NCBI RefSeq assembly: GCF_024714495.1
Contig: NZ_JAMZMJ010000004.1
Location: 62,001 to 126,000, forward strand
Source: Marinoscillum pacificum
GTDB taxonomy: Bacteria; Bacteroidota; Bacteroidia; Cytophagales; Cyclobacteriaceae
DNA length: 64,000 bases
Direction of reading: 5' to 3'
A program made the translations under genes and the position numbers. The notes beneath the pieces are model-generated. The model was not told the DNA's origin. It saw only the letters and a list, made by a program, of their open reading frames with translations, and searched no databases. The stretch's first letter is position 1. Each line of letters starts with the position of its first letter. This document shows positions 1 to 64,000 of the stretch, piece after piece.

Positions 1-236
1 AGGCCTTCTTTGTCCATTCCATCTCCATATTCCAATGCCAACCCTTTGGCCAAACGAAGCACACCATCCCATTCTTCCTTATCCAATACCCCATCGCACA
101 TACACACAATGAGTGATGGATAAAGGTTTAGAACATATAAAAACTGATCTAGAGTAAGATCCACATTGCGAATCCTTTTATACTCATCTAAAAGTTGTTC
201 AGCTTGAGATTTCATTAACTTATCGGCGTGTATCAT
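1..236 (-). CDS. Hypothetical protein, N-terminal part (cut by window edge)
   Basis: An open frame runs on the minus strand from an ATG at 236 to the window edge with no stop, giving the first 78 residues. It begins MIHADKLMKSQAEQLLDEY and contains LIVCMCDGVLDKEEWDGV followed by a second predicted helix. The all-helical pattern and the acidic turn DGVLDKEEWD recall TerB-like or EF-hand-like helical domains, but the fragment is too short to assign a family. It is divergent from the carotenoid desaturase gene and separated from it by about 150 bases. Codon use and composition look like real coding sequence. No function is claimed. Confidence 0.6.
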   Translation of the reverse strand, partial: MIHADKLMKSQAEQLLDEYKRIRNVDLTLDQFLYVLNLYPSLIVCMCDGVLDKEEWDGVLRLAKGLALEYGDGMDKEG

Positions 237-391
237 GCTGTGATTTAATAAATATACAAAAGCAATTACTAAAAAACAGCAATTGATTAACGGTCAAGTC
301 AAAAATAGTATGATTTTTCACATATAATTTATGACCAAAACAATAATTGTAGATAATTAAACACTCGCCTGTGAAAAAAAGTTTTTATCCT

Positions 392-1855
392 ATGTCATAC
401 AAGGTTGGAATAATTGGTTCAGGAATTGCCGGAATAGCAACGTCTATCAGGCTTGCAGTGAAAGGACATCAGGTAGAAGTTTTTGAAGCGTCAGCACATC
501 CTGGAGGCAAACTTTCAGAAATTCAAGTAGGCAATTACCGATTTGATGCAGGACCATCGCTGTTTACTCTACCTGATCTGGTTGATGAGTTATTTACCCT
601 GGCAGGAGAAAATCCTAAAAAACATTTCGATTACGATCAACTGGATATTAATTGTCAGTATTTTTTTCCTGATGGCACCAACTTGACCGCTTTCGCTGAC
701 CTTGATAAGTTTGGTAATGAAATTCAACAGAAATTAGGTGAGTCTCCTCAATCACTAAAAAAAGCTGTAAAAAATAGCACTTTACTCTATGAAAGTTTGA
801 GTGACTTATTCATGTTTAGCTCGCTTCAGGATATTAAGACATTTATTTCAAAAGCGGCATTTAACGCTTATTTAAAAATCCCAAGGCTTGGCTTCTTCAA
901 CACAATGAATGGTGCCAACAAAAAACTCTTTTCTGATCCGCGGCTGGTACAGTTGTTTAATCGATATGCTACATATAATGGATCCTCTCCTTACAAAACG
1001 CCTGCTACGATGAATATCATTCCACACCTCGAAATGTCATTAGGAGCTTATTTCCCAAAAGGAGGAATGTACGCCATTACCAAATCTTTAGTGGAACTAG
1101 CCAAGCGTCAAGGGGTAGTTTTTCATTTTAATTCTCCGGTTCAGGAAATCTGTATTGACAACAAGAAAGCAACCGGACTGGAAGTCGCAGGTAGAAAAAT
1201 CCAGTTCGACAGAGTGGTGTCTAACATGGACATTGTGAATTCCTATAAGAAATTGATGCCCTCCATTAAAGCTCCTGAATTCCTTTTAAAGCAACCTAAA
1301 TCCAGCTCAGCCCTTATCTTTTATTGGGGAATCAAAAAGAAGTTTAAAGAACTTGATGTTCATAACATTTTCTTTTCAGGAGATTACCAGAGCGAATTTC
1401 AGCACTTATTTGACACCAAATCTATCTATCATGACCCCACAGTATATGTGCACATATCCTCTAAAAAAGAGAGCCAAGACGCTCCTGAATATGGAGAGAA
1501 TTGGTTTACCATGATCAATGTCCCAAACAACACAGGGCAAAACTGGGAAAAGCTGATAGCGGACGCAAGAAAGAATATTGTACAAAAACTTACTTATCAG
1601 CTTAACCAACCGATAGCTGAGCTAATTGAGTGCGAAGAAATCTTGGATCCGCGATTAATAGAATCAAAGACCAGTTCTGCATTAGGTGCGTTATATGGCA
1701 ATAGCTCTAACAATCTATTCGCTGCATTTTTGAGACATGCCAACAAAAGTCGCAGAATAAAAGGACTCTATTTCTGTGGAGGAAGTGTTCATCCAGGAGG
1801 AGGCATTCCTATGAGTCTTTCGTCAGCAAAAATCGTAGATAAGTACTTTAGTTAA
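392..1855 (+). CDS. crtD: Carotenoid desaturase, CrtI/CrtD family
   Basis: This is an FAD-dependent carotenoid desaturase that introduces double bonds into the carotenoid backbone at the membrane. The N-terminus has the Rossmann dinucleotide motif GIIGSGIAGIATSIRLA followed by an acidic strand end (VEVFEAS), and GGKLSEIQVGNYRFDAGPS. The C-terminus has the second FAD-contact motif GGSVHPGGGIPMSLSSAKIV, which in Bacteroidota fits the 1-hydroxycarotenoid 3,4-desaturase (CrtD) group better than phytoene desaturase. About 487 residues is full length. An upstream in-frame GTG at 371 would add seven residues, but the ATG at 392 puts the Rossmann strand at the usual distance from the start. The 3' end overlaps the convergent transglycosylase gene by 8 bases. 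No other carotenoid gene is visible, so the exact step is uncertain; crtI is the alternative. Confidence 0.8.
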   Translation: MSYKVGIIGSGIAGIATSIRLAVKGHQVEVFEASAHPGGKLSEIQVGNYRFDAGPSLFTLPDLVDELFTLAGENPKKHFDYDQLDINCQYFFPDGTNLTAFADLDKFGNEIQQKLGESPQSLKKAVKNSTLLYESLSDLFMFSSLQDIKTFISKAAFNAYLKIPRLGFFNTMNGANKKLFSDPRLVQLFNRYATYNGSSPYKTPATMNIIPHLEMSLGAYFPKGGMYAITKSLVELAKRQGVVFHFNSPVQEICIDNKKATGLEVAGRKIQFDRVVSNMDIVNSYKKLMPSIKAPEFLLKQPKSSSALIFYWGIKKKFKELDVHNIFFSGDYQSEFQHLFDTKSIYHDPTVYVHISSKKESQDAPEYGENWFTMINVPNNTGQNWEKLIADARKNIVQKLTYQLNQPIAELIECEEILDPRLIESKTSSALGALYGNSSNNLFAAFLRHANKSRRIKGLYFCGGSVHPGGGIPMSLSSAKIVDKYFS

Positions 1856-3326
1856 TAGCAATCTCTTCTGGAAGGAGAGCTACATAACTCTCATAGATAG
1901 CCAATATGGTAGACACGTAAGTTACCGGTTCTATCCCTCTGCAATAGCCAAACTGCACTACTTCATCATTGTAGTATTTGCTATTTGATTTCTTCAGAAG
2001 AAATTCACTGACTTCACTCCAATTTTGTGGATCGCCTCCGTATTTATTGGTCAACCTAATAGCATCTACCACATGACCATGCCCAACATTATAGGCCGCC
2101 AACACAAACTTTGTTTTCTGCTTCGGATCCTCCACGTAATCATCAAAATAATCCTGAAGCCACTTCAGGTGCATAGTTCCTGCAAATAAGTTTTCCGCTG
2201 GATCAATGAGGTTTTTAATTCCATACTCATCGGCTGTTGCAGGCAGTAACTGTAGCAAGCCGATAGCTCCAGCCCATGACTCGTTCGTTGGGTCAAATTT
2301 TGACTCCTTATAAATCTGAGCAGCCAGCAATCTCCAATCCCAATCAAGCGTATCCGCGTTCTGCTGGATAAGTGAATCATACGGAGACAATTTTCCTCCA
2401 CCAGTAGAAAAATATTCACTCCTGGTTCGCAATAGAGCACTTTTTCTACTCTTGAAATACTTGTTATATATGGTATAATAGTCTACATCTTTACGCATTT
2501 CCAATATCCAGGAATTAAGCGTTTCCAGTAGATCAGGAGCATTCTTCCGAACACCCCAGGCTATTTGAGTGGGGAAACTTACTGCGGTCTCCACATCTAA
2601 GTTTGGATGATAAGTAGCATTAACTAATGCTACATCTTCTTCTGCCACAGTAAAGTCTATATCTCCATCTGCTACTTTGCGAATGATTGCCTCTGTTTCT
2701 ACATCTGGATTATCTTGAATGATAATGATATCTCCTCCTATTTCATCAGACAGGTTTCTTAATCGTTCAAGGTAAGATGAATGATGTCGTACAACTACCT
2801 CCTTCCCGATTAAGTCAACAGGATTCCTAATCAATGCAGCTTCAATTTCATGGAGTTTCATATCTCTCCAACTCGCAGGCTTTCGCTGCACCAAAACCAT
2901 CTTGACCAAGTTATGATAGTGTGTGAAAGCTATCCGCTTTTTACGCTCTTTGGTAACCGTGAGATTGTAAGCTAGGATGTCACCATCTCCATTGTTTAGC
3001 TTATTGAAGCCTTCTTCCAGGCTCGGTGTGATATTAATTCTTAGTTCTACACCCAGTGATTTAGCAAAGACTTTCAACAGATCATATTCATAACCCATTG
3101 TCTTACCTCTATAGATAAAAAGTCCTGTGGAACTATTATCCATTATTGCGGTGATATATCCACGCTCTTTTATCTCTTTAAGATCGAGATGAACGACCTC
3201 TTCAGGTGGTTCTTCTTCTACATCAGAAGAAGTTCTACTACTACTTGTGGAGGTGCAGCCGTAGTTGAGCAGACCGCTTCCTATCAATAAAATAAAAGTA
3301 ATGGCAAGATGGCTTTTGAAATTCAT
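1848..3326 (-). CDS. mltF: MltF-like membrane-bound lytic transglycosylase lipoprotein
   Basis: The protein is predicted to cleave peptidoglycan glycan strands in the periplasm, anchored as a lipoprotein. A short signal sequence ends in the lipobox LLNYGC. Residues of about 50-290 form a solute-binding-protein (SBP_bac_3) domain (RGYITAIMDNSSTGLFIYRG, GYEYDLLKVFAKSLGVEL). The C-terminal 180 residues form an SLT domain with the catalytic-Glu segment YKESKFDP, then GAIGLLQLLPATADEYG and AAYNVGHGHVVDA. This order defines the MltF/YfhD architecture, and 492 residues is normal. The ATG at 3326 is preferred to an in-frame TTG two codons upstream. It is convergent with crtD and downstream of dxs on the same strand. 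Confidence 0.88.
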   Translation of the reverse strand: MNFKSHLAITFILLIGSGLLNYGCTSTSSSRTSSDVEEEPPEEVVHLDLKEIKERGYITAIMDNSSTGLFIYRGKTMGYEYDLLKVFAKSLGVELRINITPSLEEGFNKLNNGDGDILAYNLTVTKERKKRIAFTHYHNLVKMVLVQRKPASWRDMKLHEIEAALIRNPVDLIGKEVVVRHHSSYLERLRNLSDEIGGDIIIIQDNPDVETEAIIRKVADGDIDFTVAEEDVALVNATYHPNLDVETAVSFPTQIAWGVRKNAPDLLETLNSWILEMRKDVDYYTIYNKYFKSRKSALLRTRSEYFSTGGGKLSPYDSLIQQNADTLDWDWRLLAAQIYKESKFDPTNESWAGAIGLLQLLPATADEYGIKNLIDPAENLFAGTMHLKWLQDYFDDYVEDPKQKTKFVLAAYNVGHGHVVDAIRLTNKYGGDPQNWSEVSEFLLKKSNSKYYNDEVVQFGYCRGIEPVTYVSTILAIYESYVALLPEEIAIN

Positions 3327-3379
3327 GCACAATCAAGTTGTTGCTAACTCAAAATATACACAAAATAAACCGAACAAGT

Positions 3380-5296
3380 TTATTGAAGAACAACTTGTGG
3401 ATCCATCATACGGATTGCTGCAGTCTTAATCGCTTCAGCATCATACCCGCATTCGTGATATATTTCATCTTGCTCACCATGTTCTACCACTCTATCAGGA
3501 ATTCCCAGACGAACTATTTTAGATTGATAGCCATGATCTGCCATGAATTCAAGAATAGCAGAGCCAAAACCTCCAGGCAAGCAACCATCCTCAACTGTTA
3601 ACACACGATTATGCTTAGTAAATACTTCATGTAACAAGGCTTCATCCAATGGCTTAACAAATCGCATGTCGTAATGAGAAACTTGCATTCCTTCTGACTC
3701 CAACATTTCACATGCTTTAGTTGCGTAATTACCAATGTGGCCAATGGTGAGAATTGCTAGATCTTCACCAGATCTCAACTTTCGTCCCGTACCTACTTCA
3801 AGTTTTTCCAATGGTGTTTGCCATTCCGGCATCACACCTTTTCCACGAGGATAACGGATAGTAAACGGGCCATTATATTCACTCGCAGTATACATAAGGT
3901 TTCTTAGCTCTTGCTCGTTCATTGGAGCTGCCACCACCATATGAGGTATACATCTCATGTAGGCAATGTCATAAGCACCATGATGCGTTGGCCCATCAGC
4001 ACCGGCAATTCCAGCTCTGTCTAAACAGAAAACAACCGGCAACTTTTGAATAGCCACATCATGAATCACCTGATCATAGGCGCGCTGCATGAATGAACTA
4101 TAAATATTGCAGAATGGCACCATTCCTTGAGTTGCCAATCCAGCAGAAAAAGTAACTGCATGCTGCTCTGCTATCCCGACATCAAAAGCTCTGTCTGGCA
4201 TTTCCTTCATCATAATGTTCAATGAAGACCCAGAAGGCATTGCTGGTGTTACCCCAAGAATTCGCTCATTTTTCTTCGCTAATTCTACAATGGTATGACC
4301 AAATACATCCTGATATTTAGGTGCTTGAGGTTCAGTAGGAACAGACTTTCTGATTTCACCGGTTATCTTATCAAACTTACCTGGAGCATGCCATTTTGTT
4401 TGATCCTCTTCAGCTAGTTTATATCCTTTACCTTTTTTTGTAATACAGTGCAGGATTTTAGGACCAGGGATGTCTTTCAAGTCATTTAGCACGTGTACCA
4501 AATGATTCACATCATGACCATCTACCGGACCAAAGTATCTTAAATTCAATGACTCAAACATATTGCTTTGTTTGAGCAAGAATGATTTTAGGCTATTCTC
4601 AAATTTGCCAACTATTTCCTGAGCGTTCGGGCCAAACTTGGAGATCTTACCCAAGACTTTCCAAACATCATCACGCAACTTATTATAAGTATGAGAAGTG
4701 GTAATGTCTGTTAGATAGTCTTTAAGTGCCCCAACATTAGGATCGATAGACATGCAGTTATCATTCAGGATAATCAGCAAGTTTTTGTTGCTATCTCCTG
4801 CATGATTCATTGCTTCAAATGCCATACCACCAGTCATCGCTCCATCACCAATTACAGCAATATGCTGGCGCTGAGTTTCTCCCTTTTGTGCAGAACCATA
4901 GGCCATACCAAGTGCCGCTGATATAGATGTAGAAGAATGCCCTACTCCAAATGCATCATACTCACTTTCTGATCTTTTAGGGAACCCAGATAGCCCTCCA
5001 TACAATCTATTTGTATGGAATTGCTCCTTACGCCCTGTAAGTATTTTGTGACCATAAGCTTGGTGCCCAACATCCCAAATCAATTGATCATCTGGCGTAT
5101 TGAAGACATAATGCAAGGCCACAGTCAACTCTACTACACCTAGACTAGCTCCAAAATGCCCTCCATATATAGATACATGGTCAATAATATACTCACGAAG
5201 TTCCTCGCTAACCTGAGTCAATTGATTTTGACTTAGCTTTTTAAGGTCATCTGGAGTGTTTATTTGAGAGAGTAATTTACCTTGACTAATCTTCAT
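3380..5296 (-). CDS. dxs: 1-deoxy-D-xylulose-5-phosphate synthase
   Basis: This enzyme condenses pyruvate and glyceraldehyde 3-phosphate using thiamine diphosphate, the first step of the methylerythritol phosphate route to isoprenoids. Visible family motifs are YGGHFGASLGVVELTVALHY near residue 45, DVGHQAYGHKILTGR, the TPP/Mg site GDGAMTGGMAFEAMNHAG, PVDGHD, and the transketolase pyrimidine-domain segment DRAGIAGADGPTHHGAYD. The C-terminal transketolase domain ends with VEDGCLPGGFGSAI and LGIPD. At 638 residues it is full length. It supplies precursors for pathways that include carotenoids, and crtD lies 1.5 kb downstream, but there is no evidence that the two are co-transcribed. Confidence 0.97.
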   Translation of the reverse strand: MKISQGKLLSQINTPDDLKKLSQNQLTQVSEELREYIIDHVSIYGGHFGASLGVVELTVALHYVFNTPDDQLIWDVGHQAYGHKILTGRKEQFHTNRLYGGLSGFPKRSESEYDAFGVGHSSTSISAALGMAYGSAQKGETQRQHIAVIGDGAMTGGMAFEAMNHAGDSNKNLLIILNDNCMSIDPNVGALKDYLTDITTSHTYNKLRDDVWKVLGKISKFGPNAQEIVGKFENSLKSFLLKQSNMFESLNLRYFGPVDGHDVNHLVHVLNDLKDIPGPKILHCITKKGKGYKLAEEDQTKWHAPGKFDKITGEIRKSVPTEPQAPKYQDVFGHTIVELAKKNERILGVTPAMPSGSSLNIMMKEMPDRAFDVGIAEQHAVTFSAGLATQGMVPFCNIYSSFMQRAYDQVIHDVAIQKLPVVFCLDRAGIAGADGPTHHGAYDIAYMRCIPHMVVAAPMNEQELRNLMYTASEYNGPFTIRYPRGKGVMPEWQTPLEKLEVGTGRKLRSGEDLAILTIGHIGNYATKACEMLESEGMQVSHYDMRFVKPLDEALLHEVFTKHNRVLTVEDGCLPGGFGSAILEFMADHGYQSKIVRLGIPDRVVEHGEQDEIYHECGYDAEAIKTAAIRMMDPQVVLQ

Positions 5297-5424
5297 AATT
5301 CCGTGTAGTTGGGGAACGAATGATCAACGAATGTACCACCTAAATGTTTAAATACGACTCAAGTTGTCATTTAATTATTCCGCAAAACTACTACTTTTTG
5401 CAGATTACTTTTAAGACTTTATTG

Positions 5425-5432
5425 TAGCTTTG
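5425..5432 (+). promoter_or_regulatory. Bacteroidota -7 box of scpA
   Basis: TAGCTTTG matches the TAnnTTTG -7 consensus of Bacteroidota housekeeping promoters. It ends 8 bases before the GTG start at 5441, so the predicted transcript would have almost no leader. A TTTG occurs at 5397-5400, slightly farther than the usual -33 spacing. Confidence 0.5.
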
Positions 5433-5440
5433 AAGTTACT

Positions 5441-6220
5441 GTGAGTGAGAAAAATACATCCAACACCTACGAGATAAAGCTTCCGTTATTTGAGGGGCCT
5501 TTTGATCTTCTCTTGTTCTTCATAGAGCGAGATGAGTTGGATATCTATGACATCCCGATTGCCAAAGTAACTTCTGATTTTCTCGAATACATTCATCAGC
5601 TGGAAAGTATGAATGTGGAAGTAGCTAGTGAGTTCATCCTCGTAGCAGCTACATTGATGCGAATAAAAGCAAAAATGCTCCTTCCAAGACCTGTGTTAGA
5701 CGAAGAAGGCAATGAAATAGATCCAAGGGAGGAATTAGTGCGTCACCTTTTAGAGTATAAACGCTACAAGTCAGTCATTGGACAACTCAACAAGCTTGAA
5801 GAAGAACGTCTAGACCGAGAAAAGAGGGGCAACTTGATGAAAGAAATCAAGAAACTTTCTCAAACAGTAGATGTAGAAGCTGAATTGCAGGATTTGGATC
5901 TCTACAAACTAATGAAGGTTTTTCAAAAGGTGATTAAACGGTATGAGTTTGAAAAAACCAAACCTACTCACCAGGTAGTTCAGTACCCTTACACCATTTC
6001 TGGCCAGAAAGATCACGTGATGGATTTGCTAAGAAAGAGTAGCAATAGGAGAATAGCCTTTAGTAAAATGGTGGAAGATAATCCTGAGAAAATTCTTGTG
6101 ATCTATAATTTCCTGGCTATTCTTGAATTACTCCAACTTAACCTAATCACTCTTCATATAGGTGAAGGTTTCAATAACTTCTGGGTAGAAGAGCTGGATA
6201 ATGAAAAAGTCTCGGAGTAA
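5441..6220 (+). CDS. scpA: Segregation and condensation protein A (ScpA)
   Basis: ScpA is the kleisin subunit that bridges the SMC ATPase dimer and binds ScpB in chromosome condensation and segregation. The N-terminal signature FEGPFDLLLFFIERDELDIY and the following DIPIAKVTSDFLEYI are characteristic, as are ASEFILVAATLMRIKAKMLLP and the C-terminal winged-helix region (FLAILELLQLNLITL). At 259 residues it is normal. The GTG start is forced because the next Met lies deep inside the conserved N-terminal domain. The gene ends inside the stem of the ndk terminator. No scpB is in the window. Confidence 0.95.
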   Translation: MSEKNTSNTYEIKLPLFEGPFDLLLFFIERDELDIYDIPIAKVTSDFLEYIHQLESMNVEVASEFILVAATLMRIKAKMLLPRPVLDEEGNEIDPREELVRHLLEYKRYKSVIGQLNKLEEERLDREKRGNLMKEIKKLSQTVDVEAELQDLDLYKLMKVFQKVIKRYEFEKTKPTHQVVQYPYTISGQKDHVMDLLRKSSNRRIAFSKMVEDNPEKILVIYNFLAILELLQLNLITLHIGEGFNNFWVEELDNEKVSE

Positions 6221-6235
6221 TACCCACGAGACTTT
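6203..6235 (-). terminator. Rho-independent terminator of ndk, overlapping scpA 3' end
   Basis: AAAGTCTCG (6206-6214) pairs with CGAGACTTT (6227-6235), a 9-bp stem. Read on the minus strand it is followed by a T run, so it should end the ndk transcript. The scpA stop codon lies within the loop. Confidence 0.7.
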
Positions 6236-6261
6236 CCAAATTCTTTGATTTCTTCTTGTAA

Positions 6262-6681
6262 TTAGAAACGCTCAGTTTGAGCGAAGAAGAATGATCCTTC
6301 GATAGCAGCGTTCTCGTCAGAGTCAGAACCGTGAACAGCATTCGCTTCGATAGACTTAGCAAACATTTTTCTGATAGTTCCTTCAGCAGCTTCAGCAGGA
6401 TTAGTAGCACCAATCAATTTTCTGAAATCTTCTACTGCATTGTCTTTTTCAAGAATCATAGCGATGATTGGACCTGATGACATGTATTTTACAAGATCAC
6501 CGTAAAATGGTCTTTCCTTATGCACAGCATAGAAAGCACCTGCATTCTCAGCAGTAAGTTTCGTCAATTTTGCTGCATTGATTTTAAAACCAGCTTCCTC
6601 AATCATTTTGATAATCGCACCACTGTTACCAGCTTCGTAAGCATCTGGCTTGATCATCGTGAAGGTCTTATTACCTGCCAT
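6262..6681 (-). CDS. ndk: Nucleoside-diphosphate kinase
   Basis: Ndk transfers the gamma phosphate of NTPs to NDPs through a phospho-histidine to balance nucleotide pools. The active-site segment [20 protein letters not shown] places the catalytic His at residue 117, and the N-terminus [14 protein letters not shown] is typical, as is [15 protein letters not shown]. The 139 residues equal the usual length. The gene stands alone, convergent with scpA and divergent from the DHH operon. Confidence 0.97.
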
Positions 6682-6830
6682 TTAGTTTGTTATTTATTTG
6701 ATATCTTAAAAACGGGGGCAAAAATAACCATTAAATTAATCAAGCCCAGCGTTTACCTCATTTTGTATTTACTTGATTTATTGTGAGTTTTGCGATTCAC
6801 TAATAGCCACGGTGAGGCAGAATTAGTTCA

Positions 6831-7826
6831 ATGAAGGATATAAACGCTTTAAAAGCATTTCTAGATACACCTAAAAAGGTAATCATCACAACGCATTCCA
6901 ATCCGGATGCCGATGCATTAGGTTCTTCTTTAGGACTCTACCATTTCCTAAAAGGAAGAGGGCATGATGTAGATGTGATTACACCTACGGACTACCCCCA
7001 GTTTTTGCACTGGATGCAGGGAAACGAGGAAGTTATTGTATATGATGACACCAAGGCTGATCGAATCAAAACAATGATCAATCAAACCGATTTGATTTGT
7101 TGTTTAGATTTTAACGGCATGGGACGAATCAAAAGCCTTGGCCCATTGGTGGCTCAATCTCCAGCTAAGAAGCTATTGGTAGATCACCATTTGAATCCAG
7201 AAGAGTTTGCTGATTTCGAATTATGGGACAAAACAGCTGCAGCTACTGCAGAGCTGATCTATGATTTGATTTTGCTCCTTGATGGAAAAGAAGAGATAAC
7301 CGTAGGTATCGCTGAAGCATTGTACGCAGGAATCATGACTGATACCGGCTCATTCAAACACAACTCCACCTCTGCTAAAATTCACAGAACTGTTGCAGAA
7401 CTGATGGATATAGGTGTAGATATCAATAGAGTAAGTCGTTTGATCTATGACACGAATTCTTTGAATCGTTTAAGGTTCATTGGGTATGCATTGATGGAGA
7501 AATTGGTTGTAGATGCAGAAAATAAGGTAGCTTACTTTGTGATCAATGCAGAAGAGCATGAACGTTTTCATCTTAAGTCTGGAGATACAGAAGGCTTGGT
7601 GAATTATGCCCTTTCTATTCAAGGTATTCATATTGCTGCCATCATTATGGAACGAAATGGCGAAGTAAAAATGTCATTCCGTTCAGTAGGCAACCATGCA
7701 GTGAACGATTTTGCATCGCAGTATTTTAGTGGCGGGGGACATAAAAATGCCGCTGGTGGGATATCGGATCTTCCATTAGATGAAACCGTAGAGAAATTCA
7801 AATCCTTAATCCCAAATTTTCAATAG
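6831..7826 (+). CDS. nrnA: DHH/DHHA1 phosphoesterase, NrnA-like (nanoRNase/pAp phosphatase)
   Basis: Members of this family degrade short oligoribonucleotides and dephosphorylate 3'-phosphoadenosine 5'-phosphate. The DHH domain shows THSNPDADALGSSLGLYHFL, a metal-binding Asp in CCLDFN, and the name-giving motif LLVDHHLNP. The C-terminal DHHA1 domain ends with GGGHKNAAGG. The length of 331 residues matches NrnA. It is first in a five-gene run (6831-10560) whose genes are separated by about 20 bases or overlap. The symbol is by family; some members act on cyclic dinucleotides instead. Confidence 0.88.
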   Translation: MKDINALKAFLDTPKKVIITTHSNPDADALGSSLGLYHFLKGRGHDVDVITPTDYPQFLHWMQGNEEVIVYDDTKADRIKTMINQTDLICCLDFNGMGRIKSLGPLVAQSPAKKLLVDHHLNPEEFADFELWDKTAAATAELIYDLILLLDGKEEITVGIAEALYAGIMTDTGSFKHNSTSAKIHRTVAELMDIGVDINRVSRLIYDTNSLNRLRFIGYALMEKLVVDAENKVAYFVINAEEHERFHLKSGDTEGLVNYALSIQGIHIAAIIMERNGEVKMSFRSVGNHAVNDFASQYFSGGGHKNAAGGISDLPLDETVEKFKSLIPNFQ

Positions 7827-7847
7827 AACATTTATAAAATAGAAATA

Positions 7848-8753
7848 ATGAGAAAAATCTGGATAGCAATCCTAGCCGTAGCAGTATTTGCTTGTGGAGA
7901 AAATCATGACTTTGTAACTGAATCAGGTGTAGAAGTAGCATGTATTAGAAAAGGAGAAGGTGGAGCCTTCATCAAGGACTCAGTTCTTCTTTTGAACTTG
8001 AAAATCACTACAGAAACCGGTCAAGTTTTGATTGAAAACGAAGGTCAGCCAATGCCTCTTCTTTTTAATCCAGAAATGGCTGCTGGTCACCTTCAAGATG
8101 TATTGAATAAGATGACTGTTGGAGATAGTGTTTATTTCCAAACATCTGCAGAAAATTTATTCCAGGAGACTTACAAAGCACCTCTTCCTGATTCAATTGC
8201 AGCAGATAGCAAAGTAAATATTTCTCTGAGTGCTATTGATCAGATGAGCAGAGAGGCTTACGGAGCTTACCAAATGGAGCAACAACAGAAAATGATGTCC
8301 GGACAGATAGAAAAGGACGCTAAAATCATCGAGGAGTATCTAGCTGAAAATGGTATTGATGCACGGCAAGGAGAAGATGGTTTGAGATATGTAATTACTC
8401 AAGATGGCAACGGAACTTTTGCTGATAAAGGAGACAAAGTGTTTGTCAACTACGTTGGTAGAGTAATCAATGGAGAATACTTTGACACGAACATGGAAGA
8501 CGTTGCGAAAGAAAAAGGGATCTGGACTCAACAACGCGCAGATTACGGATATAATGAATTTGATGTAACTATTGGCCAAAGAAGAGTAATACAGGGATGG
8601 GAACAAGGAATTCCGCTTATACCAGAAGGAGGTAAAGGCACGTTATACATTCCAAGCTCGTTAGGATATGGACCTAGAGGTTCTGGAGCTAAAATTCCAC
8701 CTAACAGTGTATTAGTATTTGACGTAGAAGTACTGAAAATAGAAAAACAATAA
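7848..8753 (+). CDS. FKBP-type peptidyl-prolyl isomerase lipoprotein
   Basis: A lipoprotein signal (IAILAVAVFACGEN, lipobox VFAC) directs this protein to the envelope. Residues of about 30-130 form a divergent FKBP-like domain, and the last 110 residues a well-preserved FKBP domain: GDKVFVNYVGRVINGEYFDT, QRRVIQGWEQGIPLIPEGGK, GYGPRGSGAKIPPNSVLVFD. It probably isomerises prolyl bonds during folding of exported proteins. Tandem FKBP lipoproteins in Bacteroidota include gliding-related GldI, but I cannot assign it to GldI from sequence alone. It lies 21 bases after the DHH gene and 18 before a second FKBP-like lipoprotein. Confidence 0.9.
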   Translation: MRKIWIAILAVAVFACGENHDFVTESGVEVACIRKGEGGAFIKDSVLLLNLKITTETGQVLIENEGQPMPLLFNPEMAAGHLQDVLNKMTVGDSVYFQTSAENLFQETYKAPLPDSIAADSKVNISLSAIDQMSREAYGAYQMEQQQKMMSGQIEKDAKIIEEYLAENGIDARQGEDGLRYVITQDGNGTFADKGDKVFVNYVGRVINGEYFDTNMEDVAKEKGIWTQQRADYGYNEFDVTIGQRRVIQGWEQGIPLIPEGGKGTLYIPSSLGYGPRGSGAKIPPNSVLVFDVEVLKIEKQ

Positions 8754-8771
8754 TAAATAAAGGGATAAAAG

Positions 8772-9368
8772 ATGCGTAGTGTATTGAATTGGAAGATTAC
8801 CACATTGGTATTCATAGTTGGAACTCTCCTGCAGGCGTGTGGAGATGATGGCATCATAGATATCCCAAGCTCAGAAGATCAGTTAACAAGTGATATTGCT
8901 GAAATCGAAGATTATTTATCAACAAAAGGTTACACAGAAGTTGACACTACAGATTCGGAAGTGCGGTATGTTATTCTGAATGAAGGATCGGGAGAATTAA
9001 TAGAACTAAACGATATAATCACATTACATTATACAGCACGTTTGTTGGATGACCAACTGGTCATTTCCACTATTGATTCGGTCATCGAGAATCACAATAA
9101 CGTACAACCAGATTCTACAACATTATTGACAAAAGATGTCCCACTTGTCTTCACTCACACTTCCAGTGGATGGGGTATGGCATCAGCCACTTCGGTCTCT
9201 GGACTAGCTGATGGAGGCACTGCTGCCTTGTTAAAAATCAATGTTGGTGGATCAGCCAAAATCCTGGTTCCTTCCCTTTTTGCTGGGGGTGAACTTAATA
9301 GCCTCAGGTTTAGTGGGTCTATACCAATTGTGTTTGACATTTATCCGGTTAATGTGCGTAAACAATGA
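8772..9368 (+). CDS. FKBP-like lipoprotein, divergent
   Basis: A signal sequence ends at the lipobox LLQACGDD. The 198-residue protein keeps the FKBP outline (LNDIITLHYTARLLDDQL near residue 80 and a C-terminal hydrophobic strand IPIVFDIYPVNV). The loop that normally reads GYG..G..IPP is replaced by SLFAGGELNSLRFSGSIP, so isomerase activity is doubtful. It may be a chaperone-only partner of the preceding FKBP. Its stop codon overlaps the next start by 4 bases, so translation is probably coupled. Confidence 0.8.
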   Translation: MRSVLNWKITTLVFIVGTLLQACGDDGIIDIPSSEDQLTSDIAEIEDYLSTKGYTEVDTTDSEVRYVILNEGSGELIELNDIITLHYTARLLDDQLVISTIDSVIENHNNVQPDSTTLLTKDVPLVFTHTSSGWGMASATSVSGLADGGTAALLKINVGGSAKILVPSLFAGGELNSLRFSGSIPIVFDIYPVNVRKQ

Positions 9369-9943
9369 CGGTATATTTCGCAACTCATAATCAGAACAAA
9401 GTAAAAGAAATAGCGAAGCTCCTGCCGAAAGGCATGGAGCTTCGTAGTTTAGATGACCTGGGACTTCATGAAGACATTCCAGAAACAGCTAATACAATTG
9501 AAGGCAACTCTCTGATGAAAACGGAATATGTTTTTAACAAACACGGAGTTGCTTGCTTTGGCGATGACACGGGATTAGAAGTAGACGCATTAAATGGTGA
9601 ACCTGGTGTTTTTTCTGCCAGATACGCAGGGCCTCAAAAAAATAGTGAGGACAACATGCATTTGCTACTGTCTAAACTAGAAGGCTCTCAAAGTAGATCC
9701 GCACGTTTCAAAACGGTGATCACTTTTATTGATGAAGAGGGCACTTCTACTCAATTTACAGGAATAGCTGAGGGCACTATTACACTTAAAAAATCAGGAA
9801 ATGAAGGATTTGGTTATGACCCAATCTTTCAACCGGAAGGATATAGCATTACCTTTGCAGAAATGTCTGCAGAAGAGAAAAACAAAATCTCCCACAGAGG
9901 CAAAGCTTTTACCCAGTTAGTAAATTTCTTGAATAACAAATGA
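9365..9943 (+). CDS. rdgB: RdgB/HAM1-type XTP/dITP diphosphatase
   Basis: The enzyme hydrolyses non-canonical purine triphosphates (dITP, XTP, ITP) to monophosphates and keeps them out of DNA and RNA. It begins with the family motif YFATHNQNKVKEIAKLLP, followed by FGDDTGLEVDALNGEPGVFS with the metal-binding acidic pair, ARYAG, and the C-terminal FGYDPIFQPEG and SHRGKA. The 192 residues are normal. It overlaps both neighbours by 4 bases (ATGA), the tightest part of the operon. Confidence 0.95.
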   Translation: MTVYFATHNQNKVKEIAKLLPKGMELRSLDDLGLHEDIPETANTIEGNSLMKTEYVFNKHGVACFGDDTGLEVDALNGEPGVFSARYAGPQKNSEDNMHLLLSKLEGSQSRSARFKTVITFIDEEGTSTQFTGIAEGTITLKKSGNEGFGYDPIFQPEGYSITFAEMSAEEKNKISHRGKAFTQLVNFLNNK

Positions 9944-10560
9944 ACAAGCCCATAACCGTTGGGATCACAGGAGGTAGTGGTTCTGGAAAGACTCTTTTCT
10001 TAAAACGACTGATGCAGTCTTTTGAACCGCATGAAGCAAGTCTTTTGTCTCTTGACAATTACTACAAACCACGAAATGAACAACCGAAGGATGATCAAGG
10101 CATTGAAAACTTTGATATGCCTGAATCTCTTGATCGAATTCGTTTCTCTGAAGACCTAAAGAGGTTAAAATCCGGACAAGACATCACTATTCAGGAATAT
10201 ACTTTTAATAATGATAAAAGAACTCCTGAAATAATCGTCATTAAATCAACACCAATCATTGTAGTAGAAGGAATATTTACGTTTTACTATGATGAAATCA
10301 ATAGCTTGTTAGACTTCAAAATATTCATAGAAGCTCCTGATTATTTAATGTTGACAAGAAGAATCACAAGAGACGCTGAAGAACGAGGCTACGATTTAAG
10401 TGATGTATTGTATCGATTCCAGCATCATGTGACACCTTCTTTCAAGAAATACATTGAGCCACTAAAGCATGATGCGGATGTAATTATTCCAAATCATAAC
10501 GGCTTTGCAACCGCTTTAGACGTTGTTATCACCTATCTCAAAAATCAACTAAAAGAATAA
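9940..10560 (+). CDS. udk: Uridine kinase
   Basis: Uridine kinase phosphorylates uridine and cytidine in pyrimidine salvage. The P-loop is GITGGSGSGKTLFLKRL near the N-terminus, followed by the substrate segment SLDNYYKPRNEQ, PESLDRIRF and VVEGIFTFYY. The lid region shows RRITRDAEERGYDLSDVL and a conserved tail around KYIEPLKHDADVIIPN. At 206 residues it is full length. It is last in the operon and overlaps rdgB by 4 bases. No terminator is apparent after it. Confidence 0.93.
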   Translation: MNKPITVGITGGSGSGKTLFLKRLMQSFEPHEASLLSLDNYYKPRNEQPKDDQGIENFDMPESLDRIRFSEDLKRLKSGQDITIQEYTFNNDKRTPEIIVIKSTPIIVVEGIFTFYYDEINSLLDFKIFIEAPDYLMLTRRITRDAEERGYDLSDVLYRFQHHVTPSFKKYIEPLKHDADVIIPNHNGFATALDVVITYLKNQLKE

Positions 10561-10595
10561 TTTTCACATTCTTTAGGTAATTAATTGTATTTCAG

Positions 10596-10603
10596 TAGTT
10601 TTG
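10596..10603 (+). promoter_or_regulatory. Bacteroidota -7 box of the 10611 gene
   Basis: TAGTTTTG fits TAnnTTTG exactly and ends 7 bases before the TTG start at 10611. A leaderless or almost leaderless mRNA is predicted. Confidence 0.5.
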
Positions 10604-10610
10604 TCGCGCT

Positions 10611-10970
10611 TTGAAACAGAGCAGAAACAAAATATCGACCCTTACTTTCATCATGGCTACCTTGATGGGATTGCTAGTAGGAATCACTTCCATTACAGTG
10701 AGTTCTTCGCCACTCCCTATAGCCATTCAGCAAAATGCTGACACAGAAAAAAGTGATGAATCAAAGGAGTCAGATGTTTCTTTGAAAGCTTTTGATGCGA
10801 TTACTTCAAGTGTACAGGTAAGTCTGGAGCAATCATTCATATTGATTGATGTGCTTCCCGATCTGGAAGAGGTAAAAGAAGAATATTCTGAAGTTGTCGA
10901 AAACTTTCCTTCTCCAAACAAAGCGCTCAAAATACTATTTCGTAGGATCATTTCCCCAAATGCTCCATAA
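10611..10970 (+). CDS. Hypothetical small membrane-anchored protein
   Basis: The 119-residue product has one N-terminal hydrophobic segment (LTFIMATLMGLLVGITSITV, residues 11-30), then a Ser/Asp/Glu-rich extracytoplasmic stretch. I do not recognise a family. The TTG start is used because the only other Met codons fall inside the membrane segment, and because a consensus -7 box sits 7 bases upstream. It lies between the udk operon and secDF, about 50 bases after udk, and may be co-regulated with secDF. That last point is a guess. Confidence 0.6.
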   Translation: MKQSRNKISTLTFIMATLMGLLVGITSITVSSSPLPIAIQQNADTEKSDESKESDVSLKAFDAITSSVQVSLEQSFILIDVLPDLEEVKEEYSEVVENFPSPNKALKILFRRIISPNAP

Positions 10971-11076
10971 GTAGTATTCCTACTCTCAATTACACAAACA
11001 ACTTCATTTATTAACCATTTTCCTCCACCTAACCGTGCTCAGGAAAACATTTCATTTTTAAAAACTTACTAAAATC

Positions 11077-14064
11077 ATGAAAAACAAAGGATTTGTAGTA
11101 CTATTAACCATAGTCATTTCCTTGCTGTGTATTTATTACTTGTCGTTCACATTTGTAGCACAATCTATCCAGAAAGAAGCTACAGCAGCGACAACTTCAA
11201 GTGATGGCAGCATCGATTTCGCTGAAAAGCAACGTTATTTGGACTCTATTTGGAATGAGCCTGTTTACAATCTTCTTGGAATGGAATACACTTTCCAGGA
11301 TATAAAAGAAACAGAACTTAACCTTGGTCTTGACCTTCAAGGCGGTATGCACGTGACCCTCGAAGTATCTCCAATAGATATTTTGAAAGGACTTAGTGGC
11401 AACAATCAGGATCCTGATTTCCAGGCAGCTTTAGTAGAGGCTAAAGAAAACATCAAAGGAACTCAAACTAATTATGTAGATGAGTTCTACAGTGTATTTC
11501 AGGGTAAAGCTCCAGACAAATCTTTAGCATTCATCTTTTCTAATGCTAGCAACAGAGGCAGAATCAGCCTAAACTCATCAGATAGTGAAGTTTTAGACAT
11601 CATCAAAACAGAAGTTGATGGAGCTATTGACAGATCATTCAATATCCTAAGAACACGTATCGATAGGTTCGGTACTTCTCAACCAAACATCCAGAAATTA
11701 GAAGGTACTGGTAGAATCCAAATAGAACTACCAGGTGTGGACAACCCTGAAAGAGTTAGAAAACTTCTTCAAGGTGTTGCAAAACTAGAATTCTGGGAAG
11801 TTTACGACCTGAATGAAATCTCTCCAACACTTCAGGCAATCAATGACTTGTTGGTGAAGGATCAAAAAAATAACCTTGCTGCAGAATCACTAACGGATGA
11901 CTCAGAAACATCTCAATCAAGCGACGATCTATCTGATCTACTAACAGAAGACGATGGTACTGATGCTGCTGACAGCCTAACTGCTGAAGAAGATCTATCT
12001 GAGGAAGATGCTGCTTTGGACTCTGCTCTAAACAGCCAAGTATCTCCATTATTTACACTGATCAAAAGCCAAATGGGATTGATCTATGATGTAAAAGATA
12101 CGGCTAAAATCAACAGAATCTTTGAAAGAGAGGATGTACAAGCACTTATTCCATCTAACATGAAGTTCTTGTGGTCAGTAAAAGCCATCAAGAATGATGC
12201 GGTAAATGCTCCTGAGTTATTACAGCTTCATGCTATAAAAACTACTAGAACAGGAAAAGCACCTCTAACTGGTGAAGTAATCACCGATGCAAGACAAGAC
12301 CTAGATCAAAGATCTCAACCTGCCATCAGCATGCAAATGAACGCTGCAGGTGCTAAAGCATGGAAAAGGCTTACAGGAAACAATATTGGAAGAAGTATTG
12401 CCATAGTACTTGATAACTATGTTTACTCCGCACCAAATGTAGAAGGTGAAATTCCTAACGGAAACTCTTCTATCACTGGTAACTTCACACTTGATGAAGC
12501 TAAAGATTTAGCAAACATTCTTAAAGCTGGTGCTCTGCCTGCTCCTACTACTATTGTAGAAGATGTGGTAATCGGACCAACACTAGGAGAGGTTGCTAGA
12601 AACCAAGGTTTGATATCAATCATCGCTGGTTTAGCTATCGTAATCATCTTCATGGTTATCTACTATGCTAAAGGTGGTTTGATTGCAAACGTTGCATTGT
12701 TCTTCAACATCTTTTTCATCCTTGGTATTCTTGCTCAGCTAAGTGCTGCATTGACTCTTCCAGGTATTGCTGGTATTGTATTAACAATCGGTATGTCGAT
12801 TGATGCGAACGTTCTAATTTTCGAGAGAATTAAAGAAGAACTTAGAAATGGTTCTGGACTTAAAGCTGCAATCAGCAGTGGTTATGACAAAGCATTCAGC
12901 TCTATTATAGATGCTAACGTTACGACATTCATCACAGGGTTCTTCCTATACACATTAGGACAAGGACCAGTAAAAGGTTTTGCGATTACATTGATGATCG
13001 GTATTGCATGTTCATTCTTCAGTGCAGTATTCATCACAAGAGTTATTACGGAAGCATTCTCTAAGAAGGGTGACAAAGCGAAACTTTCTTTCGCAAACGC
13101 ATTCTCAAGAAATGCGCTTACTGGCATGAACTACGACTTCATCAGCAAGAGAAAAATGGCTTACATTTTCAGTGGTTCATTCATCACTGTAGGTCTTATC
13201 GCGATGTTGATCAACGGATTGACATTAGGAGTTGATTTCAAAGGTGGTCGTTCTTATGTTGTTTCATTAAATGAGGCAGTTCCTCCATCAGAGTTGAAAG
13301 CCGCTATTACTCCATTCTTCGAGAACTCAGGAAGTGAAGTAAAAACGTACGGTGCTAACAATGTACTGAAAGTAACCACTCCTTACTTGATTGAAGATGA
13401 AACGGATGTAGCAGATGCTAAAGTGAAAGAGGCTTTGATCAAAGGAGTTTCTTCAATGGGCTTAACATACTCTGATCAAACAACTGCACCAGATGCTGGC
13501 GAGTTTATTATCAGTAGTTCATCGAAAGTAGGTGCAACAATTGCTGACGACATCAAAAACTCATCTTATGAATCAGCGCTATTTGCCTTGATTAGTATAT
13601 TCATCTACATCTTGATTAGATTCCGTAAGTGGCAGTTTGGTCTTGGTGCTATTGTTGCACTATTCCACGATACATTGTTCGTACTATCTGCATTTGCGAT
13701 TGCAGGTCTAGTTGGAGTGTCATTTGAGGTTGATCAGGTATTCGTTGCAGCGATTCTTACAATCATTGGTTACTCAATTAACGATACCGTGGTTGTGTTT
13801 GATAGAATTCGTGAAAACCTTGGAATCAAAACGGGTACTGAGAAGAAAAAAGTATTCAACGAATCACTTAACAGCACTATTAGCCGTACGTTGATCACTT
13901 CAATTACTACTTTGATTGTAGTATTGGTATTGTTCATCTTTGGTGGTGCAGCATTGAAAGGATTCTCGTTTGCTCTTCTTGTAGGTATCTTAATTGGTAC
14001 TTACTCCTCTATCTTCATTGCAACTCCGGTTGTAATTGACCTGGATGGTTCGAAGAAGGATTAA
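11077..14064 (+). CDS. secDF: Fused protein-export translocase SecDF
   Basis: SecDF uses the proton gradient to complete translocation of proteins emerging from SecYEG. Residue order is: N-terminal membrane helix, SecD motif LGLDLQGGMHVTLEV near residue 87, the P1 periplasmic domain with a low-complexity acidic insert (about 275-320), and the SecD membrane domain with GMSIDANVLIFERIKEEL. After a cytoplasmic link comes the SecF half with GVDFKGGRSYVVSL and SINDTVVVFDRIRENLG. About twelve membrane helices are expected. The 995-residue D-F fusion is the normal Bacteroidota form. A strong terminator follows 20 bases after the stop. Confidence 0.97.
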   Translation: MKNKGFVVLLTIVISLLCIYYLSFTFVAQSIQKEATAATTSSDGSIDFAEKQRYLDSIWNEPVYNLLGMEYTFQDIKETELNLGLDLQGGMHVTLEVSPIDILKGLSGNNQDPDFQAALVEAKENIKGTQTNYVDEFYSVFQGKAPDKSLAFIFSNASNRGRISLNSSDSEVLDIIKTEVDGAIDRSFNILRTRIDRFGTSQPNIQKLEGTGRIQIELPGVDNPERVRKLLQGVAKLEFWEVYDLNEISPTLQAINDLLVKDQKNNLAAESLTDDSETSQSSDDLSDLLTEDDGTDAADSLTAEEDLSEEDAALDSALNSQVSPLFTLIKSQMGLIYDVKDTAKINRIFEREDVQALIPSNMKFLWSVKAIKNDAVNAPELLQLHAIKTTRTGKAPLTGEVITDARQDLDQRSQPAISMQMNAAGAKAWKRLTGNNIGRSIAIVLDNYVYSAPNVEGEIPNGNSSITGNFTLDEAKDLANILKAGALPAPTTIVEDVVIGPTLGEVARNQGLISIIAGLAIVIIFMVIYYAKGGLIANVALFFNIFFILGILAQLSAALTLPGIAGIVLTIGMSIDANVLIFERIKEELRNGSGLKAAISSGYDKAFSSIIDANVTTFITGFFLYTLGQGPVKGFAITLMIGIACSFFSAVFITRVITEAFSKKGDKAKLSFANAFSRNALTGMNYDFISKRKMAYIFSGSFITVGLIAMLINGLTLGVDFKGGRSYVVSLNEAVPPSELKAAITPFFENSGSEVKTYGANNVLKVTTPYLIEDETDVADAKVKEALIKGVSSMGLTYSDQTTAPDAGEFIISSSSKVGATIADDIKNSSYESALFALISIFIYILIRFRKWQFGLGAIVALFHDTLFVLSAFAIAGLVGVSFEVDQVFVAAILTIIGYSINDTVVVFDRIRENLGIKTGTEKKKVFNESLNSTISRTLITSITTLIVVLVLFIFGGAALKGFSFALLVGILIGTYSSIFIATPVVIDLDGSKKD

Positions 14065-14084
14065 GAATTTTTAGAAATACTAAG

Positions 14085-14118
14085 AAGCCTAGTTGAAAAT
14101 CAGCTAGGCTTTTTTTTT
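14085..14118 (+). terminator. Rho-independent terminator after secDF
   Basis: AAGCCTAG (14085-14092) pairs with CTAGGCTT (14104-14111) and runs into a stretch of T, giving a classical plus-strand terminator. Confidence 0.85.
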
Positions 14119-14173
14119 GCTTAAAATCCTATATCATCAGATAATTGTTAAATTTATGGAAACTCATTTCTGA

Positions 14174-14899
14174 ATGAAATCAAAGGTGTACAACAAACCT
14201 TTTTTATACCTCTCTATCATAGTTGCAGTATTCATCGTACTGATACTGTTAGATCAAGTTTTCGGCTTCCATTATGAACCTGTAGAATACAAACTTGCCG
14301 AAACTGAAGAGGACCACTCACCAACCATTGAACATGATAAAGACACCACTTCTGAGTTTAGCTCTTTCCAACATGAGGCTGTTGATGATGAAAAAATCGA
14401 ACTAGCAGAAAAAGGTGAACATAGTGACGCAGCAAATGCCCCAGTAGAAAAGGAAACAAAGCCAGACGCTACTTCCAACAATTCCACCCCGAAAGATTAT
14501 TTCGCGTCACTTATCAAATCCTATAAACAAAACACGCTAAGTAAGCTTGAGAAAAATAAAGCCCGTACCGATATTGTTATCCGGTATTATCATCATGAGC
14601 CAGACGGCAACAGCGCCTATGCTTTAGGAAACCTGGGATACTATATTCACGAAAGAGAGGTTTCACCTGAATATTTGAACTACCAGTCAAATGCCATATT
14701 CTATGGTGATAGCGTGTCATTAACGGACTTGCAAATTGTGTCCTACACACTACTAGAAGAAGGCCTACCGATTAAGATTATTAAGCCCTCCAAATTCCAT
14801 GATTCATGGAAGGCCCATTCTATTGAAATCGGTACGGACACCACAGCTTTAAACAAGCCTACCGTTACTTTCTCACAAATTCAGGCATTGACCTTATAA
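14174..14899 (+). CDS. Hypothetical membrane-anchored protein with LytR_C-like tail
   Basis: The 241-residue protein has one hydrophobic segment (residues of about 10-28, FLYLSIIVAVFIVLILLDQV), a long charged low-complexity linker rich in E, D, K and T (35-100), and a folded C-terminal domain. That domain runs from DIVIRYYHHEPDGNSAYALG through LPIKIIKPSKFHDSWKAHSI. Its beta-alpha pattern loosely resembles domains that bind cell-wall or polysaccharide, but I cannot name it with confidence. It follows the secDF terminator and precedes another envelope protein, so it is probably its own transcription unit. Confidence 0.7.
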   Translation: MKSKVYNKPFLYLSIIVAVFIVLILLDQVFGFHYEPVEYKLAETEEDHSPTIEHDKDTTSEFSSFQHEAVDDEKIELAEKGEHSDAANAPVEKETKPDATSNNSTPKDYFASLIKSYKQNTLSKLEKNKARTDIVIRYYHHEPDGNSAYALGNLGYYIHEREVSPEYLNYQSNAIFYGDSVSLTDLQIVSYTLLEEGLPIKIIKPSKFHDSWKAHSIEIGTDTTALNKPTVTFSQIQALTL

Positions 14900-14942
14900 T
14901 GTTAAAAAACATTAATTGAGGTAATAAGAGAAGTTTTCTGCC

Positions 14943-14950
14943 CACCTTTG
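14943..14950 (+). promoter_or_regulatory. -7-like box of the 14955 gene
   Basis: CACCTTTG resembles TAnnTTTG, keeping TTTG, and ends only 4 bases before the GTG start. A leaderless transcript is predicted. Confidence 0.35.
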
Positions 14951-14954
14951 GAAG

Positions 14955-15710
14955 GTGAATAAACTGCTACTATCTCTTTTAATATCTCTGTCTGCATTGG
15001 CCATGGCACAAGGCCAAAATGTGACCGGAGAATTATTGGATTCGATTTCTAATGAACCTGTCCAGTTTGCTCATGTCCAAAACATCACTGCCAAAAAGGG
15101 AACTCTGACCAACCAATTTGGTCAATTCAAAATACCTGCTAGCATTGGTGATACTATAGCCTTTTCCATTGTTGGATACCAACAAATTGGTTGGGAGGTA
15201 AAAGCAACTTGGCTAGAAGAAAAAATAACGCTTAAGCTTCCAAAAGACACGGTGTTGCTCGATGAGGTATTGATTTCAGATATGCCTACAGAAGCCGAGT
15301 TCAAACGACAAATGCTCAATCATCAACCTAAAGACACAGGATTTTGGTACCATGGCATGGCGCCACCGAAACCTCGAGATGACTCTCCTTTATCTGAGTC
15401 ACAAGTCAATAATCCTCTGTTCGCTATCACTCAACCTGCAGATTTTCTTTATGAGAAGTTCAGCAAACAAGCCAAGGAAAAAAGAAAGTATCACCAAATC
15501 ACCCAAAAAGAATCTATTACCTATCGGGTAAATCAGAAGTTCACTCGTGATTTTGTGCAAAATGTCACTGGATTAGAAGGAGATGAATTAACCAGCTTCA
15601 TCTATTTCTGTGATTATTCTCTAGACTACCTCGATCGGACACCATTATATCTCATTCGGGAAGACTTACTAGCTCAACTTGATAAATTCCAAAATCAGCA
15701 CCCAGGATAA
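14955..15710 (+). CDS. CarboxypepD_reg-like domain secreted protein
   Basis: A signal peptide (NKLLLSLLISLSALAMAQ) starts exactly at the GTG codon, which fixes the start. Residues 22-105 form a carboxypeptidase regulatory-like (CNA-B type) beta-sandwich: VTGELLDSISNEPVQFAHVQ, GTLTNQFGQFKIPASIGDT, then the closing strand VLLDEVLISD. The remaining 145 residues have no recognised domain and include PKDTGFWYHGM. In Bacteroidota this domain often heads TonB receptors or acts alone in the outer envelope. The 251-residue length suggests a complete stand-alone protein, not a receptor fragment. Confidence 0.8.
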   Translation: MNKLLLSLLISLSALAMAQGQNVTGELLDSISNEPVQFAHVQNITAKKGTLTNQFGQFKIPASIGDTIAFSIVGYQQIGWEVKATWLEEKITLKLPKDTVLLDEVLISDMPTEAEFKRQMLNHQPKDTGFWYHGMAPPKPRDDSPLSESQVNNPLFAITQPADFLYEKFSKQAKEKRKYHQITQKESITYRVNQKFTRDFVQNVTGLEGDELTSFIYFCDYSLDYLDRTPLYLIREDLLAQLDKFQNQHPG

Positions 15711-15787
15711 GCTCAATTTTTACTATTTCTAAATTTTAACAGCCTCCGATTGTTGATTTTAAAATTAACCACGTATCTTGGTGGTTG

Positions 15788-16327
15788 ATGAGAAAAGCTA
15801 TTTCCATATTTTTCCTTTCGCTATTCCTCCTTTATCAAGTGGGATACCTGGGGTATTATTGGTTTAGCGCTCATCAAATCAATGAGAAATGGATGAGTCA
15901 TGTAGAAGTAACTCCCGACATGAAGCATGTATCCATTCCGATCGAATTACCTTATTGGACCAACCAATCTGAGTACAGAATTACACACGGAAAAATCAAT
16001 ATCAATGGCGAGCTGTATCGAAAAGTGATGCAGAAGTATGAAAACAATGCCATTCATTTGATCGTGGCAAAGGATTCTGATACTGAAAAACTAAATCAGT
16101 CTATTTCTGATTGGGTGAAAGCCATGTCGGATAGTGAGCAATCTTCATCTGATAATGGTAAAGCTGATTTGTTAAAGTCTATCAAGGATTATATTCCCAG
16201 AACAAGTTTATCTGAATTCAATAGCATCGCTCACAATAATGCAATTGATCAGCCATTTACAGTCAGTGACGAAAAAATGCTCCCTAGCATAATAACTGAC
16301 ACTCATACGCCTCCTCCACAGGCGTAA
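15788..16327 (+). CDS. Hypothetical protein with one N-terminal membrane segment
   Basis: The 179-residue product starts with a hydrophobic signal or anchor (AISIFFLSLFLLYQVGYLGYYW) and continues as a mostly helical extracytoplasmic domain. One strand-like region reads HVSIPIELPYW. It ends in a Pro-rich tail (DTHTPPPQA). No family is recognised. The ATG at 15788 is chosen over the in-frame TTG directly before it. A TATCTTG box at 15774-15780 sits 7 bases upstream. Confidence 0.65.
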   Translation: MRKAISIFFLSLFLLYQVGYLGYYWFSAHQINEKWMSHVEVTPDMKHVSIPIELPYWTNQSEYRITHGKININGELYRKVMQKYENNAIHLIVAKDSDTEKLNQSISDWVKAMSDSEQSSSDNGKADLLKSIKDYIPRTSLSEFNSIAHNNAIDQPFTVSDEKMLPSIITDTHTPPPQA

Positions 16328-16438
16328 TCCACTTCACTTATCATTTTTCACTGAATTATTGAGCATAGGCTCAATGCGTCTTATCGATGCTGGCCCATCT
16401 CAATTTGTTTCAGTCATTTTTTCAAACCAACAAAACTT

Positions 16439-17587
16439 ATGAAACTATTTTTCACTAAGGCATTTGGTGCACTATGCATCATTGCTTTATCGTACAATCT
16501 ATCTTTAGGTCAAGGCTGTGTGGCTATTCGCTCAGGTTGCGGAGCCAATATCGGTGGAGGATCAATTCTGCAAAAAAATCAATGGTTAGCAGGCACCAAT
16601 CTGCGCTATTTCCACTCATTCAAACATTTTAGAGGCAAACACGAAGAAACTTACAGAGTAGAGGAAGGGTCAGAGGTCATCAATGACTCATTTTTTCTCG
16701 ATTTCCTGATTAGCTACGGCATCAGTGATCGATGGTCGGCCAATGTCACCCTTCCTTTTGTTTATCACAACAGATCATCTATGTATGAGCACGGGGGCAA
16801 CCCTAAGACTGACGATTTAACCACTCCAGAGAACGAATTTTGGGCTGGAGATCGCAACACTACATCAAGTAAAGGACTGTCTGATCTAAGGTTCGGCTTG
16901 AGCTACTGGTTATTCCAACCTACATCCAGCAGCAACATTTCAATAGGTTTAGGCATGAAGTTGCCAACTGGCAATTACAGATATCAAGACACTTTTTACA
17001 ATCAGGGGAACAATAAAGATCAAGAAATCTTTTCTGGTGTTGATCAGTCCATCCAACCTGGAGATGGTGGAGTCGGCGTTACGTTTGAATTGCAAGGTTT
17101 TCACCCGCTTACAGATAATATCATCCTAAGCGGAAACTTCTATTACCTATCAAACCCAAGAGAATATTACACGCTGGAAACGCGTGGCAGATCAAGAGAT
17201 TTCTCAGTTCCAGATCAATATGCTGCTCGTTTAGGATTACTCGCGATGCTTCCAGTTCACGGTCTATTTTTCTACGGTGGAGCCAGACTAGAAGGTGTTC
17301 CATCTAGCGATTTAATTGGAGGAGATGAAGGATTCCGAAGACCAGGCTATGCTTATTCACTAGAACCTGGAATCTCCTATAACATTCGAAATAGTTCTTT
17401 CAACCTTACTGTACCAATTGCCATAGAAAGAAATCGAGTTAAAAGCTTTTCTGATAAAGAATCAGGTGGACATGGAGATGCAGCATTTGCTGATTACCTA
17501 ATCAATTTTAGTTACATCATAAAAATAGGAAAGGCTGGTTCAAACCTTAAAACCCTATCGTTTCCAATTGACGATACCAACAACTAA
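16439..17587 (+). CDS. Outer-membrane beta-barrel protein, transporter-like
   Basis: A signal peptide (FGALCIIALSYNLSLGQGC) precedes about 360 residues with the alternating aromatic/polar strand pattern of an outer-membrane barrel. Examples are SDRWSANVTLPFVYHNRS, LSDLRFGLSYWLF and VTFELQGFHPLTDNIILSG. The mature N-terminus has Cys pairs (GCVAIRSGCGANIGGG) that could bind metal or form a disulfide. It resembles the MetA-pathway or transporter-type barrels of Bacteroidota but has no assigned substrate. A FecA-like TonB receptor follows about 110 bases later on the same strand, so the two may serve the same uptake or efflux process. Confidence 0.72.
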   Translation: MKLFFTKAFGALCIIALSYNLSLGQGCVAIRSGCGANIGGGSILQKNQWLAGTNLRYFHSFKHFRGKHEETYRVEEGSEVINDSFFLDFLISYGISDRWSANVTLPFVYHNRSSMYEHGGNPKTDDLTTPENEFWAGDRNTTSSKGLSDLRFGLSYWLFQPTSSSNISIGLGMKLPTGNYRYQDTFYNQGNNKDQEIFSGVDQSIQPGDGGVGVTFELQGFHPLTDNIILSGNFYYLSNPREYYTLETRGRSRDFSVPDQYAARLGLLAMLPVHGLFFYGGARLEGVPSSDLIGGDEGFRRPGYAYSLEPGISYNIRNSSFNLTVPIAIERNRVKSFSDKESGGHGDAAFADYLINFSYIIKIGKAGSNLKTLSFPIDDTNN

Positions 17588-17694
17588 TCAAGTAAGACTC
17601 TATTAAAATACTATACTACAATTTGTTCTAACTCACCATCCATCCATTTCAGATGGGTGGTGATTGCTAAAACCAACCGAAATCAGCTAGTTCA

Positions 17695-19872
17695 ATGCAA
17701 AAAAATCAAATCATTTTCATGTTCTTACTTTCCATCACATTCTCCGCTTTATCACAAAGCAATGCGCAAGATAGTGTTTGGATGATAGAGCTTGAAGCGA
17801 TTTCAATAGAAAACACCACTTCGAAAGATCAGCTGCCAGAACTTTTAGGAACCAACCTATATGCCGGCAAAAAGACCGATTTACTCACACTGAATGGTAG
17901 TGAAAACTTATCTCAAAATCTGGGAAGAATGATCTTCGCAAAAATCCCAGGGATCAATCTTTGGGACATGGACGGTGCCGGCACTCAACTCAATATCAGC
18001 ACTAGAGGAACCGACGCACATCGAAGCATCGAAATGAACATGCGTCAAAATGGCTACAACACCAATTCAGACATGTTTGGCTATCCTGAAAATCACTATA
18101 CCGTAGCTATGCAGGGTGTTAAACAGATCCAACTCGTTCGAGGATCTGCCGCTCTGCAGTTTGGGAGTCAGTTCGGAGGAATGATGAATTACGTCATGAA
18201 AACCGGCAATCCCAATAAAGTATTTGAGGTAGAAAGCGAACAAACCTATGGCTCCAATAATTTTTTCAACTCTTTTAACTCTATAGGTGGAACAATGGGC
18301 AAGGTCAGTTACTATGCCTTCTATGACGACCGCCAAGGTGATGGCTGGCGACCAAACTCAGCTTTTCATTATAAGTCGTGGTATACCAATTTCAAGTATC
18401 AGTTCAATCCTAAAGCAAGTCTTGCTTTTCAGTTTTCAAGAATGCACTACGAACAACAAATTGGAGGTGGTTTAACTGACAAAATGTTCAAGGAAAACCC
18501 TCTTCTATCCAATAGAACAAGAAACTTCTTTAGCCCAACGATCAACATTCCTGCAGTAATTCTTAACTATCAACTCTCTGCAAATACGAAACTGGAAGTC
18601 ACTACCAATGGAATCTGGGGAGACAGAAGCAGTGTACAATTCATCAACACTCCGAATGTTGAAGACACTTTCAATACTGATATTGGCAGCTACAATGCTA
18701 GACAGGTAGACAGAGATTTCTATGCAGGTTTTACTACTGAGGCAAGAATCCTCCATCACTACTCACTTGGAAAAGTGAATTCAACTTTGGCCGGAGGTAT
18801 TAGATACTTTAATGAAACGACCAAAAGGAGACAGAAAGGAAAAGGCACAACTGGTAGCGACCTTACCTTTGACTTAACTGGGAATTATGGAGTTGATCTA
18901 CGTTTTCACACGATTAACTACGCTGTTTTCGCTGAGAATGTATTCCACCTAAACCAAAAGCTTTCGGTGACACCAGGTTTCAGATATGAGATGATCCAAT
19001 CAGATTTGACAGGAGTCATTGAAAACCGGTCAGTAGATGTGGATTATAGTGGAAATCGCACATTCCCACTTTTCGGAATAGGCATGGAATATAAAATCCA
19101 TAAAAACTCAGAAATCTATGGGAATGCATCGGAAGCCTATCGTCCTTACCTCTACTCTCAAATTACTCCTTCAAATCAAATTGCTAAGATTGATCCTAAC
19201 CTGACCGATAGTAAAGGGTACAACATAGACTTAGGTTATCGTGGCCATTTTGGAAATAAACTGAATTTTGATATCAGTGGTTTCTACCAATACTACGGAG
19301 ATAGAATTGGCAACCTCAATATTGTCAATGAAGATAATTCCAGCTATTTGTTCACAACCAATGTAGGAAACTCTGTCGCTATTGGTTTAGAATCCTATAT
19401 GGAATTGTCTTTGATAGGTTCTGCCAATCAATCCTTTGAACTTTCTCTTTTCAATTCACTGGCTTATACACATGCACGCTACCTAAGTGGTCACCTAAAT
19501 CAAAATGGAGAAAATCAAGATCTAAAAGGCAACCATGTGGAAGGCGTTCCAGATTGGATCAATAGGGCCGGACTTGATATCAGATTTATAACATTTAGCT
19601 CAAGGCTTCAATTCACACACATCAGTGAAAAATACAATGATGCCAACAACACGTTATTTGACCCTGTGGGCACAAGTGGACTCATTCCGTCCTATTCAAT
19701 TACTGATTGGTCATTTAAATGGAAAATATTTGACCATTACCATTTCTCAGGTGGTGTCAACAACCTGATGAACGCAAAATATTTTAGTCGTAGAATACCA
19801 TTCTACCCGGGACCGGGAATCCTCCCAGGAGATGGAAGGACATTCTACCTGACTTTAGGAGTAAAACTTTAA
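17695..19872 (+). CDS. FecA-like TonB-dependent receptor
   Basis: This is an outer-membrane TonB-dependent receptor. After a signal peptide (IIFMFLLSITFSALSQS), the plug domain reads ENLSQNLGRMIFAKIPGINL, NISTRGTDAHRSIEMNMRQN and VKQIQLVRGSAALQFGSQFG. A 22-strand barrel follows, ending in a C-terminal aromatic beta signal (GDGRTFYLTLGVKL). It lacks the CarboxypepD_reg domain common in polysaccharide SusC proteins, and the plug resembles FecA/iron-siderophore receptors; the substrate is inferred only. It is 725 residues long and complete, and is followed by a strong terminator. Confidence 0.88.
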   Translation: MQKNQIIFMFLLSITFSALSQSNAQDSVWMIELEAISIENTTSKDQLPELLGTNLYAGKKTDLLTLNGSENLSQNLGRMIFAKIPGINLWDMDGAGTQLNISTRGTDAHRSIEMNMRQNGYNTNSDMFGYPENHYTVAMQGVKQIQLVRGSAALQFGSQFGGMMNYVMKTGNPNKVFEVESEQTYGSNNFFNSFNSIGGTMGKVSYYAFYDDRQGDGWRPNSAFHYKSWYTNFKYQFNPKASLAFQFSRMHYEQQIGGGLTDKMFKENPLLSNRTRNFFSPTINIPAVILNYQLSANTKLEVTTNGIWGDRSSVQFINTPNVEDTFNTDIGSYNARQVDRDFYAGFTTEARILHHYSLGKVNSTLAGGIRYFNETTKRRQKGKGTTGSDLTFDLTGNYGVDLRFHTINYAVFAENVFHLNQKLSVTPGFRYEMIQSDLTGVIENRSVDVDYSGNRTFPLFGIGMEYKIHKNSEIYGNASEAYRPYLYSQITPSNQIAKIDPNLTDSKGYNIDLGYRGHFGNKLNFDISGFYQYYGDRIGNLNIVNEDNSSYLFTTNVGNSVAIGLESYMELSLIGSANQSFELSLFNSLAYTHARYLSGHLNQNGENQDLKGNHVEGVPDWINRAGLDIRFITFSSRLQFTHISEKYNDANNTLFDPVGTSGLIPSYSITDWSFKWKIFDHYHFSGGVNNLMNAKYFSRRIPFYPGPGILPGDGRTFYLTLGVKL

Positions 19873-19907
19873 CTCCTCAAAACACTATACTATACGTTTC
19901 TAAACTT

Positions 19908-19940
19908 AAACCCTGTTGCTATCGGCAGCAGGGTTTTTCT
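19908..19940 (+). terminator. Terminator of the FecA-like receptor gene
   Basis: AAACCCTGTTGC (19908-19919) pairs with GCAGCAGGGTTT (19925-19936), with one G-T pair, and is followed by a T-rich tract on the plus strand. Confidence 0.85.
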
Positions 19941-19948
19941 TTTGAACA

Positions 19949-19978
19949 ATAAAAAACCCTGACGAATGCTCGCCAGGG
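19949..19978 (-). terminator. Terminator of the 20007-20174 small gene
   Basis: CCCTGACGA (19957-19965) pairs with TCGCCAGGG (19970-19978), with one wobble. Read on the minus strand it is followed by six T. It lies 29 bases past the small gene's stop and supports that gene being transcribed. Confidence 0.8.
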
Positions 19979-20006
19979 CTGGGTTTATATCTTTCAACTA
20001 GATTAC

Positions 20007-20174
20007 TTAGCTACCACAACCAACGCACTCAATTTCCTGGTTCATTGGTTTAGTGCCATTTGCCTGCATTTTCAAATTGTGGATCTTGTCTCTGATATCC
20101 ATATCCTGAAACATGTCACCTGTTAATTGTCCCTCAAGAGTTGCGATCTCTTGTTCTAGTTGTTCTTTTGTCAT
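20007..20174 (-). CDS. Small conserved-looking protein with C-terminal CxxC tail
   Basis: A 55-codon frame runs from ATG at 20174 to TAA at 20007. The product is a helical, charged peptide (MTKEQLEQEIATLEGQLTG, then DMDIRDKIHNLKMQ). It ends in IECVGCGS, so two Cys form a CxxC four residues from the C-terminus. A terminator immediately downstream and natural codon use support it. I have an impression of similar short proteins with the same kind of tail in other Bacteroidota, but I cannot confirm it. The tail could bind a metal or act as a redox or lipidation site. That is inference. Confidence 0.72.
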   Translation of the reverse strand: MTKEQLEQEIATLEGQLTGDMFQDMDIRDKIHNLKMQANGTKPMNQEIECVGCGS

Positions 20175-20338
20175 GTTGAAGAAGGTTTATTTGTAGCTTT
20201 AATTTATTAAATCATTTTCAATATCTCGGGGAGATCAAGGTAAAAAACTCAACATCTCCTTAAATTGTTCATCAAAATCACAATTGATAACGGAAGTGTT
20301 GCGTCATAATGAATGACACACTTCAAGAATAAACACCA

Positions 20339-20857
20339 TTACTTTATCATAATTATGGCCTTTTGTAAAGCCAGGTTATTCGGATAAGTTACCTTTTGTC
20401 CATCGTCATTCTTTATGATGATCGAGAACATATTCAGATCAAAAACAATTCCCTCAATTGAATTATCTCCATCAACAATTCTGATTCGATCACCAATGCG
20501 GTATGGGAAATAAAAGAACAGAAGAATAGCCGAAGTTATATTACTAAGTAAAGACCAGGAAGCAAATAGTGCTACTCCAGCCACTGTAAAGAAGGATAGA
20601 AAATAAACTGACAATCCCTCAAAAGAAATATCCCAGGTCAGCCCTAGAATCATTAATACAAATATTAGGAGTACAAACCGAAAGTATTTGACTGTATAAA
20701 TTACTCTTGGTAGGGCTATCTCCATTTTCTTACCATATCTCTTGATGAACTTCTCAATGATCTTGATGAGTATCAAATAGAACAATACAACCATCCCGGA
20801 AATCAACAATTGCAAGGTTCGGTCGTCTACAGATTTCAAATACTCAATCACATTCAT
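20339..20857 (-). CDS. Short MscS-family mechanosensitive channel protein
   Basis: The product has three predicted membrane helices (LISGMVVLFYLILIKII; RFVLLIFVLMILGLTW; a third pore helix in VALFASWSLLSNITSAILLF). The MscS beta domain follows with the signature FPYRIGDRIRIVDGDNSIEG and IIIKNDDGQKVTYPNN. It stops right after the beta domain, at about 172 residues, so the C-terminal alpha/beta vestibule of classical MscS is missing. Such short forms are common in Bacteroidota and may be regulatory or minimal channels. The ATG at 20857 is used; an in-frame TTG at 20866 lies nearer the -7 box. Confidence 0.85.
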   Translation of the reverse strand: MNVIEYLKSVDDRTLQLLISGMVVLFYLILIKIIEKFIKRYGKKMEIALPRVIYTVKYFRFVLLIFVLMILGLTWDISFEGLSVYFLSFFTVAGVALFASWSLLSNITSAILLFFYFPYRIGDRIRIVDGDNSIEGIVFDLNMFSIIIKNDDGQKVTYPNNLALQKAIIMIK

Positions 20858-20875
20858 AGCTATCAAAAATTTTCA

Positions 20876-20883
20876 CAAAGCTA
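20876..20883 (-). promoter_or_regulatory. Bacteroidota -7 box of the MscS-like gene
   Basis: On the minus strand the sequence is TAGCTTTG, an exact TAnnTTTG match, ending 9 bases before the TTG at 20866 and 18 before the ATG at 20857. Confidence 0.5.
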
Positions 20884-20989
20884 GTTCGAGAAATTTCAGA
20901 TTGGAACTTCAGCATTCATATTTATGCAATAGGCAAGTAAAAGATTCGTTGAATACGAAACAGGTGATTCATGAATGTTTTCTGAATCA

Positions 20990-21020
20990 AAAAATTAAAG
21001 CTCGTTGTTCGACGAGCTTT
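20990..21020 (-). terminator. Terminator of the DinB-family gene
   Basis: AAAGCTCGT (20997-21005) pairs with ACGAGCTTT (21012-21020). On the minus strand the stem is followed by TTTAATTTTTTT-like sequence. It lies 16 bases after the DinB-family stop. Confidence 0.8.
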
Positions 21021-21035
21021 TCCATTTATTCTACC

Positions 21036-21569
21036 TCAAAAGAATCCATACTCCGGAGGTTTGATGTTATTGATACGAATGTAAAGATTGGCTTTTGCTC
21101 TGTGGTTTGTCAAATGATCTTGCACAAAATAAATAGTCATGTAACGCTTCAGCATTTCTCCATTAAAGGCCTTCACTTCTTCCTTCATTTGCGCATCTGA
21201 CAGACTACAAAATAATTCTGACGCCTTTTTGAAATTGCCTTTAAGATAAGCGACGATCTCAGCTTTGCTTTTATCGGACATATCTGGCTCATCATAGTCA
21301 AACTCGCTATCCTGAGTAAAATAGTCCATGAGAAAATAGCTCGTGTATCCCAAATGAATCAATTGCTGTCTAAAAGTCATACTGGAATCGTTGGGCTTGA
21401 AATCATAGAGATTTTCAGGCATCGCTTCAGCCACCTGAATAGCAATGTTTGTAGACGTGTTCCAGACAGGCAAAAAGTCCTTGGCAAACTCAGATTTGGG
21501 TTCAGTTTGAGCGGACACATTCCACGTCAAAGACAGAAGGGTAAGAAGGGTTAGGAAGTGTTTCATCAT
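21036..21569 (-). CDS. DinB-family protein, secreted
   Basis: The 177-residue protein has a signal peptide (FLTLLTLLSLTWNVSAQT) and then a four-helix bundle of the DinB/YfiT fold: MTFRQQLIHLGYTSYFLMDY in helix 2 and a third His in YFVQDHLTNHRAKANLYIR. These positions fit the usual three-His metal site. Members are often thiol (mycothiol or bacillithiol) transferases. The exported location makes a bacillithiol role less certain, although bshA is in this window. It is monocistronic, with its own terminator. Confidence 0.85.
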   Translation of the reverse strand: MMKHFLTLLTLLSLTWNVSAQTEPKSEFAKDFLPVWNTSTNIAIQVAEAMPENLYDFKPNDSSMTFRQQLIHLGYTSYFLMDYFTQDSEFDYDEPDMSDKSKAEIVAYLKGNFKKASELFCSLSDAQMKEEVKAFNGEMLKRYMTIYFVQDHLTNHRAKANLYIRINNIKPPEYGFF

Positions 21570-21663
21570 TTAGTATTGGTTTTCTATAGTTAATATACTT
21601 AAAACCATTGACACAAGTATATCATCCTACAATCCAAAAAAATCTCCAACAACGTTATTACAC

Positions 21664-21692
21664 AAAAAAGCCGAGACTCTCATCTCGGCTTT
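21664..21692 (-). terminator. Terminator of clpB
   Basis: AAAGCCGAGA (21667-21676) pairs perfectly with TCTCGGCTTT (21683-21692) around a six-base loop. On the minus strand a T run follows, 20 bases past the clpB stop. Confidence 0.85.
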
Positions 21693-21712
21693 TGCTTTTT
21701 ATAATGAACAAA

Positions 21713-24328
21713 CTACTCAACTTCTACTTCATCGAGGTTGATAAACTCAATCTGATGATCATCAGAAAGTGTCACCCCTATCACCGCATCTTTGAGAATC
21801 TTACCAGAAAGAATGTCTTTGGACAATTCATTCAAAATCTCACGTTGCAACACTCTTTTCAATGGTCTAGCACCGAACTGTGGATCAAATCCGATTTGTC
21901 CCAGATAATCCAACACTTTATCATCCGCTTCAACTTTGATACCATTTTCTTCCAATCGTTTTTGGATCAGTTTGAACTGAATACCAACAATCTTACGCAG
22001 ATCAGTTTTGCTCAATGGTCTGAACATGATGGTCTCATCCACCCTGTTTAAGAACTCTGGCCTCACGGATCTTTTCAGCAATTCGTAAACCTCTTTTCGA
22101 GTTTCTTCTACCAAGTCATCAGCATTATCTTCATTCAAAGCTTCAAAACGTTCCTGAATTAAGCCTGAACCAATATTGGTTGTCATGATGATGATAGTAT
22201 TCTTAAAGTTCGCTACTCGACCTTTGTTATCTGTCAATCGACCATCGTCTAGTACCTGAAGCAAGGTATTGAATACATCTGGATGTGCTTTCTCAATCTC
22301 ATCCAACAACACCACACTGTATGGCTTGCGACGAACTGCTTCAGTTAACTGACCACCTTCATCATACCCAACATATCCCGGAGGCGCTCCAATCAATCTA
22401 CTAACCGCGTGTCTCTCCTGATACTCAGACATATCGATTCTAACCATCGCATTGTCATCGTTGAATAAATATTCAGCTAATGCTTTCGCCAACTCTGTTT
22501 TACCTACCCCGGTAGTACCAAGGAAGATGAACGAACCGATTGGTCTATTCGGATCATGTAATCCTGCCCTACTTCTTCGCACCGCATCCGAAACTGCTTC
22601 GATCGCTTCTTCCTGACCAGCTACTCTGCGACCAAGCTCTACTTCTAGATGAAGCAATTTCTCACGTTCGCTTTGTAGCATTTTAGAGACAGGAATTCCA
22701 GTCCATTTCGCAACTACCTCAGCTATATCTTCACTTCCAACTTCCTCTTTCAACAGAGAAGATTCGCCTTGCATTTCATCCAGCTGTAACTTGAAAGCTT
22801 CAAGCCTTTTTTCAGCTTCAGTTATTTTTCCATATCGGATTTCTGCTACCAAACCAAAATCTCCGGCACGTTCTGCTTGCTCTGCTTCATGCTTGAAGTT
22901 TTCGATATTCTCTTTCTCCTGACGGATGCCTTGAATTACAGACTTTTCATTTTCCCATTTCGCCTTAAGCTCATTTCGCTTACCCGTAAGGTCAGCAATT
23001 TCTTTGCTCAGCTCGCTCTCCTTCACTTTGTCTTTCTCTCTTCGGATCGCTTCACGCTCAATCTCCAGCTGCATGATTTTTCTATTCAACTCATCCAGCT
23101 CTTCTGGCAATGAATCAATCTCAATTCGGAGTTTAGATGCAGCTTCATCCATCAAGTCAATCGCCTTGTCAGGCAAGAAACGATCAGCGATGTATCTACT
23201 AGAAAGCTCCACAGACGCGATAACTGCATCATCTTTGATTCTCACCCCATGGTGTACTTCGTATTTATCCTTGATACCTCGAAGAATCGAGATAGCATCT
23301 GGAACAGAAGGTTCATCGATGATAACTCCCTGGAAGCGTCTCTCCAGCGCTTTATCTTTCTCGATATATTTCTGATATTCTTTTAAGGTTGTAGCACCAA
23401 TTGCATGAAGCTCCCCTCTCGCCAGTGCTGGTTTCAATAAGTTGGCAGCATCCATTGCGCCTTCTCCACCACCACCTGCACCTATCAAAGTATGGATCTC
23501 GTCAATGAAGAGAATGATTTCTCCATCGCTATCCGTAACCTCTTTGATGACGGTTTTTAGTCGCTCTTCAAACTCACCTTTGTATTTGGCTCCTGCCACC
23601 AACAATCCCATATCCAATGAGATGATGGTTTTTGATTTCAAGTTTTCTGGAACATCTCCATCTACAATTCGCTGAGCTAATCCCTCTACAATAGCTGTCT
23701 TACCAACACCTGGCTCACCTAATAAGATTGGGTTATTTTTGGTTCTACGAGCCAAGATCTGAAGCACTCTTCTGATCTCCTCATCCCGACCAATAACCGG
23801 ATCAATCTTACCTTTCTTTGCCAGATCATTCAGGTTCTTGGAGTAGCGCTCTAAACTTCTGTATTTGGATTCAGCATTCTGATCTGTTACTTTCTCTCCT
23901 CCTCTAAGTTCGTTGATTGACAAAATCAAGCCTTTCTCCTCAAAGCCGGCATCCTTTAGAATCTGTGCAGTTTTATCTGACCCTGCTAACAATCCTAAAA
24001 TCATGTGCTCAACAGCAACATACTCGTCACCAAACTCCTTGAGGTATTTCTCCGCCTTTTGCAAAGCTGCATGCGCTTGACTTGACAAATAAGGTTGCCC
24101 TCCAGAAACCTTAGGATAGGATTTAATTAACTCTTCTAACTTCCCGGCAATGGTTTGACGAGAAGCACCCAACTTCTTTAACAAGAAAGAAATCAGGTTT
24201 TCATCTGATTGCATAATTGCCTGCATCAGATGCCCTGTATCTATTACCTGCTGGTCATTGCTGCTGGCGATTTCTGTTGCCTTTTGCAATGCCTCCTGCG
24301 ATTTGATTGTATAATTATTAAAGTTCAT
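21713..24328 (-). CDS. clpB: ATP-dependent disaggregase ClpB
   Basis: ClpB threads aggregated proteins through its hexamer with help from DnaK. The start [20 protein letters not shown] at 24328 is the conserved beginning of the Clp_N domain, so the 16 extra upstream in-frame residues are not coding. Order: Clp_N repeats (to about 145), first AAA+ domain with Walker [18 protein letters not shown], Arg-rich coiled-coil M domain (about 410-530, [20 protein letters not shown]). The second AAA+ domain has Walker [20 protein letters not shown] and Walker [14 protein letters not shown]. About 871 residues is normal. No CIRCE or HrcA-like site is obvious upstream. Confidence 0.97.
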
Positions 24329-24446
24329 TTTCGTCTGATTTTCCCCTTGATCAGAGAATATCAAATGACGAGCCAACTGATTTTTTAAGACATTTTGACT
24401 TGAAAACAGCTTACCAAACCAATTATTCAGTCATTGTGTCAGAAAA

Positions 24447-25748
24447 TCACAATAAAGAAGTCAACTCAGGGAAGACAAACAGGAGAATCATGAAAGCCAG
24501 CTGAATCAATACAAATGGAATGATCCCTTGATAGATATGTGAAGTCTTGACTTCTGGAGGAGCTACACCTTTTAGATAAAACAGGGCAAACCCAAATGGT
24601 GGTGTCAAGAATGACGTCTGCAGGTTAATGGCAAGTAAAATTCCAACCCAGATCAAATCAATCCCCATAGCGACCATAATAGGAGCCACAACCGGAACGA
24701 TGATGAAGACAATCTCAATAAAGTCAATGAAGAACCCTGCAATAAACACCAACAACATGACAAGCAACAAAAACCCAGTAGCCCCTAGCTGAGCATCTTC
24801 AATAATATTTAGAAACAACTTATCTCCTTCCATTCCTCTAAAGACCAATGAAAAAGCTGTTGCTCCAACTAGAATCATGAACACCATTGAGGTGAGCATG
24901 GTCGTTTCTTTCATCACTTCCTTCAGCACTGGCAGTTTGAACTTTCCATCTACAGCCGCCAATATCATAGATCCAAACGCTCCAACACCTGCAGCCTCAG
25001 TAGGAGAAGCAATCCCTGCAAAGATGGAACCTAGTACGGCCAAAATAAGAAGAAAAGGAAAGATGAAACTGGTCAATACTTCTTTGGTCAATCCCTGCTC
25101 TCGAAACCGCTTGATTTCTTCTTTTGGCATAGCAGGAACTCGACTTGGGAAGATGAACGAGTAGATAACAATATAAATGAGGTAGCAGATCACCAACCCT
25201 ACACCCGGAATGACTGCCGCTATGAATAAATCTCCGACGGACACGTTCAAGACACTACCTAGTAAAACCAAAACCACGGATGGAGGAATAATTTGACCAA
25301 GAGTTCCAGAAGCAGCGATAACCCCAGTGCTTAGCCTAGGTCCATAACCACGCTTGAGCATAGTAGGAAGTGAAATCAAACCCATGGTAACAACCGTGGC
25401 TCCAACTATTCCTGTTGATGCGGCTAACATAGCCCCAACCACCACAACTGAAATGGCTAATCCTCCTCGGAATCTTCCAAAAAGTAAAGCCATCGTCTCC
25501 AGTAATCGCTCGGCTATTCCGGATTTCTCCAGCATAATTCCCATAAACACAAAGAGCGGGACGGCCAGCAACACAAAGTTTTGCATCGTACCATAGACTC
25601 TTAAAGACAACAGATAAAAGAAGTCTACATCAAAAACGAAAATACCAACCAGAATAGATAGTCCACCCAAAGTGAAGGCTACCGGGTATCCCAACAAAAT
25701 CAATAGGAATATCGATGCAAAGAGAATGACTGGTAAGTATTCCATCAT
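24447..25748 (-). CDS. dctM: TRAP transporter large permease (DctM-type)
   Basis: The 433-residue protein has about 12 membrane helices and the DctM pattern: LPVILFASIFLLILLGYPVA at the N-terminus, GRFRGGLAISVVVVGAMLAA, TGVIAASGTLGQIIPPSVVL, and near the C-terminus LQTSFLTPPFGFALFYLKG. TRAP systems use a sodium gradient and an extracytoplasmic binding protein to import organic acids such as C4-dicarboxylates or sialic acid. It overlaps the small-permease gene by 4 bases. No DctP binding protein lies nearby, so the substrate cannot be inferred. Confidence 0.93.
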   Translation of the reverse strand: MMEYLPVILFASIFLLILLGYPVAFTLGGLSILVGIFVFDVDFFYLLSLRVYGTMQNFVLLAVPLFVFMGIMLEKSGIAERLLETMALLFGRFRGGLAISVVVVGAMLAASTGIVGATVVTMGLISLPTMLKRGYGPRLSTGVIAASGTLGQIIPPSVVLVLLGSVLNVSVGDLFIAAVIPGVGLVICYLIYIVIYSFIFPSRVPAMPKEEIKRFREQGLTKEVLTSFIFPFLLILAVLGSIFAGIASPTEAAGVGAFGSMILAAVDGKFKLPVLKEVMKETTMLTSMVFMILVGATAFSLVFRGMEGDKLFLNIIEDAQLGATGFLLLVMLLVFIAGFFIDFIEIVFIIVPVVAPIMVAMGIDLIWVGILLAINLQTSFLTPPFGFALFYLKGVAPPEVKTSHIYQGIIPFVLIQLAFMILLFVFPELTSLL

Positions 25749-26248
25749 GATGTCTTCGGAGATTGAAGTGTGGAAATTGATTTTAGCAGCTCGCTAACAC
25801 CTTGTAAACCCAACAATAAAAACCCAACAGGTATCGCCGACTTGATGATAAATCGATAAGGTAGCCCACCAGGATCAGGACTCACTTCACCAAGTTGATA
25901 AGCATTCCAGGCAAACTGTGACCCTTCTCTTATGCCCACATAACAAATTGGAAATAATAGTATACATGTACCCAATAAATTAACCCACGCTTTTGCCTTG
26001 GGAGAGAATGAATTATAAAAAACATCCACCCGGACATGTCGGTCTTGCTGTAAGGTCCAAGCAACTCCAAGAAGGAAAATCACGGCAAACAAATGCCATT
26101 CTAATTCGAATGATGCTGCGGATGTAATAGAGAAAACGTAACGCATAAATACATCACCAATGATCACGATGACTAACAACAGTGTAAACCAACTTACCAG
26201 CTGTCCTACACCACGGTTTATTGCATCAAGAATGGGTTGAACTTTCAT
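25745..26248 (-). CDS. dctQ: TRAP transporter small permease (DctQ-type)
   Basis: The 167-residue protein has four membrane helices and the DctQ outline: VSWFTLLLVIVIIGDVFMRY, FELEWHLFAVIFLLGVAWTL, QDRHVRVDVFYNSFSPKAKA, and a last helix ending in LLGLQGVSELLKSI. It pairs with the large permease, whose start overlaps its stop. It is the first gene of the pair, divergent from the receptor operon at 26392, across a 143-base gap that contains an inverted repeat. Confidence 0.92.
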   Translation of the reverse strand: MKVQPILDAINRGVGQLVSWFTLLLVIVIIGDVFMRYVFSITSAASFELEWHLFAVIFLLGVAWTLQQDRHVRVDVFYNSFSPKAKAWVNLLGTCILLFPICYVGIREGSQFAWNAYQLGEVSPDPGGLPYRFIIKSAIPVGFLLLGLQGVSELLKSISTLQSPKTS

Positions 26249-26320
26249 TTTGGGGAATTTATTCCTGCTAATCTATCAAATAGAATTGGAATCATATAAC
26301 CATAGCACCGTTCAGATAAT

Positions 26321-26343
26321 ATTTTGGTTTTAATCACCAAAAT
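26321..26343. promoter_or_regulatory. Operator-like inverted repeat between divergent operons
   Basis: ATTTTGGT (26321-26328) and ACCAAAAT (26336-26343) are perfect 8-base inverted arms around a 7-base spacer. They lie 37 bases upstream of the -7-like box of the receptor operon and about 70 bases upstream of dctQ. No T run follows, so a regulator site is likelier than a terminator. Confidence 0.4.
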
Positions 26344-26379
26344 GACAGAATAAAAATAGTAATTCAGTCATTTACCAAA

Positions 26380-26387
26380 TAATATTG
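26380..26387 (+). promoter_or_regulatory. -7-like box of the receptor operon
   Basis: TAATATTG is close to TAnnTTTG and ends 4 bases before the GTG start at 26392, predicting a leaderless mRNA for the four-gene operon. Confidence 0.4.
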
Positions 26388-26391
26388 CCCC

Positions 26392-27108
26392 GTGCAACCA
26401 CTTAACTATGTACTTTGGATTCCATTGACGGTAATTTTATGCCTCTCCGCTCAAGGTCAATATGCGCTTGACGCTGCTCAGCTAACAAGTGCTCCGTACC
26501 AATGGTATGATCAAAAAATAGACCTCCAAAATTCAGGATTAGTTAATGGCGAGTATGAAGAGGTCAAAAGAATTTCCAAGAATTCACATTCGTTTTTCGA
26601 ATCCGACAACTGGACACAAGGCACCATCCATTTCAGAGGCCAACGATATGACAGTGTCTACATGACCTATGATGTTCATCGTGATTTACTCCTTATAAGA
26701 CATCCAACACAATATGCGTTTCATAATCAGGCGATCAAGCCAATTCAACAGCACATCTCAGAGTTTGAAATTTTTCAGCACCATTTCATTCGGCTGGATA
26801 ATGATGAACTGGCTGGGTTTTATGATGCTTTATACAAAGGAGATCACCTAGAACTTGTTGTTAAACGATTCAAGAAAACGGTAGTTGAACGATCTGTGGA
26901 ATACGAGTCAGAAGATCGCATCTACTTCCTTTTCAAGGATAGTTACTATCAACTAAAAAATAAATCGTCTCTTCTAAAGGTCTTACCTGAACACAAAAAA
27001 GCCATCAAAGATTTTGTGAGTTCTCATAAACTGACCATCAAAAAAGATCATGATATGGACTGTGTGGAGTTAATTGAATTCATTGATCAAAACCTAATGA
27101 ATCAATGA
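26392..27108 (+). CDS. Hypothetical secreted protein, first gene of receptor operon
   Basis: The 238-residue product has a signal peptide (LNYVLWIPLTVILCLSAQG) that begins right after the GTG start, so the start is well fixed. The mature protein is rich in aromatic and charged residues with a beta-strand pattern (IYFLFKDSYYQLKNKSSLLK) and no recognised domain. The stop overlaps the ATG of the TonB receptor by 4 bases, so it is translationally coupled to the receptor. A periplasmic or surface helper for that receptor is a reasonable guess. Confidence 0.75.
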   Translation: MQPLNYVLWIPLTVILCLSAQGQYALDAAQLTSAPYQWYDQKIDLQNSGLVNGEYEEVKRISKNSHSFFESDNWTQGTIHFRGQRYDSVYMTYDVHRDLLLIRHPTQYAFHNQAIKPIQQHISEFEIFQHHFIRLDNDELAGFYDALYKGDHLELVVKRFKKTVVERSVEYESEDRIYFLFKDSYYQLKNKSSLLKVLPEHKKAIKDFVSSHKLTIKKDHDMDCVELIEFIDQNLMNQ

Positions 27109-29882
27109 AAAGCAAACTGTACTCAGCCATTTTGATGCTTTTCATTACTCAGCTGGTTTTTGGGCAATCTGACTTTACGATTACCAAATCATATGAAGGC
27201 TCATCATTAAGCCAATTTTTGAGAGATGTAGATTCCTTAAGTAGTTTCGATGTTTACTATAAGAAAGAGTGGATTGACTCAGCCACTGTACAAGAGTCTT
27301 TACAAGGGATGCGAGTTTTGGATGCCTTTGATAAAGTTTTATCAAAATCTACGTTGAATTACTATGTAGACAAAAACCGGATCATTCTATTACAGAATTC
27401 GCTAATTGTTGAACAGCCTCCTTTTCTTGCAGCATTCCAAAAAGTGGAAAAGAGCAAAGAAACCTCTACTAAAGGACTGGTGTTTTCTAGAGAATATGCA
27501 GATCAAACGACGGATTCAGACAATCTAGAGAAGTACGTTTTCGAGATTGGCAACCGGTCCGATATGAAACAAAATGGTGAAGCGACACTTGCCGGATATG
27601 TCAAAGACTCAGAGACAGGCGAACCTATTGAAGGAGCATTCATATTTGTCCAAAGTCCAACCATAGGTGCTATCAGCGATGAAAACGGATTCTATTCACT
27701 GACGCTCCCAACTGGAAAGCACTTAGTCTATGCCCAATACCAGGGGATGAAAACAACATTCCGAAACATTATTTTATTCTCGAGCGGTAAGCTGGATATT
27801 GATTTAGAGATAGACGTAATTGCTCTACAAGAAGTAACCGTAGAAGCAGATCGAGATCAAAACATTGCTGAGGTACAAATGGGCGTAAGTCGTATTAGCA
27901 CTGAAGAAGTAAAAACGGTTCCGATTGTACTTGGTGAGAATGACATTCTAAAAATAGCTACCACAAAAGCTGGAGTACAAAATGTCGGAGAAGGAGCTTC
28001 AGGCTTCAATGTAAGAGGGGGAAAAACAGACCAAAACCTGGTGCTTTTCAACGGCAGCCCTGTATACAATACCAGTCATTTCTTTGGGTTCTTTTCCGTG
28101 TTCAACTCTGATGCCATCAAAAACATGGAGCTATATAAGTCTGGAATTCCAGCCAAATATGGTGGCCGGTTAGCATCCGTTTTTGAAATCAACTCCAAAG
28201 CGCCTAATAAGCAAGAATGGAAAGGTGAAGGCGGAATCAGCCCAATCACATCTAAACTCACACTTGAAATCCCGCTCATCAAAGACAAAACAGGATTATT
28301 GCTTTCTGGTAGATCTACCTATTCTAACTGGGTATTGCAACGTTCTCAGAATGCGAATTTCAAAGAGAACAAAGTTTCATTCTATGATGTAATCGCTCGC
28401 ATTGATCATACCATTGATGAGAAAAATGAATTGACCTTTTCAACCTATCTAAGCAGTGATGACTTTCGTCTTTCTTCAGACACCTTGTTTTCATTCTCCA
28501 ATTTCGGATACCAAAACATCAACTCATCCCTTAGATGGGACCGACGAGTTAGCAGCACAATCGACGCATTTGCACAAATAGGATTTACCAGATACCAATA
28601 CGACATCACGTTTGACGAGTCTATTCCAAACGGATTTAGACAAGACTTTGATCTAACCGAAACAAGTGCATTGATTGGTGCAGATTATTACCCAAATGAA
28701 ACATTGAAAGTCTCCGGAGGTATATCAACCAAAAGATATCAAGTCAATCCCGGCAGCAAAACTCCATTAACGAGTGAATCTGTCGTCCTCCCTTTAGAAA
28801 TACCAGATGAAATCGGGTTTGAATCTGCACTCTATGCATCTGCAGAACAAACAGTGAATGAAAGCCTCACGGTATATGGAGGCTTGAGGTATGCGATGTT
28901 CAATGCTGTTGGTCCACAAAATATATTTGAATACGCTTCAGGAAGCCCAAAAAATAGTCACTCTGTGATCGACTCACTTTCTTTTGGATCTGGTGAAATC
29001 ATCAAAACCTATCACGCTCCAGAATGGCGATTATCAGGCAGATATACACTCAATAAATCAACATCTCTAAAAGGTGGAATCAGTCGTACAAGGCAATACA
29101 TTCATACCTTAAGCAACTCTTCTTCCCTTTCTCCAACTGATACGTGGAGATTATCGGGGTATCACTTGAGACCACAGACAGCAGATCAGGTTTCCCTGGG
29201 AATTTTTAAAAACCTCAAACGTGGCATGTATGAAGTATCGCTAGAAGGATATTATAAATGGATGCAGGACCTGGTAGATTTCAAAACCGGAGCTGACTTC
29301 CTACTCAACACCAATGTAGAGAGAGCCATCTTGCAAGGCCCTGGAAAATCCTATGGAGCAGAATTTAGTGTGACCAAATCAGGACGACTGAACGGGTGGA
29401 TCAACTATGCGTATGCCAGAACATTCATCAAATTAGACGGCAACAGCTCTGAAGAAACAGTTAACGGAGGGCAGTATTTCCCGACTTCTTATGACAAACC
29501 ACACACAGTTAATCTGGTAGCAAATTATAAGCTTACAAGACGAATCAGCTTCTCATTAAATACCACGTACAATACTGGCAGGCCAGTTACCATACCAGTA
29601 GCTGCCTTTAATTATATGGGCGCTCAAAACATTCATTTTTCAGATCGAAATTCATACAGAATTCCAGATTATTTCCGATTAGATTTTGGTATTAGTCTGG
29701 AAGGAAATCACAAGATTCAAAAACTGTCTCATTCCTTCTGGTCATTGTCTATTTACAATGTTACTGGGCGAGACAATCCATACTCTGTTTTCTTTGACAT
29801 AGACAATGGACAAATAAAAGGCTCTCAGTTAATAGTCTTCAGCAATCCAATTCCAACCTTAAGCTATAATTTCAAATTCTGA
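27105..29882 (+). CDS. TonB-dependent receptor with STN and CarboxypepD_reg domains
   Basis: Order: signal peptide (SAILMLFITQLVFGQ), STN-type secretin/TonB short N-terminal domain (residues of about 22-100), a linker, CarboxypepD_reg domain (about 165-245; GYVKDSETGEPIEGAFIFVQ), plug domain (GASGFNVRGGKTDQNLVLFN, GIPAKYGGRLASVFEI), and beta-barrel to residue 925. STN domains usually signal to an anti-sigma factor of the FecR type, but no FecR or ECF sigma gene is visible here. The gene is coupled to its upstream neighbour and overlaps the DUF4249 gene by one base. The substrate is unknown. Confidence 0.92.
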   Translation: MKSKLYSAILMLFITQLVFGQSDFTITKSYEGSSLSQFLRDVDSLSSFDVYYKKEWIDSATVQESLQGMRVLDAFDKVLSKSTLNYYVDKNRIILLQNSLIVEQPPFLAAFQKVEKSKETSTKGLVFSREYADQTTDSDNLEKYVFEIGNRSDMKQNGEATLAGYVKDSETGEPIEGAFIFVQSPTIGAISDENGFYSLTLPTGKHLVYAQYQGMKTTFRNIILFSSGKLDIDLEIDVIALQEVTVEADRDQNIAEVQMGVSRISTEEVKTVPIVLGENDILKIATTKAGVQNVGEGASGFNVRGGKTDQNLVLFNGSPVYNTSHFFGFFSVFNSDAIKNMELYKSGIPAKYGGRLASVFEINSKAPNKQEWKGEGGISPITSKLTLEIPLIKDKTGLLLSGRSTYSNWVLQRSQNANFKENKVSFYDVIARIDHTIDEKNELTFSTYLSSDDFRLSSDTLFSFSNFGYQNINSSLRWDRRVSSTIDAFAQIGFTRYQYDITFDESIPNGFRQDFDLTETSALIGADYYPNETLKVSGGISTKRYQVNPGSKTPLTSESVVLPLEIPDEIGFESALYASAEQTVNESLTVYGGLRYAMFNAVGPQNIFEYASGSPKNSHSVIDSLSFGSGEIIKTYHAPEWRLSGRYTLNKSTSLKGGISRTRQYIHTLSNSSSLSPTDTWRLSGYHLRPQTADQVSLGIFKNLKRGMYEVSLEGYYKWMQDLVDFKTGADFLLNTNVERAILQGPGKSYGAEFSVTKSGRLNGWINYAYARTFIKLDGNSSEETVNGGQYFPTSYDKPHTVNLVANYKLTRRISFSLNTTYNTGRPVTIPVAAFNYMGAQNIHFSDRNSYRIPDYFRLDFGISLEGNHKIQKLSHSFWSLSIYNVTGRDNPYSVFFDIDNGQIKGSQLIVFSNPIPTLSYNFKF

Positions 29883-31039
29883 TGGTCAGGTATCTTTCCA
29901 TAGCATCCATTTTAACATTCGCTGGGATTCTATCCTGCGTGAAACCTTATGAATTTGATCCTCAAAATTTTGACAAAATATTGGTCATCGAAGCGCAAAT
30001 ATCCGATGCAGAAGGACCATATGAAGCCAATATCAGCTTTACCTATCCATTGGATACGGTACTGAATGAAACGATCAATAACGCCACGGTTTGGATTGAA
30101 GATGAAGATGGTACGGAAATCCGTTATTCTTTTGTAGAAAACGGAGTTTACCAAACTCCGGCATCTTTCAGAGGAATCGTTAATCATTTGTATTCCCTTC
30201 ACGTAGCTATTGGAGAGGATGAGTACATCTCAGAACCAGAACTCCTCAGAGCTGCTCCAACCATTGATACGATCTATGGACAATATGTTCAAAAAGCAAG
30301 TGAGGTCAATAATCAATTCAGCGGTGGCATTCAGTTCTTTATCGATTCTGAGGAAACGGATCAATCGTTCTTCCGATATGAATGGACTGAAGCGTACAAG
30401 ATTGTGACGCCATACCCTGCCAGTCATTATGTTTTGGAAGATTCTAGTATTGTGAGAATGGATACTAGCCTGGGTGTATGCTATCAGGAGCATTTCTCTA
30501 ATGAGCTGATCTATGGAACACGAAACAATAGCACAGTCAACAAAATGCTTGAAATTCCAGTGCGATACGTGTCTGAAGAGACTCAAATGCTACGAACAAG
30601 ATATACCATCAAGGTGAAGCAGTTTGCGATAAGCGAAGCAGCCTATCTTTTTTACAAGCAGATAGATGAAAACAATGAATCTGGAGGGTCATTGTTTGAT
30701 CAACAAAGCGGAGCAGTTGTTGGGAACATTGCGCATGCCACTGACCCTTCTCAGCCTGTTATTGGTTTTTTTGAAGCTGCCGGAGTAACAGAAAAGCGAT
30801 CTTTCTTCAACAATAGAGATCTAGATGAGCGGTTCGATCAGTCTTCTTTCCCTTATTACTGTAGAGCCATCGAATCCATCACCACTATTCCAGATAGTGC
30901 CTATTATTACATTGATACGTTTGGTGGAAACATCTATTATTACTCCACTTTCCCACAAGAAGTTGGAATTCAATCTATGGCATGTACTGATTGTACGTTT
31001 TATGCCAACAATACACCTCCAAGCTACTGGGAAGAATGA
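29882..31039 (+). CDS. DUF4249-family lipoprotein
   Basis: A lipoprotein signal with lipobox GILSC precedes the DUF4249 pattern: KPYEFDPQNFDKILVIEAQI, ANISFTYPLDTVLNETINNA, TVWIEDEDGTEIRYSF, and a Cys-rich end (CTDCTFYANNTPPSYWEE). These lipoproteins regularly follow TonB receptors in Bacteroidota and probably sit on the receptor at the outer membrane, as SusD-like partners do. The ATG overlaps the receptor stop by one base, and its own stop overlaps the next ATG by 4 bases. Confidence 0.88.
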   Translation: MVRYLSIASILTFAGILSCVKPYEFDPQNFDKILVIEAQISDAEGPYEANISFTYPLDTVLNETINNATVWIEDEDGTEIRYSFVENGVYQTPASFRGIVNHLYSLHVAIGEDEYISEPELLRAAPTIDTIYGQYVQKASEVNNQFSGGIQFFIDSEETDQSFFRYEWTEAYKIVTPYPASHYVLEDSSIVRMDTSLGVCYQEHFSNELIYGTRNNSTVNKMLEIPVRYVSEETQMLRTRYTIKVKQFAISEAAYLFYKQIDENNESGGSLFDQQSGAVVGNIAHATDPSQPVIGFFEAAGVTEKRSFFNNRDLDERFDQSSFPYYCRAIESITTIPDSAYYYIDTFGGNIYYYSTFPQEVGIQSMACTDCTFYANNTPPSYWEE

Positions 31040-33153
31040 AAAGACTACTTTACATATCGCTCATTCTACTCAGTGGGATTAACATCAAAGCACAAGAATC
31101 TAGCTCTGTAAGAGAAGAGGTCTTCTTACATGTCAATAGTGATTATTTGCTATCAGGAGAAACGCTGCTTTACTCAGCCTTTGTAACCAAATATGGCACT
31201 GGCAAATATTCTGACCTGAGTAAAATACTGTACGTAGAACTGGTTGGTCCAGGCAATGAAAGGATCTTCCAGCACAAAGTCTCATTAGAAAATGGCAGAG
31301 GAGGAAGTGAGTTCTTTATCCCGACGCTAGTTTCCACAGGCACTTATCAGCTGGTTGCCTACACACGCTGGATGAAAAACTTTAGCAGTTATTTTCATAC
31401 ACCAATCACCATTATCAATCCATTTGAAGCATATGAAAAGCCTGAATCTACGGAATTAACTCTAACCATAACTCCAGAGTCCGGAGCTGCAGTTGCTGGT
31501 CAACCGAATAACTTCTTAATCGAGTTAAGAAAAGACTACCAACCTGTATCATCTAGCGGAAGATTGGTTAATAGTTCAGGAGATAAGTTGGCGGATGTAC
31601 AAACCAATTCAAATGGAAATGGAATAATCACCTTTACACCGAGCACAAGTGACAACTATCAAATCATTTTAGAAAACGACCAGGGTGGTTTTGAATTTCT
31701 GAAAGTTGCATTTCCTTTTGGTGAAACAGCTATCACCGTAGAAGAGCATCCTGGATTTTACCAGTTCATGATTAGAAGTAATGCTCAGAATGAAGCGCTC
31801 AGGATTTATAATGGAGAACAATTAATCCTCGAGCGTCAAGTGATTACCAATCAACGAACACAAATCTCTAAACTCGAACTAAAAGGCCTGGACGGTCCGT
31901 TTGTGGCAGTATGCTCAGAAGCAACACGGGTTTTTGGGGAGCATGAAACAACAATTACAAAAGAATCCATAGGCACTTACCCATCAAGATCAGAAGTAAA
32001 CATCCCATTAAACCTCAAGGGAAATTATTCTATTTCGGTATCGATGATTGACCATAATGCGCCTCACATTTCGAGTAAATCATTCATTAACCGAATGACC
32101 TCTACCAATCAACAAATGAAATCTCACTGGTCTGGATCCTTAGCTCTTCCAGACAGTGTCAATTACTTACCTGAGTTGAGAGGTGAGCTAATTACTGGCT
32201 CTGTAGGCAAAGAATTTTCAGGTGAAAACATAGCATTCAATACGATCGATTCCATATTCCAACTTCGAACTGCTGTTGTTGACCCTAATGGAAATTTCAA
32301 TCTTCAGATCGACCCAATGTATCAGAACAAAGTAGCATATGTTACGCTATTAGAAACCGATTCAGCAGTTGACTTTGAGATACACTCAAACTTCTATGGT
32401 AGCTATGAGGGACTAACCTCCCCTCCAGTACTGCTGGACTCTTCAAAAGCTGTTGCTCTGGCTCAACGAAGTGTTTACAACCAAATAGAAAACGCTTATT
32501 ATGATCCGGCACCGTTAGATCTACCACAAGCAGAGTTACCTTATCAAATCGGGACCAACATTAAAACATACGTTTTGGATGATTATAACCGTTTCCCAAA
32601 AATGTATGAACACTTCATAGAATTTATCCCAGAAGTAGCAGCCAGAAATAATGCATCAAAAAGTAAGCTAAAGGTTTTCATGGATTATCTATTGCCAATG
32701 GATTTGCCACCTCTGATCTTAATTGATGGATTACCGACCACGGCTAAGCAGATTCTGTCTTTTAGTCCTTACAAAATTCAAAGCATTGATGTGAGTCAGA
32801 ACCGACTGTTTTTAGGTCCTGATGTTTTTGATGGGATGGTCTCATTTCACACGTTCAGCAATGACTTGTTTACTTTCAAACCAGGTCCGAACAGTGTCAA
32901 AATGAACTACACAGGACTTCAAACTCCTAATGCTCACAACTACTCCAAAATAGATACGAAAGAAGCTGATTATCGTTCGCAGTTATATTGGAATTCATCC
33001 ATCAACCTTGACACTGAGGATCAGCTTACTTTCTATACTTCTGATGTAATAGGCAACTTCAAAATATCCATTGAGGGATATAACGAAAAAGGTGAGCCAG
33101 TATCCATTGAGAAAACCTTTGAGGTGACTAAGGATTCACCAGCCTCAAATTAA
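31036..33153 (+). CDS. Secreted MG2-like protein, last gene of receptor operon
   Basis: The start at 31036 (ATGA overlap with the DUF4249 stop) is chosen because a signal peptide follows directly (RLLYISLILLSGINIKAQ). The frame is open 45 bases farther upstream. The 705-residue mature protein begins with EVFLHVNSDYLLSGETLLYS, the pattern of alpha-2-macroglobulin MG2 domains, then several beta-sandwich segments (SGAAVAGQPNNFLIELRKDY). A plug-like segment near the C-terminus reads LPPLILIDGLPTTAKQI and QSIDVSQNRLFLGPDVFDGM. It is common beside TonB receptors and DUF4249 lipoproteins; its role is unknown. It overlaps the convergent 33128 gene by 26 bases. Confidence 0.82.
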   Translation: MKRLLYISLILLSGINIKAQESSSVREEVFLHVNSDYLLSGETLLYSAFVTKYGTGKYSDLSKILYVELVGPGNERIFQHKVSLENGRGGSEFFIPTLVSTGTYQLVAYTRWMKNFSSYFHTPITIINPFEAYEKPESTELTLTITPESGAAVAGQPNNFLIELRKDYQPVSSSGRLVNSSGDKLADVQTNSNGNGIITFTPSTSDNYQIILENDQGGFEFLKVAFPFGETAITVEEHPGFYQFMIRSNAQNEALRIYNGEQLILERQVITNQRTQISKLELKGLDGPFVAVCSEATRVFGEHETTITKESIGTYPSRSEVNIPLNLKGNYSISVSMIDHNAPHISSKSFINRMTSTNQQMKSHWSGSLALPDSVNYLPELRGELITGSVGKEFSGENIAFNTIDSIFQLRTAVVDPNGNFNLQIDPMYQNKVAYVTLLETDSAVDFEIHSNFYGSYEGLTSPPVLLDSSKAVALAQRSVYNQIENAYYDPAPLDLPQAELPYQIGTNIKTYVLDDYNRFPKMYEHFIEFIPEVAARNNASKSKLKVFMDYLLPMDLPPLILIDGLPTTAKQILSFSPYKIQSIDVSQNRLFLGPDVFDGMVSFHTFSNDLFTFKPGPNSVKMNYTGLQTPNAHNYSKIDTKEADYRSQLYWNSSINLDTEDQLTFYTSDVIGNFKISIEGYNEKGEPVSIEKTFEVTKDSPASN

Positions 33154-33508
33154 GTGTCATGCTTTCAGCATAATCGCATCCACAGTCGTCTTCACTAGTA
33201 CGCATTTTACGACCATCAATCGCAGTTATTTGGCGATTCCCGTCCTGATAAACGACAACTGCTGAGTAATACCGGTCTGCTTCCATTTCATAGAACACAG
33301 TAGACTCATTGACCCATTCCGCAATGAGCGTATCTTGCGACTCTATTTTCCCATCAAATACCGTAAGAAACACATCTGGATTATCATCGTCGATGGTCAC
33401 TTTCACTTTCATGTCAGCGTAAAAAGGCCCATCATCGCAAATACAATCATCATCACAACTGAAGACCAGAATAGAAAATAAGAATAAGATTATTGTAGCT
33501 TGTTTCAT
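33128..33508 (-). CDS. Small Cys/Asp-rich lipoprotein
   Basis: The start at 33508 directly precedes a lipoprotein signal (QATIILFLFSILVFSCDDD). The 126-residue product has CICDDGPFYADM after the lipid-anchoring Cys, a beta-rich middle, and a second acidic Cys pair (SEDDCGCDYAESM). Two disulfides or a metal site are possible. The family is not recognised. It overlaps the upstream barrel gene by one base and the convergent 31036 gene by 26 bases. Confidence 0.78.
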   Translation of the reverse strand: MKQATIILFLFSILVFSCDDDCICDDGPFYADMKVKVTIDDDNPDVFLTVFDGKIESQDTLIAEWVNESTVFYEMEADRYYSAVVVYQDGNRQITAIDGRKMRTSEDDCGCDYAESMTLNLRLVNP

Positions 33509-34071
33509 CAGTTTCCAGTTAAAAATCCACTTATCGCAATGTAAAGTCGGTGTTTCTCTAGTCGGTAGGTTTTGGTATCCAGGTAGGAATACCCCACTTT
33601 CAACCAACCATGGCTTTTCAAATCCAAGGCCACTCCAAATCGAGGAACAACAAGCCAACCCTGATTGGGCTTCATTTCGGTTCCACCATATTTACCAAAA
33701 GTATAGGTACCATTTAGTTGCACGAATCCAGCCAATGGAAGTCGCTCGAAACCCTTGGTGTATTCTGCACCAACTCCCAGAAAGTACCGCTCCTCTCTAA
33801 ATTGATAGAATTTATTATTTCCTCTGTATTCCAACACTCCTTTGCGGTAAGGGCGAGCATCGAATGTAAAAAACGCGGCAAGATTTCTCTTCTTATTGAC
33901 CAGCCCCATCTCAGTACCAAGAATATAATCAGAAGGATTGATGTCGTTGCGCAATGTCAGATACCATGCAATGCGCTTTTCCTCCTCGTCATAATACTCA
34001 TAGTCATACCCTTGAGCAAATCCCTGAAGGAACGAAAACAGCAGAATAGTGTTTATAGCAAATAACTTCAT
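33508..34071 (-). CDS. Small outer-membrane beta-barrel-like protein
   Basis: The product has a signal peptide (LFAINTILLFSFLQGFAQG) and about 167 residues of alternating strands: RYFLGVGAEYTKGFERLPLA, GFVQLNGTYTFGKYGG, GWLKVGYSYLDTK, RLYIAISGFLTGN. The final aromatic residue pattern suggests an eight-stranded porin-like barrel. No family is assigned. It forms a two-gene unit with the lipoprotein downstream and is divergent from rlmN. Confidence 0.72.
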   Translation of the reverse strand: MKLFAINTILLFSFLQGFAQGYDYEYYDEEEKRIAWYLTLRNDINPSDYILGTEMGLVNKKRNLAAFFTFDARPYRKGVLEYRGNNKFYQFREERYFLGVGAEYTKGFERLPLAGFVQLNGTYTFGKYGGTEMKPNQGWLVVPRFGVALDLKSHGWLKVGYSYLDTKTYRLEKHRLYIAISGFLTGN

Positions 34072-34137
34072 AAATAATTAGGCAACTGGCTGAAAATCAA
34101 GTCGCATAAATCAGGCCAAAAGCTGAATTTCTATACT

Positions 34138-34145
34138 TAACTTTG
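34138..34145 (+). promoter_or_regulatory. Bacteroidota -7 box of rlmN
   Basis: TAACTTTG is an exact TAnnTTTG match ending 4 bases before the rlmN ATG, so rlmN is probably leaderless. No TTTG-type -33 box is visible at the usual spacing. Confidence 0.5.
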
Positions 34146-34149
34146 CAAA

Positions 34150-35193
34150 ATGCAGAAGAAGGACATTCGTAAACTTACACTAGACCAACTCATTACCTAC
34201 TTTAAGGACTCAGGCGAAAAAGCGTTTCGTGCTAAGCAGGTATGGGAATGGCTATGGCAAAAATCTGCCAAGTCGTTTGATGAAATGACCAACCTCTCCA
34301 AAGTATTACGTGAAAAGTTAGTGGCGGATTTCGAAATTCGTCCTATTTCTATCGCAACGGAGCAGAAATCTTCTGATGGCACCGTAAAGTCTGCATTCAA
34401 ACTCTTCGACAATGAGTTAGTAGAGGGCGTATTGATCCCTGCAGATGACCGAATGACTGCATGTGTTTCATCACAAGTGGGCTGTTCGTTGAGCTGCAAA
34501 TTTTGTGCTACAGGCTATATGGATCGTAAGAGAAACCTTGAGCCTGGCGAGATTTATGATCAGGTGGTAGCCATCGACGCTCAAGCTAAAGAGCATTTTA
34601 ACCTTCCACTTTCCAATATTGTGTTTATGGGAATGGGAGAGCCGTTGCTTAACTACAAAAATGTACTGGAAGGCATTGACCGAATCACTGCTGAGGATGG
34701 CTTAAACATGTCTCCAAAACGAATTACGGTTTCTACTGCTGGTATAGCCAAGATGATCAAAAAACTAGCAGATGACGAAGTGAAATTCAATCTGGCCTTG
34801 TCTCTACACGCTGCAGATGATGAGAAGAGAAATCAAATTATGCCAATCAACGAAACCAACACCTTGGAAGCTTTGAGAGAGGCATTGATGTATTTCTATG
34901 ACAAAACCAGAAACAAAATCACCTTCGAATACATCCTGTTCTACAATTTCAATGATACCCTGGAAGATGCTGAGAAGCTATTGAAATTTGCTCGTCAGAT
35001 TCCTTCTAAGATCAATATCATTGAGTACAACCCTATTTCAGAAGCGAACTTCAAAAATACAGAAGCAGATAGATTGGATGCATTTGCGGATTACATGAAG
35101 AAAAATGGGGTGACTGTCAATGTAAGAAGAAGTAGAGGAAAGGACATTGATGCCGCTTGTGGTCAGCTAGCCAATAAGAACAAGGCTGCCTAG
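34150..35193 (+). CDS. rlmN: 23S rRNA/tRNA (adenine C2) methyltransferase RlmN
   Basis: RlmN is a radical-SAM enzyme that methylates C2 of A2503 in 23S rRNA and A37 of some tRNAs, using a Cys-bound methyl relay. The CX3CX2C cluster motif is GCSLSCKFCATGYMDRKRNL, with Cys at 112, 116 and 119. SAM contacts are in GMGEPLLNY and STAGI, and the methyl-carrying Cys337 is in DAACGQL near the C-terminus. At 347 residues it is full length, and the catalytic set is complete. Confidence 0.97.
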   Translation: MQKKDIRKLTLDQLITYFKDSGEKAFRAKQVWEWLWQKSAKSFDEMTNLSKVLREKLVADFEIRPISIATEQKSSDGTVKSAFKLFDNELVEGVLIPADDRMTACVSSQVGCSLSCKFCATGYMDRKRNLEPGEIYDQVVAIDAQAKEHFNLPLSNIVFMGMGEPLLNYKNVLEGIDRITAEDGLNMSPKRITVSTAGIAKMIKKLADDEVKFNLALSLHAADDEKRNQIMPINETNTLEALREALMYFYDKTRNKITFEYILFYNFNDTLEDAEKLLKFARQIPSKINIIEYNPISEANFKNTEADRLDAFADYMKKNGVTVNVRRSRGKDIDAACGQLANKNKAA

Positions 35194-35210
35194 AACATTC
35201 GGGCTCAACT

Positions 35211-35666
35211 ATGGTTGATGCCTTTATGAAAATCCTTTTATTAATCTCTTTGATCATTTCAGCCTTCAATACCGGACTGATCTGGTTGGTGCAATTGGTT
35301 CACTACCCTGGATTTGCCAAAATGGGCGCCGAGGCCTATAAAGGATACCAGGAATTTCATATGCGATCCATCTCATGGATTGTAGGCCCAAGCATGTTTT
35401 CAGAATTGGCACTAACAGCTTTCGGGTTTTTCTATTGGCAGCAATTACTGCACAAGAGTCTATATGTGATTGGTGCTGGTTTTGTTTTAATAATTTGGAT
35501 CAACACAGCGTTTTGGGCAGTCCCGTCCCACACTACTTTGGTTCAAAGTGGACAAGATCAGGCGTTGATCTCGCGACTCGTTCAAATCAATTGGTGGCGC
35601 ACTATCAGTTGGACTATACGCACTTGTTTGCTCGCTTACATGGTTTATGATTTAACCAAGCCTTGA
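35211..35666 (+). CDS. Hypothetical membrane protein, DUF1772-like
   Basis: The 151-residue protein has four predicted membrane helices (ILLLISLIISAFNTGLIWLV; ISWIVGPSMFSELALTAFGF; YVIGAGFVLIIWINTAFW; TISWTIRTCLLAYMVYDL). It carries the conserved-looking loops QLVHYPGFAKMG and FWAVPSHTTLVQ. The layout resembles the DUF1772/anthrone-oxygenase-like small membrane family, an uncertain match. It starts 17 bases after rlmN and overlaps the convergent epimerase gene by 15 bases. Confidence 0.75.
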   Translation: MVDAFMKILLLISLIISAFNTGLIWLVQLVHYPGFAKMGAEAYKGYQEFHMRSISWIVGPSMFSELALTAFGFFYWQQLLHKSLYVIGAGFVLIIWINTAFWAVPSHTTLVQSGQDQALISRLVQINWWRTISWTIRTCLLAYMVYDLTKP

Positions 35667-37016
35667 TAGATGTCTTCCAAATCGCTTCATGACCCACAGA
35701 TGTAAGATCGCCTGTGAGTTGATATACACAAACCAGGGTAGTCGTGGTACAAACTCGTGTATTGCTGCTACCACATATTTTCCTTCCAAAACAGATCTAA
35801 ACTCGAGCCAACCATAATCCGTTCGCTTGGCCAACATACCTCCTACGATGTAGAATAATTGGCGTTTATCATCACTTCGATCACGTACATATTGCAATCT
35901 CAATAATGGCCTACCGAACAATTGGAAACTGACAAACTGATCATTGTCTTCCACTTTGATCAAGTATTTAAAGGATTTTGGAAGCCATCGCAGGTACTCT
36001 TCAGACACTTCAATCGCGTTCATATCTGCTCCATTTGGCAAACGCTGTACACTTCGTACGGTATTTTTCATCTTGCGTGTTGCAGTACCTGTGGGCAATT
36101 TTGGTAGTTGTTCACGATACTTCAACACTTCATGCACAGACTCCTCGAAAGTGAGATAATCTAAATTCAGCTCCTTCATCAAAGGGTGCTCATCCACTGT
36201 CATGGTATGCCGAAGGCTTTCTATCAGGGGAGAAACAAAAGTCGTACTACTGTCTGAAAACAATGCCACCCAAAGCTTGGATAAGCCTAATGAAAAGAAA
36301 GGTACTGATCTGATGTATCTTTTTTTGCCCAGGATTTCTGCTGTTTTTTTCAGCATATCCATGTAGGTAGTTTTTTCGCTGCCTCCTATTTCAATTGCCT
36401 CACCATAGGTGCGGCTATTTCCTAAGCAAAAATCAATGATGGTTAATACATCTTTTAGAGCGATTGGCTGAGTTGCTGATTTGGTCCACTCCGGACACAA
36501 CATCGCAGGGAGTCTTTGTACCAACTTTTCTACAATCTGGAAGGAAGAACCTCCTGGGCCTACAATGATTCCTGCTCGAAGTGCGGTCAATTCTGGCGCT
36601 CGAGCACCCAATGTCTTTTCTACTTCATACCTACTTCTCAAGTGCGTAGAATAATCGCTTTCGTCTTTAGGCAATATTCCTCCCACGAAGATGATTTGCT
36701 TGACTCCTACGGTCTCAGCTGCTCTGGCAAAATTGTCCGCCAATAGCAAATCTGTATCTTCAAAACTACCTTGATTCAATCTAGCGGAAGGCTGCATTGA
36801 ATGAACCAGGTACAATGCATAGTCCGCACCCTCAAGAGCTTTAATGGTACTAGAAACGGAATACATATCCACTTTACGCCATTGCACACCTTGACGAAGG
36901 GATGAGTCCATCTCACGTCTGCTCAGAGCAATGATGTCATAATTATCAGAATATTCTTCAATAAACCACCGACCAATAAACCCGGTGGCTCCAGCAATGG
37001 CGACTGTTGGCTTCAT
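35652..37016 (-). CDS. NAD(P)-binding epimerase-like protein with C-terminal DUF2867 domain
   Basis: The N-terminal 270 residues form an atypical short-chain dehydrogenase Rossmann fold starting TVAIAGATGFIGRWFIEEYS, with ADYALYLVHSM and a glycine-rich GIIVGPGGSSFQIVEKL. The C-terminal 150 residues match the DUF2867 pattern (LFYIVGGMLAKRTDYGWLEF, FVPRLPWFVYINSQA). Such fusions are annotated as putative nucleoside-diphosphate-sugar epimerases of unknown substrate. The gene follows the rhomboid pair on the same strand at 41 bases and could belong to their operon. Confidence 0.85.
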   Translation of the reverse strand: MKPTVAIAGATGFIGRWFIEEYSDNYDIIALSRREMDSSLRQGVQWRKVDMYSVSSTIKALEGADYALYLVHSMQPSARLNQGSFEDTDLLLADNFARAAETVGVKQIIFVGGILPKDESDYSTHLRSRYEVEKTLGARAPELTALRAGIIVGPGGSSFQIVEKLVQRLPAMLCPEWTKSATQPIALKDVLTIIDFCLGNSRTYGEAIEIGGSEKTTYMDMLKKTAEILGKKRYIRSVPFFSLGLSKLWVALFSDSSTTFVSPLIESLRHTMTVDEHPLMKELNLDYLTFEESVHEVLKYREQLPKLPTGTATRKMKNTVRSVQRLPNGADMNAIEVSEEYLRWLPKSFKYLIKVEDNDQFVSFQLFGRPLLRLQYVRDRSDDKRQLFYIVGGMLAKRTDYGWLEFRSVLEGKYVVAAIHEFVPRLPWFVYINSQAILHLWVMKRFGRHLSRLG

Positions 37017-37057
37017 GAGAAGAGAACCAACTTTTAATCGTAGAGTTTAAATTATTC

Positions 37058-37978
37058 TTACTTCTTGCTTGCGTTGAAGAGCTTTTGTTTCTCTTCTTTG
37101 GATAAGCTATCGTATCCTGAGTGAGATATTTTATCTAGAATCGCATCAATCTCTTCTTGCTCAGTTTTACCACCTGATGAAGCAGATGCACTAGTCCTTG
37201 GTCTTGATTGCTTCGGTGCAGATCGATGAGTTACCTTGATTTTAGGAGTTGCTACAAAGAAGCTTTTTATCCAATTGATGAATCCAATGATCCAGGCACC
37301 AAGATCTGTTCCGCTTCGCAACTGAGAGATGTAAAGCCACCCAATCAACGCTCCTCCTAAGTGTGCGATATTACCTCCAGCGTTACCTCCAGTACTTCCT
37401 AAAAACGAAACAACTACGTAGAAAGCAGCGATGTATTTAATTCTTACAGGCCCAAGAAATAACATGAAGAACGTATAATTCGGCATAAAAACGGCCGCAG
37501 CAACCACAATAGCATAAACGGCTGCAGACGCGCCAACCATTCCACTAATGCCTGGAGCTTGATCCTGATAGAAAGGAATTAAGTTATAAACCATCAAATA
37601 AGCTACTCCACCAGCAAGCGCTCCAAGAATGTAGATGCTAATCACTTTATTGTTTCCTAAAAACTCTAGAATGAGTTTCGAGAACCAATAAAAGACCATC
37701 ATATTGAATAAGATATGAAATATGCCTGACAAGCTATGTGCAAAAGCATAGGTCAGAATGGTCCATGGACGAGTAATAAACTCTGCCAATGTCGGTGGAA
37801 TAGAAAACTGATTATAGACAATTTGGAATACTGAATCAATACCTGCCACTCTACTCACTACCATCAGTAGTCCGAGTACCAGAAAAATGACCACATTAAT
37901 TATGATCAGCTGAGCCGGAGCATTGTTAGGTTTGTTCCAGGCATTTTTAAAATCGTCCAGTATACTATTGTTCATCAT
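37058..37978 (-). CDS. Rhomboid-family intramembrane serine protease (second of pair)
   Basis: Rhomboids cleave membrane helices using a Ser-His dyad. Here six or seven membrane helices carry HSLSGIFHILFNMMVFYWF (the H...N oxyanion region of helix 2), the helix-4 motif VGASAAVYAIVVAAAVFMP with the catalytic Ser, and NIAHLGGALIGWLY with the catalytic His. A cytoplasmic tail of about 80 residues is Ser/Lys-rich with a predicted helix (KTEQEEIDAILDKI). It overlaps the preceding rhomboid gene by one base. Confidence 0.9.
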   Translation of the reverse strand: MMNNSILDDFKNAWNKPNNAPAQLIIINVVIFLVLGLLMVVSRVAGIDSVFQIVYNQFSIPPTLAEFITRPWTILTYAFAHSLSGIFHILFNMMVFYWFSKLILEFLGNNKVISIYILGALAGGVAYLMVYNLIPFYQDQAPGISGMVGASAAVYAIVVAAAVFMPNYTFFMLFLGPVRIKYIAAFYVVVSFLGSTGGNAGGNIAHLGGALIGWLYISQLRSGTDLGAWIIGFINWIKSFFVATPKIKVTHRSAPKQSRPRTSASASSGGKTEQEEIDAILDKISHSGYDSLSKEEKQKLFNASKK

Positions 37979-38772
37979 CAGTAAAAGCGTCTTCTATCTT
38001 CTTTCCAGAGCTTTAACAAAATGTAGGCTATAAGCATTCCTCCAAGGTGGGCTAAGTGCGCCACGTTATCACCGGGTGTCCTACTAAATTCGCTATAAAG
38101 TTCAAATAGACCATAGAACAAGACTAAATATTTGGCCTTGATCGGTATGGGAGGAAACAGTAAAAACAGCTGTGTGTTTGGAAATAGCATTCCAAATGCC
38201 ATCAAGATTCCAAATACAGCACCTGATGCTCCCACCATCAATCCATCCACATACAAGTGATAAATTTGATCTACAAACTCAATTGCCTGGGTATTGTAAG
38301 AGTCACTATTTGGAGATTCATAGTATTGGTCTGAAAACTCCGCCAGCATCTCTGTGTACTTCATACTTACCTTGTGCTCCACGATAAACATCTCAAATGC
38401 GTCGGGAGAAGGGTTTTCGATGAAGTTGTTTCTATCTATTCGTACCTGGTTCTTTTCTGCAAAATCAGCTATTCCGAAGAGCACTCCAGCACCAATCCCA
38501 CAAATCAGGTAAAACGTCAAAAATCGTTTGGGTCCCCAGACTTGCTCCAGCATCGGACCAAATATGAAGACGGCAAACATGTTACCAATTATGTGCCCAA
38601 AACTTCCATGCAGCCACATGTATGTCAAGAACTGATAAGGTGCAAACTCATCTGAGAAAATCACCCGAAGGCCTCCAAATTCTTCCAGAGGTAATTTCAA
38701 AAAGGATTGGATGATAAAAATTACTACGTTGATCAGTAGTATATTTTTCACCATCGGGGTTATTCGCATCAT
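37978..38772 (-). CDS. Rhomboid-family intramembrane serine protease (first of pair)
   Basis: Helix 2 has WLHGSFGHIIGNMFAVFIFG, helix 4 GASGAVFGILMAFGMLFP with the catalytic Ser, and helix 6 NVAHLAHLGGMLIAYILL with the catalytic His. A soluble loop of about 65 residues is inserted between helices 3 and 4 (RIDRNNFIENPSPDAFEMF and following). It overlaps mutL by 4 bases and the second rhomboid by one base, so all are translated from one message. The two paralogues differ in their loop and tail insertions, which may reflect different substrates. Confidence 0.9.
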   Translation of the reverse strand: MMRITPMVKNILLINVVIFIIQSFLKLPLEEFGGLRVIFSDEFAPYQFLTYMWLHGSFGHIIGNMFAVFIFGPMLEQVWGPKRFLTFYLICGIGAGVLFGIADFAEKNQVRIDRNNFIENPSPDAFEMFIVEHKVSMKYTEMLAEFSDQYYESPNSDSYNTQAIEFVDQIYHLYVDGLMVGASGAVFGILMAFGMLFPNTQLFLLFPPIPIKAKYLVLFYGLFELYSEFSRTPGDNVAHLAHLGGMLIAYILLKLWKEDRRRFY

Positions 38773-40634
38773 GAACTAAACCAGCTTTTTATTTTGTCTA
38801 AACTAATTAATTTGTACGTCGGACTTCCATCAGGCGTATAGTTGGGTTGCTTGCAGGCAAAAAGTTGATCAATCAACTGCTCAGCTTCCTGATCTCCCAG
38901 ACTCTTGCACTTAATTGCTGCCGTGCGTTTTGCGAGGCTTCGGCAAAGATTGTCTTTTTGATTCAGACCAAGCTCCTTACTATTAAACTTATATTGCTCT
39001 AAAAGTTCTTCAAAAACTTCTTTTTCGTTGCAATTCGATAATTCTGCAGGCACACCTTGTATCACAATCATGTGCTGCCCCATCTCCTCAAACTCAAAAC
39101 CAAGCTGTTGGATCTCCGATTTTATTTCCATAACGAGCGAATAATCGGATGGGTTTAAAGAAATCTGCTGCGGAAACAGTGTGCTCTGCGAGGCGCGGTT
39201 GCCTGTACCTAATCTAGATTCATAACGCTCGAACAAAATTCGCTCGAATGCAGCCTTTTCATCGATGATCGTCATACCAGATTTCACCTGACGAATCAAA
39301 TAGCGATTGTGCAAACGATAAGTCTTACTTGGCATGAACTGGTCCTCATCAAGCTCTTCACCCATTCGGCTGCTAAAAGTAACTGTAGACCCTGGTGATT
39401 CCGTATTACCTCCACCTCCCGGTAGTTCTTTCTGAAGTTGCTCATCCGAGATGATGTCTTCACGCTTAGCAAAATCATAAAGCGATTCCCAGTTCTTCGC
39501 TTTATCGCGGCTATTGTCAATATTCTTAAACTGAGCGTAGTTATTATCTCGTGTTGAAGATGTCTGAGTAAACGTTTTTGGTCGATCTGGACTGGTGAAT
39601 TGTTCAAAATTGACATCAGTACCAAAATCCAATGAAGGCGTCACATTGAAAGATCCCAATGCTTGACGTACCGCTGAGTTGATCACGCCATAGAGCATAC
39701 GGTCATCATCAAACTTCACCTCTGTCTTCGTCGGATGTACATTGATATCCACGTGAAGTGGATCCATTTCAATGAACAATACATAAAACGGAAAATAATC
39801 TTCCTTCAACAACCCTTGAAATGCAGTGTTCACAGCATGGTTCAAGTAATTATTTTTAATGAATCGGCCATTCACAAAGAAGAACTGCTCTCCACGGGTT
39901 TTCTTAGCAAACTCTGGTTTCCCAACATACCCTTCCACTTTTACATGCGGCGTTTCTTCCTGGCAAGGAATCAACTGCTGCTGGTAATTTCTACCAAATA
40001 GTTGAACGATTCGCTTACTCAGCTTTCCTGATTCCAGCTGAAACATCTCCAAATCATTATTGATCAATGTCATGGAGATTTCAGAATTGGCTAAAGCCAC
40101 ACGCTGAAACTCATCAGTAATATGTCTTAATTCTACCGGATTGGATTTTAGGAAATTTCTTCGGGCAGGCACATTGTAAAACAAGTTCTTCACACAGATG
40201 GAAGCTCCATCTTTAGTGGCACTTGGTTCCTGTCTTTTGATTTCCGAAGCCTCTACCTGAAGCAACGTACCCAGTTCATCCGCTGCTCTTTTGGTTTTCA
40301 TTTCCACTTGAGCAACCGCCGCAATAGAGGCCAAGGCTTCGCCACGGAATCCCATGGTTCGGATCTTGAACAAATCTTCAGCGGTTCGGATTTTGGAAGT
40401 GGCGTGACGTTCGAAACTCATTCGAGCATCGGTCACACTCATTCCTTTACCATTATCAATGACATGAATAAGGGCTTTACCAGCATCTTTGACAACTAAT
40501 TTGATGTCATTTGCACCAGCATCTATACTGTTTTCTAGAAGTTCTTTTACGACTGAAGCAGGTCTCTGGACTACTTCTCCTGCTGCGATTTGGTTGGCAA
40601 TACTATCTGGCAGCAGATGGACAATATCCTCCAT
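38769..40634 (-). CDS. mutL: DNA mismatch repair protein MutL
   Basis: MutL couples MutS mismatch recognition to strand incision and excision. The GHKL ATPase motifs are visible: VVKELLENSIDAGANDIKL, DNGKGMSVTDARMSFERHAT, TMGFRGEALASIAAVAQ, then FYNVPARRNFLKS and the DVNVHPTK-type VDINVHPTKTEVKF. The C-terminal dimerisation domain ends with LFACKQPNYTPDGSPTY; the CPHGRP-type zinc motif is replaced, as in many Bacteroidota forms. The product is 621 residues from ATG 40634, which overlaps the upstream stop by one base. Confidence 0.96.
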   Translation of the reverse strand: MEDIVHLLPDSIANQIAAGEVVQRPASVVKELLENSIDAGANDIKLVVKDAGKALIHVIDNGKGMSVTDARMSFERHATSKIRTAEDLFKIRTMGFRGEALASIAAVAQVEMKTKRAADELGTLLQVEASEIKRQEPSATKDGASICVKNLFYNVPARRNFLKSNPVELRHITDEFQRVALANSEISMTLINNDLEMFQLESGKLSKRIVQLFGRNYQQQLIPCQEETPHVKVEGYVGKPEFAKKTRGEQFFFVNGRFIKNNYLNHAVNTAFQGLLKEDYFPFYVLFIEMDPLHVDINVHPTKTEVKFDDDRMLYGVINSAVRQALGSFNVTPSLDFGTDVNFEQFTSPDRPKTFTQTSSTRDNNYAQFKNIDNSRDKAKNWESLYDFAKREDIISDEQLQKELPGGGGNTESPGSTVTFSSRMGEELDEDQFMPSKTYRLHNRYLIRQVKSGMTIIDEKAAFERILFERYESRLGTGNRASQSTLFPQQISLNPSDYSLVMEIKSEIQQLGFEFEEMGQHMIVIQGVPAELSNCNEKEVFEELLEQYKFNSKELGLNQKDNLCRSLAKRTAAIKCKSLGDQEAEQLIDQLFACKQPNYTPDGSPTYKLISLDKIKSWFSS

Positions 40635-40972
40635 CAATTATTTCTGGGTTTTCGAAGCCTGAAATAAAGATAAAATGGTACCGCAGCCCATAGTACATAG
40701 AAGACTTCATTTCCAAAATACAACCAACCTACAACACCTAATGCCAGAACAGCTGCTATCGCCAACTGCATCATGGAAGTACTAGCTGTTTTCCTGGTTT
40801 TACGATCAAATGAAATACGGGCTCCGGTATATTCACCGTCGTATTCGCCATTCATCTCACGCTTAATCCGCTCTGTCCTTTCCTCGATCTCTTCTTTGAT
40901 AGGATCATAATACCTTGGTTCAATACCAAATCTTCGATACCTCGCTGTTTTGACAATGGAAGGGAATTTCAT
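40634..40972 (-). CDS. Small membrane protein upstream of mutL
   Basis: The 112-residue protein has a basic N-terminal region (TARYRRFGIEPRYYDPIKEE), a charged helix, and two membrane helices near the C-terminus (MMQLAIAAVLALGVVGWLYF; EVFYVLWAAVPFYLYFRL). It is first in a run of overlapping genes (this, mutL, two rhomboids). The family name is unknown to me, but the arrangement looks conserved-type and codon use is normal. No function is claimed. Confidence 0.8.
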   Translation of the reverse strand: MKFPSIVKTARYRRFGIEPRYYDPIKEEIEERTERIKREMNGEYDGEYTGARISFDRKTRKTASTSMMQLAIAAVLALGVVGWLYFGNEVFYVLWAAVPFYLYFRLRKPRNN

Positions 40973-41100
40973 AAGCTTCTATTATGGGTTTTCACTACTA
41001 ATTTCCACAGGTTCATTCATAAAACGAACCAAATGATGGGAAATTTCCTTTATTCAACCGATATTCTTACCAGCCGATTACAGAGTCTGACAAAGTTAAA

Positions 41101-41108
41101 TTAATTTG
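41101..41108 (+). promoter_or_regulatory. -7-like box of the 41114 gene
   Basis: TTAATTTG is a near match to TAnnTTTG ending 5 bases before the ATG at 41114. Confidence 0.35.
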
Positions 41109-41113
41109 ACACA

Positions 41114-43486
41114 ATGCATTTCTTGAAAAGCATTTTGTACCTGATAAGTTCCTTCGTCGTACTATTCACTTACGGCAAAGAGGGCTTGTTGTTATCCAGA
41201 GTAGACAGCATGTACACCAACATGTCTGACCTGGAGAAGGTGAGTCAACTTATCTGGACTCAACCTACAGATGCTAATTACACACTTAACAATGCATTTG
41301 GTGGCATTTATTACAGTGCTCCAATTACCAATATCCCAGCCAATACAGAGCAATCTATAGCCGTACAGCTAGATGATCGGATGATTCCGCTTTTGGATGA
41401 CAACAATCAGTTACCGGACTTATTTACTCTCGCAACGCTTCAAAATTCCTCGTTGCTAAGCACCTATTTTCATTTCTTAAAAGCCTATTCCAAAGGTCGG
41501 GGAATTGATTACCTGGTTTTGCCTGCATTGAAAGAGAGACATTCGAGACTTAATTTGGTGATCAAGCAAATGAATGCTCATGATCCAGAATTCTTCATTC
41601 TGCATAATGACTTATCATTCGATTTTTCTAAGAACAAAAAGAAAATATCAGAATACCTAAGCACCAATTCTTTTTGGGTTGTGAATGAAGAGGAAGCGGA
41701 CCAACTTGAAAAGAAACTTAACAAACATGCTTCCAATATCATGGAGCAAGTCAATCTGGACAACAGAATAAAACAACATTTAATCAATGCTCTTTATGAC
41801 GGCCCAAAAGAACAAATTCAATTACCTAAAAAATTATCCGTCGAGATAGGCAGAGAATCAGTTATTGCGCTCAGCAAAAAGAGTTTACTTCCACTCAAAT
41901 CGGATACTGTCTGTTTCTTATCTGATGAGCCTTATGGTGCAATGGCCAACATGCTCAGAAACTACAGTTTTGTCATTACCGAATATCAAGACATTGCAAA
42001 AAGTCATGCTATAATATTAATTGATAACAATGCCAAACTTCCAGAATCGATTGATCTGACGTCAAGAGATGTAGTCTTCACAGGAACCAAGGAAAATCTG
42101 CACCCAATCAAGGCCAATGTAGATGCTGCACTGATTTATCATCTTAACAGTGAAATCTATTCGTACCTGATTCCACAACAAATTTTCGGATCACATGGTG
42201 CTACAGGCATCGTACCGAATCAAAATGGAGAGTTTCTTGGCTTTCAAAATGAACCATTCGAAGGATTCAAAATGCTTGGATATGCTCCCGCTGAAATGAC
42301 AGGTCTTGATGAGTTGGCCCGGTTTAGAATCCAGGAAATCATACAAGAAGCTATTTCAACTGGCAGCACACCAGGTGCTCAATTGGCAGTTGCGGTGGAT
42401 GGCTCCATTATTTTAGAAGAAGCATATGGATATTTGACCTACGACAGCCTGATCCCTGTTGACCGCTCTACCATTTATGACCTAGCATCAGTGACCAAGG
42501 TAACCTCAACCTTGCTGGCGACTATGAAATTGTACGAGGAAGGAAAAATTGATTTGGATACTCCAATCGAAAACTATCTACCGAGTTACAAAGGCTCCAA
42601 TAAAAACCACATAACCATCAGAGCGCTACTTTCACACAATGCTGGTTTGCAATCTTATGTCCCGTTTTGGAAACGCGCTTTGAATGCTGATTTTGTAGAA
42701 CCATTCTACTACGAAACTCAGGAAGATGAGCTTAATGACAAGCGTAGTTACGGTATTAAACCAACCGCCTTACTAATGGACACGCTCAAAAACTGGATTG
42801 TACAGTCTTCCTTACTGAAATATGACAGCCTTCCGACTTATCGATACAGTGATATTGGTTTTATGATTCTTCACGAAATCGTAGAATCAGTTACTCAGCA
42901 ACCAATGGATCAATACCTGTATAGTCATTATTATGAACCAATGGGCTTAAAAAGAACCAGATTCAAACCTTCAGAATTTGGATTCGAATTATTTGAAATA
43001 GCTCCAACCGAACACGATTATTACTTTCGTGATGAGTTAGTCTGGGGAGAAGTGCATGACCGAAATGCGGCTATATTTGGCGGAGTTGCGGGGCATGCAG
43101 GACTGTTTTCAAATGCACATGAATTAATGATTCTTCTCCAAACGATTTTGCAGGATGGAGTATATGGAGGCGTAGAATATCTGAAGCCTGAAACGATCGC
43201 CTATTTCAATCAAAAATTTTATGAAAATAACCGGCGAGCACTAGGTTGGGACAAGCCCGATAGAATCTTAGGTAATACGTCCTTATTGTCCTCCGACATG
43301 AGCTTTGGTCACACAGGATTTACAGGAACAATGATATGGATTGATCCCGCTTATGATATGATTTTCGTCTTTCTGTCAAACAGAATTTACCCTAACTCAA
43401 ATAACTACCAACTTATTAAGCGTAACATTCGTACAAGAATTCAAGATGTCGTGTACGAGGCATTATTAGCAAAATGGATGAATTAG
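41114..43486 (+). CDS. Beta-lactamase-family serine hydrolase with degenerate GH3-like N-terminal part
   Basis: The C-terminal 390 residues form a penicillin-binding/beta-lactamase-type domain: ASVTKVTSTLLATM (SxxK near residue 458), the second motif YRYSDIGFMILHE (near 577), and HTGFTGTMIW (third motif near 732). The N-terminal 390 residues keep traces of a GH3 beta-N-acetylhexosaminidase: MSDLEKVSQLIW at the start, GRESVIALSKKSLLPLKSD in the GH3_C region, and IFGSHGATGIVP at the junction. The KHFPGHG-type motif and catalytic Asp/His of GH3 are absent. Usual fusions are near 1000 residues; this one has 790. The esterase/peptidase half looks intact, while the glycosidase half is probably inactive. 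A signal peptide is present. Confidence 0.85.
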   Translation: MHFLKSILYLISSFVVLFTYGKEGLLLSRVDSMYTNMSDLEKVSQLIWTQPTDANYTLNNAFGGIYYSAPITNIPANTEQSIAVQLDDRMIPLLDDNNQLPDLFTLATLQNSSLLSTYFHFLKAYSKGRGIDYLVLPALKERHSRLNLVIKQMNAHDPEFFILHNDLSFDFSKNKKKISEYLSTNSFWVVNEEEADQLEKKLNKHASNIMEQVNLDNRIKQHLINALYDGPKEQIQLPKKLSVEIGRESVIALSKKSLLPLKSDTVCFLSDEPYGAMANMLRNYSFVITEYQDIAKSHAIILIDNNAKLPESIDLTSRDVVFTGTKENLHPIKANVDAALIYHLNSEIYSYLIPQQIFGSHGATGIVPNQNGEFLGFQNEPFEGFKMLGYAPAEMTGLDELARFRIQEIIQEAISTGSTPGAQLAVAVDGSIILEEAYGYLTYDSLIPVDRSTIYDLASVTKVTSTLLATMKLYEEGKIDLDTPIENYLPSYKGSNKNHITIRALLSHNAGLQSYVPFWKRALNADFVEPFYYETQEDELNDKRSYGIKPTALLMDTLKNWIVQSSLLKYDSLPTYRYSDIGFMILHEIVESVTQQPMDQYLYSHYYEPMGLKRTRFKPSEFGFELFEIAPTEHDYYFRDELVWGEVHDRNAAIFGGVAGHAGLFSNAHELMILLQTILQDGVYGGVEYLKPETIAYFNQKFYENNRRALGWDKPDRILGNTSLLSSDMSFGHTGFTGTMIWIDPAYDMIFVFLSNRIYPNSNNYQLIKRNIRTRIQDVVYEALLAKWMN

Positions 43487-43511
43487 GAACAAAAGGGAAT
43501 CACTTGGGGTT

Positions 43512-43519
43512 TACTTTTG
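43512..43519 (+). promoter_or_regulatory. Bacteroidota -7 box of bshA
   Basis: TACTTTTG matches TAnnTTTG and ends 8 bases before the bshA ATG. Confidence 0.5.
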
Positions 43520-43527
43520 CATAAGTT

Positions 43528-44676
43528 ATGAAAATAGGCATTGTTTGTTATCCTACCTACGGTGGTAGTGGCGTTGTAGCGACAGAATTGGGGAAAGCTT
43601 TAGCAAAAGCTGGCCACCAAATTCACTTTATCACCTACTCTCAACCGACCAGACTTGATTTCTTTAGTGAAAACTTGTTTTACCATGAGGTAAATGTGAA
43701 GTCATATCCACTGTTTGACTACCCGCCATATGAGTTGGCACTGGCTAGTAAGATGGTGGACGTTGTGGAGCATGAGAAAATAGATATCCTGCATGTACAT
43801 TATGCCATACCTCATGCATCTGCAGCTTTCATGGCGAAGCAAATTCTGAAAACCAAAGGAATTTCCATTCCTGTAATTACCACATTGCACGGCACAGATA
43901 TTACTCTGGTAGGAAAAGATGCCACTTACGAGCCTGTAGTGACGTTTTCAATCAACCAGTCAGATGGCGTTACTGCGGTATCTGACGACTTGAAAAAGGA
44001 TACAAAAGATCACTTTGACATAACCAATCACATCGAAGTGATTCCAAACTTTATAGATCTTGAGCGCTTTAAAAAGCAAAAGAAAGATCACTTCAAAAAA
44101 GCCATTTGTCCGAATGACGAACGTCTCATCGTCCACACATCTAACTTTAGGAAAGTGAAGCGGGTGCAGGATGTGATTGAAGTCTTCAACAGAGTGCGAA
44201 AGGTTCTTCCAGCTAAGCTATTGCTAGTAGGTGATGGACCTGAGCGATATCCCATGGAAGAATTGTGTAGAAAACTATGCAATCACGATGATGTGAGATT
44301 CCTGGGTAAGCTTGAAGCTGTCGAAGAAGTGCTGTCTGTTGCGGACCTGTTCTTAATGACTTCAGAGAAAGAAAGTTTTGGTTTGGCAGCTTTGGAAGCT
44401 ATGGCTTGTGAAGTGCCTGTAGTATCATCCAATGCTGGTGGACTACCAGAGCTGAATCTCGATGGCACTTCAGGGTTTGTTTGTAAAGTTGGCGATGTTG
44501 AAGACATGGCTAAAAAAGCAATCCATATTCTTGATGAAGCCAATCTTGGTAAATTTAAAGAAGGCGCACTCAATAGGGCAAAAGATTTCGATGTGTCCAA
44601 CATTTTACCCATATATGTTAATTTTTATGAACAAATAATGGAAAATGTTAAAAAGGGTGAGTCAACCATTGCGTAA
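43528..44676 (+). CDS. bshA: N-acetyl-alpha-D-glucosaminyl L-malate synthase BshA
   Basis: BshA transfers GlcNAc from UDP-GlcNAc to L-malate, the first step of bacillithiol synthesis. It is a GT4-family GT-B enzyme. The signature N-terminus GIVCYPTYGGSGVVATELGK, then HVHYAIPHASAAFMAK, TTLHGTDITLVG, VIPNFIDLERFKK and the C-terminal EKESFGLAALEAMACEVPVV are characteristic. At 382 residues it is full length. No bshB or bshC gene is in the window. It is one of the stronger hints that this cell uses bacillithiol. Confidence 0.93.
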   Translation: MKIGIVCYPTYGGSGVVATELGKALAKAGHQIHFITYSQPTRLDFFSENLFYHEVNVKSYPLFDYPPYELALASKMVDVVEHEKIDILHVHYAIPHASAAFMAKQILKTKGISIPVITTLHGTDITLVGKDATYEPVVTFSINQSDGVTAVSDDLKKDTKDHFDITNHIEVIPNFIDLERFKKQKKDHFKKAICPNDERLIVHTSNFRKVKRVQDVIEVFNRVRKVLPAKLLLVGDGPERYPMEELCRKLCNHDDVRFLGKLEAVEEVLSVADLFLMTSEKESFGLAALEAMACEVPVVSSNAGGLPELNLDGTSGFVCKVGDVEDMAKKAIHILDEANLGKFKEGALNRAKDFDVSNILPIYVNFYEQIMENVKKGESTIA

Positions 44677-44703
44677 ATCATAATATTTTCAGGTTTTTAA
44701 GGT

Positions 44704-44711
44704 TAACTTTG
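44704..44711 (+). promoter_or_regulatory. Bacteroidota -7 box of the fatty-acid hydroxylase gene
   Basis: TAACTTTG, an exact consensus match, lies 55 bases before the ATG at 44767. Here, unlike the leaderless cases in this window, an ordinary leader is expected, and a purine-rich GAAGGAG-type stretch directly precedes the start. Confidence 0.45.
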
Positions 44712-44766
44712 TGGCCAGATTGGATTAATACAACTAGCAACAAAATAGAAAGAATTAAAGAAGGAG

Positions 44767-45381
44767 ATGGAACTCAAAAATAAACCTCATACTTCAGGGA
44801 CTAAGGCACTATTTCAAAATCCAGTTCTAGAGAAATTAACTAGAACTCACATTGCCATTCCACTAGTATTATTCGGAGTAATTTCTGCGGGTCTAATTAT
44901 ATATGGCTTGCAACACGATTATATAACGGCAATCAATGCTCCACTTTTATTTTTAGGCGGATTGTTAACGTTTACGTTGATAGAATACATTATGCACCGT
45001 TTTGTATTCCACTTACAGCCTAAGACGGAGAAACAAGAGAAATTTGCTTACACAGTACATGGTGTACACCATGACTACCCAAAAGACAAAGATAGATTGG
45101 CAATGCCACCGCCATTGAGCTTAATCCTTAGTGCGCTGTTCTTTGGGCTTTACTATGTGATTATGGGTAACATGGTATTTGGTTTCCTACCTGGTTTCCT
45201 TGTAGGCTATGCTTCATACCTGTGGGTTCACTACATGGTTCATGCATTCAAGCCACCAAAGAACTTCTTCAAGGTATTATGGGTGCACCACGGTATCCAC
45301 CATTACAAAGATCCTCATAATGCATTTGGAGTATCATCTCCATTCTGGGACGTGATATTTGGCACAATGCCAAAGAAATAA
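44767..45381 (+). CDS. Sterol desaturase / fatty-acid hydroxylase family protein
   Basis: This 204-residue integral membrane di-iron enzyme carries the eight-His pattern: EYIMHRFVFHLQP, HGVHHDYPKDKDRLAMPP, HYMVHAF and HHGIHHYKDPHNAFGVSSPF. Four hydrophobic helices surround them. The His spacing is that of fatty-acid 2-hydroxylases (FA2H/Scs7-like), so hydroxylation of acyl chains of sphingo- or sulfonolipids is plausible in a Bacteroidota cell. This substrate is inferred. It is monocistronic by position. Confidence 0.9.
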   Translation: MELKNKPHTSGTKALFQNPVLEKLTRTHIAIPLVLFGVISAGLIIYGLQHDYITAINAPLLFLGGLLTFTLIEYIMHRFVFHLQPKTEKQEKFAYTVHGVHHDYPKDKDRLAMPPPLSLILSALFFGLYYVIMGNMVFGFLPGFLVGYASYLWVHYMVHAFKPPKNFFKVLWVHHGIHHYKDPHNAFGVSSPFWDVIFGTMPKK

Positions 45382-45384
45382 GAG

Positions 45385-45531
45385 TCAATCTTTATTCTTA
45401 TTGTCCTTCATGCGTTTAGCGCGTCTTTTAGAAGGCGCGCTAGGCTCTAAAAACACCTTATATAAGCTATCTCGTAAAAAAGTAAGGATATTTACTACAA
45501 GTGATGCGAATATTGGCTTGTGTCCAGGCAT
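45385..45531 (-). CDS. Possible 48-residue basic protein
   Basis: A minus-strand frame from ATG 45531 to TGA 45385 encodes a peptide with a hydrophobic N-terminal half (IFASLVVNILTFLRDSLYKV) and a very basic tail (KRRAKRMKDNKNKD). It fills an otherwise empty 298-base gap and is convergent with the hydroxylase gene. Codon use and the segregation of hydrophobic and basic residues are protein-like, but no promoter, terminator or homologue is evident. It may be spurious. Confidence 0.3.
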   Translation of the reverse strand: MPGHKPIFASLVVNILTFLRDSLYKVFLEPSAPSKRRAKRMKDNKNKD

Positions 45532-45679
45532 AATTTCAGTTGGTATAAGACCAATTTAAAATTAAAATTTCACTTCTGGGAGCACTTATTAGCTCAATAC
45601 AATAAAAAACTCCATCAATCCTGTAAAAGTGGAAATCATTCTTGGTATTTTTTAGTTTACTAAGACCAAAGGCCGAGTT

Positions 45680-46777
45680 ATGATTGGAAATCGATTCACA
45701 GAATTCATCCCGGAGAAGAATCCAGAGCAGTCTACTTTTGACAATCTTCTGGACATCTTCATGCAACTGATGGTCATCACATCAGGAGATGTAGGTGAAG
45801 CTCTTAGTTGGCTCACTAATCTCGATAAGCAATACAATATCTCAAACGAAGACTATGGTATCGGTGACTTCATCGAAGACCTAAGGTCCAAAGGATACAT
45901 CAGTGACAAAACTCCAGATGGAGAGTTTAAACTCACCGCAAAAAGTGAACAGTCTATACGAAAGAGTGCTTTAGAGGAAATTTTTGGTAAGCTTAGAAAA
46001 TCTGGAAAAGGGGATCACCGAACGAGTCACTCTGGAAGAGGTGATGAAATGAGTTCAGACTTCCGTGAATTTCAGTTTGGAGATAGTCCAGAACAGATCG
46101 AATTGACTGAAAGCATCAGAAATGCACAAATCAATCATGGGTTCGGTGATTTCATGCTGACAGAAAATGATCTAGAAGTTCGTGAGCGAGAAATGAAGAC
46201 ACAGACCTCCACTGTTCTCATGATCGACATCAGTCACTCCATGATTCTTTATGGAGAAGATCGCATAACTCCTGCTAAGAAAGTAGCGATGGCCCTTGCT
46301 GAGATGATTACCAAAAAGTATCCGAAAGACACTTTGGACGTCATCGTGTTTGGTAATGATTCATGGCAAATTGAGATCAAAGACCTGCCATATTTAAGTG
46401 TAGGTCCATACCACACCAATACAGTAGCTGGTTTGGAACTTGCAATGGATTTGCTAAGACGAAGGAAAAACAAGAACAAACAGATCTTCATGATCACGGA
46501 TGGCAAGCCAACCTGTTTGAAACAAGGCATCAAATACTATAAGAATAGCTTTGGGCTGGATCCGAAAATCTTAAATAAAACTTTGAATTTGGCGGCTCAG
46601 TGCCGTCGAATCAACATTCCAATTACTACATTTATGATTGCCTCAGACCCGTACTTGCAGCAGTTTGTGCGCGAGTTTACAGAGGTCAACAATGGCAACG
46701 CCTATTATAGTAGCCTGAAAGGATTGGGCAACTTAGTTTTCGAAGATTATAAAAGAAATCGCAGAAAGAACCTTTAA
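45680..46777 (+). CDS. VWA-domain protein (CoxE/Mg-chelatase D-like)
   Basis: Residues of about 165-345 are a von Willebrand A domain with a complete MIDAS start DISHS (VLMIDISHSMILYGEDRITP), FGNDSWQIEI, and FMITDGKPTCLKQG. The N-terminal 160 residues are helical and charged. It precedes an AAA+ ATPase by 8 bases, the classical VWA/MoxR-like pairing in which the VWA protein recruits a substrate for the ATPase. Such pairs act in metal insertion or complex assembly. The particular substrate cannot be inferred. Confidence 0.88.
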   Translation: MIGNRFTEFIPEKNPEQSTFDNLLDIFMQLMVITSGDVGEALSWLTNLDKQYNISNEDYGIGDFIEDLRSKGYISDKTPDGEFKLTAKSEQSIRKSALEEIFGKLRKSGKGDHRTSHSGRGDEMSSDFREFQFGDSPEQIELTESIRNAQINHGFGDFMLTENDLEVREREMKTQTSTVLMIDISHSMILYGEDRITPAKKVAMALAEMITKKYPKDTLDVIVFGNDSWQIEIKDLPYLSVGPYHTNTVAGLELAMDLLRRRKNKNKQIFMITDGKPTCLKQGIKYYKNSFGLDPKILNKTLNLAAQCRRINIPITTFMIASDPYLQQFVREFTEVNNGNAYYSSLKGLGNLVFEDYKRNRRKNL

Positions 46778-46785
46778 TAGAATTA

Positions 46786-48306
46786 ATGAACTATTCAGAT
46801 ATATCTACCGACAAGCTTCTGAAAATAAAGACGCTAGGTGAACTAAAAAGTATTGGTTACGAATCCATCTCTATCAAAGAAGAGCTCCGAAAAAACCTGA
46901 TCAAAAACCTTCAAAACAAGACAAATGTCTTCGAAGGAATCTGGGGATATGAGGATACGGTTATCCCAGATATTGAAAGAGCGATCTTAGCCAAGCACAA
47001 TATCAACTTTCTAGGGCTGAGAGGACAGGCGAAAACGCGAATCGCCAGAACCATGACCATGTTACTGGATGAGTACATTCCGGTAGTAGCAGGATCAGAT
47101 TTGAATGATGATCCATTAAAGCCGCTATCAAGATATGCCATGGATCAGATTGCTGAGCATGGTGATAGCACTCCTATCGGTTGGATGCACAGAAGTGATC
47201 GTTATACTGAAAAATTAGCTACTCCTGACGTGACTATTGCCGACTTGATTGGTGATGTGGATCCTATCAAAGCAGCAAGTTTAAAATTGCCTTACTCTGA
47301 CGAAAGGGTAATTCATTATGGATTGATTCCGAGATCTCACAGATCAATATTCGTGATCAATGAGCTGCCTGATTTGCAAGCGAGAATCCAGGTAGCATTA
47401 TTCAACATCCTACAAGAAGGAGATATTCAAATTAGAGGTTTCAAACTTCGTCTTCCACTAGATGTACAGTTTGTGTTTACAGCAAACCCAGAAGATTACA
47501 CCAATAGAGGAAGTATTGTAACGCCATTGAAGGATAGAATTGACAGTCAGATCATCACGCATTATCCTAAGTCAATAGATATTGGAAAACGTATTACAGA
47601 ACAAGAAGCCAACCTTGAAGCTACTCAGAAGGAGTCTGTGATTGTATTCGACTTAATGAAAGACCTGATTGAGCAAATCGCTTTTGAAGCTCGTGAGTCT
47701 GAATATGTGGATGCCAAAAGTGGTGTATCTGCACGATTAACTATTTCTGCTTTTGAAAACCTGATTAGCGCTGCAGAACGGAGACGTTTGGTTAATGGAG
47801 AAGAAAAGACTCATGTACGCGTAGCGGATATGATAGGCGTACTTCCTGCGATCACAGGAAAAGTGGAGCTTGTATATGAAGGAGAGCAAGAAGGCCCTGG
47901 CATAGTAGCTCAAAATCTGGTTGGCAAAGCTATTCGCAATCAATTCACCCAATACTTCCCGGATCCTGAACAAATCAGAAAAAATAAGGAAGGTAAAAAT
48001 CCGTACAAACCAATTACTGATTGGTTTGAAAAGGGAAATATGGTAGATGTACTGAGCGATTTCCCAGCGGCTGAGTATGACAAAGAACTATCACAAATAG
48101 ATGGCTTGGAAGCTCTAGTTCTCGAACAACACGGCAAACAATCAAAAGAATTCACCTTATTTTTGATGGAGTTTGCACTTCACGGACTGGCAGAATACAG
48201 TATGCTCAGCAAGCACAAGTTGGAGCGAGGCATGCAGTTCAAAGACCTATTTAGCAGCATGTTTTCGATGCCGGGCCAGGAAGACGATGAAGAGGAAGAT
48301 TATTAA
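46786..48306 (+). CDS. AAA+ ATPase, Mg-chelatase I / MoxR-like
   Basis: The 506-residue ATPase has Walker A GLRGQAKTRIARTM near residue 85, Walker B-like FVINELPDLQARIQVALFNI, sensor 1 FVFTANPEDYTNRGSIVTP, and an Arg-finger region PLKDRIDSQIITHYP. A C-terminal acidic tail (GQEDDEEEDY) ends the protein. It resembles the bacterial magnesium-chelatase-I-like proteins that partner with VWA proteins. There is no chlorophyll pathway here, so a chelatase reaction is unlikely. A remodelling role with the 45680 product is likelier. Confidence 0.88.
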   Translation: MNYSDISTDKLLKIKTLGELKSIGYESISIKEELRKNLIKNLQNKTNVFEGIWGYEDTVIPDIERAILAKHNINFLGLRGQAKTRIARTMTMLLDEYIPVVAGSDLNDDPLKPLSRYAMDQIAEHGDSTPIGWMHRSDRYTEKLATPDVTIADLIGDVDPIKAASLKLPYSDERVIHYGLIPRSHRSIFVINELPDLQARIQVALFNILQEGDIQIRGFKLRLPLDVQFVFTANPEDYTNRGSIVTPLKDRIDSQIITHYPKSIDIGKRITEQEANLEATQKESVIVFDLMKDLIEQIAFEARESEYVDAKSGVSARLTISAFENLISAAERRRLVNGEEKTHVRVADMIGVLPAITGKVELVYEGEQEGPGIVAQNLVGKAIRNQFTQYFPDPEQIRKNKEGKNPYKPITDWFEKGNMVDVLSDFPAAEYDKELSQIDGLEALVLEQHGKQSKEFTLFLMEFALHGLAEYSMLSKHKLERGMQFKDLFSSMFSMPGQEDDEEEDY

Positions 48307-48317
48307 TTCTTTCAACA

Positions 48318-48962
48318 ATGGAAATGCGCGAGATCAAACGGTTGATCTTCGGCGGTGAGAATGAATTTGTAGAGTTCAAACGCAAGATCAACCACCCCGA
48401 AAAGGTCATCAGGGAAGTGGTAGCTTTTGCCAATACTAAAGGCGGACATTTATTTGTAGGAGTGGATGATGATGGATCCATTCCCGGCTGCAAGTATGCA
48501 GATGAAGAAGACTTCATCTTGCAGAAAGCTATGCGTGAACTCTGCAGACCTAAAATCCAGTTTGATTTGGAGATTTTTCCATTATCAGAAAAACGCAGTT
48601 TACTTCATTACTACATTCATCCTGGGGAGCGCAAACCGTATTTTGCATTTGAGAAAAAGCAACATAGATACGGAAAGGCGTTTGTTCGTGTAAAAGATCG
48701 ATCGATTCAAGCGAGCCCTGAAATTCGGAAAATCTTAAAGTTCAACAACTCACCTACAGATGTCCATTTTCAATACGGAGATAACGAAAAGCTGCTGTTC
48801 AACTTCCTTCATAATAATGAAACGGTTACCGTTAATCAATTTCGGGAAATGAGCGGATTGGACTACAAATCCGCATCTTTTACACTTGTCCAAATGGTAT
48901 TAGCCAATGCCTTGAAAATCATTCCTCGGGAAAAAGAAGACTGGTACATGGCGGTAGAATAA
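48318..48962 (+). CDS. AlbA_2 (divergent AAA-4/Schlafen-like) DNA/RNA-binding protein
   Basis: The N-terminal 120 residues fit the AlbA_2 domain: GGENEFVEFKRKINHPEKVI, REVVAFANTKGGHLFVGVDD, DGSIPG, and the basic GKAFVRVKDRS near residue 120. A winged-helix-like C-terminus (NNETVTVNQFREMSGLDYKS) follows. These proteins often act as transcription regulators or nucleic-acid binders. It is 11 bases after the AAA+ gene and probably belongs to the same operon, ending 4 bases before the convergent 48966 gene. Confidence 0.85.
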   Translation: MEMREIKRLIFGGENEFVEFKRKINHPEKVIREVVAFANTKGGHLFVGVDDDGSIPGCKYADEEDFILQKAMRELCRPKIQFDLEIFPLSEKRSLLHYYIHPGERKPYFAFEKKQHRYGKAFVRVKDRSIQASPEIRKILKFNNSPTDVHFQYGDNEKLLFNFLHNNETVTVNQFREMSGLDYKSASFTLVQMVLANALKIIPREKEDWYMAVE

Positions 48963-48965
48963 ACT

Positions 48966-49646
48966 TTAGAAATTAATCGCTTCAATCCAACCTTCTATAG
49001 TCCTCAGATCAAGATTAAGATCTTTTACTCTCTTTTGAAAACGAGGATACTGAGTACCTAATAAATCTCGGTATTCTTTTCCTGTCTGATTCATTGTAAG
49101 GACTTTGTCATTTTGTTCTGGCAATACCCATCTATATCGATCAAATCCAGTAAGGTTTTTGAATAAGGGATTTTTCTTTTTTAGTACAGACTCAACATTT
49201 CCAAACCGGTCTGCCAAAATCACGACGTTGTAATAATTTCGGTAGGTATCTGACAGATAACTTCCTGGATTCATATCTCTATCCAAATCGTAACATTCAG
49301 TAGTAAGCAACATGATATCGTTTGCCTGATAAATCTTCAAAAAATAGGTAATCTCCAGCTTGCCATCATCATTGTAGTCATATGGCAATGGATACATTTC
49401 ATAGACCTGATTATCCTGAACAACAACCATGTATTGAACTTGACTAGCGTTTATATATCGTACATCCTGACCATTTCGAAAGGTTAGTGTTTTATCAGTA
49501 CCAATACATACTATCCCTTCTATTTGCCCTTCATTGTGGAGCCATATTTTAGCATCCATAAACTCATCACATACGACATTCGCATTTTGAGCAATTGAGG
49601 AAATAGTCAAGCCAAATAGGAGGTAGATAAAAACAATACTTTTCAT
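48966..49646 (-). CDS. Hypothetical secreted protein
   Basis: A signal peptide (SIVFIYLLFGLTISSIAQN) precedes about 205 residues with strand-like repeats: IEGIVCIGTDKTLTFRNGQD, RYINASQVQYMVVV and KLEITYFLKIYQANDIML. No family is recognised; a small beta-rich periplasmic or surface protein is likely. The ATG at 49646 is used over the in-frame TTG two codons before it. Confidence 0.75.
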   Translation of the reverse strand: MKSIVFIYLLFGLTISSIAQNANVVCDEFMDAKIWLHNEGQIEGIVCIGTDKTLTFRNGQDVRYINASQVQYMVVVQDNQVYEMYPLPYDYNDDGKLEITYFLKIYQANDIMLLTTECYDLDRDMNPGSYLSDTYRNYYNVVILADRFGNVESVLKKKNPLFKNLTGFDRYRWVLPEQNDKVLTMNQTGKEYRDLLGTQYPRFQKRVKDLNLDLRTIEGWIEAINF

Positions 49647-49802
49647 AGCCAATAGTTAATCGAGAAGCCAAATATAATGGATTCAATCACCTTCGATTTG
49701 TCTTAAAAAATCTTGATATTATTCCTGAGTTGAATTCCATTTTCACCAGATTTTACAGATATTACGTAAAGCCCCTTTTCACAGCCCACTCAATTTTTAA
49801 CT

Positions 49803-51143
49803 ATGGCAAAAACCACCACCAAAGACAAAAAAATATTCGTTCTAGACACCTCTGTCATCCTCTATGCGCATGACTCCATCCTAAATTTTGCAGAACATGA
49901 TGTGGGGATTCCCATCACGGTTTTGGAGGAGCTGGACACGTTCAAAAAAGGAAACGACACCAAAAATTTTGAAGCGAGAGAATTTACACGGCTCCTTGAC
50001 AAACTTGCTGCTGGCAAGCTTCTGCAGGAGTGGAATCCACTCAATGGAAAGAGCAAGGGAAATTTCAAAGTCCTGATGGATATGGAAAACTCCGTAGACG
50101 CTCACAAGGTCTTTGGCGAACGGAAAAATGATCATAGCATCCTAAATGCAGCATTGACCCTCAAGCAAAAAGAAAAGAAGCGTCAGGTCATTCTGGTTAG
50201 TAAAGACATTAATCTTCGTTTGAAAGCCAAATCTCTGGATCTACAAGCCGAGGACTATGAAACTGGTAAGATTAAGAATGTAAGTACCCTCCATACTGGA
50301 AAATATGAAGTAGATGACATCACATCCGAGGTGATTGACGACATTTTTAAAAAAGGTTTTACAGACAAGAAAAATGTGTTTGGCCGCAAAAAAGGCATTG
50401 CCAATTCTTATTACATCCTGAAAAGTGACAAGAATTCTGTCCTTTCTCGATACAATGCTGAGGAGAAACGAATAGAAAAAGTAGAGAAAACGCCAGTGTA
50501 CGGCATCAAGCCAAGAAATGCTGAGCAGACTTTTGCCATTCATGCCATGCTAAATCCAGACATCAAACTAGTCAGTATCAATGGTGTTGCAGGAACAGGT
50601 AAAACGTTAATTGCGCTTGCTTCTGCTCTTGAGCAAAGACGAAACTTTAAGCAGATTTATTTAGCGAGACCAATTGTTCCTTTGAGCAACAAAGACATTG
50701 GCTATCTGCCTGGAGATATTAAGAGTAAATTGAATCCGTACATGGAGCCGCTCTGGGATAACTTGAAGCTTATCCAAAGTCAGTTTAAAGAAAGTGACAA
50801 AGAGTTTAAAGCGATCACTGATATGGTGAATCAAGAGAAGCTTTTGATTACGCCATTGGCTTATATCAGAGGTAGAAGTTTCTCCAATATCTTCTTTATA
50901 GTGGATGAAGCGCAAAACTTAACACCACACGAAATCAAAACGATTATTACCAGAGCCGGTGAAAATTGTAAGATTGTGTTTACGGGAGATATTCATCAGA
51001 TTGACACACCATATCTCGATTCACAAAGTAATGGATTGTCCTATTTGATCGATCGTATACAGGATCATCCGATGTATGCACATGTGACTCTGGAAAAAGG
51101 TGAGCGCTCTGAACTAGCCAACCTTGCTAATGAGCTTTTGTAA
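49803..51143 (+). CDS. PhoH family protein with N-terminal PIN domain
   Basis: The N-terminal 190 residues form a PIN-type RNase domain: KIFVLDTSVILYAHDSILNF with the first acidic residue, GIPITVLEELDTFK, NDHSILNAAL and VILVSKDINLRLKAKSL. The C-terminal 230 residues are the PhoH ATPase with Walker A GVAGTGKTLIALASAL, LARPIVPLSNKDIGYLPGD and Walker B IFFIVDEAQNLTPHEIKTII. This PIN-PhoH (PhoH2-like) fusion couples RNA unwinding to cleavage. The length of 446 residues is normal, and a terminator follows. Confidence 0.93.
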   Translation: MAKTTTKDKKIFVLDTSVILYAHDSILNFAEHDVGIPITVLEELDTFKKGNDTKNFEAREFTRLLDKLAAGKLLQEWNPLNGKSKGNFKVLMDMENSVDAHKVFGERKNDHSILNAALTLKQKEKKRQVILVSKDINLRLKAKSLDLQAEDYETGKIKNVSTLHTGKYEVDDITSEVIDDIFKKGFTDKKNVFGRKKGIANSYYILKSDKNSVLSRYNAEEKRIEKVEKTPVYGIKPRNAEQTFAIHAMLNPDIKLVSINGVAGTGKTLIALASALEQRRNFKQIYLARPIVPLSNKDIGYLPGDIKSKLNPYMEPLWDNLKLIQSQFKESDKEFKAITDMVNQEKLLITPLAYIRGRSFSNIFFIVDEAQNLTPHEIKTIITRAGENCKIVFTGDIHQIDTPYLDSQSNGLSYLIDRIQDHPMYAHVTLEKGERSELANLANELL

Positions 51144-51165
51144 CCTTTAATGTAAGTAATTTAAT

Positions 51166-51200
51166 CTGTGGACTACTAAAGACCTGTGGACTACTAAAGA
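51166..51200. repeat. Tandem 17-base direct repeat downstream of phoH
   Basis: CTGTGGACTACTAAAGA occurs at 51166-51182 and again, one base later, at 51184-51200. It lies between the phoH stop and its terminator. Confidence 0.85.
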
Positions 51201-51212
51201 ATTGATAAGACT

Positions 51213-51245
51213 AGCCAGCTGCACCAAACAGCTGGCTATTTTTTT
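51213..51245 (+). terminator. Terminator of phoH
   Basis: AGCCAGCTG (51213-51221) pairs perfectly with CAGCTGGCT (51229-51237), followed by ATTTTTTT. It separates phoH from the downstream sigma-54-type unit. Confidence 0.9.
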
Positions 51246-51402
51246 ACCCTGTCCAAAATAATGAACTATTCAAGGATTATATTGAATTAAACAAAGCAAA
51301 ATTATACCATTCTGAACTTTATTTTCTCAAATAGAGAAAAATTTCAAGAATGGCACACTTTCAATTCCTCTCTAATTCACTCTATTGGCACTTTCCACAA
51401 TC

Positions 51403-51417
51403 TGGCACACCTCTTGT
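51403..51417 (+). promoter_or_regulatory. Sigma-54-type -24/-12 promoter
   Basis: TGGCACACCTCTTGT matches the RpoN pattern TGGCACG-N4-TTGC with correct spacing: GG at 51404-51405 and the -12 G at 51416. The only deviation in the core is T in place of C at 51417. Transcription would start near 51428. Two extra TGGCAC motifs lie upstream at 51351 and 51386. Confidence 0.55.
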
Positions 51418-51472
51418 CATAAAGTTGTCATCAAGGTGGTAATAGTAGCTCCGAGCAAGACTTGCAAAGGCA

Positions 51473-51571
51473 ATGAGTTCGGGGCTCTATTCTTATCAGG
51501 ATTCAAAGAAGGTAGCTTTTGAAAGCTACTTGACCAATTATATAGGTTGCCCTCATTGCAGCTCCAATTGA
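51473..51571 (+). CDS. Possible 32-residue CxxC micropeptide
   Basis: A frame from ATG 51473 to TGA 51571 reads MSSGLYSYQDSKKVAFESYL followed by TNYIGCPHCSSN. AAAGG lies just upstream, with short spacing. The CPHC motif near the end is notable beside the CVGCGS tail of the 20007 gene. Its start codon is covered by the 51470-51477/51552-51559 helix. Without homologues it could be a chance ORF inside a non-coding RNA. Confidence 0.3.
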   Translation: MSSGLYSYQDSKKVAFESYLTNYIGCPHCSSN

Positions 51572-51604
51572 AAAGACTTACATGTGTTATGTGAGCATAC
51601 TACT

Positions 51605-51641
51605 AACCCTGGGGTAATTTTATCCCAGGGTTTAGTTTTTT
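51605..51641 (+). terminator. Terminator of the sigma-54-type unit
   Basis: AACCCTGGG (51605-51613) pairs perfectly with CCCAGGGTT (51624-51632). A T-rich tract including six consecutive T follows on the plus strand. No T run follows on the minus strand, so it serves plus-strand transcription. Confidence 0.85.
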
Positions 51642-51658
51642 AGAGCCTACTGCAAAGA

Positions 51659-52432
51659 TCACTCAAACTTCAAGTGCTTCACAGTCAATGAATTATTAAT
51701 CAACTGTCTAAGCGAATCAATACCAATTTTGAGATGTTGATCGACAAACTGCGCACTTACTTTTTTATCACTTTCATCCGTTTTCACTCCTTCAGGAATC
51801 ATCGGAATATCAGATACCAACAATAACGCTCCAATTGGAATCTCATTCGCGAAAGCGGCTGTAAACAATGTGGCAGTTTCCATATCCACCGCCATGGCAC
51901 GGATTTTTTTCAAATACTTTTTGAACTTGTTGTCATGCTCCCAGACTCTGCGGTTCGTTGTATAAACTGTCCCAGTCCAATAATCCTGACCGTATTCACG
52001 AATAGTTGTGGAAATGGCTTTTTGAAGCGCAAACGACGGCAAAGCAGGAACCTCAGGAAGCATGTAATCATTGGATGTACCCTCGCCTCTAATACCAGCA
52101 ATTGGCAAAATCAAATCCCCAACTTCATTCTTCTTCTTAAGTCCACCACATTTCCCAAGAAACAACACTGCTTTTGGCTTAATCGCACTAAGCAAGTCAC
52201 TGATAGTAGCAGCATTTGGTGAACCCATTCCAAAGTTGATAATCGTAATGCCATCTGCTGTAGCACATTGCATCGGATGTCCCTGACCTACCACTTCCAC
52301 GTTGTTCCACTGTGCGAACATATTCACATAGTTGCGGAAGTTTGTCAGTAAAATGTATTGTCCAAAAGCCTCTAATGGTTGGCCGGTGTATCTTGGCAGC
52401 CAGTTTTCTACTATTTCTTGTTTTGTCTTCAT
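51659..52432 (-). CDS. amn: AMP nucleosidase, short form
   Basis: The enzyme is a purine nucleoside phosphorylase-fold hydrolase predicted to cleave AMP to adenine and ribose 5-phosphate. Visible are INFGMGSPNAATISDLLSAI, VLFLGKCGGLKKKNEVGDLI, the base/ribose site AMAVDMETATLFTAAFAN and LLLVSDIPMIPEGVKT. The 257-residue length matches the short Bacteroidota form that lacks the N-terminal domain of the E. coli enzyme. ATG 52432 is used; the TTG at 52441 overlaps the predicted -7 box. Other nucleoside phosphorylases are the alternative. Confidence 0.87.
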   Translation of the reverse strand: MKTKQEIVENWLPRYTGQPLEAFGQYILLTNFRNYVNMFAQWNNVEVVGQGHPMQCATADGITIINFGMGSPNAATISDLLSAIKPKAVLFLGKCGGLKKKNEVGDLILPIAGIRGEGTSNDYMLPEVPALPSFALQKAISTTIREYGQDYWTGTVYTTNRRVWEHDNKFKKYLKKIRAMAVDMETATLFTAAFANEIPIGALLLVSDIPMIPEGVKTDESDKKVSAQFVDQHLKIGIDSLRQLINNSLTVKHLKFE

Positions 52433-52438
52433 AAAGTG

Positions 52439-52446
52439 CAAAGTTG
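52439..52446 (-). promoter_or_regulatory. -7-like box of the AMP nucleosidase gene
   Basis: CAACTTTG on the minus strand resembles TAnnTTTG and ends 6 bases before ATG 52432. Confidence 0.4.
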
Positions 52447-52480
52447 GTGAATATTCTACAAATGCATTATCTTAAGAGTA

Positions 52481-52780
52481 ATGGATGAGATAACACTGGT
52501 CAATTTGCTCAATAAAATATGTGAAGCAAATGACGATCTAACATGGAAACTCAATTGCCAATACGACGATGGTCAGAACAATTCCATCATGCAAGTAAAG
52601 TTTATCCGACTCAGTAATAAAGCAGAAATCAGTTGCCTTTCTTTTCGAATGGAAACCGGACAAATCCTGCAAGGAAGGCACTCCGGCATGGTCAATTTCC
52701 AAAAATCCATGTTGCTCACAGATGCCTTGCTGGATATTTTGATCTATGAGTCCAGCAAACTTCAGATATCACAAAACTGA
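52481..52780 (+). CDS. Hypothetical 99-residue protein
   Basis: A small soluble protein begins MDEITLVNLLNKICEANDDL and continues with alternating strands (MQVKFIRLSNKAEISCLSFR), then a C-terminal helix. It is divergent from the AMP nucleosidase gene across 48 bases and overlaps the convergent patatin gene by 12 bases. The family is unknown. Frame, start codon and composition are consistent with a real gene. Confidence 0.65.
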   Translation: MDEITLVNLLNKICEANDDLTWKLNCQYDDGQNNSIMQVKFIRLSNKAEISCLSFRMETGQILQGRHSGMVNFQKSMLLTDALLDILIYESSKLQISQN

Positions 52781-53659
52781 GTGTTCTTTCACAGCTTGAC
52801 GATATGCTTCTTTACCAGCATTGATCAATTCTTCACATTTATAGAACTCAAACGTGCTACAGGCCTCACGGGATACATTAACAAGGATGTCTGGGCGATG
52901 TTTGTCCAACAACAGGGAAGTCAAACGATCCTGCATCAAGTCGATGGACTCGTTGAGCAAGTCAAAAAATCCTAATTTCTTTTCAGTAGGCACTGTAGAT
53001 GATCCAGGTAAAAACTTGTTCCATCCATTCAGAAAAGATTGAATTTTCAAATTATAACGAGCTTCTGCCGCTTTTTCACGCTTGACGTCAACTACTCTTC
53101 GGTGATACGGGATAATGGCATTGACATTGGAGACAACTAACATATCTCCTGCATGCCGCTTCACATGATCTATAGGAATTGGATTGGTAACACCCCCATC
53201 TATAAACTCACGTCCATTTCTAACTACTGGTTTGATTACGGTTGGTATAGCCACTGAAGCCTGGATTGCTTCATACATGCTACCTTGATCCAAAACGACC
53301 TCCTTTTTCTCTTTGATATCCGTGACCAGCGCAGAAAATGGTATATTAAAATCTTCAATGTTCCGATCAGCAATAACTTCCTGAAGTGCCTTAAACACTT
53401 TTTCTCCTTTGATAAAACCTTGAACCGAAAACGTAAAGTCAATCAATTTGAACACATCATAACGATCCAGATTGCAAGCCCACTTTTTGTAAGTTTCTAG
53501 TTCACCACAGGAATAAAATGCCCCGACTACAGCACCTATTGAGGAACCCGAAATGGAGGTAATTTCATATCCATCTTCAATTAAGGATTCGATAACTCCG
53601 ATGTGAGCCAAACCTCTGGCTCCACCACTAGAAAGAACTAACGCTACTTTTTTTGACAT
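52769..53659 (-). CDS. Patatin-like phospholipase (RssA-type)
   Basis: Patatin lipases hydrolyse acyl chains with a Ser-Asp dyad. The N-terminus VALVLSSGGARGLAHIGVIE holds the oxyanion-hole glycines, ITSISGSSIGAVVGAFYS the GxSxG nucleophile, and FIDGGVTNPIPIDHVK the DGG aspartate. The 296 residues match the short bacterial RssA/YchK group. Its catalytic set is complete. It is preceded on the minus strand by an open 190-base spacer. Confidence 0.92.
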   Translation of the reverse strand: MSKKVALVLSSGGARGLAHIGVIESLIEDGYEITSISGSSIGAVVGAFYSCGELETYKKWACNLDRYDVFKLIDFTFSVQGFIKGEKVFKALQEVIADRNIEDFNIPFSALVTDIKEKKEVVLDQGSMYEAIQASVAIPTVIKPVVRNGREFIDGGVTNPIPIDHVKRHAGDMLVVSNVNAIIPYHRRVVDVKREKAAEARYNLKIQSFLNGWNKFLPGSSTVPTEKKLGFFDLLNESIDLMQDRLTSLLLDKHRPDILVNVSREACSTFEFYKCEELINAGKEAYRQAVKEHSVL

Positions 53660-53763
53660 GGTGATTCTGGTTAACTTCTAAAATATACTCTGCATGCATA
53701 CTTTATTCGACTAAGTTAACACTTAATCTCAAATTATACTTAACTGTATAATTTGCACAAAGG

Positions 53764-53853
53764 GTGACACTAGCTATGCTGTGTAAGGATTGCCCTGAGG
53801 CAATACACTGCTCCAATAAACAGCAAAATAAACCGAACGATAAGAGGATTTAA
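53764..53853 (+). CDS. Possible 29-residue Cys-rich micropeptide
   Basis: A frame from GTG 53764 (ATG at 53776) to TAA 53853 encodes MTLAMLCKDCPEAIHCSNKQ followed by QNKPNDKRI. The CxxC plus HC pattern could bind zinc. A TATAATTTG sequence (53747-53755) sits 8 bases upstream, like other start-proximal -7 boxes here. It is the only feature seen in the spacer between the patatin and HepT-like genes. Chance is a real possibility. Confidence 0.25.
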   Translation: MTLAMLCKDCPEAIHCSNKQQNKPNDKRI

Positions 53854-54251
53854 GCCTTTTTGACGGATCTGCAGAATTCTCCCAAACAACCCACTTCATT
53901 GAGCATGAACGATTCGATCATAGCCGGCTTTACTTTCTCACTATGAGATACCAGTCCACGGATAGCCAGCATTTTTTTCAAGTGATTAGAAAGCTCACGA
54001 CTTACTACTCCCAGATTTTCCAACATATCAAATCCTTCTTTGGGTTGCTTGGGAGGTGTAAAGTTTTTCAGTGATATAATCTGTGATGTACAGTCAATAG
54101 ATGCCTGACAGGCCTTCTCAAGGTTCAATAACAACTCACGCCTTACAAGGTCATTTTCTTGCCATTCCCCTGATTGATGCTGCTCCTTAATCCAACTTAG
54201 ACAAGTCTCTACAATGTTCAGTTTGGCCTTCAGTAATTCATCCATCCGCAA
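53850..54251 (-). CDS. HepT-like (DUF86) protein without MntA partner
   Basis: The 133-residue all-helical protein matches the HepT/DUF86 outline: AKLNIVETCLSWIKEQHQSG, LLLNLEKACQASIDCTSQII, GFDMLENLGVVSRELSNHLK, and the RNase-like RX4H motif in AIRGLVSHSEKV. HepT is usually the toxin of HepT/MntA pairs whose nucleotidyltransferase antitoxin is adjacent. No such gene is found on either side. It is 12 bases after the FAD/FeS dehydrogenase stop and is likely in its operon. Loss of the toxin role is plausible. Confidence 0.7.
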   Translation of the reverse strand: MRMDELLKAKLNIVETCLSWIKEQHQSGEWQENDLVRRELLLNLEKACQASIDCTSQIISLKNFTPPKQPKEGFDMLENLGVVSRELSNHLKKMLAIRGLVSHSEKVKPAMIESFMLNEVGCLGEFCRSVKKA

Positions 54252-54262
54252 ATATTAATGAT

Positions 54263-57184
54263 CTAATTTAACGCATCCCAAATTATTTCCACCGGATGTT
54301 TAGCTTTTCGATCAGTACCGTCTTTTATCTGATGACGACAGCTAGTACCCGCAGCAGCAATGATCACATCTTTCGGTTGCTTTCTTACAGTTGGAAATAA
54401 CACCAACTCTCCAATTTGCATGGACAAATCATAATGCTCTTTTTCATAACCAAATGAACCTGCCATACCACAACAACCAGAAGGAATCATGTGTACTTCA
54501 TTGCTTCCCATCTTAGAAAGAATTTTCTTCACTGGCGTCAAAGAAGACAAAGCCTTTTGCTGACAATGTCCATGAAGCTTGATCAATGACTTTTGCTCTT
54601 TGAACAATGACAGATCTATATTTCCAGCATCCAGCTCTTTTGCCAGGAATTCTTCAATCATAAAGGTATTCGCTGCGATTGCTTTAGCAGCTTCTTTCTC
54701 CTCACCTCTTACCAAATCTGGATATTCATCTCGGAAAGTCAAAATAGCTGAAGGCTCAACCCCAATAAGTGGTGTTTCATCAGAAATGATGTCTTTGAAT
54801 ATGGCAATATTCTCTTTTGCAAAATCACGAGCTTCTTCCAACAACCCTTTGGACAGAAAAGGTCTTCCTGACTGAGTATGCTTGACGTATTCAACCTGAT
54901 ATCCGAGTTTATCGAGCAATTGAACAGTCGTGATCCCGATCTCTGCTTCGTTGTAGTTAATCAACTCATCAATGAAAATGTAGACTTTTCTTCCTGATTT
55001 GGCAGATGGTACAAACTGCTTTTGGAACCACTTCTCCCAGGTTACTTTGGAAATAGGAGGCATGCTTCGTTTTTTCGCAAAGCCCATGACACCCTTTACG
55101 AGATTGCCAGTGACATCATTGCTAAATGCCAACTTATAACCCCATGGAACCATGGAGGCGAATTTCATTCCTCCGCTGAAATTACCAATCAACTTATTTC
55201 GGAACGGAACTCCTTTTTCTTTGTAGTACTGATACTGCCACTCTTGTTTCAACTTGCCCATGTCCACATTGGATGGACACTCCGACTTACAGCCTTTACA
55301 GCTTAAGCATAGATCTAGTACTTCTTTAATTTCTTCATGAGCAAAAGGATTCGGCTTCTCCGATTTAGTCAACATCTCGCGAAGGATATTCGCACGAGCT
55401 CTGGTAGTCTCTTTTTCGTTGCGAGTAGCCATGTAGCTGGGGCACATCGTACCTCCAGAAATCTCAGACTTTCGGCAATCGCCTGAACCATTGCATTGCT
55501 CAGCTGCTCGGAGGTAACCCATCGTATCTGAGAAGTCCAGGATGGTTTCAAACTCTCGGGTTTCCTGATCCTTTTCGTATCGAAGACTGGTATCCATCGG
55601 TGGAGTGTCCACGATCTTGCCTGGATTCATGATGTTTTTGGGATCCCAGGTTTTCTTGAGCTGCTTGATCAACTCATAGTTGTGCTCACCCACCATTTGA
55701 GGAATGAACTCACCTCGCAATCTACCATCTCCGTGCTCTCCAGATAGGGAACCTTTGTATTTCTTCACCAGGGTCGCAATCTCTTCCGCTATGGTACGGA
55801 ACAAGGCAACTCCTTTGGCTGTCTTCAAATCAACAATTGGTCGTAGGTGCAACTCCCCGGAACCTGCATGCGCATAGTGCACACAGAATAAGTCATGCTT
55901 TTTGAGGATCTCGTTGAACTCAGCGATGTAAGCAGGCAAGTCCTCCACATCTACCGCAGTATCCTCAATCACCGGAGCAGGCTTTGCGTCACCAACCACA
56001 TTGGATAGCAATCCAAGACCAGCTTTTCTAAGCCCCCAAACTTTTTTAATATCATCTCCTCCTATAACTGGATAAGAATATCCAAGGCCGGCAGTTTTAA
56101 GCTCTGTTATTAAATCCTGAGCAGCTTTTTCTACTTCTTCTGCAGACTCTTTAGTGATCTCAGCCACCAAAATAGCCTGTGGATCACCCTCTACAAAGAA
56201 TCGATATTCCCGATAGGTTCTATTTCTTTTGGTTGCCTCCAGGATGTAATGGTCCATCAACTCACATGCACTTGGCTTGTATTTCAACGCCACCAAATTG
56301 GCATGCAAAGACTCATCGATGGTATGACAATGAATACACACCAGTTTTTTATGCGGCGGCATCAATGGTGTCAACTTGATTTTGGCAGTAGTTACAAAAG
56401 CCAAGGTTCCTTCCGAACCAGCAATCAGTTTACAGAAGTTGAACGGCTCGCCTTCCGGTTTGAAAGGCTGCATATCAGACAAAATGTCCAATGCATACCC
56501 TGTATTTCTTCTAGGAACACTTGCTTTCGGGAAACCAGCAGCAATTTCTTGCTGGTTGGTTTCATCTCGGAGCATTTCACGAATCTCGTAATACAAGGTC
56601 GCCTCTAATTCGCCTGAAGTGCTTTGCCCATTAGCCCGAGCCAAAAAGGCGTCCTGATCCAACTCGCCAAACCAGGTTTTATTTCCGTCAGCTAAAATAG
56701 CTTCAACCTCCAAAAGATGCTCTCGTGTACTGCCATACCAAACTGAATTGGAGCCACAGCTATTGTTCCCAATCATCCCACCGATCATCGCGCGATTAGC
56801 AGTAGATGTCTCAGGAGCAAAAAAGTATCCGTAAGGTTTTAGTAAGGCATTCAGATCATCGCGAACGATTCCTGGTTGCACAATGGCCCAACCTTCCTTT
56901 TCATTGACCTGAAGCAATTGATTGAAATGCTTGGAAACATCCACCACGATTCCTCCTCCCACTACCTGACCAGCCAATGATGTTCCAGCCGTTCTCGGAA
57001 TAATGGAAGTGGCATTGTCATGCGCAAATTTGATCAGCTGAACGATATCTTCCTCTGACTTAGGAATGGCTACCGCCAATGGAATTTCACGGTATGCAGA
57101 CGCATCCGTAGCGTAAAGTCTTCTGGTGGTTTCGTCGGTAAATAAGTCCCCTTCTAGCTGTTTGCCAAGCGCTTCAAAATTCAT
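54263..57184 (-). CDS. FAD-linked oxidase/4Fe-4S ferredoxin fusion (D-lactate/glycolate dehydrogenase type)
   Basis: A 973-residue fused D-2-hydroxyacid dehydrogenase. Residues 30-220 are the FAD_binding_4 (PCMH) domain (IIPRTAGTSLAGQVVGGGIV, GGMIGNNSCGSNS); about 230-530 the FAD-oxidase C domain (VCIHCHTIDESLHANLVALK, ALFRTIAEEI). A Fe-S part follows with CNGSGDCRKSEISGGTMCPS and CLSCKGCKSECPSNVDMGKL. The CCG-type tail shows LHGHCQQKAL and SGCCGMAGSFGYEKEHYDLS. This order fits the YdiJ/GlcD-GlcF-type fusions that oxidise D-lactate, glycolate or D-2-hydroxyglutarate and pass electrons to quinone. The substrate is not resolved. Confidence 0.9.
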   Translation of the reverse strand: MNFEALGKQLEGDLFTDETTRRLYATDASAYREIPLAVAIPKSEEDIVQLIKFAHDNATSIIPRTAGTSLAGQVVGGGIVVDVSKHFNQLLQVNEKEGWAIVQPGIVRDDLNALLKPYGYFFAPETSTANRAMIGGMIGNNSCGSNSVWYGSTREHLLEVEAILADGNKTWFGELDQDAFLARANGQSTSGELEATLYYEIREMLRDETNQQEIAAGFPKASVPRRNTGYALDILSDMQPFKPEGEPFNFCKLIAGSEGTLAFVTTAKIKLTPLMPPHKKLVCIHCHTIDESLHANLVALKYKPSACELMDHYILEATKRNRTYREYRFFVEGDPQAILVAEITKESAEEVEKAAQDLITELKTAGLGYSYPVIGGDDIKKVWGLRKAGLGLLSNVVGDAKPAPVIEDTAVDVEDLPAYIAEFNEILKKHDLFCVHYAHAGSGELHLRPIVDLKTAKGVALFRTIAEEIATLVKKYKGSLSGEHGDGRLRGEFIPQMVGEHNYELIKQLKKTWDPKNIMNPGKIVDTPPMDTSLRYEKDQETREFETILDFSDTMGYLRAAEQCNGSGDCRKSEISGGTMCPSYMATRNEKETTRARANILREMLTKSEKPNPFAHEEIKEVLDLCLSCKGCKSECPSNVDMGKLKQEWQYQYYKEKGVPFRNKLIGNFSGGMKFASMVPWGYKLAFSNDVTGNLVKGVMGFAKKRSMPPISKVTWEKWFQKQFVPSAKSGRKVYIFIDELINYNEAEIGITTVQLLDKLGYQVEYVKHTQSGRPFLSKGLLEEARDFAKENIAIFKDIISDETPLIGVEPSAILTFRDEYPDLVRGEEKEAAKAIAANTFMIEEFLAKELDAGNIDLSLFKEQKSLIKLHGHCQQKALSSLTPVKKILSKMGSNEVHMIPSGCCGMAGSFGYEKEHYDLSMQIGELVLFPTVRKQPKDVIIAAAGTSCRHQIKDGTDRKAKHPVEIIWDALN

Positions 57185-57199
57185 AACTCTTCTACTCTA

Positions 57200-58030
57200 T
57201 CATTCTAAAGAAAGGATGCAGAACACGGGAAAGTGATCGGAGATGTATTTCTGATCAAAAGAGTCTGTAAGCACCGCGTATTTACTCACTTTGATATCCT
57301 CACTGACCGCTATGTAATCGATCCTTTTTTGGGGTGCCTGGGTAAAGTTGAATCCGTTGAACGTAGCATCCGGACCGAATGCTAAATTAGCTGCTTCTCG
57401 CGAATCTTTTAATACTTTTTTCAATTCTGTGATAGGTCCTTCATCTGGAGTCACGTTCAAATCACCAGTCAACACCACCGGATAATCCTTTTTGTTCTTC
57501 TTCTTAATTTGAGCAAGAATGAGTTTCATCGATTCTACACGAGCTTCCACACCAATGTGATCAAAGTGGGTATTGAAAAACCAGAATTTCTGTCCATCAG
57601 AGATTCGCTCAAACAATCCATACGTACAGATTCTAGGCAAAGCTGCATCCCAACCCTTACTTACTTTTTCTGGTGTATCAGAAAGCCAGAAAGTACTCCC
57701 TTCGATCAGCTTGAATTCTGTTTTCTTGTAAAAAACAGCGCTAAACTCTCCCGCACGCTTTCCATCATCTCTTCCCACACCGATGTAGGCATAGTCTGCC
57801 AGGTTTTCATCCATGTAATCCAATTGCTGTGGAAGAGCTTCTTGTACACCAAAAACGCCGGGTTCGTAAAACTTGATTTGGCTGACTAACTCATCTTTTC
57901 GGTGATGCCAGTTATTCTCATTATCTCCAGCATGATCCAAACGGATGTTATAGGTCATTACTTTTAGCTCCTGAGCGAAACTGGAAACTGTGATAAGCAA
58001 TAGAAATAGTGCAGTAGTGAGTAGTCTCAT
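57200..58030 (-). CDS. Exported endonuclease/exonuclease/phosphatase-family protein
   Basis: A signal peptide (LLTTALFLLLITVSSFAQ) leads the 276-residue protein. DNase I-fold motifs are complete: KVMTYNIRLDHAGDNENNWH, GVQEALPQQ with the metal-binding Glu, FNTHFDHIG, VVLTGDLNVTPDEG, and SDHFPVFCIL. Such exported members are nucleases or phosphoesterases; the substrate is not resolved. It lies 15 bases upstream of the dehydrogenase start and heads that operon. Confidence 0.88.
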   Translation of the reverse strand: MRLLTTALFLLLITVSSFAQELKVMTYNIRLDHAGDNENNWHHRKDELVSQIKFYEPGVFGVQEALPQQLDYMDENLADYAYIGVGRDDGKRAGEFSAVFYKKTEFKLIEGSTFWLSDTPEKVSKGWDAALPRICTYGLFERISDGQKFWFFNTHFDHIGVEARVESMKLILAQIKKKNKKDYPVVLTGDLNVTPDEGPITELKKVLKDSREAANLAFGPDATFNGFNFTQAPQKRIDYIAVSEDIKVSKYAVLTDSFDQKYISDHFPVFCILSLE

Positions 58031-58148
58031 TTTTTGTCAATGGGTTTTAAGCAAATATGGGTTAAACCAATAACAATTCTGAAGTCAAAGTCAAATGTCA
58101 TTCTCTCTGCCACAAAGAAAAACTAAAGAAGCGAACAGACTATGCTCT

Positions 58149-58175
58149 CCTACTTTTCCATTGATGAAAAGTAGG
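58149..58175. repeat. Perfect 10-bp hairpin, interspersed-repeat candidate
   Basis: CCTACTTTTC (58149-58158) pairs with GAAAAGTAGG (58166-58175) around CATTGAT and is followed by CAAAAATCTAGGAC. Hairpins of this form recur between genes in Bacteroidota genomes as I remember them, but copy number cannot be checked here. Confidence 0.4.
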
Positions 58176-58291
58176 CAAAAATCTAGGACTGTATTCATTT
58201 CTTAACGCCTTTTGAGGACTAAAATCAGGAAATAAAAAAACTCGTCCAGTTTATTCATCCTCAAGAAAATAAATCTATCAATGACTCTAAC

Positions 58292-58309
58292 CTGCCTACC
58301 GACAGGCAG
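58292..58309. repeat. REP-like palindrome, CTGCCT/AGGCAG
   Basis: CTGCCTACCGACAGGCAG forms a 6-bp stem with a 6-base loop in the long spacer 58031-58478. It has no T run, so it is probably not a terminator. Its sequence suggests a dispersed extragenic palindrome. Confidence 0.45.
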
Positions 58310-58467
58310 ACAGCTTTTATTTCAATCTGATTTTAACCTCTCAAAAACCTAAAATGAACAATGTCCATCCTTGCATGAAAGCCCATACCATATCAATCCG
58401 AAAAATATTTAAGACTCAATATTGCTCTGTTCACTCTGCGATCTCCGCGGTTAAAAAAGAGTTGATT

Positions 58468-58474
58468 TATTTTG
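58468..58474 (+). promoter_or_regulatory. -7-like box of the DUF4268 gene
   Basis: TATTTTG ends 4 bases before the ATG at 58479. It is one base shorter than TAnnTTTG and is a weak match. Confidence 0.3.
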
Positions 58475-58478
58475 CGGC

Positions 58479-58940
58479 ATGTTTAGCAGGGAAGAGGCAT
58501 CGAGAATCAAGCAGGACTTTTGGACCACATTTGGTCAATACATGAAGCCAATCCTCTCTTCCGAATACATGCGTGTAAACTGGATCAATTACAATACTGG
58601 ATTGAAAGACGTCTATTTTCGAATGGATACGAAACGTAAGTCCGCAGTGATCGCCATCTCCATGGAACATCGAGATCCAGAAATCCAGGAACTATTCTTT
58701 GAACAGTTTTTAGAATTGAAAACACTACTGCATGCTGAGCTAGAAGAAGAATGGACCTGGGAAATGAACTTCCCAGATGAACATGGCAAAATCGTCAGTC
58801 AGATTTACCAGGAACTACCCGGCAAATCCGTTTTCAACAAAAATGACTGGCCAGACCTCATCTCCTTTTTCAAACCCAGAATCATTGCACTTGATGTCTT
58901 CTGGGAAAATGCGAAGTATGCTTTTGATAAATTGAGGTAA
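58479..58940 (+). CDS. DUF4268-domain protein
   Basis: The 153-residue soluble protein fits the DUF4268 pattern: EASRIKQDFWTTFGQYMKPI, GLKDVYFRMDTKRKSAVIAI, SMEHRDPEIQELFFEQFLEL and the closing FFKPRIIALDVFWENAKYAF. DUF4268 modules also occur as C-terminal domains of nuclease-like or restriction-associated proteins. Here it stands alone and its function is unknown. It precedes the RiPP cluster by 69 bases; base composition suggests it is not part of it. Confidence 0.85.
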   Translation: MFSREEASRIKQDFWTTFGQYMKPILSSEYMRVNWINYNTGLKDVYFRMDTKRKSAVIAISMEHRDPEIQELFFEQFLELKTLLHAELEEEWTWEMNFPDEHGKIVSQIYQELPGKSVFNKNDWPDLISFFKPRIIALDVFWENAKYAFDKLR

Positions 58941-59009
58941 ACATTTCTGAATTTACATTTTGTTTATATTGTTAATACCCCTTTTTTAGTGTTTCAGGAT
59001 AGCTAACAA

Positions 59010-61202
59010 ATGAATTTTAAACTGTTCCGCCAGCATGATGTTATGGATTGTGGCCCTACCTGCCTAAGGATGGTGGCATCATTTCATGGCAAAAATTATT
59101 CAATTCAAGAACTACGTGAAAAATCCCATCTTACCAAGGAAGGGGTATCAATGCTGGGCATTAGCACAGCTGCTGAGTCAATCGGACTAAGAACAATCGG
59201 TGTTAAACTTACTTTTGACCAACTTCAAAATGAAGCACCTTTACCTTGTATAATTCATTGGAATCAAAATCATTTTGTAGTTGTCTATAAAGTAAAAAAT
59301 AATAAAGTTTGGATTGCTGACCCAGTTGGACAAAAGATTGTTCTCGGTAAAAGTGAATTTCTTCAATCATGGATCACAAAAAATGATACAGATACCTCCA
59401 AAGGGATAACTCTCTTATTAGAGCCAAAATCAGATTTTTATTCTAAAGAATCTGACCAGGGAATCACACATCAGAAAGGTCTGTATTATTTATTTTCTTA
59501 TTTCAGAGGTTACAAAAAATTTGTAACTCAATTGATATTTGGATTACTTATTGGAAGCCTTCTTCAATTAATTTTCCCTTTTCTAACTCAGGCAATTGTT
59601 GATATTGGAGTAAATACAAGGGATTTAAATTTTATATACCTGATTCTTGGAGGTCAATTAATGCTTTTTTTTAGCAGGACTTCTGTTGACTTTATACGAA
59701 GATGGATATTACTTCATTTAAGCACTCGGATTAATGTCTCAATCATCTCCGATTTCTTAATCAAATTAATGAATCTTCCTCTGGCATATTTCGACACCAA
59801 ATTGATTGGTGATTTATTGGAAAGAGTTGGAGATCATCGCCGAGTTCAGCAATTTCTTAGTTCTTCCTCATTGAACATTCTTTTTTCATTTTTCAATTTG
59901 ATCATATTCGGAATCGTTCTGATAATATACAACCTTCGAATATTTTTAGTTTTTACCTCTGGAAGTGTGCTATACTTCCTTTTTGCAATAATTTTTCTCA
60001 GAAAACGAAAAGAGATTGACTACCGGAGATTTAATCAACAATCTGCCAATCAGACCTCAATGATTCAGTTAATCTCGGGAATGACTGAGATAAAACTAAA
60101 TGGAGCAGAAAAATTAAAAAGATGGGAATGGGAACGCATTCAAGCTAAATTATTCAAAATAGACATGGATAGTGTGAGACTGCAACAGTTTCAAGAATCA
60201 GGAAGCCTATTTATTAACGAACTTAAAAACATTATCATAACCGTTATGGCAGCAACTGCCGTGATCAAGGGTGAAATGACTTTGGGTATGATGTTAGCTG
60301 TTCAGTACATAATTGGACAATTAAATGGGCCTATAAATAGTGTCATAAATTTCATCAGAGAATGGCAAGATGCCAGGATCAGCATGGAAAGAATTGGTGA
60401 AGTTCATAGCATTAAAAATGAGGAAGATGAAGTCGCACAAAGATTAGATTTACCTAATAGATCTGGAGAATTGAGCATTGAAAATCTAACTTTTAGATAC
60501 AACGTGCTAGATCAGCAAAATGCTCTTGATAATATTTCTATGATCATACCAGAAGGTAAAATCACCGCAATAGTTGGCTCAAGTGGAAGTGGTAAAACAA
60601 CTTTAATGAAACTGCTGCTAAAAATTTACTCACCAACAAATGGACGACTGATGATTGAGAATATAAATCTTAATTATGTGAGTAGTGCAAAATGGAGAGA
60701 AAAAGTAGGTGTGGTAATGCAGGATGGATTTATCTTTTCAGATACTATCGCAAAAAACATAGCCATTTCAGATGAATATCCAAACCTCGACAAGGTAATT
60801 GAATCCTGTAAAATTGCCAACATACATACTTACATTGAAAAACTCCCCTTAGGTTACTCTACCAAAATTGGTCAGGATGGAACAGGCTTAAGCCAAGGAC
60901 AAAAGCAAAGACTACTGATTGCGAGAGCCGTATATAAGAATCCTCAATTTTTATTCTTTGATGAAGCAACCTCCGCTTTGGATTCAAATAATGAGAAGAT
61001 TATTATGGGAAATCTTGAAGAATTTTATAAAGGAAAAACGGTTCTTGTGATAGCTCATAGACTAAGCACAGTTAAAAAGGCAGATCAAATAATCGTATTA
61101 GAAAAAGGCAAAATCATAGAAACCGGAACTCATGCAGAACTAGTTTCTAAAAAAGGGAACTACTATCATCTAGTCAAAAATCAATTAGAACTTGGAGAAT
61201 AA
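59010..61202 (+). CDS. Peptidase-containing ABC exporter (C39/PCAT)
   Basis: This bacteriocin-type ABC transporter cleaves the double-glycine leader and exports the core peptide. The C39 peptidase domain (1-130) has Gln8, catalytic Cys14 (VMDCGPTCLRMVASFHG), His88 (HWNQNHFVVVY) and Asp104 (IADPVG). Six transmembrane helices follow (about 165-440). The nucleotide-binding domain has Walker A GSSGSGKTTLMKLLLKIYS near 521, signature LSQGQKQRLLIARAVY near 627 and Walker B FLFFDEATSALDS near 647. The 730 residues are full length. It is the first gene of the RiPP cluster and the natural processor of the peptide encoded 70 bases downstream. Confidence 0.95.
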   Translation: MNFKLFRQHDVMDCGPTCLRMVASFHGKNYSIQELREKSHLTKEGVSMLGISTAAESIGLRTIGVKLTFDQLQNEAPLPCIIHWNQNHFVVVYKVKNNKVWIADPVGQKIVLGKSEFLQSWITKNDTDTSKGITLLLEPKSDFYSKESDQGITHQKGLYYLFSYFRGYKKFVTQLIFGLLIGSLLQLIFPFLTQAIVDIGVNTRDLNFIYLILGGQLMLFFSRTSVDFIRRWILLHLSTRINVSIISDFLIKLMNLPLAYFDTKLIGDLLERVGDHRRVQQFLSSSSLNILFSFFNLIIFGIVLIIYNLRIFLVFTSGSVLYFLFAIIFLRKRKEIDYRRFNQQSANQTSMIQLISGMTEIKLNGAEKLKRWEWERIQAKLFKIDMDSVRLQQFQESGSLFINELKNIIITVMAATAVIKGEMTLGMMLAVQYIIGQLNGPINSVINFIREWQDARISMERIGEVHSIKNEEDEVAQRLDLPNRSGELSIENLTFRYNVLDQQNALDNISMIIPEGKITAIVGSSGSGKTTLMKLLLKIYSPTNGRLMIENINLNYVSSAKWREKVGVVMQDGFIFSDTIAKNIAISDEYPNLDKVIESCKIANIHTYIEKLPLGYSTKIGQDGTGLSQGQKQRLLIARAVYKNPQFLFFDEATSALDSNNEKIIMGNLEEFYKGKTVLVIAHRLSTVKKADQIIVLEKGKIIETGTHAELVSKKGNYYHLVKNQLELGE

Positions 61203-61271
61203 TTTTTTACAAACTAACGGTTGTTTTATTTTTAATGTATATTAGTCCATTGTGTACAAAATAATACGCCA

Positions 61272-61484
61272 ATGAAAAAGAAAAGTCTTTTTGACAATTT
61301 TGAAAAATTCGAATCAATGCAAGAAGAAAAATCTGCTTGGGGAAGAATTTTAGGAGGTAAAATGTTAGCTGGCACAGGTACTACTGGCTGTGCTACAGGA
61401 GACACTAAAAGTGGTAGTCCAGAATCTGATGACGATTGTGATTGTGATGAGGATGATGATGATCCTGTAACCTTTTTGAGTTGA
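61272..61484 (+). CDS. RiPP precursor peptide with double-Gly leader and Cys/Asp-rich core
   Basis: The 70-residue peptide has a charged leader (KKKSLFDNFEKFESMQEEKS) ending in the double-glycine site GRILGG at 24-29. A 41-residue core then carries Gly/Thr/Ser-rich TGTTGCATGDTKSGS (35-49) and an acidic tail SDDDCDCDEDDDDP (52-65). Cys are at 40, 56 and 58. Thr/Ser/Lys donors and Asp/Glu acceptors are the groups that ATP-grasp ligases join as omega-ester or omega-amide rings, so a graspetide-type product is likely. The Cys may give extra rings or disulfides. Its stop overlaps the TTG start of the ATP-grasp gene. Confidence 0.85.
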   Translation: MKKKSLFDNFEKFESMQEEKSAWGRILGGKMLAGTGTTGCATGDTKSGSPESDDDCDCDEDDDDPVTFLS

Positions 61485-62476
61485 TACTGATATTTTCAAA
61501 CTCAGTAGAACCTTCTACCGCACGGGTTATTAATTGGATTAATAATTTAGGTGGTAGATGGTTCAGAATTAATTCTATTGTAAATGATGGCATGCCTGAT
61601 GTAATTACCAACATCATGGCAGAACTGAACGACCAACAATTCTCGATAACTCTAAAGAAGGGGCAGAAATCGTTGGCTGCTCGTGACATAAATGTTATAT
61701 GGTACCGCCGATTTCAGATAAAGGATAATCTAAATCTATCCCTGGAAGAATTCGAAAAAAGCACTGACTCTGAAATACGGAGATTTCGTACCTCAGAGAA
61801 AATTGCGCTATTCAGATCTTTAGTTTATCGCTTGGAGGATAAATTCTGGTTGAGTCACCCAGATACTGCTGCTGTAAATAAAATCATGCAGCTAGATATC
61901 GCGAGAAAATTAGAGATCATCGTACCTAAAACATGGATTATATCCAGTAAAGAACAATTAAAAGAAGTTCTAAAAATATATCCAAAACTGGCTTTGAAAC
62001 CCATTAAGGACATTCGACCAATATCCATGGGGAAAAAATTCTTTAATCAGTATACTACGATTATTGAAATGGATTTTTTGGATCATCTAAATGATGAACC
62101 ATTTCCATTTCTAGTGCAGGAGTATATTTCAAAAGATTATGAGGTAAGAAGTTTTTTTATAGATGATGAATTCTATAGTATGGCCATTTTCTCACAGGAT
62201 AATGACCAAACCACCGTCGATTTCCGACGATATGATTATAAATATCCCAACAGGAATGTTCCATTTAAACTTCCAGTAGATATAGATCAAAAACTAAAAA
62301 AACTACTGAGACGACTAAAACTCAATACGGGATCAATAGACTTATTAGTTAGTGGAGACAAGTACTATTTTCTAGAAGTAAATCCTGTAGGTCAATTCGG
62401 TATGGTCTCCAGTCCGTGCAATTATCATTTACACAAAAAGATTGCCCAATTTCTAATTAAGCAAGACAATGCCTGA
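61481..62476 (+). CDS. Grasp-with-spasm ATP-grasp peptide maturase (GwsG-like)
   Basis: The 331-residue protein is a RimK/MvdD-type ATP-grasp ligase predicted to activate side-chain carboxylates of the precursor and form macrocyclic esters or amides. Signature elements are VIWYRRFQI (residues 73-81), the lysine-bearing ALKPIKDIRP (171-180), FLVQEYISKDYEVRSFFIDD (210-229), DLLVSGDKYYFLEV and the Mg-binding EVNPVGQFG (299-307). The TTG start lies across the precursor stop (TTGA), which couples the two. The grouping as grasp-with-spasm rests on gene order with the SPASM partner and on ATP-grasp motifs. Confidence 0.88.
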   Translation: MILIFSNSVEPSTARVINWINNLGGRWFRINSIVNDGMPDVITNIMAELNDQQFSITLKKGQKSLAARDINVIWYRRFQIKDNLNLSLEEFEKSTDSEIRRFRTSEKIALFRSLVYRLEDKFWLSHPDTAAVNKIMQLDIARKLEIIVPKTWIISSKEQLKEVLKIYPKLALKPIKDIRPISMGKKFFNQYTTIIEMDFLDHLNDEPFPFLVQEYISKDYEVRSFFIDDEFYSMAIFSQDNDQTTVDFRRYDYKYPNRNVPFKLPVDIDQKLKKLLRRLKLNTGSIDLLVSGDKYYFLEVNPVGQFGMVSSPCNYHLHKKIAQFLIKQDNA

Positions 62477-62672
62477 AAAATGTAATTCTCTAGTCAAATT
62501 CATACCAAAGGAGGATTTAAAACTATTTCCTGTACATCTGGAAACCATGGATGAAACCGAACAAGTTCTACGATTTATAGAGACCTATACAAATTCTGCA
62601 GTGGAAGGCATGGATTTCCTCCCACAGCATTATTACAAACCTGTAAGTAAAATAATCATTCTTAATGACTAA
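62469..62672 (+). CDS. Uncharacterised 67-residue protein between the two maturases
   Basis: The protein begins MPEKCNSLVKFIPKEDLKLF, with ETMDETEQVLRFIETYTNSA in the middle and PQHYYKPVSKIIILND at the end. It has a helix-strand mix and no signal peptide. It overlaps the ATP-grasp gene by 8 bases and the SPASM gene by 8 bases, so it is co-translated. I recognise no family; a peptide-binding or assembly role in maturation is possible but not shown. Confidence 0.8.
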   Translation: MPEKCNSLVKFIPKEDLKLFPVHLETMDETEQVLRFIETYTNSAVEGMDFLPQHYYKPVSKIIILND

Positions 62673-63666
62673 GGATTACTTTATTCTCCACGGTAACTGC
62701 ATACCTGTAAAAGGGGCTACAAGAAGTATAATTTGTGACCTTCAACTAGGTAAGTACAAATATATACCTAATGAGCTATATGATATATTGAATCTATCTC
62801 GTGAGCATTCAATAACTGACTTAGAGGAAAAATTTGATCTTTCAGAAGATGGGAGTCTTTTCCATTACTTTGAGGCTTTAGTTAAGTCAGGCTATGGAAT
62901 ATTCACAAATACCCCTGAATTATTTCCAGTGCTAGATCTTGAGTTCGCGACCTATTCAGAAGTAACCAATGCGATCATTGACTATAACTCTACAAGCACA
63001 TATAACCTAATTAGCGTAATAAAGCAACTTGAAGGACTTGTTTGCGAAGCTGTACAAATCAGGAATTTTGATGGGTTGAATATTGATATTTTAGAAAAAA
63101 TATCCACCACGTTTAGTGAATCAAGTATTCCTATTTTTGAAATAATCTTGAAACATGATATAATAGTAGAAGGTAGGTTAGAATCTATCCTAGAAAATAA
63201 TTCAAGGTTTAGATATGTTATCGTCCATTCTTCTCCTGTTGATAAAAGCATAGAAATAAAGAATTCAAAGGTTCATTTCACCAAAAAATCAATTGACTCT
63301 AGCAGTCATTGTGGGCAAATATCTTCATTCTTTTTTACTGTGAATATTGAGTCATTTACAGAAGCATTAGCTTATAACAGTTGTCTTAATAAAAAAATTT
63401 CTATAGATACCAATGGTGAAATCAAAAATTGTCCATCATTCGAAAAATCATTCGGCATAATAAACAACACTAAACTTGTAGATGTACTTAGAAATCTGGA
63501 ATTCAAAAAAGTTTGGAAAATCAATAAGGACCAAATTAGCACCTGTAAAGATTGTGAATTCAGATACATCTGTACAGACTGTAGAGCATACACCAAAAAT
63601 GGAGGCCTTTTCGATAAGCCACAAAAATGTTCATATAACCCCTACATTGGAGAATGGGAAAATTAA
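62665..63666 (+). CDS. Grasp-with-spasm SPASM-domain protein (GwsS-like)
   Basis: The 333-residue protein has a C-terminal SPASM-type Cys array: HCGQIS (Cys216), NSCLNKKISIDTNGEIKNCP (Cys240, 256), ISTCKDCEFRYICTDCRAY (Cys294, 297, 303, 306), KCSY (322). This would hold auxiliary 4Fe-4S clusters. The N-terminal 210 residues contain only isolated Cys at 12, 24 and 127, and no CX3CX2C, so the radical-SAM core cluster is not present. The N-terminus (IPVKGATRSIICDLQLGKYK) is typical of peptide-binding RiPP maturases. It probably acts after or with the ATP-grasp enzyme. Confidence 0.85.
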   Translation: MTKDYFILHGNCIPVKGATRSIICDLQLGKYKYIPNELYDILNLSREHSITDLEEKFDLSEDGSLFHYFEALVKSGYGIFTNTPELFPVLDLEFATYSEVTNAIIDYNSTSTYNLISVIKQLEGLVCEAVQIRNFDGLNIDILEKISTTFSESSIPIFEIILKHDIIVEGRLESILENNSRFRYVIVHSSPVDKSIEIKNSKVHFTKKSIDSSSHCGQISSFFFTVNIESFTEALAYNSCLNKKISIDTNGEIKNCPSFEKSFGIINNTKLVDVLRNLEFKKVWKINKDQISTCKDCEFRYICTDCRAYTKNGGLFDKPQKCSYNPYIGEWEN

Positions 63667-64000
63667 TAGTTATTTATTCCACTTTTTGTCTTTCAACTTT
63701 CTTCCTAAATGGTCAAATACCGGATTATGTACAGTCTCTAAAACAAGCCAAGATTTTGTATTCTAGTCAAGAGTATAGGCTAGCAAAAGAAAAATATTTG
63801 AAACTGGTAAAATATGAAGAATCATGGAGAACAGATATTTATTATCTTGCGAAGTGCTATGCTCAAATCAAGCAAGAAGATTCTTGTAAATATTACTTAA
63901 CCAAAGCAGCCAGATTAGGACTGAGATACAGCTCTATTAAAAGCTTGAATAATGACTCGGTTTTCTCTCAATATTTTGATAATCCTGATTGGAGTGAGGT
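63654..64000 (+). CDS. Secreted repeat (TPR-like) protein, 5' part at window edge
   Basis: A frame opens at ATG 63654, inside the last codons of the SPASM gene (13-base overlap), and is unbroken to the window end, giving at least 115 residues. It starts with a signal peptide (GKLIVIYSTFCLSTFFLNGQ), then helical repeats with TPR spacing (QSLKQAKILYSSQEYRLAKE, WRTDIYYLAKCYAQIKQED, YYLTKAARLGLRYSSIKSL). The coupling to the SPASM gene suggests it belongs to the RiPP cluster, possibly for export, sensing or immunity. It was found by reading the frame directly. Confidence 0.75.
   Translation, partial: MGKLIVIYSTFCLSTFFLNGQIPDYVQSLKQAKILYSSQEYRLAKEKYLKLVKYEESWRTDIYYLAKCYAQIKQEDSCKYYLTKAARLGLRYSSIKSLNNDSVFSQYFDNPDWSE

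Follow-up and report, generated by a model that had tools for sequence, protein, structure and literature searches.

A grasp-with-spasm locus of Marinoscillum pacificum, most likely for a small ring-closed peptide, with an additional B12-type radical SAM gene

Introduction

Grasp-with-spasm loci (TIGR04192/TIGR04193) correspond to branch 5 of PMC8939145 and to group 14 of PMC13097080, whose graspetides are all said to carry a SPASM protein. Graspetide ligases that need partners have also been reported (PMC13097080), and a secreted protein with conserved His and Arg was described as cluster 23 in PMC8939145. In a related setting, PMC10352776 reports that pseudo-rSAM proteins co-occur with rSAM enzymes. 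Grasp-with-spasm loci are numerous, as 278 TIGR04193 loci were confirmed in one scan, 80 of them listed, and 16 of 390 genomes of the same order contained a protein over the cut-off. In the literature searched, we found neither a characterised product of these loci nor a role for their SPASM and LPL proteins.

Here we describe such a locus, a putative member of branch 5 or group 14, at the end of a 64,000-nucleotide stretch of Marinoscillum pacificum DNA (the window). Judging from its genes, the most likely function is the synthesis and export of a small ring-closed peptide whose type is known from gene surveys. An extra enzyme, a predicted methylating one of the TIGR03975 family, may make the product new.

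Results

The original prediction listed six open reading frames on the plus strand, and all of them were located in the predicted order. Beyond the window we used a contig stretch, L002 (window coordinate = L002 coordinate + 58000). The features are as follows, with the basis of each assignment in brackets.

59010..61202, plus strand: PCAT, a C39 peptidase-ABC exporter, 730 aa (Pfam matches)
61272..61484, plus strand: precursor peptide, 70 aa (sequence)
61481..62476, plus strand: ATP-grasp ligase of gwsG type (GwsG), with a TTG start that overlaps the stop of the precursor gene (TIGR04192)
62469..62672, plus strand: small LPL-type partner, 67 aa (position and terminal motifs)
62665..63666, plus strand: SPASM protein, named GwsS here, 333 aa (TIGR04193)
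63654..64565, plus strand: DUF6624 protein, 303 aa (PF20329); the window holds 63654..64000 only
64562-66400, outside the window, plus strand: B12-type radical SAM enzyme, 612 aa (TIGR03975)
66429-67709, outside the window, minus strand: HlyD-family adaptor, 426 aa (HlyD_3), convergent to the unit

From the precursor onward each gene overlaps the next, as had been noted, by 4, 8, 8 and 13 bases, and a further 4-base overlap joins the DUF6624 gene to the radical SAM gene downstream. The PCAT and precursor genes are separated by a 69-base gap. The gene content given for 59010-64000 was correct, but its end was the edge of the window and the unit runs beyond it. Three other genomes of the genus lack 59010-67709 en bloc between the same flanking genes, whose matches lie 13, 565 and 521 bp apart; on this alignment, the segment is one insertion or deletion relative to these genomes. 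This comparison and the overlaps both support the view of one coupled unit. The GC content within 59010-67709 is 0.32-0.37, compared with 0.41 and 0.43 for two flanking genes, and the HlyD gene is AT-rich as the cluster is.

No RNA families were found in L002 1-12000, and the promoter and terminator scan gave no clear excess over shuffles. Upstream of PCAT and of the precursor, a Bacteroidota-type promoter pattern gave loose matches only. A palindrome near 58291 was rejected as a repeat element, its 22-mer being single-copy in the genome. The 8 kb of the same contig preceding L002 (L192) held no relatives of the cluster proteins.

The precursor has its Gly-Gly at residues 28-29, which delimits a 29-residue leader ending in ILGG from a 41-residue core. 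In the core, a Thr/Ser part comes first and an Asp/Glu-rich part after it, and there are three cysteines (C40, C56, C58). The peptide presents the double-Gly leader, the Ser/Thr donors and the Asp/Glu acceptors expected of a graspetide precursor, the order being marginal for this core taken alone (offset 0.213, p = 0.046). Among 85 candidate precursors chosen by a single leader rule, 84 cores were used for the order test. Asp/Glu lay C-terminal of Ser/Thr by a mean offset of 0.197 of core length, against 0.000 ± 0.021 in 1000 shuffles, and 45 of the 85 cores contained at least one Cys. At phmmer E 1e-3 the precursor found only itself in 101 loci, and the genome holds no second copy at E ≤ 1. 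It had not been matched to a described product, but its leader and its Ser/Thr-then-Asp/Glu plan resemble those of the other candidates.

PCAT carries Peptidase_C39 (Pfam, 127.7 bits), ABC_membrane and ABC_tran domains and is 63% identical to the PCAT of an Agaribacillus locus (L058). It is predicted to cleave the precursor after the Gly-Gly ending at residue 29 and to export the core. The HlyD adaptor matched HlyD_3 with 40.6 bits (cut-off 22.2), and TIGR01843 with 82.7 bits, which is under the cut-off of 208.65.

GwsG scored 293.8 bits with TIGR04192 (cut-off 230) and GwsS 311.6 bits with TIGR04193 (cut-off 175), the two genes lying close together. This profile search had been set beforehand as a refutation test, and with both models over their curated cut-offs the proposed grasp-with-spasm RiPP class holds. 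GwsG could be aligned with the microviridin-type ligases 7m4s, 5ig9 and 5ig8 and with CdnC (7mgv), and retains the FLEVNPVGQ stretch in this alignment. Plasmid relatives were found in 22 records, of which the best show 32-37% identity and carry the annotation gwsG. In 92 of 96 loci, an ATP-grasp gene is situated 0.5-1.6 kb upstream of the SPASM gene.

The radical SAM motif CX3CX2C is absent from the GwsS of the window and from all 93 of its relatives, and none of the 94 GwsS-type proteins matched Pfam Radical_SAM at E ≤ 0.01, a model that the TIGR03975 enzyme, taken as positive control, matched at 1.7e-10. A looser CX4-9CX2C occurs in one relative (L030). With neither the motif nor the domain, GwsS falls outside the radical SAM/SPASM enzymes proper. 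Its AlphaFold2 model (mean pLDDT 93.6) shows strands in 5-34, helices at 36-44, 50-56 and 64-74, and a strand at 78-81. Foldseek returned nine matches at E ≤ 0.001, all of them to SuiB, TigE or 5wgg/5why (CteB). The TM-scores are low (TMq 0.28-0.51), which limits any claim of detailed similarity but is expected of a shortened barrel. Relative to the nine chains that it matched, GwsS is shorter by 85-115 residues. These three enzymes presumably carry an RRE, and from the fold order of the model the N-terminus of GwsS may be read as RRE-like. Searching solved structures with the SPASM profile gave one weak match (chain OT3, E 0.00088). Weak similarity to the TIGR04150 pseudo-rSAM model was seen in 16 of the 94 GwsS-type proteins. 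In viral contigs, no relatives of GwsS or of the TIGR03975 enzyme were confirmed.

A small ORF abuts the SPASM gene in 82 of 96 loci, the window locus included, and its C-terminal pattern is present in 71 of the 82, against a mean of 1.8 in shuffles. The 67-residue protein of the window has LFPVHL near its N-terminus and YKPVSKI at its C-terminus. By phmmer it found only itself in the 101 loci, so that its family is apparent only through gene position and alignment. The protein had not been matched to a described product, but it is no orphan: by its position, its KPVSKI end and its LFPV start, it appears to fit the LPL family of PMC8939145.

The last gene of the window had been called a secreted TPR-like protein. 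A signal peptide-like N-terminus and a weak TPR part are indeed present, but the identity is DUF6624 (PF20329, 55.5 bits, cut-off 27), and a plain TPR protein was rejected on this score. Its fold gave no match at E ≤ 0.001, with TPR proteins frequent among the weak matches. Residues H202, D236, R237 and R280 are invariant in an 18-row alignment. ORFs of this type occur in 45 of the 96 loci; five more copies lie elsewhere in the genome, hence DUF6624 is not specific to such clusters. Nor is the protein an orphan. DUF6624 is noted in PMC13097080, and the protein probably also corresponds to cluster 23 in PMC8939145, which we infer to be DUF6624.

The downstream enzyme matched TIGR03975 over its full length with 574 bits (cut-off 281.85). 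"RiPP maturation radical SAM C-methyltransferase" is the curated name of this model, and C-methylation is here a prediction. The enzyme has a CX7CX2C motif common to three aligned relatives, a Pfam Radical_SAM match above cut-off (41.7 bits), and a B12-binding match (E 3.2e-5) below it (24.2 bits vs 32.1). No solved structure matched its sequence at E ≤ 0.001. At phmmer E 1e-3, a gene of this type occurs in one of the 96 GwsS loci, that of the window. Inspection of five other radical-SAM-like ORFs showed that radical SAM genes do occur near other loci; one of these loci (L053) has a different B12-type radical SAM gene 2.9 kb away.

Discussion

On balance we favour, from sequence comparison, the view that a single graspetide is made and secreted by 59010-67709. 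Together with the LPL protein, GwsS would bind the leader and present the core, whereupon GwsG would phosphorylate Asp/Glu carboxylates of the C-terminal core part and link them to the N-terminal Thr/Ser (or Cys), closing several macrolactone rings. At least one C-methyl would be put on unactivated core carbons by the B12-type radical SAM enzyme, which its gene overlap couples to the operon. PCAT would then cut after Gly29 and, with HlyD, form the exporter. The secreted DUF6624 protein might work outside the cell's cytoplasm, either on the peptide after its export or in self-protection.

GwsS is a radical-SAM/SPASM-derived protein with a shortened barrel and a SPASM Fe-S domain but without the radical SAM motif; a leader-binding pseudo-enzyme or scaffold is the better reading. 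That no member examined has the motif is at variance with PMC8939145, where the protein is termed a "radical SAM enzyme". It also qualifies the earlier count of two maturases: the ATP-grasp ligase stands, the SPASM protein lacks the motif, and a true radical SAM enzyme is encoded immediately beyond the window edge. The alternative, a GwsS with working radical SAM chemistry that forms thioether bonds from core Cys, as PMC8939145 suggests for branch 5, would suit the Cys noted there in precursors, the three Cys of the present core and their occurrence in about half of the candidate cores, as well as the fold shared with SuiB and 5wgg/5why. We rank this reading low because the radical SAM motif is missing, and the shorter chain also speaks against it; it appears very improbable.

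It is also quite unlikely that GwsS, through its SPASM clusters, acts as electron donor to or partner of the B12-type enzyme and not in the ATP-grasp step, in the manner of the Bacteroidales pseudo-rSAM/rSAM pairs, even though the co-occurrence described in PMC10352776 and the TIGR04150 similarity point that way. Since a TIGR03975-type gene accompanies one GwsS locus in 96 and an ATP-grasp gene 92, it is improbable that GwsS needs the TIGR03975 enzyme for its general role. The same rarity, the lack of a relative in the other 95 loci, speaks for this gene as a passenger that came with the island and leaves the peptide unmodified, as do the other contexts in which its relatives sit. We nevertheless consider a passenger unlikely, given the 4-base overlap with the upstream gene, GC and GC3 values equal to those of the cluster, and an intact 612-aa frame matching a RiPP maturase family in full. 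Inspection by eye revealed no other neighbouring double-Gly ORF of at least 50 aa, although shorter ones could escape; still, the substrate of the enzyme could be something other than this peptide.

Returning to the scaffold reading of GwsS, we tentatively extend it to a possible scheme in which GwsS, descended from a radical SAM enzyme, makes up with the LPL protein a leader-binding hub without catalysis of its own. The hub would pass the precursor first to the ATP-grasp ligase and here also to the B12-type enzyme, so that the graspetide would be both ring-closed and C-methylated. That the partner protein is a pseudo-enzyme is an alternative that fits the partner-dependent ligases of PMC13097080. 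The locus also offers a natural example in which the ring chemistry of graspetides and radical C-methylation may come together.

Compared with known systems, the locus shares with the other grasp-with-spasm loci the ATP-grasp and SPASM pair, the double-Gly precursor upstream of the ligase, the C39 exporter, the LPL-type protein directly upstream of the SPASM protein and, probably, the cluster-23-like secreted protein. It differs in that its operon includes a TIGR03975 radical SAM gene, and its precursor has no phmmer relative among the loci examined. With the microviridin and chryseoviridin ligases (MdnB, MdnC and CdnC), GwsG aligns over most of its length and the ester/amide ring logic is alike, whereas the present cluster has a single ligase, plus SPASM, LPL and radical SAM proteins. 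Its leader also lacks the PFFARFL motif quoted in PMC8939145. In a pheganomycin-type cluster on a Streptomyces globosus plasmid (L213), a TIGR03975-annotated enzyme has a RiPP precursor and a peptide ligase related to PGM1 as its neighbours; the ligase family, precursor and partner genes differ, and no SPASM_w_grasp is annotated there. SuiB, TigE and CteB resemble GwsS in overall fold, in the SPASM end and, assuming their RRE, in an RRE-like N-terminus, but GwsS is distinguished from them by its missing radical SAM Cys motif and its shorter chain.

Gene Content and Extent of the Cluster

The 3' end of the window carries a real, intact-looking grasp-with-spasm graspetide cluster, a kind already known, and its novelty relative to known clusters of this kind lies in a coupled TIGR03975 radical SAM gene. 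The six ORFs of the original prediction (59010-64000) are present at the positions and in the order then proposed, and the overlaps described from the precursor onward amount to 4, 8, 8, and 13 bases between successive genes. The HMM check proposed for the maturases was passed, TIGR04192 and TIGR04193 both being over cut-off. The predicted genes are real, but 64000 is not the end of the cluster, as further genes lie beyond the window. The window was joined to the next stretch of the contig (L002; window coordinate = L002 + 58000) on their shared 6 kb, the identity of the overlap being verified. The ligase was named GwsG after gwsG in a plasmid annotation, and the SPASM protein GwsS by analogy.

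Features of the cluster (59010-67709), in gene order
Plus strand: exporter (PCAT); C39 peptidase domain 127.7 bits, and ABC domains
Plus strand: precursor
Plus strand: GwsG, ATP-grasp protein; TIGR04192 293.8 bits (cut-off 230)
Plus strand: LPL-type small protein, 67 aa
Plus strand: GwsS, SPASM protein; TIGR04193 311.6 bits (cut-off 175)
L002 5654-6565, plus strand: DUF6624 protein, 303 aa, last ORF of the window; PF20329 55.5 bits (cut-off 27)
Plus strand, overlapping the DUF6624 gene by 4 bases: radical SAM protein, 612 aa; TIGR03975 574 bits (cut-off 281.85)
Opposite strand, 28 bp after the radical SAM gene: HlyD-family adaptor; Pfam HlyD_3 over cut-off

The TIGR03975 model is entitled "RiPP maturation radical SAM C-methyltransferase," and against Pfam the 612-aa protein gave a Radical_SAM match over cut-off and a B12-binding match under cut-off. 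The HlyD-family adaptor reached 82.7 bits with TIGR01843, under the cut-off of 208.65.

A Genomic Island within the Genus

The cluster is an island. TIGR04193 was matched in one of six genomes of the genus, the strain's own. Both flanking proteins were searched in the same six genomes, and in the three others possessing both, the matches are 13, 565, and 521 bp apart, so that the cluster cannot fit there; the two remaining genomes gave no DUF4268 match and are uninformative on this point. In a nucleotide alignment, about 9.0 kb here (L002 941-9909), including the radical SAM and HlyD genes, correspond to 561 bp in genome G003. The GC content is 0.32-0.37 in all eight cluster genes, against 0.413 in the flanking DUF4268 gene and 0.427 in the flanking gene for a putative glycogen-branching enzyme, and because of this base composition gain of the island is likelier than loss. 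Gene content, overlaps, and island are all read directly from the DNA.

A short palindrome, CTGCCTACCGACAGGCAG, was also noticed at window 58291-58313, in the gap preceding the DUF4268 gene. It looks like a repeat element but was rejected as one, its 22-mer being present once in the genome.

Related Loci

With a 20-row SPASM alignment as query, a scan of genomes gave 278 confirmed relatives, 80 of which were taken. In the order, 390 genomes were sampled, and 25 of them yielded 27 matches, 16 genomes being over cut-off. Of the 27, 20 were taken with their flanks, the own match entered the set as L002, and six that were weak or partial were omitted. This made 101 loci, 96 of them distinct by SPASM sequence, own locus counted. 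In 92 of the 96, an ATP-grasp relative with the same orientation begins 0.5-1.6 kb upstream of the SPASM gene, the exceptions being L035, L046, L085 (contig edge), and L104; in L035 (genome G240) it lies downstream on the opposite strand, against the usual order. Within the available stretches, PCAT relatives occur in 60/96 loci and HlyD in 43/96, counts which, owing to short contigs, are lower bounds (at least 4 kb downstream of SPASM were available in 77/96 loci, and both sides in 67/96). The order PCAT, ligase, SPASM, and DUF6624 with an opposite-strand HlyD recurs in L039 and L065 (by set limits) and in L095 (by eye).

Grasp-with-spasm SPASM genes were also seen in records labeled as non-Bacteroidota, namely Gemmatimonadetes (L051), Thermoanaerobaculum (L053, L054), Acidobacteria (L076), Acidobacteriota (L085), Beijerinckiaceae (L111), and Phycisphaerales (L120), which may reflect either transfer or mis-binning: over the alignment columns shown, L120 and L106, the latter labeled Chitinophagaceae, have identical small proteins. 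The best ligase matches to GwsG among the loci are L053 and L054 (39% identity).

The term "Grasp-with-spasm" was not found in the literature searched, which was mostly without subscription journals, and may be in print elsewhere.

The SPASM Protein Lacks the Radical SAM Motif

GwsS had been predicted to be a second maturase. Its family assignment by TIGR04193 holds, but the radical SAM motif is missing: the window protein has both halves of the SPASM cysteine pattern and no CX3CX2C. Among 93 distinct relatives (phmmer >110 bits, >280 aa), CX3CX2C was found in none and the looser CX4-9CX2C in one (L030), while each SPASM half is retained in 88. Pfam Radical_SAM matched none of 94 GwsS-type proteins at E ≤ 0.01, Pfam SPASM matched 62, and TIGR04193 all 94. 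Ten cysteines are at least 90% conserved (C12, C127, C216, C240, C256, C294, C297, C303, C306, C322). Judged by its motifs, GwsS does not qualify as a radical SAM enzyme.

The AlphaFold2 model of GwsS (mean pLDDT 93.6, pTM 0.88) would, in our own reading, comprise strands with a winged part of three helices (together residues 5-81), a shortened barrel, and a SPASM part. At E ≤ 0.001, Foldseek returned nine matches, all to SuiB, TigE, or the sactipeptide-type maturase 5wgg/5why, which we take to be CteB; PqqE came tenth (E 0.008), and the query-normalized TM-scores were 0.28-0.51. SuiB, TigE, and the 5wgg/5why enzymes bear an RRE at the position of the GwsS N-terminal part, and GwsS may bind the leader. 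Both the motif absence and the predicted fold derive from sequence. Pseudo-rSAM proteins of Bacteroidales are presented in PMC10352776 as proteins with no assigned function that are thought to be partners of a radical SAM enzyme. A general hypothesis is that the SPASM "maturase" would be a pseudo-enzyme.

The Two Additional Proteins

The small protein, originally left unmatched, is not so: its position and pattern recur in relatives, and it resembles the "LPL" family, which in branch 5 loci, according to PMC8939145, always lies directly 5' of SPASM and has a proposed PqqD-like role. In 82/96 loci the SPASM gene directly borders an ORF of 40-130 codons. Once aligned, the 82 proteins share LP-type residues close to the N-terminus and, at the C-terminus, a pattern resembling K-P-[IV]-S-[KR] (LFPVHL and YKPVSKI in the window protein). 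The C-terminal pattern was present in 71/82, vs. a mean of 1.8 (max 6) in 200 residue shuffles, and a looser N-terminal one in 55/82 vs. 26.3 (max 41), a contrast which is descriptive since the patterns were picked after viewing the alignment.

The "TPR-like secreted protein" exists as an ORF but was identified as DUF6624 (PF20329). Its invariant residues in the alignment include His202, Asp236, Arg237, and Arg280. PMC8939145 reports a secreted family, cluster 23, in which His and Arg are conserved, and PMC13097080 records DUF6624 in graspetide groups 18, 20, 23, and 42; we infer that the two are one and the same family. Its AlphaFold2 model (mean pLDDT 88.0) had no solved structural relatives at E ≤ 0.001. 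The own genome holds six DUF6624 matches, L002 5654-6565 and five others (contigs C26, C28, C11 twice, and C29), one of the five being interrupted by stop codons, vs. a single TIGR04193 match. The DUF6624 protein would presumably have a role in the pathway.

Precursor and Candidate Cores

The window precursor consists of the leader MKKKSLFDNFEKFESMQEEKSAWGRILGG and a core of 41 residues, on which ring chemistry would take place. A fixed rule, which called for M[KE] at the start, a hydrophobic residue in position -4, and GG, was run on the DNA 5' of the ligase genes and yielded 89 candidate precursors, 85 distinct, in 63 loci including the window's, some of which may not be genuine. Both Asp/Glu and Ser/Thr are present in 84 cores, where Asp/Glu are placed C-terminal of Ser/Thr with a mean offset of 0.197 of core length, vs. 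0.000 ± 0.021 (max 0.067) in 1000 shuffles; the window core has an offset of 0.213 (p = 0.046 on its own), and among the 85 only one core has a higher Asp/Glu share. At least three Cys occur in 15/85 cores, and C-x-C, besides the window core, in L062, L081, L090, and L091. The core of L090 (a Mucilaginibacter MAG) resembles that of the window in its Thr, Cys-x-Cys, and Asp parts.

The TIGR03975 Gene and Its Precedents

Relatives of the window TIGR03975 enzyme were found in none of the other loci (phmmer E 1e-3; signature motif). Five of the 101 stretches contain a CX3CX2C radical-SAM-like ORF of another kind, none adjoining the SPASM gene.

Other CX3CX2C ORFs in the stretches
L053 13949-15724 (2.9 kb downstream, opposite strand): B12-type radical SAM protein that reaches none of the cut-offs
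L054 (5.2 kb upstream, opposite strand): TIGR04463-like SPASM maturase that falls short of the cut-off
L055: HemN
L069 (about 9 kb upstream, opposite strand): YhhB-like maturase that falls short of the cut-off
L099 19563-21005, 8.5 kb downstream: HxsB (His-Xaa-Ser system maturase), 571.4 bits

TIGR03975 was over cut-off in 3/390 genomes of the order and 4/395 of the phylum, own genome in both, and among 395 genomes of the class the own genome was the sole match to the window enzyme at E ≤ 1e-40 (the samples overlap, with at most three candidates scored per genome). The five other TIGR03975 loci contained no ligase, SPASM, or LPL relatives within the 17-19 kb taken, although in two of these genomes (G052, G107) TIGR04193 is present on another contig. 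Among the loci examined, TIGR03975 inside a grasp-with-spasm operon was found only at the window locus, where the enzyme could add a methylation step. In another RiPP, beta-methyltyrosine is formed by a B12-radical SAM enzyme, as stated in PMC11117315.

Relatives of the window enzyme occur in 62 plasmid records, all at <60% identity, and three contexts were examined among the matches listed (12 of 62). In one, a TIGR03975-type enzyme belongs to a cluster of pheganomycin type that also has a PGM1-related ligase; in another, the relative shares its cluster with a SPASM maturase of TIGR04463; in the third, the relative has no recognizable partners. These plasmids thus provide separate precedents for TIGR03975 in the vicinity of a different ATP-grasp-related ligase and in that of a SPASM maturase.
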